Made by a program: the position numbers and the translations under genes. This document shows, piece by piece, positions 1-34,065 of a DNA stretch of 34,065 nt. The notes under the pieces were generated by a model. That model was not told where the DNA came from. It ran no database searches and was given only the letters and a program-made list of their open reading frames with translations. This stretch comes from a virus: positions 1-34,065 of IMG/VR virus record IMGVR_UViG_3300005467_000030. The stretch is one strand, 5' to 3'. Every line of letters starts with the position of its first letter. Position 1 is the stretch's first letter.

Positions 1-43
1 TGAACCCGGCCTATTTGCAACCCTGGAATTAGGATGAGATGGC

Positions 44-119
44 GCCCGCTTAGCTCAATGGATAGAGCGCCTGACTTCGGATCAGGAGGTTGCGAGTTCG
101 AGTCTTGCAGCGGGTACCA
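44..119 (+). tRNA. tRNA-Arg, anticodon TCG
   Basis: A complete cloverleaf can be drawn: 7-bp acceptor (44-50 with 109-115, ending in a G-T wobble), D arm GCTC/GAGC, anticodon stem CCTGA/TCAGG around the loop CTTCGGA, a 5-base variable region, T arm GCGAG/CTTGC with loop TTCGAGT, discriminator A116 and an encoded CCA at 117-119. The anticodon TCG reads CGN/CGA arginine codons. The integrase starts 40 bases downstream, so this is the probable integration target, kept intact at the prophage junction. Confidence 0.95.
91..119 (+). other. Probable phage attachment core in the tRNA 3' half
   Basis: Tyrosine integrases commonly use the T-arm and acceptor 3' strand of a tRNA as crossover core, and the integrase gene then lies beside the reconstituted tRNA. 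That layout is seen here. The exact core cannot be set because the second copy (other prophage end) is not in this window; no repeat of the tRNA 3' end was seen at the right edge. Confidence 0.4.
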
Positions 120-159
120 GTTCTCCGCAAATTGAGCGTTATTCGTATTCGGAAAGCGG

Positions 160-1149
160 ATGCGACAGGCTTCGAAAGGGCGCGTCAATTTGACGCCCAG
201 TCAGCGGACAGAATTGGAGGTCAGGCGCTCCCGGAGAGCGCCTTTCGAGCCAAAGGTTCTCTCGGACATGCCGATTTCCGAACTCGTCGAGGCCTTCCTC
301 GAGAGCCGGCAAGCCACGCTATCGCCGAAGACGGTGAAGTGGGCCTATGGTTGGCCGCTGCGCAAACTGCTGGTTCCTTTCTGTGAGCGGTGGTCGATCA
401 CTCGCCTCGCGACGCTCGACCAGGAGCGCCTCGACCAACTAACCACAGAGCTGCGCGAGAGGAAGCTGGCGCCGGCGAGCGTGCGGTCCTACCTGAAAGG
501 GATCAACACCTTCCTCAACTGGACCCGCAAAGCCGGTCCCACGGCGCCGATGCCGATACTCCGGAAGGTCGAGCGCGACGTGCTCACGCTTCGAGAGATG
601 CGCAAGCTCGAGCGTGTTTGTCCGTCATCGCGCGATCAACTTATCATCCGGATCCTGGCCGACACCGGCATGCGAGAAAGCGAGCTGGTGACGATGCGGC
701 TCACCGACGTCCTCGAGCGGGATGCCAAGGACGTCATCCGCGTCCGCGGCAAGACAGGCGAGCGTATGCCGTCCATCTCGCCCGAAGTCCGCAGCCGGCT
801 GCGCACGTACACCAGCCACGAGCGCCCGCGGGACGCAACGACGACTCAGGTCTTCGTCGCTCATGCTCGCAATGCTCGTTCGCGGATCCACGAGCCGCTG
901 ACGAAGAGTGGCGTTTACCAGCTGGTGAAGAACGCGGCAGCACGCCTTGGCTGGGAGGATCGCGTCTATCCCCACCTTCTTCGCCACAGCAATATCACGC
1001 TGCGGATGGCCCGACACCAGCCGGCAGCTGACATCGTGGCGGAGACAGGGGTCTCGATCACGATCCTCGTCAACAACTACTCCCACCCTGCCCTGAAGGA
1101 TCGCCACGCGTCGACGATGCTGGTGCTCGAGGAACAGGACGAAATCTAG
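160..1149 (+). CDS. int: Tyrosine recombinase (phage integrase)
   Basis: This 329-aa protein would catalyse integration and excision at the adjacent tRNA-Arg. The N-terminal part (about residues 35-125) looks like a SAM-like core-binding domain. The catalytic domain follows with Arg172 (TGMRESEL), Lys198 (RGKTG), the H-x-x-R box at His272/Arg275 (HLLRHS) and the nucleophile Tyr307 (NNYSHP). The second conserved His/Trp, usually in an LGH-type motif nine residues before the tyrosine, reads as Val298 here, which is unusual. The length fits the family. The ATG at 160 is preceded by GGAAAG, and the same frame is closed by a stop at 133-135, so little upstream extension is possible. There is no arm-binding domain of lambda type. 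The gene is monocistronic and ends before a palindrome and a terminator. Confidence 0.93.
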   Translation: MRQASKGRVNLTPSQRTELEVRRSRRAPFEPKVLSDMPISELVEAFLESRQATLSPKTVKWAYGWPLRKLLVPFCERWSITRLATLDQERLDQLTTELRERKLAPASVRSYLKGINTFLNWTRKAGPTAPMPILRKVERDVLTLREMRKLERVCPSSRDQLIIRILADTGMRESELVTMRLTDVLERDAKDVIRVRGKTGERMPSISPEVRSRLRTYTSHERPRDATTTQVFVAHARNARSRIHEPLTKSGVYQLVKNAAARLGWEDRVYPHLLRHSNITLRMARHQPAADIVAETGVSITILVNNYSHPALKDRHASTMLVLEEQDEI

Positions 1150-1182
1150 GTTTCTTCTATCTAGAAACAGGCTGGGCGGGGT

Positions 1183-1198
1183 TTATTACCGGTAATAA
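1183..1198. repeat. 16-bp perfect palindrome after the integrase
   Basis: The sequence TTATTACC is followed directly by its reverse complement GGTAATAA. It is AT-rich in a GC-rich setting, 33 bases past the integrase stop. With no spacer it is a poor RNA hairpin, so a dimeric protein site (excisionase, repressor or host factor) is more likely. A second imperfect inverted repeat (TTTCT/AGAAA, about 1151-1177) lies just upstream. Confidence 0.55.
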
Positions 1199-1250
1199 CT
1201 GCACGCTGAGCTCAGTTTTTCGGTCGGGTGGCGTTGCCCACAGAAACAGA

Positions 1251-1282
1251 AGAGGCGCCCCCCTACGGCTCGGGGCGCCTCT
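1251..1282 (+). terminator. Strong terminator hairpin downstream of int
   Basis: An 11-bp perfect stem (AGAGGCGCCCC at 1251-1261 with GGGGCGCCTCT at 1272-1282) encloses a 10-base loop. Only two T residues follow, so the U-tract is weak, but stem strength and position after int support termination. It could also shield int from readthrough in the opposite direction. Confidence 0.75.
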
Positions 1283-1567
1283 TAAGTTGGTCACCTTGAG
1301 TCCCGACTCTCGGCGCTCCGTGGTGGCGAGGTCGAGTATAGAACCCCGACACCAGCATTATCAAGACCGCGAGCCACCATAGGTAGTTGCAATGGTCCGA
1401 TCGCACCCAAGCGCTGGGGCCTCGAGGTGATAGCCCGGCTATAACTCGCCACCCTACCCATTGTGGCCCAAGGGGACCGGACCGCCCCAGGTTGCCCCTT
1501 CACAATAGTAAAGAAGGTGGCCGTCCACGCCTAGGTCGAAGTAGAATCTGGGGCACATGGCGTCCGC
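1283..1567. other. Non-coding stretch between the terminator and the tRNA-like gene
   Basis: No convincing gene is seen on either strand. The short open frames here lack ribosome sites and protein-like composition. The stretch lies in the arm where attP flanks, integrase arm sites or regulatory elements would be expected, but no clear repeat was recognised. Confidence 0.5.
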
Positions 1568-1643
1568 GGGGCGGTAGCCAAGTCCGGTAAGGCGTCCGTG
1601 GTGGCACCGCGGATCACCGAGAGTTCAAATCTCTCCCGCCCCT
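1568..1643 (+). tRNA. tRNA-like gene with atypical anticodon arm (possible GGC anticodon)
   Basis: Acceptor GGGGCGG pairs perfectly with CCGCCCC (1636-1642). The D arm is GCC/GGC, and the T arm GAGAG/CTCTC carries the canonical loop TTCAAAT. The anticodon arm is odd: a 5-bp reading leaves a 9-base loop, while a 6-bp stem (TCCGTG/CGCGGA) leaves a normal 7-base loop GTGGCAC with U33 and anticodon GGC (alanine). The acceptor lacks the G3-U70 pair expected of tRNA-Ala, the discriminator is T, and CCA is not encoded. It is either a divergent phage tRNA, a non-standard decoder, or a decaying tRNA. The fold is well supported and the identity is not. Confidence 0.6.
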
Positions 1644-1690
1644 CGCCTTGATCTAACGCACATTGTCCCGCGTTCTTGTGCCTAGTACCC

Positions 1691-1719
1691 TTGACAAAGT
1701 ATCTGATACGCTGTATAGT
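1691..1719 (+). promoter_or_regulatory. Consensus sigma-70 promoter with operator-like palindrome
   Basis: A perfect -35 TTGACA (1691-1696) and a near-consensus -10 TATAGT (1714-1719) are separated by exactly 17 bases. The spacer holds the inverted repeat GTATC-T-GATAC (1699-1709), and CTGT/ACAG (1711-1724) overlaps the -10. This fits an autoregulated toxin-antitoxin promoter bound by the HTH protein encoded two genes down. It is the clearest promoter in the window. Confidence 0.85.
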
Positions 1720-1744
1720 GACAGTGTAAAGGAGATCAGTCAGA

Positions 1745-1960
1745 ATGGACCTAAGGGATGTCAATCGTGCAGCAGAGGAACAAGGCTTTGGTGTTGAGCG
1801 GACGAGCAAGGGGCATTGGAAGTACACGCCTCCGGACAAGCGGTTTCGAGCCGAGTTCTTCTCGGGCACTCCGTCTGACCAGCGTGCGATCAAGAACCTG
1901 GTCGCCAAGCTACGGCGTGCGGGGCTGATCTGGCCGTGGGCCGGAAGGATTCGGAAGTGA
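1745..1960 (+). CDS. HicA-like toxin (small dsRBD-fold mRNA interferase)
   Basis: This 71-aa protein has the HicA layout: an N-terminal helix, then TSKGHWKY with the candidate catalytic His24, a beta-hairpin, and a C-terminal helix ending near KLRRAGL. HicA toxins cleave mRNA in the cytoplasm and are held in check by a partner antitoxin. The Shine-Dalgarno GGAGAT (1731-1736) lies 8 bases before the ATG, and a consensus promoter lies immediately upstream. The stop overlaps the next start by four bases (GTGA), so the two are co-translated. The partner is not a typical HicB but an HTH protein, so assignment as an active toxin is an inference from family shape and arrangement. Confidence 0.75.
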   Translation: MDLRDVNRAAEEQGFGVERTSKGHWKYTPPDKRFRAEFFSGTPSDQRAIKNLVAKLRRAGLIWPWAGRIRK

Positions 1961-2493
1961 CGGGTTGGAGCGTCCTCATCGAAGGCCGCCCCGCGAAGCC
2001 AGTGGATCCGGAGAAGCTCAGCGAGCAGCTGGCAGACCTCCACGCGGTTGTGAGCTTCGGCGATGGCCTGCTTTCTACTGCAGCCACCGTCGACGCACAC
2101 AGTCCGATGGAGGCTTACGACTTCGTGTACGAGACCCTCGCGGGCGTTGTGGTCGGCCAGGTCAAAATCGAGAAGGCTGAGATCCTTTCCGAAGAGCGCC
2201 AGGCGCGCGAGCTCGAGGTCTCAAACCTCCCCGACCTTGTTGGACTCGCAGAGATCGCCGAGCTCGCCGGCACGACTCGGCAGCGTGTCTTTCAGATGAC
2301 CGCGAACAAGGGGTTTCCTGCCGCGGTGCTCGAGCTCCGATCGGGTCGCCTGTGGTCCAGACCTGCGATTGTCCGTTACCTCGAAGGACGCCAGTTCGTC
2401 AGGGCGCGGATCAAGACCTTGGGCTCCCAGGTCGGTGGCGCGGGCATCACTGCTACCTTGCGCAGCAAGCAGAAGGCGGCCAAGCACAGATGA
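1957..2493 (+). CDS. HTH DNA-binding protein, probable antitoxin/autorepressor of the HicA-like toxin
   Basis: This 178-aa protein has two parts. Residues 1-80 look like a small alpha/beta domain (strand WSVLIEG, helix, strand, then a helix near [11 protein letters not shown]) of unknown identity. Residues about 94-146 form a MerR/AlpA-style helix-turn-helix ([12 protein letters not shown], then TTRQRVFQM, then GRLWSRPAI), a type common in actinobacterial antitoxin-like proteins. The GTG at 1957 is chosen because it makes a 4-base overlap with the toxin stop and has GGAAGGA 8 bases upstream; an earlier in-frame GTG at 1936 is possible. The likely role is neutralising the toxin and binding the promoter palindrome. 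Confidence 0.72.
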
Positions 2494-2645
2494 AGCTCAG
2501 TAGCATTTTCTTCAAGGCGGCGCGAGTGAGCCGCGACCTATCAGCTGTTGGATCCGGCAACCCGAAACGCATGGCTCGACGAGTCAAGAACAAGGTCGTC
2601 GGCCGCGCGCTTGCGCGCTCGCTGTTCCGCCGGCTCTGGAGGTGA
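2490..2645 (+). CDS. Small basic protein of the HicA-HTH cassette
   Basis: This 51-aa protein begins [16 protein letters not shown] and is strongly basic in its C-terminal half ([13 protein letters not shown], ending RRLWR). Its ATG overlaps the stop of the HTH gene as ATGA, the signature of a coupled operon. I recognise the general pattern (a short helix, a GNPKR turn, then a basic amphipathic helix ending in Trp) from small proteins seen in actinobacterial genomes and phages, but I know no function. The same frame is open upstream to 2352; the overlapping ATG is preferred. It could bind nucleic acid or membrane, or support the toxin-antitoxin pair. Confidence 0.68.
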
Positions 2646-2717
2646 AGATCCAGCCGAGCTGCCCTGAGAGGGGCCTCGAAGCGCCGAAGCGCTGAAATTT
2701 CCCACGGAAACCAAAGA

Positions 2718-2741
2718 GGCCCGGGCCTTTCGGCCCGGGCC
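2718..2741. terminator. GC-rich hairpin between convergent operons
   Basis: GGCCCGGGCC (2718-2727) and an identical palindromic copy (2732-2741) form a 10-bp stem with a TTTC loop. On the minus strand it follows the holin gene and is succeeded by CTCTTTGG. It sits between the end of the plus-strand cassette and the end of the late operon, so it probably terminates both directions. Confidence 0.75.
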
Positions 2742-2763
2742 CGGCTGGGGGGAGGAAGAGACG

Positions 2764-3135
2764 CTACTTAAGCAGAGGTCCGATTGACGCGTTGTCCTTG
2801 AGCAGCGAGAAGACGAGTTGCTGAACGCCGAATAGCAAGGTCGACGACGCCAACAGCGCGGGCACCGACGAAAAGTCAGGGTGGTACTCGCCACTGGCGT
2901 AGCCGGCAAGTGCGGCGATAAGGAACGCAACCAAGTAGGCAACAGCCGTCATGGTCGGACCGTCGAGCTTCACCTGCTTGAGAGCAAGCGGTGACAGCAA
3001 GATCACGACTGTCGCGATCGCATTCGCGAGCTGCACGCTCGAGCCCGTCGACGCTGTCAGCGCAAGCCACAGGACCAGGAGCACGAGGACGAGGACTGCA
3101 GGCACACGGAAGAGACGGAACAGGAGCCAGGTCAC
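2764..3135 (-). CDS. Putative holin (multi-pass membrane protein)
   Basis: This 123-aa, very hydrophobic protein has up to four membrane segments: about residues 8-28 (RVPAVLVLVLLVLWLAL), 36-54, 62-80 and 92-112. Short polar loops and a lysine near the end resemble class I/III holins. It is the last gene of the late operon, in the same cluster as a peptidase-type endolysin, and would permeabilise the membrane to release or activate the lysin. The GTG start at 3135 has an excellent ribosome site (AAAGGAGGT, 6-base gap). No enzymatic motif is visible. Holin is inferred from size, topology and location; another small phage membrane protein is possible. Confidence 0.7.
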   Translation of the reverse strand: MTWLLFRLFRVPAVLVLVLLVLWLALTASTGSSVQLANAIATVVILLSPLALKQVKLDGPTMTAVAYLVAFLIAALAGYASGEYHPDFSSVPALLASSTLLFGVQQLVFSLLKDNASIGPLLK

Positions 3136-3205
3136 AGGGACCTCCTTTGGAAATGCCGGCGAGAGGATTGGAGCTACGGGTAGCGGCCGGCTGAGGCTGC
3201 CCGGG

Positions 3206-3652
3206 CTACTTGCTGATCAGGCCGCGGACGTACTGCTCCGCTTCGAAGTCAGCGAACGCGGCTGTGTGCTTGCCGCCGGGCCCACGATGGTGAAACACAC
3301 AGAGGACCTCGAGATTGGCCCCGGACTCGACCCAGGCGCCGACCTCATCCGGATTGCTGATGCCGGGGTAGTCCGCCTCGAGCCATTTCAGGTCGACCCC
3401 GTTCTGGAGGCTGAATTCGACATGCGAGTGATGGAGCTCGAGCGGCTTCGTCAGATCGCATTCGCTGAAGTCGCCACGGTGCTTGCCCACAGCGCACTGC
3501 CATTTGTCGGGATCCTTCTTCCAGGCCTCGTGGAGGTGGTTGAAGTCCTTGTAGTGCGGGTCCGACGTCCGGGCCGGATGTTCTGGGAAATGAATGACGT
3601 AGTGGTGAGTCTGCGGTCCATCGTGTGCTGCAACCGCTTCGGCGTCGCTCAT
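3206..3652 (-). CDS. HNH-type endonuclease-like protein
   Basis: This 148-aa protein has an HNH-like arrangement: LELHH (His74/His75), then GANLEVLC with Asn113, then FHHRG (His121/His122). Three cysteines (53, 65, 118) could form part of a zinc site. HNH nucleases are frequent in phages, where they assist packaging or act as homing enzymes. The ATG at 3652 overlaps the upstream gene's stop by four bases and has GGAGGG just before it. The location between lysis-type genes, rather than beside terminase, is unusual. The N-terminal 45 residues are His-rich and unrelated to the nuclease fold. Function as an active nuclease is inferred from the motif only. Confidence 0.75.
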   Translation of the reverse strand: MSDAEAVAAHDGPQTHHYVIHFPEHPARTSDPHYKDFNHLHEAWKKDPDKWQCAVGKHRGDFSECDLTKPLELHHSHVEFSLQNGVDLKWLEADYPGISNPDEVGAWVESGANLEVLCVFHHRGPGGKHTAAFADFEAEQYVRGLISK

Positions 3653-4185
3653 GGATGGTGCCCTCCAGTTTTCGCGAGGTAAGTGAGGATGGCGAGGGTG
3701 GCGGCGATCGCCCCGGCCACGGAACCAGCGAACGCAGATGCGACTTGGAACCACGCTCGCCGCCGCGAATCTCTCCGGTCGAGCTTCTTCCGTTCGACCT
3801 GATCGTAGAGGTAGTCCTTTAGCATTCCCGGGAGCGCCTGCTTCTGCTCGAGGCTGAGCTGCTCAACGCCGAACTCTTCCGTTAGAGCCTCCCCCTTGTC
3901 CAGGGCGTCCTCCATACGGGCGATGGCGTCAGCGGTACCCGGATGAGCGGTCAACACGACGTGGCGACCGAGTTCGGCGTTGGTCTGCTGCACAAGGCGG
4001 GAGAGAGCGGTCAGCTGGCGACCAAGCGTCCGTTTGACGTGGTTCGCGCTCGAGATCTCCTTGCGCATTCCCTCGAGCTCTGGCCGGAGCGCGCCGACAG
4101 CCTCTGTGATCAGGTCCTTGCGCTGCTTGAGACGCTGGTTGAAGAGTTCCTCGAGCTCCTCGTCGGTGTAGGTTCGCTCGCTCAC
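3649..4185 (-). CDS. Coiled-coil protein with C-terminal membrane anchor
   Basis: This 178-aa protein is mostly charged helix (residues 8-75 and 85-140) with coiled-coil character, followed by a basic patch (RRDSRRR) and one membrane segment (about 146-171, AFAGSVAGAIAATLAILTYL). It therefore probably sits as a C-tail-anchored oligomer in the inner membrane. The GTG at 4185 makes a GTGA overlap with the endolysin stop; GTGs at 4197 and 4200 are alternatives. The position between endolysin and HNH/holin suggests a role in lysis, such as an antiholin, holin partner or spanin-like factor, but no family was recognised. Confidence 0.65.
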   Translation of the reverse strand: MSERTYTDEELEELFNQRLKQRKDLITEAVGALRPELEGMRKEISSANHVKRTLGRQLTALSRLVQQTNAELGRHVVLTAHPGTADAIARMEDALDKGEALTEEFGVEQLSLEQKQALPGMLKDYLYDQVERKKLDRRDSRRRAWFQVASAFAGSVAGAIAATLAILTYLAKTGGHHP

Positions 4186-5069
4186 CGATACGGCCACCAC
4201 GGGACGATGCAGCCTGAGCCTTGCTGCGGACCGGATCCTGGCACGGGATCGTCGACGTGGGGGATCACGTTCGTTTGCGAGTAGACCGGCTTGCTCGGGT
4301 CCGCGTCGGCGACGACGTTGAATATCATGCCGGGGCGCGCCTGGGCCCACATGTCAGCTCGGACCTCGGCTACGTGCAGGTCGGTCAAAAGCGAGGCCAT
4401 GACGGTGCCGAGCGCGTCCTGCACCGTGTATGTCGGGGCCGCCGGCGGGACAGTTGGTGGGGTAACGGGAGGTTTGACCACCGGTGGGATCACTACAACC
4501 GGTGGCTGGGTCGCGGGGGCCGACGGTTGCACTATCGGCCTGAACCGCAGGACCTTGCAGATGATGGTGGCCGGATCCCCATACAGGTTCAGCCGCTTGA
4601 CCACCCCGTCATACGAGTCACACACAATTAAGGACGAGGCTGGCTGGCCAGCCGTGTAGTTCCACACGGGTAGGAAGTGCGGGCTGTCGGTCACGAGCCC
4701 GTTGGGGAAGCGGATGAATAGAAGGACGTAGTCGGGTCCATTGTTGTCGGCGGTCCGGAGGTCGGCGGCGCCGGCCGGTGCGTAAGTGCTGACCAGATCG
4801 ATGAGGTTCGGGAATGCCAGGTGGAGAGCGGTATCCGGCAGCAGGTCGCCCGAGACATAGATCCCGTTGGCCTTGTAGAGGTCGTTCAGCTCAGCTGGAG
4901 TGATCGAGTGCCCCATCCACGTGAGGACGTCCGCGTCGCTCACCAGGTAGCAGCCGGCGCCGTATTTGCTAGTCGGGCTGGGCCCGATCGTGTCCGGACC
5001 GAAACCGAGCAGGGTCGTCGACCATCGTCCATCGACCTGCGACCAGCCGTTGGCGGTGCTTAAGGTCAT
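4182..5069 (-). CDS. Putative endolysin, C39-like cysteine peptidase
   Basis: In this 295-aa protein, residues 8-175 match the plan of C39-like (Peptidase_C39_2) domains: WSQVDGRWS, then LGFG..TIG, then the YGAGC nucleophile Cys40, then SITPAELNDLYK, His131 (DSPHFLPVWN) and an acidic residue at Asp151/Asp154. Such domains in phages cleave peptidoglycan cross-bridge peptides. A proline-rich linker (about 178-212) leads to a C-terminal domain of about 80 residues that may bind the cell wall. There is no signal peptide, as expected for a holin-dependent lysin. The ribosome site AGGAGG is 11-12 bases upstream. The location next to small membrane proteins supports a lysis role. Confidence 0.75.
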   Translation of the reverse strand: MTLSTANGWSQVDGRWSTTLLGFGPDTIGPSPTSKYGAGCYLVSDADVLTWMGHSITPAELNDLYKANGIYVSGDLLPDTALHLAFPNLIDLVSTYAPAGAADLRTADNNGPDYVLLFIRFPNGLVTDSPHFLPVWNYTAGQPASSLIVCDSYDGVVKRLNLYGDPATIICKVLRFRPIVQPSAPATQPPVVVIPPVVKPPVTPPTVPPAAPTYTVQDALGTVMASLLTDLHVAEVRADMWAQARPGMIFNVVADADPSKPVYSQTNVIPHVDDPVPGSGPQQGSGCIVPWWPYR

Positions 5070-5102
5070 TGGCGTCCAACCTCCTGCGTTGGGTTTTGTG
5101 CT

Positions 5103-5134
5103 GCGGCGTTAATTCAGTGGTAGAGTCGGCTGTC
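5103..5134 (+). other. tRNA 5'-half-like sequence
   Basis: The stretch reads like acceptor GCGGCGT, TA, D arm ATTC-AGTGGTA-GAGT, then C and GGCTGTC. No matching anticodon 3' strand, T arm or acceptor complement follows; instead the antisense gene begins within five bases. It may be a recombination scar from a tRNA or a chance resemblance. Confidence 0.3.
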
Positions 5135-5136
5135 AA

Positions 5137-5646
5137 GTGAAAGTGACCTTGCGAACAGCACTCGTCGGTGTGATCGTGGCGGCAAGCGTGGCCAGCCTGG
5201 GCGTCGCAGCCTTCTTGCACCAAGGCCCGAGCGGACCGGTGCACATCCAGTCGGCGGGCGTCTTGGGCTCACCGTCGCCGGGCGTCCTCGCGACCGGCGG
5301 CGACGTGACCGCGAGCTCGACGCCTGACGCGTCACCGCTGCCTGACCCGAACGGGGTGCCAAACCCGAACACGGCGACCACGCCACCGCCAGCGCCGCGA
5401 CCTGCGCCCGCCCCGGCACCGCCGCCACCGACCCCCACCTACTGCGGACACGCATTCGTCTACGCGGCACAGGTTGTCAGCGTGCCCGCCAACTCGGTCG
5501 TGTATCCGACGTGTACCTTGAGCGGGGGCAAGCCGTTCGGGCCTGGCGCGGTGACCGTCACCGGCTACATCGACACGCCGCAGGGCCGCATCTACCGCAT
5601 AGGCGACCCGGTCATCACGCCTGGGGCCTGGTTCAAGGCCCCATAG
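5137..5646 (+). CDS. Secreted proline-rich protein on the strand opposite to the late operon
   Basis: This 169-aa protein starts with a typical signal sequence: a short basic N-terminus (VKVTLR), a hydrophobic core TALVGVIVAASVASLGVAAF, and no lipobox cysteine. Residues 40-100 are a Ser/Pro/Ala-rich spacer with PAPAPAPPPPTPT. A small C-terminal domain (100-169) has two cysteines (TYCGHA, YPTCTL) that could form a disulfide outside the cell. It is the only gene in the structural block on the plus strand and overlaps the 3' end of the neighbouring gene tail to tail by 14 bases. It is divergent from the endolysin across a 67-base gap. The GTG start has no strong ribosome site. A lysogenic-conversion or superinfection-exclusion moron is plausible but not shown. 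Confidence 0.7.
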   Translation: MKVTLRTALVGVIVAASVASLGVAAFLHQGPSGPVHIQSAGVLGSPSPGVLATGGDVTASSTPDASPLPDPNGVPNPNTATTPPPAPRPAPAPAPPPPTPTYCGHAFVYAAQVVSVPANSVVYPTCTLSGGKPFGPGAVTVTGYIDTPQGRIYRIGDPVITPGAWFKAP

Positions 5647-5881
5647 GCAGCGGCGGGGGCGGCGGCGTGACGCCAGCCGCGCCGACAACGGCCGCAAGGT
5701 AGCGCCGCAGCAGGGCCCACAAGTCGTCGGCGAGTTCCGGGCCTGGTTGGCCGCTCCACACGCCCGGTGTGGTCACGCCCGCCACCGTGAGGTCATACTC
5801 CACGTGCAGCCCACTGATTGCCTTCGTGGTCGGGTCGATGTCAAGCGAGGCGGCCTTGAACCTGACAGTGATGGTCGCCAA
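5633..5881 (-). CDS. Small tail-region protein of unknown function
   Basis: This 82-aa protein starts with TTG four bases after the upstream stop, with GGAGGT six bases before the start. The first 45 residues look like beta strands (TITVRFKAASLDID, GLHVEYDLTV), followed by a helix (ELADDLWALLRRYLAAVVG) and a proline run (PPPPPLP) at the end. No family was recognised. Its place at the end of the tail-tip genes suggests a minor tail or assembly component. Confidence 0.65.
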   Translation of the reverse strand: MATITVRFKAASLDIDPTTKAISGLHVEYDLTVAGVTTPGVWSGQPGPELADDLWALLRRYLAAVVGAAGVTPPPPPLPMGP

Positions 5882-5884
5882 CCC

Positions 5885-6487
5885 TCAACCTCCCGGCGCG
5901 TACACGTCGATGTTGCCCTGGTAATAGGCCGCCTGCAGCCCCGCGTCGCCGGTGATTTGCTGACGCACCTCGTAGGTCCCAGCGGGCAGGGGACCGAAGG
6001 TCGGCGAGCCCTGGGTGAGCCCGAGCGCCGGGGCCCCCGGCCCACCGGCGCCCTGAATCTGCGTGTAGGCGATGACGAACTCTTGCACAGAGTTGATGTA
6101 GGCGTTCACGCCCTTGTCGAACAACTGGGTCCCGCTGTAGAAGATGATGGCCGCGTTGTTCCACGGGGAAAGGCTCACGGCAGTCCGAAGGTAGGCGAAG
6201 TTTCCACCGCCCGGGGCGGAGAGTTTGAGCGTCACGTAGGACCGCCAGATGACCACCTGAGGCGCGCTCAGGGTGAACCGGCAGGGCGTGAGCATGGTCA
6301 CGTCGTACTGGCTGACCCCGTCCATGTTGCCGGCCCCCGGAAGCGTCTGATTCTGATTGGCCGAGTTGCCAGGCGTCGAGATGAGTGGATACACGTTGAG
6401 CAACGGCGCGCGCTCGAGTTTCTGCAGCCGCCGGTCGAAGTCGCCGAAGTTGCGGCCGAGCTCGTCGGGGCGCAGGATGCGGCCCAT
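5885..6487 (-). CDS. Minor tail / baseplate protein
   Basis: This 200-aa protein begins with a short charged helix (ELGRNFGDFDRRLQKLERAP) typical of trimerising N-termini of actinophage tail-tip proteins. A beta-rich body follows with aromatic strands (VVIWRSYVTLKL, AAIIFYSG, GTYEVRQQITG), resembling a small carbohydrate-binding or jelly-roll-like domain. Its ATG shares an A with the hub gene's stop (TGATG), so translation is coupled. A role as a receptor-binding or cell-surface-contact protein is inferred from position after the hub. Confidence 0.65.
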   Translation of the reverse strand: MGRILRPDELGRNFGDFDRRLQKLERAPLLNVYPLISTPGNSANQNQTLPGAGNMDGVSQYDVTMLTPCRFTLSAPQVVIWRSYVTLKLSAPGGGNFAYLRTAVSLSPWNNAAIIFYSGTQLFDKGVNAYINSVQEFVIAYTQIQGAGGPGAPALGLTQGSPTFGPLPAGTYEVRQQITGDAGLQAAYYQGNIDVYAPGG

Positions 6488-7668
6488 CAGAGCGGCGTCG
6501 GCCCCATCGTCAGCAGGACCTTCTCGGGCTGGTCGTAACCCGCCCTCACGTTGACCTCGAGAATGCGGTAGAAGGTGTCAATGCCAGGCCCAACGGGGTT
6601 GTTCCTCGCATCGACGCCGGAGTTGAACCGGAAGTCGAGGATGCGTACTCGCGCGTCGTCGCCGACGGTGTATGTGCCGAGCACCGGGTCGAGGTCGGGC
6701 CGCACTTCGAGCACAGGCAGGGCGACCGGGTTGGCGAGGGCCTTGCCGTCGGCGGTCGCGTGGGCGTTCAGCTCGGCCTGCGTCTTGGCGTCCCGGTAGG
6801 AGAACACGCGCTCGAGCAGCGGATAGCCGGCGTCGATGAGTCCTGGCGTCGAGTATTGCGACTGCAGGGTCGCCGAGCCCGAGCCCGCGCCGATGTCGTA
6901 GACGGTGACGCCCTGCACGGTCGCGTCCTCCGGCCAGTCGTAGTCGGAGATGTTGCCCGTGATGTCCGGGGCGGCGATGCCCGCCGGGTTCACGAACCAG
7001 CCCGAAACCTCGTGCTCGAACACCCACCCACTCGAGGTCTGCACCGCACCGCGCCGCGGGTAACTGAGCGTGAGCGTCTTGGTTGGCACGCCGCCGACGT
7101 AGGAGACGTCGATGGCGATATCGAGGCCCTGGTCCAGCGCCGCGATCTCGCGCACGGCGTCGCCGATGAGCTTGTATTCGTAGGGGTTGTACGTGATCGT
7201 GCGCGTGACGCCGGACATGGGGATGACGGGCACGGTGATGCCGATGTTGCCGCCGCCGATGCCCTGCAGCCAGTTGACGAGGGCCTGAACGATGACGACC
7301 TGGTCATAGGCCGCCGCCCCCGAGACCTGCGCCAGGCTCGCCGTCAGGTAGCGGTGATCGAGGTAACTCAGGAAGTCCATCGCCTGCAACTCGAGCGTGC
7401 GCGCGGACGCCTTGTAGCGGCGGGTCCAAATGATGCCGCCCCACACGAGCACCCCGTCGCGGTCGACGTAGAGCGCCGTGCGCCCCGGCAGCGTGGCTCC
7501 CTGCAGATAGTTCGCCACCTTGTTCGCGGCCGGGTCGGTGAGCAGCACCTTGCCCCGCAGTGAACCAATGTCGTCAAGGCGGGTGGTGAAATCCACCTCG
7601 TATGCCGGAATCTCGGCGAGGATCGCGTTGGTCCTGAGGTCGGCCGCGAGGTAGGTGTAGCGGGCCAC
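6487..7668 (-). CDS. Tail hub / tail-associated protein (Gp37-like)
   Basis: This 393-aa protein has N-terminal strands with VWGGIIWTRRYKA, then LELQAMDFLSYLDHR. This is the signature I associate with the siphovirus ReqiPepy6 Gp37-like tail family, the counterpart of the baseplate hub. The central part (NPYEYKLIGDAVREIAALDQG) is helical, and the rest is beta-rich. It likely caps the tail tube below the distal tail protein and links to fibres. The GTG start directly abuts the previous stop. Length fits the family. It is flanked by a fibre-like gene upstream and minor tail genes downstream, as expected for a tail tip. Confidence 0.75.
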   Translation of the reverse strand: MARYTYLAADLRTNAILAEIPAYEVDFTTRLDDIGSLRGKVLLTDPAANKVANYLQGATLPGRTALYVDRDGVLVWGGIIWTRRYKASARTLELQAMDFLSYLDHRYLTASLAQVSGAAAYDQVVIVQALVNWLQGIGGGNIGITVPVIPMSGVTRTITYNPYEYKLIGDAVREIAALDQGLDIAIDVSYVGGVPTKTLTLSYPRRGAVQTSSGWVFEHEVSGWFVNPAGIAAPDITGNISDYDWPEDATVQGVTVYDIGAGSGSATLQSQYSTPGLIDAGYPLLERVFSYRDAKTQAELNAHATADGKALANPVALPVLEVRPDLDPVLGTYTVGDDARVRILDFRFNSGVDARNNPVGPGIDTFYRILEVNVRAGYDQPEKVLLTMGPTPL

Positions 7669-8037
7669 CTACTCGAGCGGGATGCCGATGTGGCGGGCGA
7701 TGGCTGCGAAGCGCGGGTCGTCCTTGGCCGCCGCCCGGATGAGCTCGTGATCGGCCTCGACCATCTTTCGACGCTTGGCCTCGAACGCCGCGTATCGCTT
7801 CGCCTCGGCCTCGAGCGCGGCGACCTCCTCGGGGCTCAGGCGTGTGTACCCCTCGAGTTGCGTCGACACGTCAGCCTCGATGTGGTGCGGATGCTCGACC
7901 TGGGCCGGCCCGCCGACGAAGGTGTCGTGATCGTGTCGCCCGGCCGTCTCGGGCAGCACCTCGAGGTGGGAGTGGTCGAGCCAGCCATGCTCGGGGTGCT
8001 TGATGTGATGGGGCTGCGGGTGAAGGGTGAAGGCCAC
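7669..8037 (-). CDS. Histidine-rich tail-region protein
   Basis: In this 122-aa protein the first 55 residues are packed with histidines (HPQPHHIKHPEHGW, DHSHLEV, RHDHDTF, EHPHHIEADV), a pattern suggestive of metal binding. Residues 66-120 are a charged helix (SPEEVAALEAEAKRYAAF) ending in a small globular tail. The GTG start abuts the fibre gene stop. No family was recognised. Metal-stabilised tail-tip component is only a guess based on composition and position. Confidence 0.65.
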   Translation of the reverse strand: MAFTLHPQPHHIKHPEHGWLDHSHLEVLPETAGRHDHDTFVGGPAQVEHPHHIEADVSTQLEGYTRLSPEEVAALEAEAKRYAAFEAKRRKMVEADHELIRAAAKDDPRFAAIARHIGIPLE

Positions 8038-9204
8038 TCAGGGCACCCCCTGCAGCGTGAATACGAGGCCGGAGACAAACGTGCTCGCGCCGGGAATGAT
8101 GGTCGTTTGCGTGACGGCGGCGGTGCCGTCCCACGTCCCCGCCCCGCGGCGCATCCCCACGGTTCCGGTGGTGGTGTTGTACCTCGCCTCGCACTCGTAG
8201 GTCCACCCCTTGAGGAAAGCGTCGCCGTAACTCGGGATGTTGATTACCCCGCGCGAAACCGCGTTCGCCTCCGCGCCGCCCTGGACGACCACGCCGACGG
8301 CGGCCGCCGTTTGCGCGAGGGCCTCGTTGGGCGCGGTGGTCGTGGTCCCGTGGACATCGAGGTCCTCGTAGTAGTAGGTGGCGGTGGCGACCCCGTTCAG
8401 TTGCATGTTCAGGAAGTCCAGCGACGTGCCGGCCGAGTTGCTGCGCGCGGTGTATTTCTCGATGAGGTCGCGAAAGCCAGCGGGGATGCTCGTGAAACTC
8501 ACGCTCGCGGCGGCGGCTGCCGTGACCACCTCCCCGATCTTGACCGGCACCGTGCCGTAACTGGTAGCGGCAATCGCGCCGCTGATCGAGGGCGGGATGT
8601 TGATGGGCCCGCGCGTCTGCAGCGTGCCGCCATCGGCGATTTGCAGGTTCCTGAAGGTCGCCGTGGAGTCCCAGACGGTGAAGCCGGTGACACCCGGGAA
8701 CACCGCCTGCGTGACGAACGTGCGGAGGTCGGTGATGTTCGAGTTGGTGATGCTCGTCACGGTCGCGTTGACCCTGACCTGGGCGAGCACGATGGCGTTG
8801 GCGGGCGTGGCCGGCGCGGCCGGGGAGGGGGCCGGGGCACCCGTGACCACGGCGAGCTTGAAGTCATTGGCCGCGCCTGAGTAGACCGAGTCCTCGAACT
8901 GCGCGACCACGATGTCGATGCGCGGGTTGGTCGGGTCGGAGGCAGCGATCGCGAGGTTGGCGGTGGCGTCGTTGGTGCCGACGTAGGTTCCCTGGGTGGC
9001 CGCGAGTTGCGTGCCGTCGACCACGGCTTGCCCCGCCGCCACGTTGACGCTCATGTTCGGCGTGCCGTTCTGCGCCACCGCCATGTCGCCGGCGGCGACG
9101 ACACCTTGGGTCAGGCGCAGCGCCTTGGTGGCCCGGCGCAGGATGTCGGCGGTGTAGCTGAGGCCGCCGTTCTCGAGGTAGGCAGCGATGGCGATGGCGG
9201 CCAT
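8038..9204 (-). CDS. Tail fibre-like / receptor-binding protein
   Basis: This 388-aa protein has N-terminal residues 1-165 that follow a layout I recognise from many actinophage tail fibre bases: a helix with LRRATKALRL, then a beta domain with MSVNVAAGQAVVDG, SDPTNPRIDIVVAQ and ATPANAIVLAQVRV, then ITNSNITDLR. The C-terminal half (from about 200) contains a different beta-rich domain with Gly/Thr-rich strands and is probably the host-contacting part. The ATG at 9204 overlaps the upstream TGA as TGATG. The role is adsorption to the host surface, inferred from the N-terminal pattern and tail-tip position. Confidence 0.72.
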   Translation of the reverse strand: MAAIAIAAYLENGGLSYTADILRRATKALRLTQGVVAAGDMAVAQNGTPNMSVNVAAGQAVVDGTQLAATQGTYVGTNDATANLAIAASDPTNPRIDIVVAQFEDSVYSGAANDFKLAVVTGAPAPSPAAPATPANAIVLAQVRVNATVTSITNSNITDLRTFVTQAVFPGVTGFTVWDSTATFRNLQIADGGTLQTRGPINIPPSISGAIAATSYGTVPVKIGEVVTAAAAASVSFTSIPAGFRDLIEKYTARSNSAGTSLDFLNMQLNGVATATYYYEDLDVHGTTTTAPNEALAQTAAAVGVVVQGGAEANAVSRGVINIPSYGDAFLKGWTYECEARYNTTTGTVGMRRGAGTWDGTAAVTQTTIIPGASTFVSGLVFTLQGVP

Positions 9205-9665
9205 CAGGCGAGCCCCGCCACGTGCCCGGCCCACTTGCGAAGGGCCTCGGCCGGGTCATCTGGATCGACCACCGCCCTGAACTTCCTGTCGCAGGCGCAC
9301 ATGGCCGTGGCCGGGCCGCCGCGGAGGTGTGCGACCGCATGGCGCCCCAGGACCGCCGCATCCAGCCCGCAGGCCCGCGCGACGTGGCTTGCCCAGGCGG
9401 TGACCGGGGGTCCCTGCTCGAGGCGCTCGCCACACTCGCAGGCGAAGGCCACCTCCACGAACAGGTCGCCGCCCAGGTGGTGCGCATCGCGCAGCAGTGT
9501 CTTGTAGGTTCGCTTGGCCAGGTCGGTGGGCTCCCGCGCCTCGGCCACGCTCTTGTCGGGCCCGAGCGAGTGCTCGTGGTAGACGCGGTGGGGGTGGGCC
9601 ATGCGATCGAGCACGATGACGTGACCGAGCAGGGCCTCCACCGGGTCGGTGTCGGTCACAGCCAT
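9204..9665 (-). CDS. Cysteine/histidine-containing protein between Dit and fibre
   Basis: This 153-aa protein starts at the ATG at 9665, inside the last ten bases of the distal tail gene, with GGAGGT five bases upstream. The body is helical, with a His-rich patch (MAHPHRVYHEHS) and two cysteine pairs (FACECGE near residue 80, MCACDRKF near 124) that could hold one zinc ion. No family was recognised. Genes at this position in related phages often encode small tail-tip or assembly factors. Confidence 0.65.
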   Translation of the reverse strand: MAVTDTDPVEALLGHVIVLDRMAHPHRVYHEHSLGPDKSVAEAREPTDLAKRTYKTLLRDAHHLGGDLFVEVAFACECGERLEQGPPVTAWASHVARACGLDAAVLGRHAVAHLRGGPATAMCACDRKFRAVVDPDDPAEALRKWAGHVAGLA

Positions 9666-10525
9666 GCGGACCTCCATGTCAGGGTGAGCAGCGGGTTGCC
9701 GGCCCCCGGCGTGCCGAGGAACTTGATCGTGTTGGCGCCCGGCGCGAGCGACCACCACCTCGAGCTCGGGTCCATGAGACTGCGCCTCGAGGCGGTTCCG
9801 TTGAGCACGATGGTGCGGGCACCGAAGTCGATGACGAGGGTGTCGGTCGCCATCAGAGTGATGTTGACGAGCATCGTCAACCCGGCGGTCACGTTCTGAA
9901 TGCTCGGGTTGGTGATCGCGCCGCCAGAGATGGTCGCCACGGGGTTCGTCGAAAAACTTCCGGCGTTGGTCGCGACGAAGGTGTTGCCGGTCGCGCCGGC
10001 CCCGAACGTGAACGGAAACGTGAACGGGAACGTGAAGCCGGTGCCGCCGGTGCCCGGCCCGCTCGAGCCATTCGACTGCGCGGCGTCGTACTTGCGGGGG
10101 TCGGTGGCGCAGAACTCGATCGAGACGACCCCGTTGCGGCGCTGCATCTCGTAGGGGGTGAGCAGTTTGCGCCGGCGCGGCCGCGCGAGCCGCTGCCGGT
10201 TGCGCACCCCGTCGTTGATGACGAGGGCCGACTCAAAGGCACCCTGCACCGTGGTCGCGCCGATGACCTGGTCGTAGAGGGCGAGGAATGCGGCGAAGTC
10301 CTGCGTGCCCGACCACGCCCCGAGCAGCGCCAGGTCGAGGGTGCCGTGCCACTCGTCGCCGAGGTCGAGCCCGGCGTAGGCTCCCTGGTCCTGCGCACGC
10401 TTCACGTCGGTGTCGAGGATGTTCGGCAGGTCGTCCCAGCCCTCGAGTTTGACGACGGGCATGGCTGTGCCCTGTCCGAACGTCAGGCCGTTGTACGAGC
10501 CGCTGATGGGGACTATGCCCGCCAT
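9656..10525 (-). CDS. Distal tail protein (Dit-like)
   Basis: This 289-aa protein follows the tape measure, the standard place for Dit. The N-terminal half (about 1-135) contains LEGWDDLPNI, a central strand-rich region and YEMQRRNGVVSIEFCATDPR, the type of ending seen before the linker in siphovirus tail proteins of this class. A phenylalanine-rich tandem repeat (FTFPFTFPFTF) at about 167-177 connects to a C-terminal galectin-like beta domain (about 185-289: NPVATISGGAITNP, LVIDFGARTIVLNG, SRWWSLAPGANTIKF). It would form the hexameric ring joining tube, hub and fibres. Confidence 0.78.
   Translation of the reverse strand: MAGIVPISGSYNGLTFGQGTAMPVVKLEGWDDLPNILDTDVKRAQDQGAYAGLDLGDEWHGTLDLALLGAWSGTQDFAAFLALYDQVIGATTVQGAFESALVINDGVRNRQRLARPRRRKLLTPYEMQRRNGVVSIEFCATDPRKYDAAQSNGSSGPGTGGTGFTFPFTFPFTFGAGATGNTFVATNAGSFSTNPVATISGGAITNPSIQNVTAGLTMLVNITLMATDTLVIDFGARTIVLNGTASRRSLMDPSSRWWSLAPGANTIKFLGTPGAGNPLLTLTWRSAWL
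10004..10036 (-). repeat. 12-bp tandem repeat in the Dit linker
   Basis: About 2.75 copies of a 12-base unit (gaacgtgaacgg on the plus strand) encode the FPFT repeat between the two Dit domains. Because the unit is a multiple of three, copy changes would lengthen or shorten the linker without a frameshift. Confidence 0.7.
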
Positions 10526-10529
10526 CGCC

Positions 10530-12737
10530 TCATCTCGGCGACCCCTTGAGCTGCCAGCCGATGTCGCGCCCGAGCGCGATGCCCTGGTCGGGCTTCACGT
10601 CGCCGTAGAAGTTGAACTCCTGCTTGCCCGCCCCGGCCACCGCGCCGGTGCCGGTCGGCCTGAGGGCTTCGCGAAACGCATCGGTGAGCACCGTCTTGAG
10701 CGAGCCCGCGCCACCCCCTGCCAGCCCGCCACCGCCAGCGGCGGGCGCGACCCCGGTCAACGCGACGAGCGCGAGCTGCCCGCGTCGGGCGTGATCCTCG
10801 ATGGCGTCCGCCATCCCACCGTAGTGGGCGGCGATCAGTCGGGTGCCTTCGCGGACCTGGTCGACGAGGGAGGGGGAATGCCTAGCGAAGGGGTTGATGA
10901 AGTCCAGGAAGCCGCCTACCTTCGACAACCCGTCGCCGATTGCCTTGAGGATGGGGCCGAAGGTGTCCTCGAGCCACCCCCCGAGTTTCTTGAACCCGTC
11001 CCAGGCCCACGATACCGCCGCCGTGAGGTCGTTCCATGCCGCGATGAGGAAATCGGTCAGCCATGGCGTGAACCGCTTAAGGAAGCCCCACAGTTTGTCG
11101 ACGCCGGAGTGGAACCACCCGACGTTCTTGTAGGCCCATATGACGCCGGCGACGAGCAGCGCGATGCCGACGATGACGAGGCCGATTGGGTTGGCGGTCA
11201 GGGCCGCGTTGAGGAGCCATTGGACGCCCGTCCACAGCAGGGTCGCCACGCGCACCACGCCCATCGCGGTCGCGTGCGCGATGGCGGCTACGGTGCTCAG
11301 GCCGATCCGTGTGTAGTTGATTAGGCTCGATGTTGCCAGGCCACGCATTCCTGCGATGGTCTTGAGGATGGCGACATACAGCCGGGTGCTCATCACGACC
11401 GACCACCCGATGATGGCCGGCGTCAGCAGCACCGCGATGACGGTGGCCGCGAGCGCGAGGCCGTGCTTGTGCTGGTCGACCCACCCGACGGCCGACCGCA
11501 CTGACTTGACCATGCCCTCGACCGCCGGCACCGCCTTGTCGATGAGCGCCGAGGCGAACCCTGCCACGACCGGGATGAGGGGCGTCACGGCGTCGAGGAG
11601 TTGCCCAGCGTAGGGCAGCAGTTTGGTGCCGAGTTTGATGGCGGCGGCCCCTGCCGCAGCGGTCGCCTTGTCGAGCTTGAAGTTGAGGTCGGACTGCACC
11701 CGGGCCCATCCCTGCACGTCCTTGCCCGCCCCGCGGCCGGCGGCCGAGATCGCGGCGACGTTTTCGTTGAACGTACCCATGTGCTTGCCACCGATCTCGA
11801 GCTCGGTCGCCATTCCACGCACACCACCGCCGATGGTCTTGAGGGCGGCCAGGGCGGCCGGGCTGCCCTTGCCGAAGGTCTTGTCGATGTGTGACTGGAT
11901 CAGGGCGAGGGCAGCCGGCAGGCCCTGGGTCATGAGGGTCTTGGCGACCTCGTCGGCAGTCAGGCCAACCTTCTGCATCTCCTTTGACGCCGCGCCGGTC
12001 GGACCGATAAGCGCGAGGAGGGCGAAGCGTAGGTGGGTGGCAGCGTCGGCCGGCGCGTCGCCCTGCGAGGTCATGGTCGAGATGGCAGCGAGGACCTGGT
12101 CGAGCCCGACGCCCGCAGCGGCCGCCGTCGGCAGCACCGTGCCGAGAGCACCGGCGAGGTCCTGCATGTGCATCTTGCCTTGAGCGACCGCCTCGACGAG
12201 CATCGAGGTCACCGCAGTCGCGGAGCCCGAGCCTTGGCTGTAAGCATTCAGCGCTGAGGTGACCGCGTCGGCGACTGTGGCCATGTCGGCATTGCCCACC
12301 CGCGCTCCCTCAGCGGCCGACCGCAGGACCATGAGGCCTTGTGCGCCGTGAAAGCCAGCTGACTCGACCAGGTACATGCCGGCGGCGAGCTGCTGGGCGC
12401 TCTCGCCCGTCTGCCCGGCCATCGCGAGGATGCCCGAGCTCACGAGTTTGAGGTTGGCCTCCGACTCGCCCGCGCCGGTGACGAGTTGCGTCATCGACTG
12501 CTGGAAGTCGGACGCCATCTTGAGCGAGATACCGCCTACGGCGACCATCGCCACGCCAGTGGCGAGCGCACCGAAGGCAGCGACCTTGAGGCCCTGCGCG
12601 AGGACGTTGCCGAACCTGCCGCTCTCGGCCACCGCGACGCTCTGCAGTGCGCCCATCTCCTGCGAGAATCTCGCCGCAAGGTTGCCCCGCGCGAGATTGA
12701 CCCGTAGCAAGCCCTCGCCGATCAGCGAGCTTGGCAA
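10530..12737 (-). CDS. Tape measure protein
   Basis: This 735-aa protein has a TP901-type tape measure N-terminal region: alpha-helical, with MASDFQQSMTQLVTGAGES, MAGQTGESAQQLAAG and VADAVTSALNAYSQG. Hydrophobic membrane-like segments occur near residues 430-450 (ALAATVIAVLLTPAIIGW) and 515-540 (IGLVIVGIALLVAGVIW). At about 1.5 angstrom per residue it predicts a tail near 110 nm. A Gly/Ala linker precedes the C-terminal FNFYGDVKPDQ. The start is TTG directly after the frameshifted chaperone's TAG, with a G-rich stretch upstream. There is no visible lytic transglycosylase or peptidase domain. Location after the G/GT chaperones confirms the call. Confidence 0.92.
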   Translation of the reverse strand: MPSSLIGEGLLRVNLARGNLAARFSQEMGALQSVAVAESGRFGNVLAQGLKVAAFGALATGVAMVAVGGISLKMASDFQQSMTQLVTGAGESEANLKLVSSGILAMAGQTGESAQQLAAGMYLVESAGFHGAQGLMVLRSAAEGARVGNADMATVADAVTSALNAYSQGSGSATAVTSMLVEAVAQGKMHMQDLAGALGTVLPTAAAAGVGLDQVLAAISTMTSQGDAPADAATHLRFALLALIGPTGAASKEMQKVGLTADEVAKTLMTQGLPAALALIQSHIDKTFGKGSPAALAALKTIGGGVRGMATELEIGGKHMGTFNENVAAISAAGRGAGKDVQGWARVQSDLNFKLDKATAAAGAAAIKLGTKLLPYAGQLLDAVTPLIPVVAGFASALIDKAVPAVEGMVKSVRSAVGWVDQHKHGLALAATVIAVLLTPAIIGWSVVMSTRLYVAILKTIAGMRGLATSSLINYTRIGLSTVAAIAHATAMGVVRVATLLWTGVQWLLNAALTANPIGLVIVGIALLVAGVIWAYKNVGWFHSGVDKLWGFLKRFTPWLTDFLIAAWNDLTAAVSWAWDGFKKLGGWLEDTFGPILKAIGDGLSKVGGFLDFINPFARHSPSLVDQVREGTRLIAAHYGGMADAIEDHARRGQLALVALTGVAPAAGGGGLAGGGAGSLKTVLTDAFREALRPTGTGAVAGAGKQEFNFYGDVKPDQGIALGRDIGWQLKGSPR

Positions 12738-13471
12738 CTAGAGGCGACCCCCAGAAAGCACAAAACGCTCCGCTGCGCGCGTCGTCGGGTCGTCAGGATC
12801 CTCAGATCCTTCGGCCTCTACACGCAGGCAGCGGAGGTAGTAGAACAACTCGCTCATGGTCAGGCGGCGGATCTCCTCGAGGCTCAGCTGGAACCGGAGG
12901 CTGAGGCGCTCGTAGAGCTTCCGCCACTCGACAGCGCCCTCTCGAAAGGGGTGGTGTCGACGCCGGCCTCCCGCGCCCTGCGCTCTTCGGCCTCGACGAA
13001 CCTCTGCTGGACTTCGAACGCCGTCGCGGTAAGGCGGGCAAGCTTCCGCTCAGTGAGCCCCGCGAAGAACACGCCTACCTCGCGCCGCGGCTCCGGGCCC
13101 CTGGCGTTGGGATCCAACTGGTCCCACTCGGCGTGCCGGCTGCGCAGATCCTCCTCGTCGAGCTCGGCGAGCCACTCGTTGAAGGGCCCGAAGAGGCGCA
13201 TGAGCAGCCCACGCTCGTCGACGTCGAGGCGCTCGACGAAATTCTCGCCGACGTCGTCGGCGCCGCGCAGCCCACGCACGGTTGCCTGCAGGGTTGCCAT
13301 CTGCTTCTGAGCGACGACGTACTCCTTGTGAGGCAACTCATTGATGAGCAAGGTGCGGCCCTTCACGGTGAACCTGACCGGTTCGGGGTTGAGCTCCTCG
13401 AGCTCGTCGAGGTTGTATGGATCGGCCGCATGGCCATTCCCGTTGGCGCGAGTGGTCGAATCGCTTTCCAT
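12738..13471 (-). CDS. Tail assembly chaperone fusion (gpGT-type) made by -1 frameshift
   Basis: Slippage at 12944-12950 would join residues 1-176 of the shorter chaperone to 68 further residues read in the -1 frame. These start REGAVEWRKLYERLSLRFQ and include EEIRRLTMSELFYYLRCLR, ending at the TAG at 12738-12740, for a total of about 244 aa. The -1 frame is clearly protein-like (amphipathic helices, Trp/Tyr/Leu distribution), while the zero-frame tail after the site is low-complexity Ser/Gly/Ala. This is the lambda G/GT arrangement, in which a small amount of fusion chaperones the tape measure and recruits tail tube subunits. The tape measure TTG directly abuts its stop. Confidence 0.85.
12884..13471 (-). 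CDS. Tail assembly chaperone (gpG-type)
   Basis: This 195-aa, acidic, helix-rich protein lies between the major tail protein and the tape measure. The core (about 30-175) includes VRFTVKGRTLLINELP, GLLMRLFGPFNEW and AGLTERKLARLTATAFEVQQ. The last 19 residues (SSGGSSTSASASGSS at the end) look like an untranslated-frame readout rather than folded protein, as is usual for G-type chaperones before the frameshift. A hairpin separates it from the strongly expressed tail protein. It is expected to be the major product; the fusion is the minor one. The ATG is preceded by AGGGAGAAAGAG. Confidence 0.85.
   Translation of the reverse strand: MESDSTTRANGNGHAADPYNLDELEELNPEPVRFTVKGRTLLINELPHKEYVVAQKQMATLQATVRGLRGADDVGENFVERLDVDERGLLMRLFGPFNEWLAELDEEDLRSRHAEWDQLDPNARGPEPRREVGVFFAGLTERKLARLTATAFEVQQRFVEAEERRAREAGVDTTPFERALSSGGSSTSASASGSS
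12944..12950 (-). promoter_or_regulatory. -1 ribosomal slippery heptamer C CCT TTC
   Basis: Read in the chaperone frame the sequence is ACC CCT TTC GAG, which contains a perfect X-XXY-YYZ heptamer (CCCTTTC). Slipping one base back gives CCC TTT CGA and enters the long -1 frame. It is placed where G/GT frameshifts normally occur, about 60 bases before the zero-frame stop. Confidence 0.85.
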
Positions 13472-13500
13472 CTCTTTCTCCCTGTGACCCCGAGCGAACG

Positions 13501-13530
13501 AGGGCCCGGCGGGGGTGAGGGCCGGGCCCT
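13501..13530 (-). terminator. Terminator/attenuator hairpin after the major tail protein
   Basis: AGGGCCCGGC (13501-13510) and GCCGGGCCCT (13521-13530) form a perfect 10-bp stem with a 10-base loop, in the 78-base gap between the tail tube gene and the chaperone. There is no U-tract on the minus strand, so partial termination or mRNA stabilisation is likelier than full stop, which would allow high tail protein but lower chaperone levels. Confidence 0.65.
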
Positions 13531-13549
13531 AAGGAGGGAAGGTCAGTCG

Positions 13550-14410
13550 CTAGGCGACGAGGTCGAAGCGCCACGGCTGCAGCGTGGCCGCGTTGTACGG
13601 CGGCGTCAGCACCCGCGCCTTGAAGTCCGATTCCACGTAGCCGCCCTGCTTCATCGGGTAGGCGAGGCCCTCGAGCTCGGTGTAGTAGAGGATGAACTTG
13701 AACACCGAGGCCCGGCGGGTGGCGATGCCGTAGAGCCGCGCTTGGGGCGGCACGACCGGGTACGCGGTGGGGCCGATGACCGTCTCGTTAATGGACACGC
13801 CGGACTGCCCGGAGCCGACGTTGACGACGCTGAACGTGCCCGCGTCGTTGGCGACGAAGGCGGTCGGCGCAAAGCCGGTGGTGATGGTGACGCCGGTGAC
13901 CGAGGCCGTGTCGACGGTCGCCACCGTTGAGCTCGTGGTGACGGCGACCGCCGCCTTGCCGGTCGCGAGGTCGTACACGGTGTACGACTGCACGGCCGTG
14001 GCCACGATGGCGTAGTCGCCGTTGACCGGCGTGCCGGGGGTGGTGACCACGCACCGCGCGCCGACGGTCGTGCCCTGGATGTTCTGCACGCCGTCCGAGG
14101 TCAGCGCAGGGCCGGACGCAACGACCTTTGTGTACGAGCCCCCGGTCAGGAGCGAGACGAGGGCCGGCGGAGTGTCGGTCAGCTTGGCCGAGAGCTCGGC
14201 CTTCATTTCCTTGATGTCGGCCGCGAGCGGGAACAGGTAAGCGCCGCCGCGGATCTCCTCGAGGGTGAGGTCGATCTTGATCTCGGCCGACATCGGGGTG
14301 TCGATTGCGATGGGCACGCCAGCGCTCAGGCCCCCCAGGTTGCCGGGCAGCGGAACGACGGCGAGGTTCTTGACGCTGAAGGCGATGCTTCGGCCGGTCT
14401 CGACTCCCAT
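13550..14410 (-). CDS. Major tail protein (tail tube)
   Basis: This 286-aa, beta-rich protein sits immediately before the tail chaperones, the fixed position of the tube subunit. The N-terminus (RSIAFSVKNLAVVPLPG) and the helix EEIRGGAYLFPLAADIKEMK belong to the tube domain; the C-terminus (ASVFKFILYYTELEGLAYPMKQG, ESDFKARVLTPP) closes it. Residues about 100-215 look like an inserted Thr/Val-rich module (VTTPGTPVNGDYAIV, VTGVTITTGFAPTAF), perhaps a surface-exposed domain. The ATG has AAGGAG upstream within the preceding gene's end. A hairpin follows the stop, as often seen after abundant structural genes. Confidence 0.82.
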   Translation of the reverse strand: MGVETGRSIAFSVKNLAVVPLPGNLGGLSAGVPIAIDTPMSAEIKIDLTLEEIRGGAYLFPLAADIKEMKAELSAKLTDTPPALVSLLTGGSYTKVVASGPALTSDGVQNIQGTTVGARCVVTTPGTPVNGDYAIVATAVQSYTVYDLATGKAAVAVTTSSTVATVDTASVTGVTITTGFAPTAFVANDAGTFSVVNVGSGQSGVSINETVIGPTAYPVVPPQARLYGIATRRASVFKFILYYTELEGLAYPMKQGGYVESDFKARVLTPPYNAATLQPWRFDLVA

Positions 14411-14414
14411 CTAC

Positions 14415-14717
14415 CTACTCCTTCGCTCCGCCGGTCGTGGCGGCCGTGTTCTTGGCGTCCTTCTGTGCCTTCTTCGCTGCGGCGGCCTTCTCCTCGTCGG
14501 TCATCGCGAGCGACCAGCCCATCGGCTTGATGACATCGTGGTCGTCCGACTTGAGCTGGTCGGCCTCCTCCTGCGAGATGTCCGCGAAGAACAGGGGGCC
14601 GCCTTCCGGCCCCTTGAGGTCGGCGTGCTCCTGGAAATCGACGACCCGGCCCGCCGGGTGCTCGGCCGACCCGCCGACGTGGAAGCGGGTCCACCTGGTT
14701 GCGAGTAGTCGCGGCAT
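14415..14717 (-). CDS. Small protein preceding the major tail protein
   Basis: In this 100-aa protein the first 70 residues look like a small globular fold (ATRWTRFHVGGSAEHPAG, LFFADISQEEADQLK), and the C-terminus is a Lys/Ala helix (EEKAAAAKKAQKDAKN). The composition and layout resemble the 126-aa gene after the major capsid protein, which also has a DxT-rich body and an Ala/Lys tail. A strong AAGGAGGAG ribosome site precedes the ATG. No function was recognised; it may be a capsid or tail accessory factor. Confidence 0.65.
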   Translation of the reverse strand: MPRLLATRWTRFHVGGSAEHPAGRVVDFQEHADLKGPEGGPLFFADISQEEADQLKSDDHDVIKPMGWSLAMTDEEKAAAAKKAQKDAKNTAATTGGAKE

Positions 14718-14726
14718 GTCTCCTCC

Positions 14727-15227
14727 TTAGGTGGTGGTGCGTCGGTACGGCTTGAGGCGGGCGCTCAGGTGGGCCACGCCAGGCAGGTGTTCGTGCGGCT
14801 CGACGCCTCGTCGCCGCAGTTCCATGTCGATGACGACATCGATGATTCGCCAGTCGCCGGCAGGCCAAGGATGCGCGTCGCGCGCGGCTACCTCCGCGAC
14901 CAGGCGTGGATATTGATCGGCGAGAGAGCCCTCGATCTTCATGCACCCGAAGCCCGCCGCGTACCCTCCATGTTGTCGGTAGGGGTAGCGGCACCAATGA
15001 TTCGCGCAACGCAGCATTGAATCGACCGCCCACGGCCACGGAATGATGTCGTGCTCGATGACCACGAAAGTCTCGTGAGCCTCCCAGAGCTCGACCAGCA
15101 GTCGGCCGTAAGCCAGGTTGTCATCGAGGCGCACTGGCTCGGGCTCGAGCCCGTCGGCGCGCAGAACTCGAGCGACTAGCTCGTGATACTCACGCGGGCC
15201 CGGTGCCCACGGAATGACAACCCTCAC
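14727..15227 (-). CDS. Glycosyltransferase-like protein
   Basis: This 166-aa protein has features of a compact GT-A fold. An N-terminal strand (RVVIPWAPG) and helix lead to FVVIEHDIIP (residues 54-63), which resembles the acidic metal/nucleotide-sugar site (Glu58-His-Asp60) of GT-A enzymes. YAAGFGCMKI (89-98) resembles the acceptor-loop Gly motif, DWRIIDVVID (125-134) the second catalytic region, and His153 (GVAHLSARLK) the late metal-binding histidine. It could add sugar to virion proteins, such as the next gene's tail tube, or to host glycans. It lies in the late operon between neck and tail genes; the start is GTG, nine bases from the tail-terminator stop. Reading is by motif shape only. 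Confidence 0.6.
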   Translation of the reverse strand: MRVVIPWAPGPREYHELVARVLRADGLEPEPVRLDDNLAYGRLLVELWEAHETFVVIEHDIIPWPWAVDSMLRCANHWCRYPYRQHGGYAAGFGCMKIEGSLADQYPRLVAEVAARDAHPWPAGDWRIIDVVIDMELRRRGVEPHEHLPGVAHLSARLKPYRRTTT

Positions 15228-15233
15228 TGGCGG

Positions 15234-16031
15234 CTACGAATAGACCTTCGAGAAATGGACCTTGAAGTGCAAAGGGACGCTGAGCGTGAGCGACGAGTAG
15301 TCGAAGTGCGGCTCGCCGCCGTCCTCAAGTTCGATCTTTTCAATCCACGACCTCAGCTGAGGCGATGCCACGCCGAGCAACGGCGAGGGATTGATCCCCG
15401 TGTTCGAAGGGTTCGGGCCGCCCGCCTCCCCCAGGTTGAGCAGGTAGTCGAGGCGATCGCGGACGTCCTCGGCGAGCTTCCTCGAGGGAGACGAGTCGTA
15501 GACCTTGACGATGAGGAATGTCTCGTACAGACGAACCGGAGGTCGAACCTTCGGCTGCGGAGTCGGGAACTCATGCTCCGGACCGACCACCACGCACCAG
15601 TAGAAATCCGGCGTGTCAACGACGATGCGGGGCTCGACGTCGTGAATGATGGTCGGCAGCGGACTTACAAGTGAGCCGGACGCATGCGTCGAGCCGAGGT
15701 TAGCGCTGAGTGTCAGTTGGCCAGCGGCTACGCCTCCACGCTTGACTTGCATGACCTCGGGCGTGACTCCGCCAAGCCAGATCCACATGAGGTCGCGGTA
15801 GTTCACGCTCGAGGCAACCGGAACGACCGCCTGGCCTGCAGCTGCTCCGCCGCCGGCGATGGTCGTGGCGCTGAACAGTCCCGCGGTCGGGCGCGGCGGG
15901 CCAGTGCCCGTAGCTGCAGCAATGCGCTGAGGACTGCGATTGGCGAGCGTTAGAAGGCTCGGGTTCCCGGTGCTGGTGTCAGTCGAATCGACAACGAGCG
16001 CCTGCCACACAAGCCGCGTGATATCGCTCAC
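15234..16031 (-). CDS. Tail terminator / tail completion protein with apparent inserted domain
   Basis: In this 265-aa protein the C-terminal half (RLYETFLIVKVYDSS, RKLAEDVRDRLDYLL, PLHFKVHF) resembles tail-terminator ring proteins, which stop tube growth and bind the connector. Residues about 35-125 are Gly/Ala/Thr-rich strands (VVPVASSVNYRDLMW, EVMQVKRGGVAAGQLTL) that look like an inserted beta module. The ATG overlaps the upstream gene by four bases. It is the last of the neck cluster before the glycosyltransferase and tail tube. Assignment rests on position and the helix-strand pattern. Confidence 0.6.
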   Translation of the reverse strand: MSDITRLVWQALVVDSTDTSTGNPSLLTLANRSPQRIAAATGTGPPRPTAGLFSATTIAGGGAAAGQAVVPVASSVNYRDLMWIWLGGVTPEVMQVKRGGVAAGQLTLSANLGSTHASGSLVSPLPTIIHDVEPRIVVDTPDFYWCVVVGPEHEFPTPQPKVRPPVRLYETFLIVKVYDSSPSRKLAEDVRDRLDYLLNLGEAGGPNPSNTGINPSPLLGVASPQLRSWIEKIELEDGGEPHFDYSSLTLSVPLHFKVHFSKVYS

Positions 16032-16684
16032 AGACCGAACTCAGCTGTCGCTTCCGCCCATGCCGTCTGCGGCAACCACTCGTTGACCAGTGGCCACACG
16101 TACAGGAGCGTCGGCAGCAGATATGGGTGGGGCGACCGATGCACCACTGGCTTAAAGACGATGGTGTGGCCGTCAGGGCTATAGCGTAGGTACTTGGCCT
16201 TTTTCGCGGCTATGGTTCCGCCGAGCTCGGCGATGCGCGCGTACTTCTCAGCTGGCGAGCCGGCTGGCACCCCAATGCGACCCTCAAGTAGCTCGACCGA
16301 GGACTTGATCACGATCATCGACAGCAAGCGCCGCAGAGTGCCACCCGGCACCTTGCGGATCCGATAGCCGCCATGGCCGGTTGCGGCGAGACGGCGCTGG
16401 TCGGTGGTAATCGCAAAGCCTCGCGGGTTGGCTGGGCGTGAGTTCCGTGAGCCACCGGCGCGAGTGATCTCATCGAGGTCCTCGATGGCGAAATTGCGAT
16501 CGCCTTTCGGCGCGGCGGCCTTGGCGAACTTCAACGCCAGGACCATCACATGCCGGAAGTTCTTCTCGAGCGACCGCTCGAACGCGTCGAAGAACAGGAG
16601 CCCGTGAGCGTGTGCTGCGCGCCAGTCGATCGATACCTTCACCTCGAAGGACCCATCGGCGCTGCGGCCAATGACGTCGGCCAC
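16028..16684 (-). CDS. Neck / tail-completion protein (HK97 gp10-like)
   Basis: This 218-aa protein has a central region with FFDAFERSLEKNFRHVM, LALKFAKAAAPKGDRNFAIEDLDEI, the helical pattern of HK97 gp10-like neck proteins, in which a long helix is followed by an A-P-x-x-T/D-like turn. A C-terminal part from about 105 includes PAEKYARIAELGGTI and a basic, aromatic tail. The start is the GTG at 16684 shortly after the previous stop; GGAGG lies 12 bases upstream. The frame is open further upstream but that would overlap the preceding gene heavily. It probably joins head connector and tail. Confidence 0.65.
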   Translation of the reverse strand: MADVIGRSADGSFEVKVSIDWRAAHAHGLLFFDAFERSLEKNFRHVMVLALKFAKAAAPKGDRNFAIEDLDEITRAGGSRNSRPANPRGFAITTDQRRLAATGHGGYRIRKVPGGTLRRLLSMIVIKSSVELLEGRIGVPAGSPAEKYARIAELGGTIAAKKAKYLRYSPDGHTIVFKPVVHRSPHPYLLPTLLYVWPLVNEWLPQTAWAEATAEFGL

Positions 16685-16689
16685 GAGTT

Positions 16690-17106
16690 CTACATGCCTC
16701 CGCCGACTACCTGCAGCTCGAGCTCGATGTGGTGGATCCCGGTCCTGGTCTTGGCCGCCCTCGCCGGCGCGACGACGATGTAGTCGCCCTGCTGCGTATC
16801 GAGCACGTGCCAGTCGACCGCGCCGGATCCAGCGGGCTTGAACAGCGCCCACAGGTCGCGCGTGACCGCGCCCGCGGCGTCATAGATCGCTGGGGGCAGG
16901 GTCGCGAGGTGCGTCGATATTGGGACGTCAGCCGCATCGGTTACTAGACGGCGACCTTGCCCCGAGCGAGCCTCGATCTTTCCCTGCACCTGAAATCCAC
17001 CACCAGGCGCAAGCGATCGCGTAAAGCCGCCCTGCAGGTCCGATGTGTCCCCGGCGCCAATCGGGACCAGAGTGAGAGTCTCATTCAGCCAGTCGACCAG
17101 CGGCAC
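16690..17106 (-). CDS. Head closure-like neck protein
   Basis: This 138-aa, beta-rich protein has strands LTLVPIGAGD, FQVQGKIEARSG and WHVLDTQQGDYIVVAPARAA, then GIHHIELELQVVGG. The size and beta-barrel layout, and a place between major capsid and tail genes, suit a head-closure or stopper ring. The GTG start is three bases from the previous stop. No specific family was recognised. Confidence 0.6.
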   Translation of the reverse strand: MPLVDWLNETLTLVPIGAGDTSDLQGGFTRSLAPGGGFQVQGKIEARSGQGRRLVTDAADVPISTHLATLPPAIYDAAGAVTRDLWALFKPAGSGAVDWHVLDTQQGDYIVVAPARAAKTRTGIHHIELELQVVGGGM

Positions 17107-17109
17107 GAC

Positions 17110-17553
17110 CTACGAGGTCCTGAAGGCGTCCAGTGGGTCGTAGGCCAGACCAGCCGCGGTCTCAGTGTTGGCCGGCGCGCTCCTGCCGGCCTGGCGCCAC
17201 AGGGCCAAGACGTCAGCTGGGAGGTCAGCTCCGCCAATGCCCGCTGGAACGGAAGCAGAGCTGGCGACCCGTGCCATCACCTCCGGATCCATGCGCACGG
17301 GCTGTGGCAAACCTGCGATGGGTACCTCGAGAGCCTTGCCGCTGAGCGTGAGGTCGAGGCGAGTCTCTGGCTCTTCGACTTTCCCTGGGAAACCAGCGCC
17401 GCGTGTGGACTTGGGTCGCATCCGTTCGACTCGCCCTGCGATGACGAGGTCGTGACCTGACACGACTACCTTGGTCACGTGTACGCCGGCGCGAGCGAGG
17501 AGTCGACGAATGAACTCCTCGCTCACGGGTGCGGCATTTTCTTCAGAAGACAT
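17110..17553 (-). CDS. Neck-region protein of unknown function
   Basis: This 147-aa protein opens with a helix (VSEEFIRRLLARAGVHV), followed by strands (VTKVVVSGHDLVIAGRVE, RLDLTLSGKALEVPIAG) and a helical C-terminus (DLPADVLALWRQAG). The first 95 residues could form a small beta-barrel. The ATG has GAGAGAG just upstream. Its position between capsid and neck genes suggests a connector or capsid accessory, but nothing specific was recognised. Confidence 0.65.
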   Translation of the reverse strand: MSSEENAAPVSEEFIRRLLARAGVHVTKVVVSGHDLVIAGRVERMRPKSTRGAGFPGKVEEPETRLDLTLSGKALEVPIAGLPQPVRMDPEVMARVASSASVPAGIGGADLPADVLALWRQAGRSAPANTETAAGLAYDPLDAFRTS

Positions 17554-17580
17554 TGCTCTCTCATCCCCGAAACGCCCTAG

Positions 17581-18279
17581 CTAGCCGGCCGGGGCAATGT
17601 CGACGCGGTAGTGGCAGAACACGTCGACGATGTCGACCGTGCCCGTGTTCGCCATCGGAAACGACAGGCGGCCGACCACCTTCTGCAGGTCGACCGACAT
17701 CAGGAACGGGGTGCCGAGGAGGATCTGCGCGGTGACCACGAGGCCCGCGCCTGTGACGCCGGCCGCGCCGAGCCACGTGGCCGGGCTGGAGGTCGAGGCG
17801 CCGTCGATGGCGGTCACGACCGGGGCGGCGGCCGCCGCCGCGACGGCGGGGTAGGCGACCGACCGGATGGCGAGCGTCGGCGCGGCCGAGAGGGCCACGA
17901 CGCCGACGTTGTAGACGACCTCGACCGACTTGAGGGTCATGCCCAGGCTCGACCCGTCGATGCGCTGCTGCTCGAACGCGAAGTCGAAGTCGACGAGCGC
18001 GGTGGCCGCGCCCGAGGCCAGGACATGCAGGCCCTCCACGCCGGCCGCGAACTCGGTGTTCGAGTATGCGATGGAGGCGACCACAATGCCCGTCAGCGCG
18101 GCGGGTGGGATGACGGTGACCATCGGATCCCACCGGGCGTAAGGCACGGCCTGGCGCGGGCCGGAACCGCCGGCGATGCGGCGCACCGCCGTGGTCAGGC
18201 CACCCTTGTCCGTGACGAGGGTGTAGCCCCGCAGCGCGAGCGGGGCCTTGAGGCGGGCGAGCTCGATGACGGATCTCAT
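17581..18279 (-). CDS. Capsid accessory / structural protein
   Basis: This 232-aa, Val/Ala-rich protein shows beta-rich segments such as VTVIPPAALTGIVVASIAY, MTLKSVEVVYNVGVVALS and DIVDVFCHYRVDIAPAG. The charged N-terminal helix (VIELARLKAPLALRG) may anchor it. It follows the capsid and a short gene, as decoration or vertex proteins do. Its style resembles the two proteins between the MuF gene and the repeat protein, which have similar beta stretches ending with short acidic tails. No family was recognised. Confidence 0.6.
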   Translation of the reverse strand: MRSVIELARLKAPLALRGYTLVTDKGGLTTAVRRIAGGSGPRQAVPYARWDPMVTVIPPAALTGIVVASIAYSNTEFAAGVEGLHVLASGAATALVDFDFAFEQQRIDGSSLGMTLKSVEVVYNVGVVALSAAPTLAIRSVAYPAVAAAAAAPVVTAIDGASTSSPATWLGAAGVTGAGLVVTAQILLGTPFLMSVDLQKVVGRLSFPMANTGTVDIVDVFCHYRVDIAPAG

Positions 18280-18284
18280 CGGGC

Positions 18285-18665
18285 CTATTCCTTCGCGGCC
18301 GCGGCCGCCTTGGCTGCCTTCGCCGCGCGCGCTGCCGCCAGGCGGTCGGGCTTGGCCTCGTCCTCGATGCCCTTCGACTTGAGATGCGCAGCGACCTCCT
18401 CCGGCTCGCAGGCGACGATGCGCGCCGGCCGGTCAGTGCCGGGCAGCTTCTCGAGCATGGCGACCCGCACCGCCGCGGTGTCTGTCACCTGCATCGGCAC
18501 CGGGATCTGCTTGCTGTGGTCCGGGTGCCCGTCACGCAGAACGGTTGGCGCGTGCACGTGCTCGATCTTGAGCTCGGCCGGCCCGCCATCCTCGCTGTTC
18601 TCGAGGACCTCCTGGTAGAACGACGCGCGTGGGTGGGCCGCTTTGACCCAGATCTTGCCTGGCAT
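18285..18665 (-). CDS. Small protein downstream of the major capsid gene
   Basis: This 126-aa protein has an N-terminal beta segment (KIWVKAAHPRASF), a His-containing stretch (IEHVHAP, GHPDHSK), a helix (AAVRVAMLEKLPG) and a Lys/Ala repeat tail (ARAAKAAKAAAAAKE). AGGAGGT lies seven bases upstream of the ATG. The layout parallels the 100-aa gene before the major tail protein. Function is unknown; a capsid-associated role is inferred from position. Confidence 0.65.
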   Translation of the reverse strand: MPGKIWVKAAHPRASFYQEVLENSEDGGPAELKIEHVHAPTVLRDGHPDHSKQIPVPMQVTDTAAVRVAMLEKLPGTDRPARIVACEPEEVAAHLKSKGIEDEAKPDRLAAARAAKAAKAAAAAKE

Positions 18666-18732
18666 GCGGAAACCTCCTGAGTGGGATGGATGTGCGGGCT
18701 GCCTCGGACCCGGCAGTTGGGCAGAGCGGCTC

Positions 18733-19986
18733 TTAGACGAAGGTCAGGGTCGAGCTCGCGAGGGCGAGGAACTTGTCGAATCCGATCACCTGGCTCACGA
18801 CGATCTCGTTCAGCTGTGAGCGGATGTCCTTGTCGGTTTCTGTCAGAGCCGAGTTGTTCTCGACCAGCTGCTCGATGCCGAACCTCTTGTCGAGGCCGAC
18901 CAGTAGGCCGCCCGGAGCCCAAGGGTGGTAGACGAGGTTGACATTGACGCCGTAGATGTTCACGGACATCGACAGCTTGCCGGTCTGTACGCGCTGGTCC
19001 GGCTGCTGGAGCAACGCCAGCAGGGTGAGTGGGTCGACGTTGGGGAACTGCAGGGTGAGCACCTGGAGCAGCTCGTTGAGCCGCCCGATTACGGTGGTCA
19101 TGTGCAGCGGGTAGAGGGAGGCCCGGAAGATGAGCCAGGCCTTGTAGGTCAGGCCCTTGGTGATGGTCGACGTCTGGCTGGTCACCAGGTCGGTGACGGT
19201 GCCAGGGCCCGCCGGAGCTGCGGGGTCGAGCGACGAGGCGTTGAAGTTCGGCGCCGCGTTGCCGTTGCCGTCGCCGTTCTGCAGGATGTTGATGGCGTGG
19301 GTGGCCAGGTCAAGCTTGATCTGCATGGCGATACGGGCGAGGAACAGCGAGAACAGGTCGACGCGCAGGCGGCGGTAGGTCTCGTATGTTCCCTTGAGGG
19401 CGACGCCGTACTTCTGCAGCTTGACGTTGTTCTCGAAGGTGGCGATGGTGATCGGTGGGATCTCTGCGCCCTCTTCGACCCTCTGCAGCTGGCGCTGTGA
19501 CTGCCCGGGCGCCGTCTGGATGTTGTCGTTGAGGTAGATCGCCTTGTACGTGTCGGTGTCGATCGGGGTCACCTGGGCCACGATGTCGCCGAGCACATCC
19601 TCGGGCAGGGGGATGATCCTCATCTGCCGGTTGATGAACTCCGGGTAGAGGATCCAGGACTGCGGCTGGTCGCTGGCGAAGAACCGGGTGCCGTCAGGCT
19701 TGATCGGGTTGTAGAACTCCTCGAGCCGCGAGGCGGGCTTCATCAGACGCAAGTCCGGCTTGGTCCTGATGTTGAAGTGGTGCAGCTGGCGCTCGAAAGC
19801 GTCGAGCTTTCCAAGCGACGAGTACTCGCCCGAGTCGGGGTACCGCTCGCTCGGATCGACTTCCTCGAGCTTGGCCGACAGGCGCTTGCGCTCGTTGCGG
19901 CACTCGCGCACGATCTGCCAGTCGGCTCCCTCGGCCTTGAGGATCTCCTGGAACGACGGCTTGAACTGCGTGATGGTTGGGGCCAC
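18733..19986 (-). CDS. Major capsid protein (HK97-fold)
   Basis: This 417-aa protein lies just after a decoration-type protein and the protease-scaffold, the typical order. It has an N-terminal charged coiled-coil-like arm (ECRNERKRLSAKLEEVD), then a globular region with GTRFFASDQPQSWILYPEFI, DTDTYKAIYLND, KYGVALKGTYETYRRLRVDLFSLFLARIAMQIK (long spine-like helix), and a C-terminal domain (IYGVNVNLVYHPW, LLVGLDKRFGIEQLVENN). The N-arm may be removed by the protease or act as part of the scaffold interaction. The start is GTG, with AAAGGAGG 12 bases upstream. Length fits HK97-fold capsids. Confidence 0.85.
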   Translation of the reverse strand: MAPTITQFKPSFQEILKAEGADWQIVRECRNERKRLSAKLEEVDPSERYPDSGEYSSLGKLDAFERQLHHFNIRTKPDLRLMKPASRLEEFYNPIKPDGTRFFASDQPQSWILYPEFINRQMRIIPLPEDVLGDIVAQVTPIDTDTYKAIYLNDNIQTAPGQSQRQLQRVEEGAEIPPITIATFENNVKLQKYGVALKGTYETYRRLRVDLFSLFLARIAMQIKLDLATHAINILQNGDGNGNAAPNFNASSLDPAAPAGPGTVTDLVTSQTSTITKGLTYKAWLIFRASLYPLHMTTVIGRLNELLQVLTLQFPNVDPLTLLALLQQPDQRVQTGKLSMSVNIYGVNVNLVYHPWAPGGLLVGLDKRFGIEQLVENNSALTETDKDIRSQLNEIVVSQVIGFDKFLALASSTLTFV

Positions 19987-20034
19987 TCGGGTCGTTTCCT
20001 CCTTTCGGGTTTGTGTGGCTGGCCGGGTGGCCGC

Positions 20035-20463
20035 CTAGTTCTTCTTGACGAGGCAGACGGTGTTGCCAGTCGCGGGGTCGACCACAAAGCCGACGCATAC
20101 GGCCTGCTTGTTGGCCGCCGTCTGCGTGACCTTGCCGGTGCCGTCGACACCAACCGCGACGTTCGGGGCCGGGTTGGTCGCCACGAATGCGAAGGTCATG
20201 TAGCCGCGGTCCTGGACCGACATCATGCCGTCGGTCGAGACCTGCTTGACCTTGCCGTAGAGCTCGTTGCCGGAGGCGCCCAGGCCGACGAGCGGCGTGC
20301 CGGTGCCGACGTTGGTGAGCGTCACGGCGAGCTTCAGCGAAGTTGAGGGGACGAAGCCGCCGGCGCCGAGGGTCGGCAGGTTGATGGTGCCGTCGCCGAG
20401 GATCGTCGCGAAGTGAGCGTCGAGCTCGTCCCAGGCCGTGGAGAGTCGGGGGTCGTTCGCCAT
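20035..20463 (-). CDS. Capsid decoration protein
   Basis: This 142-aa, beta-rich protein has TSLKLAVTLTNVGTGTPL, YGKVKQVSTDGMMSVQDRG and GFVVDPATGNTVCLVKKN. It resembles trimeric head-decoration proteins of the lambda gpD class in size, composition and location (between scaffold/protease and major capsid). Two cysteines near the C-terminus could pair. AAGGAGG lies upstream of the ATG. It would stabilise the expanded shell. Confidence 0.72.
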   Translation of the reverse strand: MANDPRLSTAWDELDAHFATILGDGTINLPTLGAGGFVPSTSLKLAVTLTNVGTGTPLVGLGASGNELYGKVKQVSTDGMMSVQDRGYMTFAFVATNPAPNVAVGVDGTGKVTQTAANKQAVCVGFVVDPATGNTVCLVKKN

Positions 20464-20508
20464 CTGTCGGTTAGCCTCCTTCTAGGGCGTGGTGGTGGGT
20501 GGGGCGGA

Positions 20509-21627
20509 CTACCAGGGGTTGGTCTTGAAGAGGTCCACGTTGACCGCGGCGGCCACCGCGGCGGGCAGCTTGGTCTTCGTCGGTGTGCCCGGCAGCAGGC
20601 CCGGTGTCGTCTGCCGGCCGACGCGATCCACGAGCGATGGCAACCAGTCCGGTCGCTCCTCCACTGGGGCGTTCGCGAAGCGCTTCCAGGCATCGCGCTC
20701 GAACTCCTTGGTCAGTTCCTCGATCTGTCCGAGCTCCATCGAGGGCAGCAACCGCTTGTAGAGCTCGGCGTTGAAATCGGTGCCTCGCGCGCGCACACCC
20801 CAAGCCAAGAGCTCCCCGGCGACGGCGCGGCGGTAGTCGCGGCCAGCTTTGGCCTGCGCGACCAGGGCGCGGATCGCAGCGAACTCGGGGGCGCGCAGCG
20901 CCGCCTCGAGTTGCAGCGCGCGCCTGGCCCTGGCCTCATGGTCGGCCGAGCGACCTGGCACCAGGACGGGCTGGTCGTGGGCCGAGCCTGCAGGCCCCGG
21001 CCCGATGGCGCTCGACGTAATCGGGATGGCGTCCTCGGCCGACTGCTGCTCAACGTCCTGCTCGTCCTCTTGCGCGTCGGTCGCAAGAAGGTCCGAGATG
21101 ATGCCGTTGATGGTGCCCAGAGCCGACTTGACCTTGGCATCGAGGTTGGCGCCCGCGTTGCCGATGGCGATTGAGCGCGATCGTCCGCCACCGATGCTGC
21201 CGTTGGGCGGCATGGTGCCGTTGCCGCTTCCGTTTGGCGTTGCGCCCGACCCATAGTCGAGCGTCTTGAGCCCAGCGGCTTGTCCCGGCTCGAGGTCCTC
21301 CTGCGACGCCATGTTGTCCGGCAGCCCGTACTGCATGCCGCCCTCAGCGCCAATGCCGACCAAAGTCTTGAGCGCCTTGAGCGCCTCGGCGTGAGCATCG
21401 TGCGCGTCGGCCATCTGGTCGAGGATCCCCTGCATCTGGGATGCCATGTCCGGAGCCATCGCAGGGCCCGCGCGCTTGACCATCGACGCCGCGACGCGGT
21501 TCACGAGGTCGGGCGTCACGTCGTCCGGATTGGCGCTGATCAGCGCATCGACGATGCGCTCGCGCTCGGCGACGGGCATCCTCACGCCGGCGAGGTTGGC
21601 GAAGGTCTCTGGGTCGAGTGGCGTCAT
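20509..21627 (-). CDS. Nested scaffold protein from an internal start
   Basis: The ATG at residue 526 of the polyprotein is preceded by GGGAGG with a four-base spacer (21632-21637), as good as the real gene starts here. The product, about 372 aa, would begin MTPLDPETFANLAGV and consist of the helical Ala/Glu/Gln-rich part with a linker containing GSGATPNGSGNGT. In lambda the scaffold Nu3 is made the same way inside the protease gene C, with shared C-terminus. Expression from this start is inferred from the ribosome site and the domain break. Confidence 0.55.
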   Translation of the reverse strand: MTPLDPETFANLAGVRMPVAERERIVDALISANPDDVTPDLVNRVAASMVKRAGPAMAPDMASQMQGILDQMADAHDAHAEALKALKTLVGIGAEGGMQYGLPDNMASQEDLEPGQAAGLKTLDYGSGATPNGSGNGTMPPNGSIGGGRSRSIAIGNAGANLDAKVKSALGTINGIISDLLATDAQEDEQDVEQQSAEDAIPITSSAIGPGPAGSAHDQPVLVPGRSADHEARARRALQLEAALRAPEFAAIRALVAQAKAGRDYRRAVAGELLAWGVRARGTDFNAELYKRLLPSMELGQIEELTKEFERDAWKRFANAPVEERPDWLPSLVDRVGRQTTPGLLPGTPTKTKLPAAVAAAVNVDLFKTNPW

Positions 21628-23202
21628 GTTGCCTCCCTTGTTGGATTTCACCCTTCCCTCGTCGTCGACCTCTATGCCGAGGGTCTTGGCATGAGCCTTG
21701 ACGTGGCTGAGTGCGCTCGACTTGGCGGCGTCGCTCACGTCTGACTGCGGGATCCGCGCGAGGGCGTTGCGCACGTGTGCCTCGTCCAACTTGTCCGCGT
21801 CATCGTGATGAGGGAAGTGGCGGAGCGACCGCGGCGTGGTCTTGCCTTCCTCGTCCTTCTTGCCTCCAGGCTCGATGTAGGCAAAAGCTGAGTCGGGAAG
21901 GTCGTTCATCATCGCGGTCGACCAGGTCGCTCGTTCGAGCGCGCTCGCTTTCTCCCAGGTCTTGCCACTCACGAACAGGGAGAAACGCCCTCGCGCAGCA
22001 ATCGCCACTCGACGCTCGACTTCTTCGCGGCCGAGAAATTCGACCGACTGGCGCGCGTGGGCTGGCAGCAGCTCGACCCATCTGTCGGCCGGCGTGTCAG
22101 CGTGGTCATGCTCGGGTGGCGAGTCCTCGTGGTCGTGCTCGAACTCGCTGTGCTTGTGTGGATGCTCCATGCGCTTGCTCTCCTTCGCGCGGTTGATGGG
22201 AGTAACGGTTGTGGTGATGGTCACGGGAGTCGGCTCGCCGAGGGTGACCTTGCCGCCGTCATCGATCGAATAGGTGGCCTGGTAACTGCCAGCCTTCGAT
22301 CCGCCGGTGACGGTCCAAGCAACATCCGCGTCAGTGGTGCGGTCGAGGTATGCCCACTCGTCATCACCCGGGTACAACTTCTGCACGGCGTTCTGGATCG
22401 CCTTCTGCCGGTCCTCATAAGCCGTGGGAGTGCGATCGCCGCCCGGCTCAGGAGGACCACCAGCCGACGGAGCCACGCTGCGGATTCGAGTGCGATACAG
22501 ACGCTCGAGTCGGGCGACCTGCTTGGCATCGAGTTGCCCCGCTGCTGCCATACGCTGCGCCTTGTCGATCATGGCGCGTGGGGTGGCGCCATCAAAACAA
22601 AGGGAATGCTCGAGAGCGTGACCGTCGACAATCAGCGCCTCTGCGCGCTTCCCACCGTAGGTCAGCCCGGGCATATGGATGCACGAGCTTTCGCGCTCGT
22701 ACATGTCGCCACCGCAGATAGTGCAGCGGTACTCCGCTTCATCGTCGAAGTGGACGCTGACGTCGCGAACCACGCCGGCCTCAATCGCGCGCACCAGGTC
22801 GTCCGTGGGGACGCCGTTGATGTTGATGCCGCGAAGGATGTAACTCTTCACCACCGCGGCAGTACGGGCGGGGTCGTTGGGGTCGCCCTCGCGCCCTCGC
22901 TGCTCAAGGGCCGCATCGAAGCTCGTACCGAGGGGAAGCTCTTCCGTTCGGTGGGAATTCATCAGAGACCGACCTTCCTTGAAGTCATCGACGAAGTTGG
23001 GGAGGGTGGTCTCCGGATCCATGGTCGTGAAGTACGAATCGCGCAGCGAGTTGCTCGTTTCGGTCTGTACTACGAAGACATCGTTCTTCGTAAGAGGCTT
23101 CAGAGCGCGCGAGTTGATAATCTGGAGGTCATCGTCGTCCGGTTCCCCGAGAGGCTTGAGAGCTCTCTGCATCTGGTAGGCGATGTCGACGGCGTCAGAC
23201 AT
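20509..23202 (-). CDS. Head maturation protease-scaffold polyprotein
   Basis: This 897-aa protein is far longer than usual proteases. Residues 1-155 look like a prohead serine protease: His84 in MNSHRTEELPLG and Ser149 in VVRDVSVHF fit the His/Ser pair of the S78/U35 type. Residues 160-205 hold a Cys/His cluster (CTICGGD, SSCIHMPG) that may bind zinc. Residues 258-335 form an alpha/beta domain (YEDRQKAIQNAVQKLYP, then strands). A His/Asp-rich linker (345-370) precedes a small domain (DLPDSAFAYIEPG, HAKTLGIEV). Residues 526-897 are helical and Ala/Glu-rich, like a scaffold. Internal ribosome sites before Met345 and Met526 suggest nested products. AGGAGG precedes the main ATG by five bases. Confidence 0.78.
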   Translation of the reverse strand: MSDAVDIAYQMQRALKPLGEPDDDDLQIINSRALKPLTKNDVFVVQTETSNSLRDSYFTTMDPETTLPNFVDDFKEGRSLMNSHRTEELPLGTSFDAALEQRGREGDPNDPARTAAVVKSYILRGININGVPTDDLVRAIEAGVVRDVSVHFDDEAEYRCTICGGDMYERESSCIHMPGLTYGGKRAEALIVDGHALEHSLCFDGATPRAMIDKAQRMAAAGQLDAKQVARLERLYRTRIRSVAPSAGGPPEPGGDRTPTAYEDRQKAIQNAVQKLYPGDDEWAYLDRTTDADVAWTVTGGSKAGSYQATYSIDDGGKVTLGEPTPVTITTTVTPINRAKESKRMEHPHKHSEFEHDHEDSPPEHDHADTPADRWVELLPAHARQSVEFLGREEVERRVAIAARGRFSLFVSGKTWEKASALERATWSTAMMNDLPDSAFAYIEPGGKKDEEGKTTPRSLRHFPHHDDADKLDEAHVRNALARIPQSDVSDAAKSSALSHVKAHAKTLGIEVDDEGRVKSNKGGNMTPLDPETFANLAGVRMPVAERERIVDALISANPDDVTPDLVNRVAASMVKRAGPAMAPDMASQMQGILDQMADAHDAHAEALKALKTLVGIGAEGGMQYGLPDNMASQEDLEPGQAAGLKTLDYGSGATPNGSGNGTMPPNGSIGGGRSRSIAIGNAGANLDAKVKSALGTINGIISDLLATDAQEDEQDVEQQSAEDAIPITSSAIGPGPAGSAHDQPVLVPGRSADHEARARRALQLEAALRAPEFAAIRALVAQAKAGRDYRRAVAGELLAWGVRARGTDFNAELYKRLLPSMELGQIEELTKEFERDAWKRFANAPVEERPDWLPSLVDRVGRQTTPGLLPGTPTKTKLPAAVAAAVNVDLFKTNPW
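22168..22185 (-). promoter_or_regulatory. Second internal ribosome site in the polyprotein
   Basis: AAGGAG (22180-22185) lies nine bases before the ATG of Met345, which begins a His/Asp-rich segment (EHPHKHSEFEHDHED). The spacing is a little long but functional. If used it yields about 553 aa without the protease domain. Confidence 0.4.
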
Positions 23203-23210
23203 TTGGCCTC

Positions 23211-24074
23211 CTATCGGGGGTTCTGTGTGTAGGTCCCGAAAGCGCCAGGGATGGCGTTTGGGTCGGTGCCGGAGATGTACGACGGGTCGTTCGCCTTCGG
23301 CTTCGGATGGGCGATCATCGCCGCAGGCGGGGGTGCGAGGCCGGCTATGTAGCCGGTGACGAGGCCGAGGTAGTAAGCAGCGTCCTCGAACATCGCTGAT
23401 TCCTCGTGACGCCAGTCGACATCGATGGTCTCGCTGAAGGAGTACGAACGAAATTCGCGCGGCACCTTGCGCTGCATCCGTTTACAAAGGTGAGCTGCGC
23501 ACGCTGCCTGCGTCGCGGACTTGAGGTTGGCCAGATCGCCCTGCTCGGTCACGTCCTCGGGGCCGACCGCGCCGATGGCGCCGATCGCCGGGCCTGCGAG
23601 CGAGAATGCAAGCAGGCTGTAGAGCCCGCCGGGCGTCAGCCCCGCCTGCTGCAGGAACTCCTGAGTGGCTGCTGTGCCGACATACACGTCGTACGACTGG
23701 ATGCCGGGCGAGGTCGGGATGGTGATGTCGAGGCGTTGACCGACGGTGATCACTTGCGATGCCTCAACGCCGGGAGGTGATGGTATGCCGGCCGCGCGCG
23801 CAACGAGAATGACGTAATAGGTCGCTGCAAGCAGCGAGGTCGGTGGCGAGACGGTGGTTGCAGCAAGCACCGGTGCAGCTGGCTGCGTGAGCTGCATGAT
23901 GAGCGCCCAAGCGGGGAGTTGCTTCATTACGAACCGCTCGCCGGCGCCGAGCACCCACGGGTGCAGCAACACGTCGTCGCCGAGCTCGCTGGGTTCGAAC
24001 CCAAGCATTTCGCGGATGCCGCCGAGGTCGTCCGGCGAGTTGAGGATCTGCCCGAAGTCGGTGGTGCCCGCCAT
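23211..24074 (-). CDS. Head-tail connector/adaptor with probable Ig-like insert
   Basis: This 287-aa protein has an N-terminal helix LGGIREMLGFEPSELGDDVL and a C-terminal helical region (SATQAACAAHLCKRMQRK) typical of connector proteins that sit under the portal ring. Residues about 68-150 instead form a Pro/Val-rich beta module (APVLAATTVSPPTS, YYVILVARAAGIPS, IQSYDVYVGTA) resembling fibronectin-III or Ig-like domains. The ATG directly follows the tailspike stop. The acidic, Pro/Gly C-terminus is probably disordered. Adaptor is inferred from position and the bounding helices. Confidence 0.6.
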   Translation of the reverse strand: MAGTTDFGQILNSPDDLGGIREMLGFEPSELGDDVLLHPWVLGAGERFVMKQLPAWALIMQLTQPAAPVLAATTVSPPTSLLAATYYVILVARAAGIPSPPGVEASQVITVGQRLDITIPTSPGIQSYDVYVGTAATQEFLQQAGLTPGGLYSLLAFSLAGPAIGAIGAVGPEDVTEQGDLANLKSATQAACAAHLCKRMQRKVPREFRSYSFSETIDVDWRHEESAMFEDAAYYLGLVTGYIAGLAPPPAAMIAHPKPKANDPSYISGTDPNAIPGAFGTYTQNPR

Positions 24075-25631
24075 TCAGAGCCCATACCCCGCCGCGCTCG
24101 CCGGGGCGTTGTTGAAACTGATGGCCGCGCCAGCCGGCACGATCACCGTCCCGACCTGGTTGGCGGGCACGGCGCTCATGGCCTTTCCCGACACGGTCGG
24201 CGTGGAGCCCGCCGCGTTGGCGACGAAAGTCAGAAGCACGTCATACGGGTTGGTGTTCGTCCATGGGAAGGCCCCGACGACGGCCGCCCCCGCCTGGGGG
24301 TTGATGCCGCCGACTTGACGGAACGCGACCACGTTCAGGCCCGACGAGTCGAGGAAGCCGAGGGTCGAGCCGAGCATGAAACCGCCGGTGACGCTGATCG
24401 TGCTCATGGTCCCGCCAGCCCCCTTTCCCAGGCCGACGCCGTACTTCATGGCCGCGTTGCCCGCGTTGTAGCCGATGCAGTTCGCCAGCGTGACGAGGTT
24501 CGTCGACGTGGCAGCCGGGGCCAGGATGACGAACCCGGCCGCAGTGAAGTCCACCTGTCCGCCGATGCCGCAGGCGATGGCGATGCAGTCCGTGTAGGTG
24601 ACGACGTTGGTCTGGAAGGCGACGGTGATGTCGCCACACTGGAAGCCCGCCGACCGGCAATTCTTGGCGGTCGAGGCGCTCACGCCAATAAAGTTGCAAC
24701 CGGCGACGTCTATGCCGTTGTTCGTCCCTATCACGTGGCAGGCGACTATCGCGCCGTTGTCCACCTGCACGAAGTCGATGCCGTCCGAGCCGCCCGTCGT
24801 GTTCTTGACCGAGCAGCCGATGACCCTGGCGTTCTCGAGGTGGGTGCCGCCGCCGAAAGCCTGGCCTACCACGATTCCCGCGTAACCGGCAAGCTGACTC
24901 CCGCCATCGACATGGCAGCCGAGGATCAGCACGTCCTCGACGAAGTCGACCCCGCCGTTGGCGATGAAGTCCTCGACGGCTATCACCGGGTTGTTCCCGA
25001 GCGTCAGGCTGTAGGGCCCCGGCCGCAGCCCGATGACCTCGACGTGGCTTGAGCGGTCGATCCTGACCGCAGGCGAGTCGATGGTTTTGAGTTTCCCGGC
25101 GACCGTCGGGTGGTTGCAGCCTGTGAGGTTGATCCAGTAATTCGGGGTCGGGATGCCGCTGACGGTGCCGTAGGCCGTGTGGCGCAGGTAGTGCGCGCCC
25201 GGCGAGCCATGAATGAAGTCGGTCGCCTTGGCGTTGCCGTTGTAGGTGTAGCGGCCCTGAAAGGTGATGCCCTCCCCGTTCGGCATGAAGATGCCGTTGG
25301 CGAGGCTCGCCAGGGCCGTGATGGTCGCGCCCTGAAGGGTGACCGTCGTGTCCGCGGGAACGTTCAGCGTGCCCGACACGCCGTAACTACCCGGCGGAAT
25401 CACGACGTGGCCGCCGGCCCCGTCGGTCAGGGCGGCCTGGATCGCGGTGGTGGCGTCGGTGCCGTCGCCCTTCGCGCCCCCGTAAGTCCTTGCGTTGTAC
25501 GAGGGGAACGAGTACGCCTCGAGCAACTGAACGGCGTCGCGAATCCGATCCTCTCGCGCGAGGTTCGTCAGCGTGCTCAGAAGGTCGAGGCTGCCCGGGT
25601 AGACGCTGAGCCCCGGCGCCGGGCCGGCCAT
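24075..25631 (-). CDS. Right-handed beta-helix (pectate-lyase-fold) protein, possible tailspike or depolymerase
   Basis: This 518-aa protein has a segment at about residues 43-90 that reads YNARTYGGAKGDGTDATTAI, then GHVVIPPGSYGVSGTLNVP, the hallmark of the Pectate_lyase_3 entry motif shared by phage tailspikes. Repeated short strands with Asn/Cys-containing turns continue to about 440 (VEDVLILGCHVDGG, ENARVIGCSVKN, NGAIVACHVIG, TYTDCIAIACG). The C-terminal 75 residues look like a small beta sandwich (YDVLLTFVANAAGSTPTV). No signal peptide is present. Tailspikes usually sit by tail-tip genes; this one lies in the head module. Polysaccharide-degrading activity is an inference; structural decoration of the capsid is an alternative. 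Confidence 0.72.
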   Translation of the reverse strand: MAGPAPGLSVYPGSLDLLSTLTNLAREDRIRDAVQLLEAYSFPSYNARTYGGAKGDGTDATTAIQAALTDGAGGHVVIPPGSYGVSGTLNVPADTTVTLQGATITALASLANGIFMPNGEGITFQGRYTYNGNAKATDFIHGSPGAHYLRHTAYGTVSGIPTPNYWINLTGCNHPTVAGKLKTIDSPAVRIDRSSHVEVIGLRPGPYSLTLGNNPVIAVEDFIANGGVDFVEDVLILGCHVDGGSQLAGYAGIVVGQAFGGGTHLENARVIGCSVKNTTGGSDGIDFVQVDNGAIVACHVIGTNNGIDVAGCNFIGVSASTAKNCRSAGFQCGDITVAFQTNVVTYTDCIAIACGIGGQVDFTAAGFVILAPAATSTNLVTLANCIGYNAGNAAMKYGVGLGKGAGGTMSTISVTGGFMLGSTLGFLDSSGLNVVAFRQVGGINPQAGAAVVGAFPWTNTNPYDVLLTFVANAAGSTPTVSGKAMSAVPANQVGTVIVPAGAAISFNNAPASAAGYGL

Positions 25632-25942
25632 CAGGTCGCCTCCGAGGTGGCGACGACCTCGTAGTCGTAGGTCGCCGAGCGCACGGTGGGCGTGGCATCC
25701 ACGGTGACCTGGGCGGCGGCGCGGAATTGGCCCTTGGTGGCGGCCGCCGGCAGGGTGACGGCGACGCGGTTGCCCGTGATGGTCACCACCGCGCTGACGG
25801 TCGAGATGGCTGCCTGCGTGCGCAAGTTGGTGAGCGACAGCGTCACCGGGCCCGTCGGGGTGACTGGGGTTAGCTGGTCGGCCGCGAACACGTCGACCTC
25901 GAAGGTGGGCGTGTCGCCGATGGCGTAGCGGTCGAGCGCCAT
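25631..25942 (-). CDS. Small beta-sandwich-like protein
   Basis: This 103-aa protein is almost all alternating strands (FEVDVFAADQLTPV, VTLSLTNLRTQAAIS, AVVTITGNRVAVTLP, AAQVTVDATPTVRSATYDYEV), like an Ig-like domain. It starts two bases after the previous stop with a good AAGGAG upstream, and its stop shares a base with the tailspike start. It may be a baseplate/capsid attachment or a chaperone for the beta-helix protein. No family was recognised. Confidence 0.65.
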   Translation of the reverse strand: MALDRYAIGDTPTFEVDVFAADQLTPVTPTGPVTLSLTNLRTQAAISTVSAVVTITGNRVAVTLPAAATKGQFRAAAQVTVDATPTVRSATYDYEVVATSEAT

Positions 25943-25943
25943 G

Positions 25944-26714
25944 TCAGGGCCTTCTCCTTCTCAGTTGGGTGGCGCGGTTGACCGCCTGGGCCACGCGCCG
26001 GGTGACGCTCGTCGCTTGGCGGGCGACCGTGACGAGGCGAACCCGGGCGAAGGCCATCAGCACGGGCGCATGGGCGACGACCATGAGCAGGTACTCGAGC
26101 GCGGGCGGGAGTTGTGGCGCGAACACGAGCCATGCAGCTCGCCGGCGCGCTGCGGCCGCCTGTGTGCGCCGCCGCTGCGGGAAGGGTGGTGGCGGAACGA
26201 CTACGGCCGGTGGCGGCGTTGGCACGAACGCCTGCCTGAAGCGCCGCACGAGGGCACCGAGGCGCCGCCGTGCGGGCGCGGCGGGGACGGCCTCCGCCAC
26301 GGGCACGGAGCCAGCCCGCCGGCGGACCAGCTGCGTGGCGATCCGCCGGGCCCGGGTGAACATGGGCATCATCGGCGGCGGGAACAAGGCCACCACGAAT
26401 CCAGGGCGCACCCGGCGCGCCGCTGCCGCGAACCGCCTGCGTACCGCGATCACCGGGGCGGTGGCCTGTTCCGGCAAGACGGCCACCTGCCGGCGCGACC
26501 GGGCCGCCTGCGTGCCCCTCGTGCGGGTCCTTGCCGGTGTGGGCGCCTGCTCGAGCACGGCCACGGCGAGCACGGGGCCCGCCTTTCGAGGGCGCGACAT
26601 GCGGCGCAGGGCCCTCGAAGACTGCGTCGCAGGCATGGGCGTCGGGTCCGGGGCCAGCGGGCCCAGGAGCAGGGTCAGGCCGCTACCGCTCCCACCAGCC
26701 CACCTCGGGCGCAT
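25944..26714 (-). CDS. Arg/Pro-rich tandem-repeat protein
   Basis: This 256-aa protein is very basic (Arg-rich) with Val/Ala/Pro stretches. It is built of about six to eight imperfect units of 27-35 residues. Each unit has an RxR or RRR cluster, a short aliphatic segment, another Arg cluster, and a Val/Pro run such as FVPTPPPAVVVPPPP or FVVALFPPPMMPMF. No globular domain is visible. It overlaps the upstream gene by 32 bases; Met27 (26636) is an alternative start and neither has a strong ribosome site. Two long frames are open on the plus strand over the same bases, caused by GC-rich repeats. It could coat DNA or the capsid interior, or bind the envelope; no function is known to me. Confidence 0.55.
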   Translation of the reverse strand: MRPRWAGGSGSGLTLLLGPLAPDPTPMPATQSSRALRRMSRPRKAGPVLAVAVLEQAPTPARTRTRGTQAARSRRQVAVLPEQATAPVIAVRRRFAAAARRVRPGFVVALFPPPMMPMFTRARRIATQLVRRRAGSVPVAEAVPAAPARRRLGALVRRFRQAFVPTPPPAVVVPPPPFPQRRRTQAAAARRRAAWLVFAPQLPPALEYLLMVVAHAPVLMAFARVRLVTVARQATSVTRRVAQAVNRATQLRRRRP

Positions 26715-27441
26715 ACGAGCTCGCGGCGGACTGCGTCGGCAGCCAAATGTGAATGGCGACCGAGCCGCCAGGGGCGACGATGGCGGGCGGCACCTGGACG
26801 GTCCTGACGGCCACCGTCGAGGTCGTGTTCTCGTCGTTGGCCTCGACCCCGCCGAAGTTGACGAGGAACGTGTCGTTGGCGATGCCGATGGCGCCCTTGA
26901 GGAGCCGCGCGGCCACGACGGTGCGCGAGTCCTTGGACGAGCCGGCGAGCACGAGCGGGGTCGCGCCGCCCGACCACCACCGCATGATCGAGTTCTGCCG
27001 CGCGACGTTGCCGTTGGGGTTCGCGATGTTGGCCGTGAGCTCGGTCCCGGTCGCGGCGGGTGAACGCCATGTGTTGTCGACCGTGGCGGCGAGGAAGATC
27101 GCGGTGCCTGCGGTGCCGGCCGCCGTCACGATCAGGTTGAGCCAGTCGAGGTAGGCCGACTTGTTCTTGTCGTGGTTCTCGCCGTACAGGAAGGCCGAGG
27201 CGGTGTCGCTGAACGCCGCCTGCGCGGCGGCGGTGGCGAGGCCGTTGACGCCGGCGCCGTTGTTCACGACGAAGTACGAGCCCTCGTCGGCGAGCGCGTG
27301 GGTCTTGCGGACCATCGGCATGACGTAGAGCTCGCGGTAGCGACCGGAGCGCACGGCCTTGGTGTTCTCGAAGTCGTCCGTCGTGAAGCCAGGTATGAGG
27401 CGGGCGACGAAGGCCCTGATGTCTACTGCTGCGCCGGCCAT
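26683..27441 (-). CDS. Head-region structural protein, decoration-like
   Basis: This 252-aa, beta-rich protein has regular strands and Trp/Tyr residues (SAFLYGENHDKNKSAYLDWL, AGTAIFLAATVDNTW, GGSVAIHIWLPTQS). The N-terminus (VDIRAFVARLIPGFT) is followed by a mixed alpha/beta region with a short stretch near VMPMVRKTH. It resembles externally placed structural proteins: the C-terminal sandwich ends with a Trp-rich PEVGWWER. GGAGG lies about eight to ten bases upstream of the ATG. It belongs to a group of four to five beta-rich proteins between MuF and the beta-helix gene. Exact role is unknown. Confidence 0.6.
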   Translation of the reverse strand: MAGAAVDIRAFVARLIPGFTTDDFENTKAVRSGRYRELYVMPMVRKTHALADEGSYFVVNNGAGVNGLATAAAQAAFSDTASAFLYGENHDKNKSAYLDWLNLIVTAAGTAGTAIFLAATVDNTWRSPAATGTELTANIANPNGNVARQNSIMRWWSGGATPLVLAGSSKDSRTVVAARLLKGAIGIANDTFLVNFGGVEANDENTTSTVAVRTVQVPPAIVAPGGSVAIHIWLPTQSAASSYAPEVGWWER

Positions 27442-27722
27442 CTTGGTTCCTCCTCAAGAGTGGCGACAGCCTCGCCACGTGATAGCGATTCCACCGCGAC
27501 CGCGACCCGCTCGAGCTGCCGGAGCATCTGGACCTGCAAGTCACGCAAGTCGAGCTCGTCGGCCCGCACGACGCGGCCCTCCTTGTCGCCGATGCTGACC
27601 ACCTGCATCTCGACCGTGGCCAGGCTGCCGTCGCCCTGCATGAGAGTGACCTCAAGGGTGCGGGCGAGGCCCGGCGCGCCGGTCGAGACCGGCGCTATGG
27701 GTACGTTGCGCTCGACGGCCAT
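27423..27722 (-). CDS. Small helical protein of the head module
   Basis: This 99-aa protein has an N-terminal VPIAPVSTGAPG, two strands (TLEVTLMQGDG, VEMQVVSIGD) and a helix (ADELDLRDLQVQMLRQLERVAVAVESL) with coiled-coil character. It starts nine bases after the previous stop, with GAGGAG within that gene's end. The helix could mediate oligomerisation or binding to the next structural protein. No family was recognised. Confidence 0.65.
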   Translation of the reverse strand: MAVERNVPIAPVSTGAPGLARTLEVTLMQGDGSLATVEMQVVSIGDKEGRVVRADELDLRDLQVQMLRQLERVAVAVESLSRGEAVATLEEEPRWPAQQ

Positions 27723-27731
27723 CAGCCGCCG

Positions 27732-28244
27732 CTACTCCTCGTCGGTGACGCTGAGGGTGAACAGGTGGCCGGCCGGCAGCGCGTTGCCGATGTTGACGAA
27801 CGCGATGCCGTTGGCCGCGGCCTGGTCGCCGATGAGCTCCTCGATGAGCTCCCACGGCAGGTCGAGGCCCTGCTGCGTGTTGAAGGTCCACTCGTCGAGC
27901 TTCTGCGCGGCCAGGGTCGGGCCCGCCGTGCCCGCCGCCGCCGCCGTGGTCACGTCGATGCCGGTGATCTGGCTCGGCATCGAGCGCGGGTCGAGCGCCT
28001 GCGGGACCAGGGTCGAGAACCCGGTGCCGGTGGGTCGCACCGTCTGCCGGTAGAGGGCGATGGTCACCTGCTGCGAGGTCGGGGGCCCGGTGCCGGCGCG
28101 AACGCCGATCTTGATGCGGCGGCACTTGAGGTTGGCCGACGCCCCGGCGACGATGGCGGCCCAATAGCCGTTGAACGTGACGCCGGACGGCAGGCCGGCG
28201 GGCTGCGCGAGTTGCGACTCGACGACGGTGGTGAACCTGCTCAC
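27732..28244 (-). CDS. Beta-rich structural protein, decoration-like
   Basis: This 170-aa protein has strands GVTFNGYWAAIVAGASANL, CRRIKIGVRAG and TIALYRQTVRPTGTGF, then a module with EWTFNTQQGLDLPWELIEELIG and HLFTLSVTDEE. The pattern of an aromatic-capped beta sandwich near the capsid genes suggests a head decoration or fibre-attachment protein. It overlaps the upstream gene by four bases. No specific family was recognised. Confidence 0.6.
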   Translation of the reverse strand: MSRFTTVVESQLAQPAGLPSGVTFNGYWAAIVAGASANLKCRRIKIGVRAGTGPPTSQQVTIALYRQTVRPTGTGFSTLVPQALDPRSMPSQITGIDVTTAAAAGTAGPTLAAQKLDEWTFNTQQGLDLPWELIEELIGDQAAANGIAFVNIGNALPAGHLFTLSVTDEE

Positions 28245-28528
28245 TTCGCCCCCCTCGCCGCGACGGTCGCGGCCCAGCCCTTCGGCCGGTCGGTGGGGGG
28301 CCGCACCGGGTGGCTGTTGTGCACCGGCTCCTGGTCGAGCAGGCGCCTCGCCAAGTCGACCTCGCGCTCCTCCTCGTCATGCAGGTGGCCGACGAGGTCG
28401 CGGGCGTGGGCGAGCGTGGCGTCGAGTTGCTGCAGGCGTGGTTCGTGCGTGCCGTGCTCGTCCTCGAACCGCTTGCGCATCGCCTTGCCGACCTCGGCGA
28501 GCTTCGACAGGGCCTCCTCGCGGGTCAT
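28241..28528 (-). CDS. Small charged helical protein
   Basis: This 95-aa protein has EEALSKLAEVGKAMRKRFEDEHG, then a charged helical stretch with heptad character (RLQQLDATLAHARDLVGHL, EEEREVDLARRLLDQE), and a basic C-terminus (TDRPKGWAATVAARGAK). The ATG at 28528 is chosen because AAGGAGG lies five bases upstream; the ATG at 28549 would overlap the previous stop as ATGA. Probably an oligomerising assembly factor; function unknown. Confidence 0.62.
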   Translation of the reverse strand: MTREEALSKLAEVGKAMRKRFEDEHGTHEPRLQQLDATLAHARDLVGHLHDEEEREVDLARRLLDQEPVHNSHPVRPPTDRPKGWAATVAARGAK

Positions 28529-28545
28529 GGTCGCCTCCTTGGTGG

Positions 28546-28971
28546 TCATTCGGCCGAGTACGCCGGCTGCTTCTTGCCGGGGTAGCACTTGTGCGTCTTG
28601 AGCGCGGCCAGGCCCTTCGCGGTCGCCTGCTCCTGATGGCTGCACTTCTCGCAGGTGAGCGGGATGCGGTGGGCGTGGGCGTGCTCGAGGTGCTCATCAA
28701 GGGTGTGGAACTTCTCCGCGTGGTCGTGAGTGACCTTGAACGCCGCATCGTCGAGCCTGTAGGCGGCGGCCTGAGCCTCCCGCTCGTCGAGGACGCGTTG
28801 GGACGCCGCGACCTTGTCCGGGTCAAGGCCAACCTCGTGGTTCGCGAGCAGACCGAGGTACTCGACCGCCTCGAGGTAGCCCTCGGGCATGTCCGGCGGC
28901 TCCGGGGTCTGCCACCCCTCGCCGCAGATGCCGCACGAGGTGTGCGCGAGGTCTAGGCGCTTGACTGCCAT
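28546..28971 (-). CDS. Zinc-ribbon-like small protein
   Basis: This 141-aa protein has two metal-site candidates: Cys-x-x-Cys near the N-terminus (TSCGICGEGW) and LTCEKCSHQEQ with a later Cys (KCYPG) near the C-terminus, linked by a long helix and a histidine-rich stretch (THDHAEKFHTLDEHLEHAHAH). A strong AAGGAGGAGGA ribosome site precedes the ATG. It may bind zinc and stabilise a capsid-related complex. No family was recognised. Confidence 0.65.
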   Translation of the reverse strand: MAVKRLDLAHTSCGICGEGWQTPEPPDMPEGYLEAVEYLGLLANHEVGLDPDKVAASQRVLDEREAQAAAYRLDDAAFKVTHDHAEKFHTLDEHLEHAHAHRIPLTCEKCSHQEQATAKGLAALKTHKCYPGKKQPAYSAE

Positions 28972-28980
28972 TCCTCCTCC

Positions 28981-29469
28981 TTAGTTGAGCGGCGACATCG
29001 CCGACTGGATCTCGAATGTGCCCGTCTGCGCCGCCGCCCCGTTGACGTACACGAAGCGGATGAACCGCAGCAGCGACTTGGTCGGCACGATGCGCGCGCC
29101 GAAACTCGTGGCGGCGACGGTGCCCGGCGAGCCATGCGTCGCTGGCTCGGCGGCCGCCGCCTGGGTCGCGACCTGGTAGATGTTCGCGCCCGAGGCCGCG
29201 CTCGATTCGTCCATGAGCAGGGTGCCCGCCTGGCCGCCCGACACGTTCGACTTCGCGCCGGCCCAGTTGTAGTTGGTCGTGTCGCGCATCGAGCCGGTGA
29301 ACGTGGCGCTCGACCCGAGCAGCGCCGTGGTCTCGGCATTGAACTGCGAGATGTCCTGCACGGCCTGCCCCGGGTTCGTGAACAGAAGGGTGCCGTTGTC
29401 GTCGGTGACGTCGGTCTTACCCGCGGCCATGCGAACAAGGTCGCGGGTGTATTCCTGCTCCTGCTTCAA
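28981..29469 (-). CDS. Head-region structural protein
   Basis: This 162-aa protein starts with TTG in a TTGA overlap with the MuF gene, with GGAGGAA eight bases upstream. A helical N-terminus (EQEYTRDLVRMAAG) is followed by a beta-rich body (DNGTLLFTNPGQAVQD, LLRFIRFVYVNGAAAQTGTF). The C-terminal strand resembles the last strand of capsid-associated beta proteins. It probably belongs to the capsid, as a vertex or decoration component; I could not name a family. Confidence 0.6.
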   Translation of the reverse strand: MKQEQEYTRDLVRMAAGKTDVTDDNGTLLFTNPGQAVQDISQFNAETTALLGSSATFTGSMRDTTNYNWAGAKSNVSGGQAGTLLMDESSAASGANIYQVATQAAAAEPATHGSPGTVAATSFGARIVPTKSLLRFIRFVYVNGAAAQTGTFEIQSAMSPLN

Positions 29470-30644
29470 GCTGGTTCCTCCAAATCTCCGCCGGCCCATG
29501 GCGTGGTCGGCAGGTGCCAGTCGTCGGGAATTACTGGGGACCAGTAGTGTGTGCAGCGAGGGTGGATGGGTATGAGGCTCACAGCCTCGTCCGAGTCCAC
29601 ATCAAAGCGTTCACCGACGTACTCGTCGCAAATGTCCCCGCTGTATCCACCGTCAACCTCGACCTGTGCGACGTCGTTCTCGCGATACGTATCGAGTTCG
29701 GCAGCAGCTGACGCGCGCGCCATCTCCGTCGACGCGATCGTGATGCCACGCACCGTGCTCGCTTCGTCCCAGGTCTCGTCGATCGCCTCTGCTTTCTCGA
29801 CGATCGTTCCGTCGCTGGCGAGGATTGCACGCAGAATCTCGGACGTTGTCTCGTCGATGCCGACGATCCGATCGAGGAGTAGCGCGTCGACGCGCTCTTG
29901 AAGCTTCGGATCGTCGATGGAGAAGTCGCCACCGACCACGAGCCCACCGTCGCGCCTGGCTTTCCTACGGAAATCCTCCGCTCGCAGGATGTCGAGCGCA
30001 TGCTGTCCAGCTGCCCGATAGGCATCGCGCTGATGCGGGAGCAGCCCTTTGGCGTCGAAGTGGGGATTCCAGCCGGCCAGCTCGTCGTGGTTGGTGACTC
30101 CATGGTCGACGTGGGTGAGTAGACCTGTTGCCCGGGCCCACATGTCGAAGGCTGCCTGTTGCCGGCGAAACTCGAGGCGAACCGCGGCGACGTATGCGCG
30201 CCAGATGGTGACGCCGCCGGGCAGTCGCAGCAGGTTTCCGGGCGGTGTCTCCGAGTGCGTGCGGCCAACGTCGCCCGAGGCTCGCATCGCGGCTACAGCT
30301 AGTGCGCGGGCCCGCTCCTGTGCCGCCCAGGCGAAGTAGCGCCGCAGGGTGGCGGGTTGCGGGTCCTCCTTGATGCAGGCCCACAGGCCCTCGAGGGTGA
30401 CGACGCGCGCGAAGGCGGTCAGCTCGCCCGCCGGCGGCGGCAGTTTGCCAAGAGCTTCGACCAGGTCACCCTTTACCGGGCTTCGCCAAAAGCGGGCGCC
30501 GAGGCGACGCTCCAGCTCGTGCCCCTCGCGGAGCAGGAGCTCCTGTAGCCCTACAGCGAGGCGGTCACTTCTTCTTTGCGCGGGAGGCTGATTTGGCGGC
30601 GCGTGCCGCGTGCTTCGCGGTCCGGACCCTCGCGTGATGGCCAC
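29466..30644 (-). CDS. Minor head protein, MuF/SPP1 gp7-like
   Basis: The C-terminal region reads IASTEMARASAAAELDTYRE, then YSGDICDEYVG and IPIHPRCTHYWSP. These form the T-E, C and H-P-x-C motifs of the phage head morphogenesis (Mu gpF/SPP1 gp7) domain. Upstream is a long helical region (EGLWACIKEDPQPATLRRYFA and beyond) with no catalytic feature. MuF proteins sit inside the procapsid near the portal and may carry effector domains; none is seen here. The frame is open to 30791, but the gene starts after the portal; GTG codons at 30665 and 30644 are the best candidates, without clear ribosome sites. Start confidence is low, function high. Confidence 0.78.
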   Translation of the reverse strand: MAITRGSGPRSTRHAPPNQPPAQRRSDRLAVGLQELLLREGHELERRLGARFWRSPVKGDLVEALGKLPPPAGELTAFARVVTLEGLWACIKEDPQPATLRRYFAWAAQERARALAVAAMRASGDVGRTHSETPPGNLLRLPGGVTIWRAYVAAVRLEFRRQQAAFDMWARATGLLTHVDHGVTNHDELAGWNPHFDAKGLLPHQRDAYRAAGQHALDILRAEDFRRKARRDGGLVVGGDFSIDDPKLQERVDALLLDRIVGIDETTSEILRAILASDGTIVEKAEAIDETWDEASTVRGITIASTEMARASAAAELDTYRENDVAQVEVDGGYSGDICDEYVGERFDVDSDEAVSLIPIHPRCTHYWSPVIPDDWHLPTTPWAGGDLEEPA

Positions 30645-30687
30645 CGTGGCGGTTGTGGTGCCCACCCGTTTGGACCGTCTTTGCCAC
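30565..30687 (-). CDS. Possible 40-aa basic protein between portal and MuF
   Basis: A GTG two bases after the portal stop opens a 40-aa frame (VAKTVQTGGHHNRHGG, then AKHAARAAKSASRAKKK), basic and His-rich. It overlaps the 5' part of the MuF frame in a different reading frame, so the two may be alternatives. Codon use does not decide. Its sequence looks more like a small nucleic-acid-binding peptide than noise. Confidence 0.38.
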   Translation of the reverse strand: MAKTVQTGGHHNRHGGHHARVRTAKHAARAAKSASRAKKK

Positions 30688-30688
30688 G

Positions 30689-32350
30689 TCAGCGGTAGCG
30701 CTCGAGCATCCGCTCGACCTCGCGCTGCGCGGCGATGTGCGCATACACGAGACCCATGCCTGGGCCGGAGCGCACGATCGTTTCGGCCCACCGCGCGGGC
30801 TCACCAGCTGCAGCTTTTCCACCCGGAGCAGGTGGAGTGCCGGGTGGCATCGGCTGAGGCATTCCCTTGGGCGGCGCGAGCGGCGCCGGCGAGGGTGATG
30901 GCGCGGGCCCGACTGCATCGGACCCGGTCACCTCGTTGGACGCGTCGTCCTGGGAGATCCAGCCCTGGTCGCGCTTGTTTGTAGCGTTCTCGACCTCCTG
31001 CGCTTCAGCCATTGCATCCTGCAGGCGCTGCGTGGTCCGGATGGGGGCCCACTCGTGCTGTACCTGGCACTGCACGCCACGGAATTGCAGCGCGACGGTG
31101 AGGGCTCGTACCAGCACCTCGGCGACTATCTCGCGCAGGGTCACGCATGAGGCGCCGTAGATCTCGTACTCGACCGTTCCGTAGGTCTCGGTCTCACCCT
31201 TTCCCTGTCCGCCACCGTGAAAGATGGGCAGCGTCTTGAGAGCGACGATGAGCTGGTCGCGAAAAATCGCGACGATCTTCTCAGGCTCGAGCGCGCGTCC
31301 GCCGCTGCCTCTGCCACCCTGACCCATTTCCTTGTGGTGGTCGGCGCTGACGAAGTCCCAGTGGATGAAGGCATCTTCGGGGGCCATCGAGTTGTAGGCC
31401 GCAACGAGCTCCTGCATGCGCGCGGTCATCCACGCGTACTTCGCGCCTTCGTCCTCGAGGACCTCGGCCGGCATGGTCGGCTCGAGCAGTTCGTACACCA
31501 TGGTCAGGTCGACGCGAGGGAAGCCCATCTGGTGCATCACGCGCTGGAGGTCGCGAAGAATTGAGACGAGACCGAACACGATTTGCAGCGCGGCGGCAGC
31601 CGGCGCCCGGCCATATGGGTCGTCAATGAACGGGTCGACCGGGTTGTAGAAGAAGGTCTCCTCGTTCATCATCCGGTACGGGTACGCAGCTGCGAGGTTG
31701 CCCCAGATCGCCTGCCGCTGGAAGGGCACGAGCTTTTGCTCCTCGTCGCGCTGGAACCAGATCGAGTCCGGGTTGACGGCATAGATGTCGTCGAGATCTT
31801 TCAGGTTCTTGGTCGGCGCGGCCTCGGCGCACACCGCGCCCTGGAGGTATGCGCTCAGCAGTAGCTGGCGAATGAGCGCCTCGATGCCTCCGAACTGCGG
31901 GTTGGTGCCGAGGATGAGGTCGTCGAGGTGCTTCTGTCCCTGCGGGAACTCCTTGCCGTTCGGCGTGACAGCGGTGAACTTCAGATCCGTCCCGCACGTC
32001 CGCAGGTACGACCACACTGCGACCGAGAAGTCTGGGTTGAGGTCGGGGAGGATGGCGAGGAGCTGGTCGGCAGTGAACTGCGTGACGTCGAGCTCTTCGA
32101 CGTCGATCTCCTGGTACTGGCGCTTGGGGATGAAGTACCACCCGCTCAGCCCGAACGGGTTGTAGTTCATCGGCTGCGTCTGCCGGCCGGCAGTGGCAGG
32201 CGGGAAGGCGTACTTGTCGGAGATCGCCCTGGTGGCCGGCGTCATCAGGTTCTTCGTTGGCCGGCTTCGCTTGCGCGCATTGCGCGGCAGCTGGGGCAGT
32301 CGCGCCCAGTTGCGCGCTGCGTTTTCGAGGTCGCGCCTGTTCGCCATCAC
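30689..32350 (-). CDS. Portal protein
   Basis: This 553-aa protein forms the dodecameric DNA gate of the head. It has WSYLRTCGTDLKFT, LLLSAYLQGAVCAEAAP and DPYGRAPAAAALQIVFGLVSILRDLQRVMHQMGFPRVDL, the wing-stem pattern of siphovirus portals, then a clip-like region (MAPEDAFIHWDFV) and long helices (CVTLREIVAEVLVRALTVALQF). The C-terminus (about 480-520) is proline-rich and disordered and ends in a helix (AQREVERMLERYR) that may contact the protease or scaffold. The first start is GTG in a GTGA overlap with the phosphatase gene; the ATG at 32347 is the alternative. Length is typical. Confidence 0.88.
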   Translation of the reverse strand: MMANRRDLENAARNWARLPQLPRNARKRSRPTKNLMTPATRAISDKYAFPPATAGRQTQPMNYNPFGLSGWYFIPKRQYQEIDVEELDVTQFTADQLLAILPDLNPDFSVAVWSYLRTCGTDLKFTAVTPNGKEFPQGQKHLDDLILGTNPQFGGIEALIRQLLLSAYLQGAVCAEAAPTKNLKDLDDIYAVNPDSIWFQRDEEQKLVPFQRQAIWGNLAAAYPYRMMNEETFFYNPVDPFIDDPYGRAPAAAALQIVFGLVSILRDLQRVMHQMGFPRVDLTMVYELLEPTMPAEVLEDEGAKYAWMTARMQELVAAYNSMAPEDAFIHWDFVSADHHKEMGQGGRGSGGRALEPEKIVAIFRDQLIVALKTLPIFHGGGQGKGETETYGTVEYEIYGASCVTLREIVAEVLVRALTVALQFRGVQCQVQHEWAPIRTTQRLQDAMAEAQEVENATNKRDQGWISQDDASNEVTGSDAVGPAPSPSPAPLAPPKGMPQPMPPGTPPAPGGKAAAGEPARWAETIVRSGPGMGLVYAHIAAQREVERMLERYR

Positions 32351-32856
32351 GCGGCGCGACCGAGTGCGCGGACCTGCGCCTCGAGACGCTTGCCCTGCTC
32401 GACGAAACCGGTATTCGGGTTCGTTTGGGGCCGATGGATCCGGACGGCTGTGAGAGCGGTGTCCCAGTCAACGTCGAGCGCGGCCATGTGCAGGCATGTG
32501 TCAAGCAGCCCGCTTCGGCTGATGCCCGCAGCGCACAGATCGACCACGTGATAGCCCCGCCGCAGCACTGTGAGCAGCGTGCCTACGAGCACGATTAACT
32601 GATCGTCGGGCAGGCAGCCCTCAGGCGAGTCCTCGATGCCCACATATACGTAGGCGAGCACCTTCGCGCGATGGTCGACGAGGCGCTCGTAGTCCCAGGC
32701 CCGCGCCTCGACGTTCATCGCGACGATGACGAGGCCCTTCTCTGTGGCGGCCTCGACCGCCTTGAGGCCTTCGTCGTCGAGCATCCCGCCTTGCCAGATC
32801 GAGCCCCAACCAGGGCGCAGCCCGTCGAGGTCGATGCGGTCTCCGGACCAGGTCAA
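32347..32856 (-). CDS. Dual-specificity/tyrosine phosphatase-like protein
   Basis: In this 169-aa protein residues 106-116 read DLCAAGISRSG, a perfect C-x5-R-S signature with nucleophile Cys108 and Arg114 in the phosphate-binding loop. A GIEDSP element at 74-79 fits the general-acid loop (Asp77), and NTGFVEQ near 150 fits the conserved terminal helix of DSPs. These enzymes hydrolyse phosphotyrosine, phosphoserine or nucleotide/lipid phosphates. The start is TTG in a TTGA overlap with the previous gene and without a strong ribosome site. It lies directly upstream of the portal in the late operon. Whether it acts on virion, host or nucleotide substrates is unknown. Confidence 0.75.
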   Translation of the reverse strand: MTWSGDRIDLDGLRPGWGSIWQGGMLDDEGLKAVEAATEKGLVIVAMNVEARAWDYERLVDHRAKVLAYVYVGIEDSPEGCLPDDQLIVLVGTLLTVLRRGYHVVDLCAAGISRSGLLDTCLHMAALDVDWDTALTAVRIHRPQTNPNTGFVEQGKRLEAQVRALGRAA

Positions 32857-33170
32857 TCTCGCGGAATCTCGCGCGGGTTCTCTGCGGTCAGGTTGATGGT
32901 GACCCACTCCGTGCCGCCCTCGAGCTCGGCATGACCGCTGACGGTTGCCTTGAACGGTCCGACCCCGAGCTTCCCTGAGTCGATCAGGGATTCACATATG
33001 GACTTGGATGCGCGCAGCTGCTCCTCGACGCGCTCACGCAACGCGGGGTTGCCATCGAACGCCGGCAGAACGCCAGCGATGGCCTCGTCCGCAGATGCGG
33101 GAAAGTCGGCGCCCGCTATCGCGACGACCTGGCCGTCGCTCATCTTCGGGATGCTGATGCCGTAGCTCAT
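32853..33170 (-). CDS. Small protein upstream of the phosphatase
   Basis: In this 105-aa protein residues 14-60 hold VVAIAGADFPASADEAI, then FDGNPALRERVEEQLRAS; the C-terminal half is a short beta segment (FKATVSGHAELEGGTEWVTINL). ATGA overlap with the gene before it indicates coupling. No family was recognised. It could be a regulator or subunit of the neighbouring phosphatase, based only on operon position. Confidence 0.62.
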   Translation of the reverse strand: MSYGISIPKMSDGQVVAIAGADFPASADEAIAGVLPAFDGNPALRERVEEQLRASKSICESLIDSGKLGVGPFKATVSGHAELEGGTEWVTINLTAENPREIPRD

Positions 33171-33346
33171 TTCGAACCCCTCCGGCGCTTGCGCGCTCTG
33201 GTCGGCTTCCCTTTCGCGAGCTCATCGGCTCGCAGCATTGCGTCCATGCGGTCATAGAGGCGGGCCCGTTTCTCCTCGCGCCACACGGTGTCGAGTAGGG
33301 CCTCGAGATCGTCTTGTGGCGAGGTCGGCGCGAAGGTGTCGGGCAT
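33167..33346 (-). CDS. Small basic protein
   Basis: This 59-aa protein has an acidic helix (TSPQDDLEALLDTVWREEKR) followed by a helix and a basic tail (GKPTRARKRRRGSK). The ATG at 33346 has GGAGG nine to ten bases upstream (GGAGGT at 33355-33360) and is preferred over an upstream start that would overlap the next gene. Unknown function; the basic tail suggests nucleic-acid contact. Confidence 0.6.
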   Translation of the reverse strand: MPDTFAPTSPQDDLEALLDTVWREEKRARLYDRMDAMLRADELAKGKPTRARKRRRGSK

Positions 33347-33369
33347 TCCGCGCGACCTCCTACCGGGGA

Positions 33370-34032
33370 TCAGTTCGTGAGGTAGCCGTTCCTCAAAAAG
33401 CCGTGCCACTGAGCAGCGCCATTGCCGCTCAGAATCAAGCCGGCACCCGCTGTACATGTGACGCCGTTCTTGTCGGCGGTGAGATCGGGGGGTGTCCCGT
33501 GCAGGATCCAGCAGTGGTGGTTCCGGTAGTCCGGGTCAGTGCCATCACCGCCGTCCTTGCGCTTGCCGCAGTTGCTCGCCTGGGCGTCGGGCATCCAATC
33601 AGTGCCGTTCGGGAGCCTGACCACGACGGGATGCGCGCCAACCTGCGGTCGCCGACTCTTGCCGATCCACCAGGCCCACCACATCGCGCCTGGGGGCGCT
33701 TGTCGCAGCGTCATCAGGTCGGGATGCTGCATGTCGGGCGTGATGTCGTTGCGTCGGTACATCAGGTCGTAATTGCCCTGCCATGGATCCTCGACTGCGA
33801 ATTCGTATCCGCAGCCGGCACATGAGGTCGGCCATCGCGGATCCTCATGGGGGATCTCGTCGTGCTGTGACCGAGTGATGTGCACCCACGAGTCGTCTCT
33901 TGTGAAGTCCGGCACGCTGCCGGTCACTTGATCGAGCTCCTGCCAAGTCCCGGCCGCGGCGTCCCACACGTGGCGGGCGAACGTGGCGTCGACAATCGCG
34001 ATGATGCCGGATGTCGCGTCGTGATAACTCAT
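33370..34032 (-). CDS. Unknown protein with a CxxC motif
   Basis: This 220-aa protein has a Trp-rich region and a single Cys-x-x-Cys (TSCAGCGYEF) near residue 70, with further cysteines (SNCGKRK, HHCWILHG, TCTAGAG) in the C-terminal half that could complete a zinc site. It contains DDSWVHITRSQHDEIPHEDP and AMWWAWWIGKSRRP. Proteins of this kind occur near the terminase/portal end of actinophages, but the role is not known to me. Its ATG overlaps an upstream stop as ATGA. Confidence 0.68.
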   Translation of the reverse strand: MSYHDATSGIIAIVDATFARHVWDAAAGTWQELDQVTGSVPDFTRDDSWVHITRSQHDEIPHEDPRWPTSCAGCGYEFAVEDPWQGNYDLMYRRNDITPDMQHPDLMTLRQAPPGAMWWAWWIGKSRRPQVGAHPVVVRLPNGTDWMPDAQASNCGKRKDGGDGTDPDYRNHHCWILHGTPPDLTADKNGVTCTAGAGLILSGNGAAQWHGFLRNGYLTN

Positions 34033-34065
34033 CGGGCCGGGGCACTCCGCGCCACCATCATTTGA
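34029..34065 (-). CDS. 3' end of an upstream gene cut by the window edge
   Basis: The frame QMMVARSAPAR then stop ends in a 4-base ATGA overlap with the next gene, as at many junctions in this operon. Too short to identify. Confidence 0.45.
   Translation of the reverse strand, partial: QMMVARSAPAR

Follow-up and report, generated by a model that had tools for sequence, protein, structure and literature searches.

Can one reading frame of an uncultured virus of bacteria supply both a head maturation protease and its scaffold, and how many nested products does it yield? The frame lies in the minus-strand late operon of IMG/VR record IMGVR_UViG_3300005467_000030, of which the whole stretch of 34,065 nucleotides (hereafter the window) was analysed. 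A first-pass annotation had described the encoded protein as a protease-scaffold polyprotein with two internal ribosome sites, at Met345 and Met526, and had compared it with the nested C and Nu3 genes of lambda.

Gene organization and genomic context

The claimed 897-aa open reading frame is present, running from an ATG without stops (Table 1), and its own start is preceded by a Shine-Dalgarno (SD) sequence, AGGAGG, at 4 nt. All of the modules proposed for it, namely a protease-like N-terminus, a Cys/His cluster, an alpha/beta domain, a His/Asp linker and a scaffold-like C-terminus, proved to be real. The claim of an unusual scale held in part: although the polyprotein is large, its component parts are found again in relatives, one of them a 661-aa protein of the cultured Thermoanaerobacterium phage THSA-485A.

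Tape measure and tail genes are located downstream of the major capsid protein (MCP) gene, and the order protease-scaffold, approximately 140-aa gene, MCP is common to relatives (L024, L027, L092, L093, L095, L097 and L100). The 142-aa gene of the window is conserved in relatives in both sequence and place, and plausibly encodes a decoration or capsid-stabilising protein. The head module also contains a tail-spike/pectate-lyase-like gene (24075-25631, minus strand; phrog_2234, 4e-11; Pfam PF12708, 28.0 bits with a cut-off of 27), the second gene upstream of the protease. In addition, an ORF adjoining the portal gene (32347-32907, minus strand) shows a dual-specificity-phosphatase-like match (PF00782, E 5e-7), slightly below the cut-off.

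Table 1. Coordinates of the genes and predicted features in the window
Feature	Position	Strand	Basis or outcome
Portal	32350..30689	-	phrog_3753
gp7/minor-head-like ORF	30791..29466	-	
ORF upstream of the 897-aa gene	24074..23211	-	
897-aa protease-domain-scaffold gene (96.9 kDa)	20509..23202	-	uninterrupted frame from ATG, no stops
Head maturation protease domain (predicted), residues 1-240	22483..23202	-	phrog_16951/37798, alignment, fold
Zinc-knuckle-like insert in protease, C160-x2-C163 ... C174-x-H176	22675..22725	-	23-sequence alignment
Small helix-plus-sheet domain, residues 258-336	22195..22431	-	low-confidence model
Proposed internal start 1, AAGGAG-9-ATG345	22168..22185	-	not supported; shuffle P 0.77, bin not enriched
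His/Asp/Glu-rich linker, residues 345-375 (7 His, 5 Asp, 5 Glu of 31)	22078..22170	-	
DUF6582-like domain, residues 419-515 (NDLPDSAFAYIEPGGKKDEEGKT...HVRNALAR)	21658..21948	-	THSA-485A identity, profiles
Candidate internal start 2, GGGAGG-4-ATG526 (372-aa, 39.1-kDa scaffold)	21625..21637	-	supported; class enriched in relatives
Putative scaffold region, residues 526-897	20512..21627	-	position between protease and MCP; C-terminal homology
Conserved scaffold C-terminal motif, residues 754-845 (GVRARGTDFNAELYKRLL...IEELTKEFE)	20668..20943	-	HMM
142-aa gene between scaffold and MCP	20035..20463	-	syntenic in relatives
Major capsid protein (MCP)	18733..19986	-	phrog_3922, E 7e-52

A divergent protease of the assemblin fold

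Residues 24-234 match two PHROGs, phrog_16951 and phrog_37798 (E 1e-13 and 9e-13), and show 31% identity to the 'head maturation protease' of Enterococcus phage fHoEfm07. His84, Ser149 and Glu198, invariant in an alignment of 23 viral sequences, are the predicted catalytic His, Ser and acidic residues of such a protease. The AlphaFold2 model of this region aligns best with T4 gp21 (5jbl; Z 10.4 over 143 residues, 3.1 A), followed by the herpesvirus proteases (assemblins; Z 5-7), so that the domain shows the assemblin-type fold of T4 gp21, HK97 gp4 and herpesvirus assemblin. A BFVD search retrieved phage prohead proteases (best E 6e-13); nothing significant appeared in Foldseek's own ranking of PDB entries for the protease, and the sequence of the window protein had no match in the PDB. 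The gathering score of Pfam Peptidase_S78 is not reached by the window protein, which gave no match; its protease therefore represents a divergent branch. Only one of the 23 aligned sequences matches this family (at 5e-4), and the fHoEfm07 relative passes it (23.7 versus 21 bits).

The Cys/His knuckle is nearly invariant in the protease branch of the window (C160, C174 and H176 in all 23 sequences, C163 in at least 90%) but absent in fHoEfm07. It possibly binds a structural zinc.

The putative scaffold region

We infer a scaffold role for residues 526-897 from their position, in frame and C-terminal to the protease and before the MCP gene, as in the lambda C/Nu3 type, and from homology to the C-termini of other protease-scaffold proteins. 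An HMM of the C-termini of relatives, built without the window protein, matches residues 754-845 (E 5e-13 in the locus ORF set), and this motif is common to protease-scaffold fusions, including Jenst gp24 and fHoEfm07 gp6. The similarity is visible only in local searches among the fetched loci and with the profile; tblastn with the scaffold region gave no match in phage records. In one locus, L114, the protease and the scaffold C-terminus are encoded in two ORFs (4977-5954 and 6045-6542), which is either a natural split or a contig frameshift.

A portable DUF6582-like domain in the middle cassette

The domain that the first-pass annotation could not recognise is, by sequence comparison, a distant relative of DUF6582 and phrog_16160, an uncharacterised but recurrent phage domain that is not specific to the 897-aa gene. 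Residues 419-515 are 66% identical to a stretch of Tsac_2860 of THSA-485A, and phrog_16160 matches at 5e-4. The domain scores 15.6 bits against Pfam DUF6582 (PF20223), below the gathering score of 27.3 bits; weak DUF6582 matches were obtained for 15 of 56 domain members (best 3.8e-6). Our literature search found DUF6582 named in no paper.

Structure prediction, which had been advised for residues 158-525, gave a confident core for residues 419-515 (pLDDT above 90) but no convincing solved fold: Foldseek returned nothing below E 1 against the PDB, and the best VIA-align Z was 5.4 on 45 helical residues. A fold assignment was dropped on these grounds. Residues 258-336 were modelled with modest confidence as a helix (261-276) followed by strands (284-327); the model gave Z 5.3 in the cystatin row, and a profile of the helix-plus-sheet domains found near the DUF6582-like domain in relatives matches the window protein weakly (13 bits).

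Scans of fetched viral contigs, with domain limits set by an HMM made in the present analysis, yielded the DUF6582-like domain in 241 ORFs forming 103 clusters at 60% identity. It is preceded by approximately 130 or more residues and followed by 100 or more in 47 clusters. Of the N-terminal segments tested, nine of 10 match head maturation protease families and the tenth weakly matches a major head protein family. Where the domain is near the N-terminus, the head-protease matches are C-terminal to it in nine of 10 ORFs. Short domain ORFs without an evident protease are found in L019, L034, L050 and L088, and L073/L076 (5221-8289) encode a 1022-aa protein in which the domain is a tandem duplicate. 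Judging from these sequences, the domain is portable in IMG/VR phages: it is found N-terminal to the protease, in the interval separating protease from scaffold, by itself or as a duplicate; given these several arrangements, the cassette has been combined with several protease lineages. A pattern search of bacterial genomes gave no close relatives and one distant domain match.

Candidate internal translation starts

Both internal SD signals exist exactly as described, AAGGAG with a 9-base gap before Met345 (ATG at 22170-22168) and GGGAGG with a 4-base gap before Met526 (ATG at 21627-21625), the latter with the spacing of the gene's own start. In synonymous shuffles, which leave the protein sequence and its codon pool unchanged, an SD of 6 or more nt persists at Met345 in 77% of cases because Lys-Glu is usually encoded here by AAG GAG, and 96% of shuffles contain some internal ATG with an SD of at least 6 nt. 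The Met526 signal, with a GGAGG core at 4 nt, is modest in the window alone, as 18% of shuffles reach at least 5 nt (P 0.18). Therefore, the two SD signals are not decisive by themselves. Among 22 in-frame ATGs, ATG345 and ATG526 occupy the top two places for accessibility in most settings; their ranks drop to 6 and 15 when a -12..+6 window is used. Accessibility was dropped as independent support for both ATGs: the shuffles are equally accessible (P 0.65 for Met345 and 0.24 for Met526), so this property reflects the amino-acid composition of the linkers. A sister virus represented by three contigs keeps both sites, at a divergence too small to test them (72 base differences within the gene, giving 58 synonymous codon changes and 11 amino-acid replacements). 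No relatives were found between 99% and approximately 42% identity; thus, the Met526 site is not traceable by close comparison.

Taken alone, these near-chance signals would agree with synthesis of the full-length protein only, as for P2 gpO, shorter forms arising by autoproteolysis and the internal SDs being incidental. Phage P2 uses one protease-scaffold protein (cited in PMC8508860), so an internal start is not obligatory. The diverged relatives argue against this reading and make it rather unlikely. In the 47 clusters, 21 in-frame SD-start pairs lie within 40 codons after the domain compared to 9.1 ± 2.5 in shuffles, none of 300 of which reach 21, in a test that treats clusters of shared ancestry as independent; for an SD of at least 7 nt, the numbers are 13 and 3.7. 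The post-domain windows were picked after inspection of a first subset that overlaps the final set, and the excess reappears in the protease-found family, where 23 relatives have 13 pairs at the protease-scaffold junction, Jenst M293 among them, versus 4.5 ± 1.8 (shuffle maximum 11 in 300). With an SD of at least 6 nt, 23 in-frame pairs occur in 3055 post-domain codons of the 47 clusters (7.5 per 1000), and the two alternative frames contain only 3 and 0. In-frame pairs number 0.6-0.9 per 1000 codons in the remainder of these ORFs, with the pre-domain window excluded; because the first possible start was taken for each metagenomic ORF, a fraction of the 'internal' starts close to the N-terminus may be genuine gene starts. 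In other parts of the same genes, both upstream and downstream, the pairs are fewer than in shuffles.

Scaffold-junction starts are thus clearly non-random as a class in the relatives, and a strong SD at the junction is absent in about half of them. The peak lies 10-25 codons after the domain, and Met526, at +23, falls within the peak bin; its GGAGG core is below the 6-nt criterion, so Met526 itself is not among the counted pairs. The window gene shares with the lambda C/Nu3 type an in-frame start with an SD at the scaffold junction, and the relatives strongly suggest that the scaffold would also be made alone from Met526.

The same junction sites bear on the view that the gene is a fusion relic, in which separate protease, domain and scaffold genes were joined and inactive ribosome sites remain at the seams. 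The modules are also found in different orders and encoded by separate genes (L019, L034, L050 and L088, as above). Nevertheless, the sites persist across very diverged lineages above the codon-shuffled expectation and decay would erase them, which renders a relic very improbable.

Met345 fared differently from Met526. Its use would add a third nested product to the full-length protein and the 372-aa scaffold, a 553-aa protein consisting of the linker, the DUF6582-like domain and the scaffold. Both SD-ATG pairs are intact in the sister virus and rank highest in accessibility in most settings, strong pairs are found just before and after the domain in L011, L205, L208 and L211, and pre-domain starts in relatives are marginally in excess (7 versus 3.9; 19/300). 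This excess, however, is confined to approximately 10 codons from the domain start, whereas Met345 precedes the domain by 74 codons, and in the corresponding -80..-60 bin 2 pairs are observed versus 2.1 expected; both its SD and its accessibility are those of the shuffles. Codon shuffles and position in relatives together led to the rejection of Met345 as a conserved start, and three products from the window gene appear improbable. That a triple-nested capsid gene exists, with one frame giving protease-domain-scaffold, domain-scaffold and scaffold, has a small chance; if true, the procapsid would receive the DUF6582-like domain at a separate stoichiometry, one determined by the ribosome sites. 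Strong SD-starts flank the domain directly on both sides in L208 (3479-4861), L205 (3098-4822) and L011 (5179-7485), and these genes are better three-product candidates than the window gene.

Comparison with known nested genes

The window gene resembles lambda C/Nu3 in the combination of a protease with an in-frame C-terminal scaffold and a likely internal start, located before decoration and capsid genes. The lambda C protease belongs to the ClpP/SppA-like class, whereas that of the window has the T4 gp21/assemblin fold; furthermore, the window gene contains an extra cassette of approximately 270 residues (258-525) between protease and scaffold. Mu-like genes (Mu I/Z, PaMx73 gene 27) similarly have an in-frame scaffold start with an SD proposed inside the protease gene, but, to our knowledge, their proteases are from another family and they lack a DUF6582-like insert. 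The overlapping C and Nu3 genes of lambda go back to Shaw and Murialdo (1980, cited in PMC8508860). For Mu, an internal scaffold start has been described, and for PaMx73 gene 27 one has been proposed, at putative Val177 (PMC4378225).

Tsac_2860 of THSA-485A shares with the window protein a protease, a helix-plus-sheet domain, the DUF6582-like domain and a helical acidic C-terminus with AAGGAGGT-8-GTG343. It differs in the protease subfamily, has neither the Cys/His knuckle nor the His-rich linker, and the two show no detectable similarity in scaffold sequence. Conversely, Brevibacillus phage Jenst gp24 and the fHoEfm07 protein share the protease family and the scaffold C-terminal motif, with SD and ATG at the junction (TAAGGAG at Jenst M293, AAGGAGG at fHoEfm07 M239), but lack the cassette with the DUF6582-like domain. 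The protease class and the inserted cassette set the window gene apart from the nested genes of lambda and the Mu-like phages.

Proposed function and implications

The computed domains, homology, fold and synteny, together with the excess of SD-starts at the junction of diverged relatives, support the comparison of Met526 with the Nu3 start. We consider it likely that this is a nested gene of the lambda C/Nu3 type that gives a precursor and a Met526 scaffold and carries an extra uncharacterised domain. The gene would produce a full-length protease-scaffold precursor of about 97 kDa and, from the in-frame Met526, as Nu3 is made inside C, a separate scaffold of 372 aa and about 39 kDa, presumably the more abundant product. 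The shared C-terminus would bring both into the procapsid, where the H84/S149/E198 protease would then cut the scaffold and the capsid proteins, allowing DNA to enter. Should Met526 be the only internal start, the cassette inserted between protease and scaffold (helix-plus-sheet domain, His-rich linker and DUF6582-like domain) would be present on the full-length protein alone. A possible role of the cassette is to tether or orient the protease, or else to bind the capsid or the portal.

Altogether, these observations suggest a wide occurrence, among genes for assemblin-fold proteases of uncultured phages, of internal scaffold starts like that of lambda Nu3. They also draw attention to an uncharacterised, portable domain (LPDSxFAYIEPGG...HxRNALAR) that is associated with head proteases across diverse phages; a role for this domain in targeting the protease or in assembling the capsid could be tested in THSA-485A, a relative available in culture.
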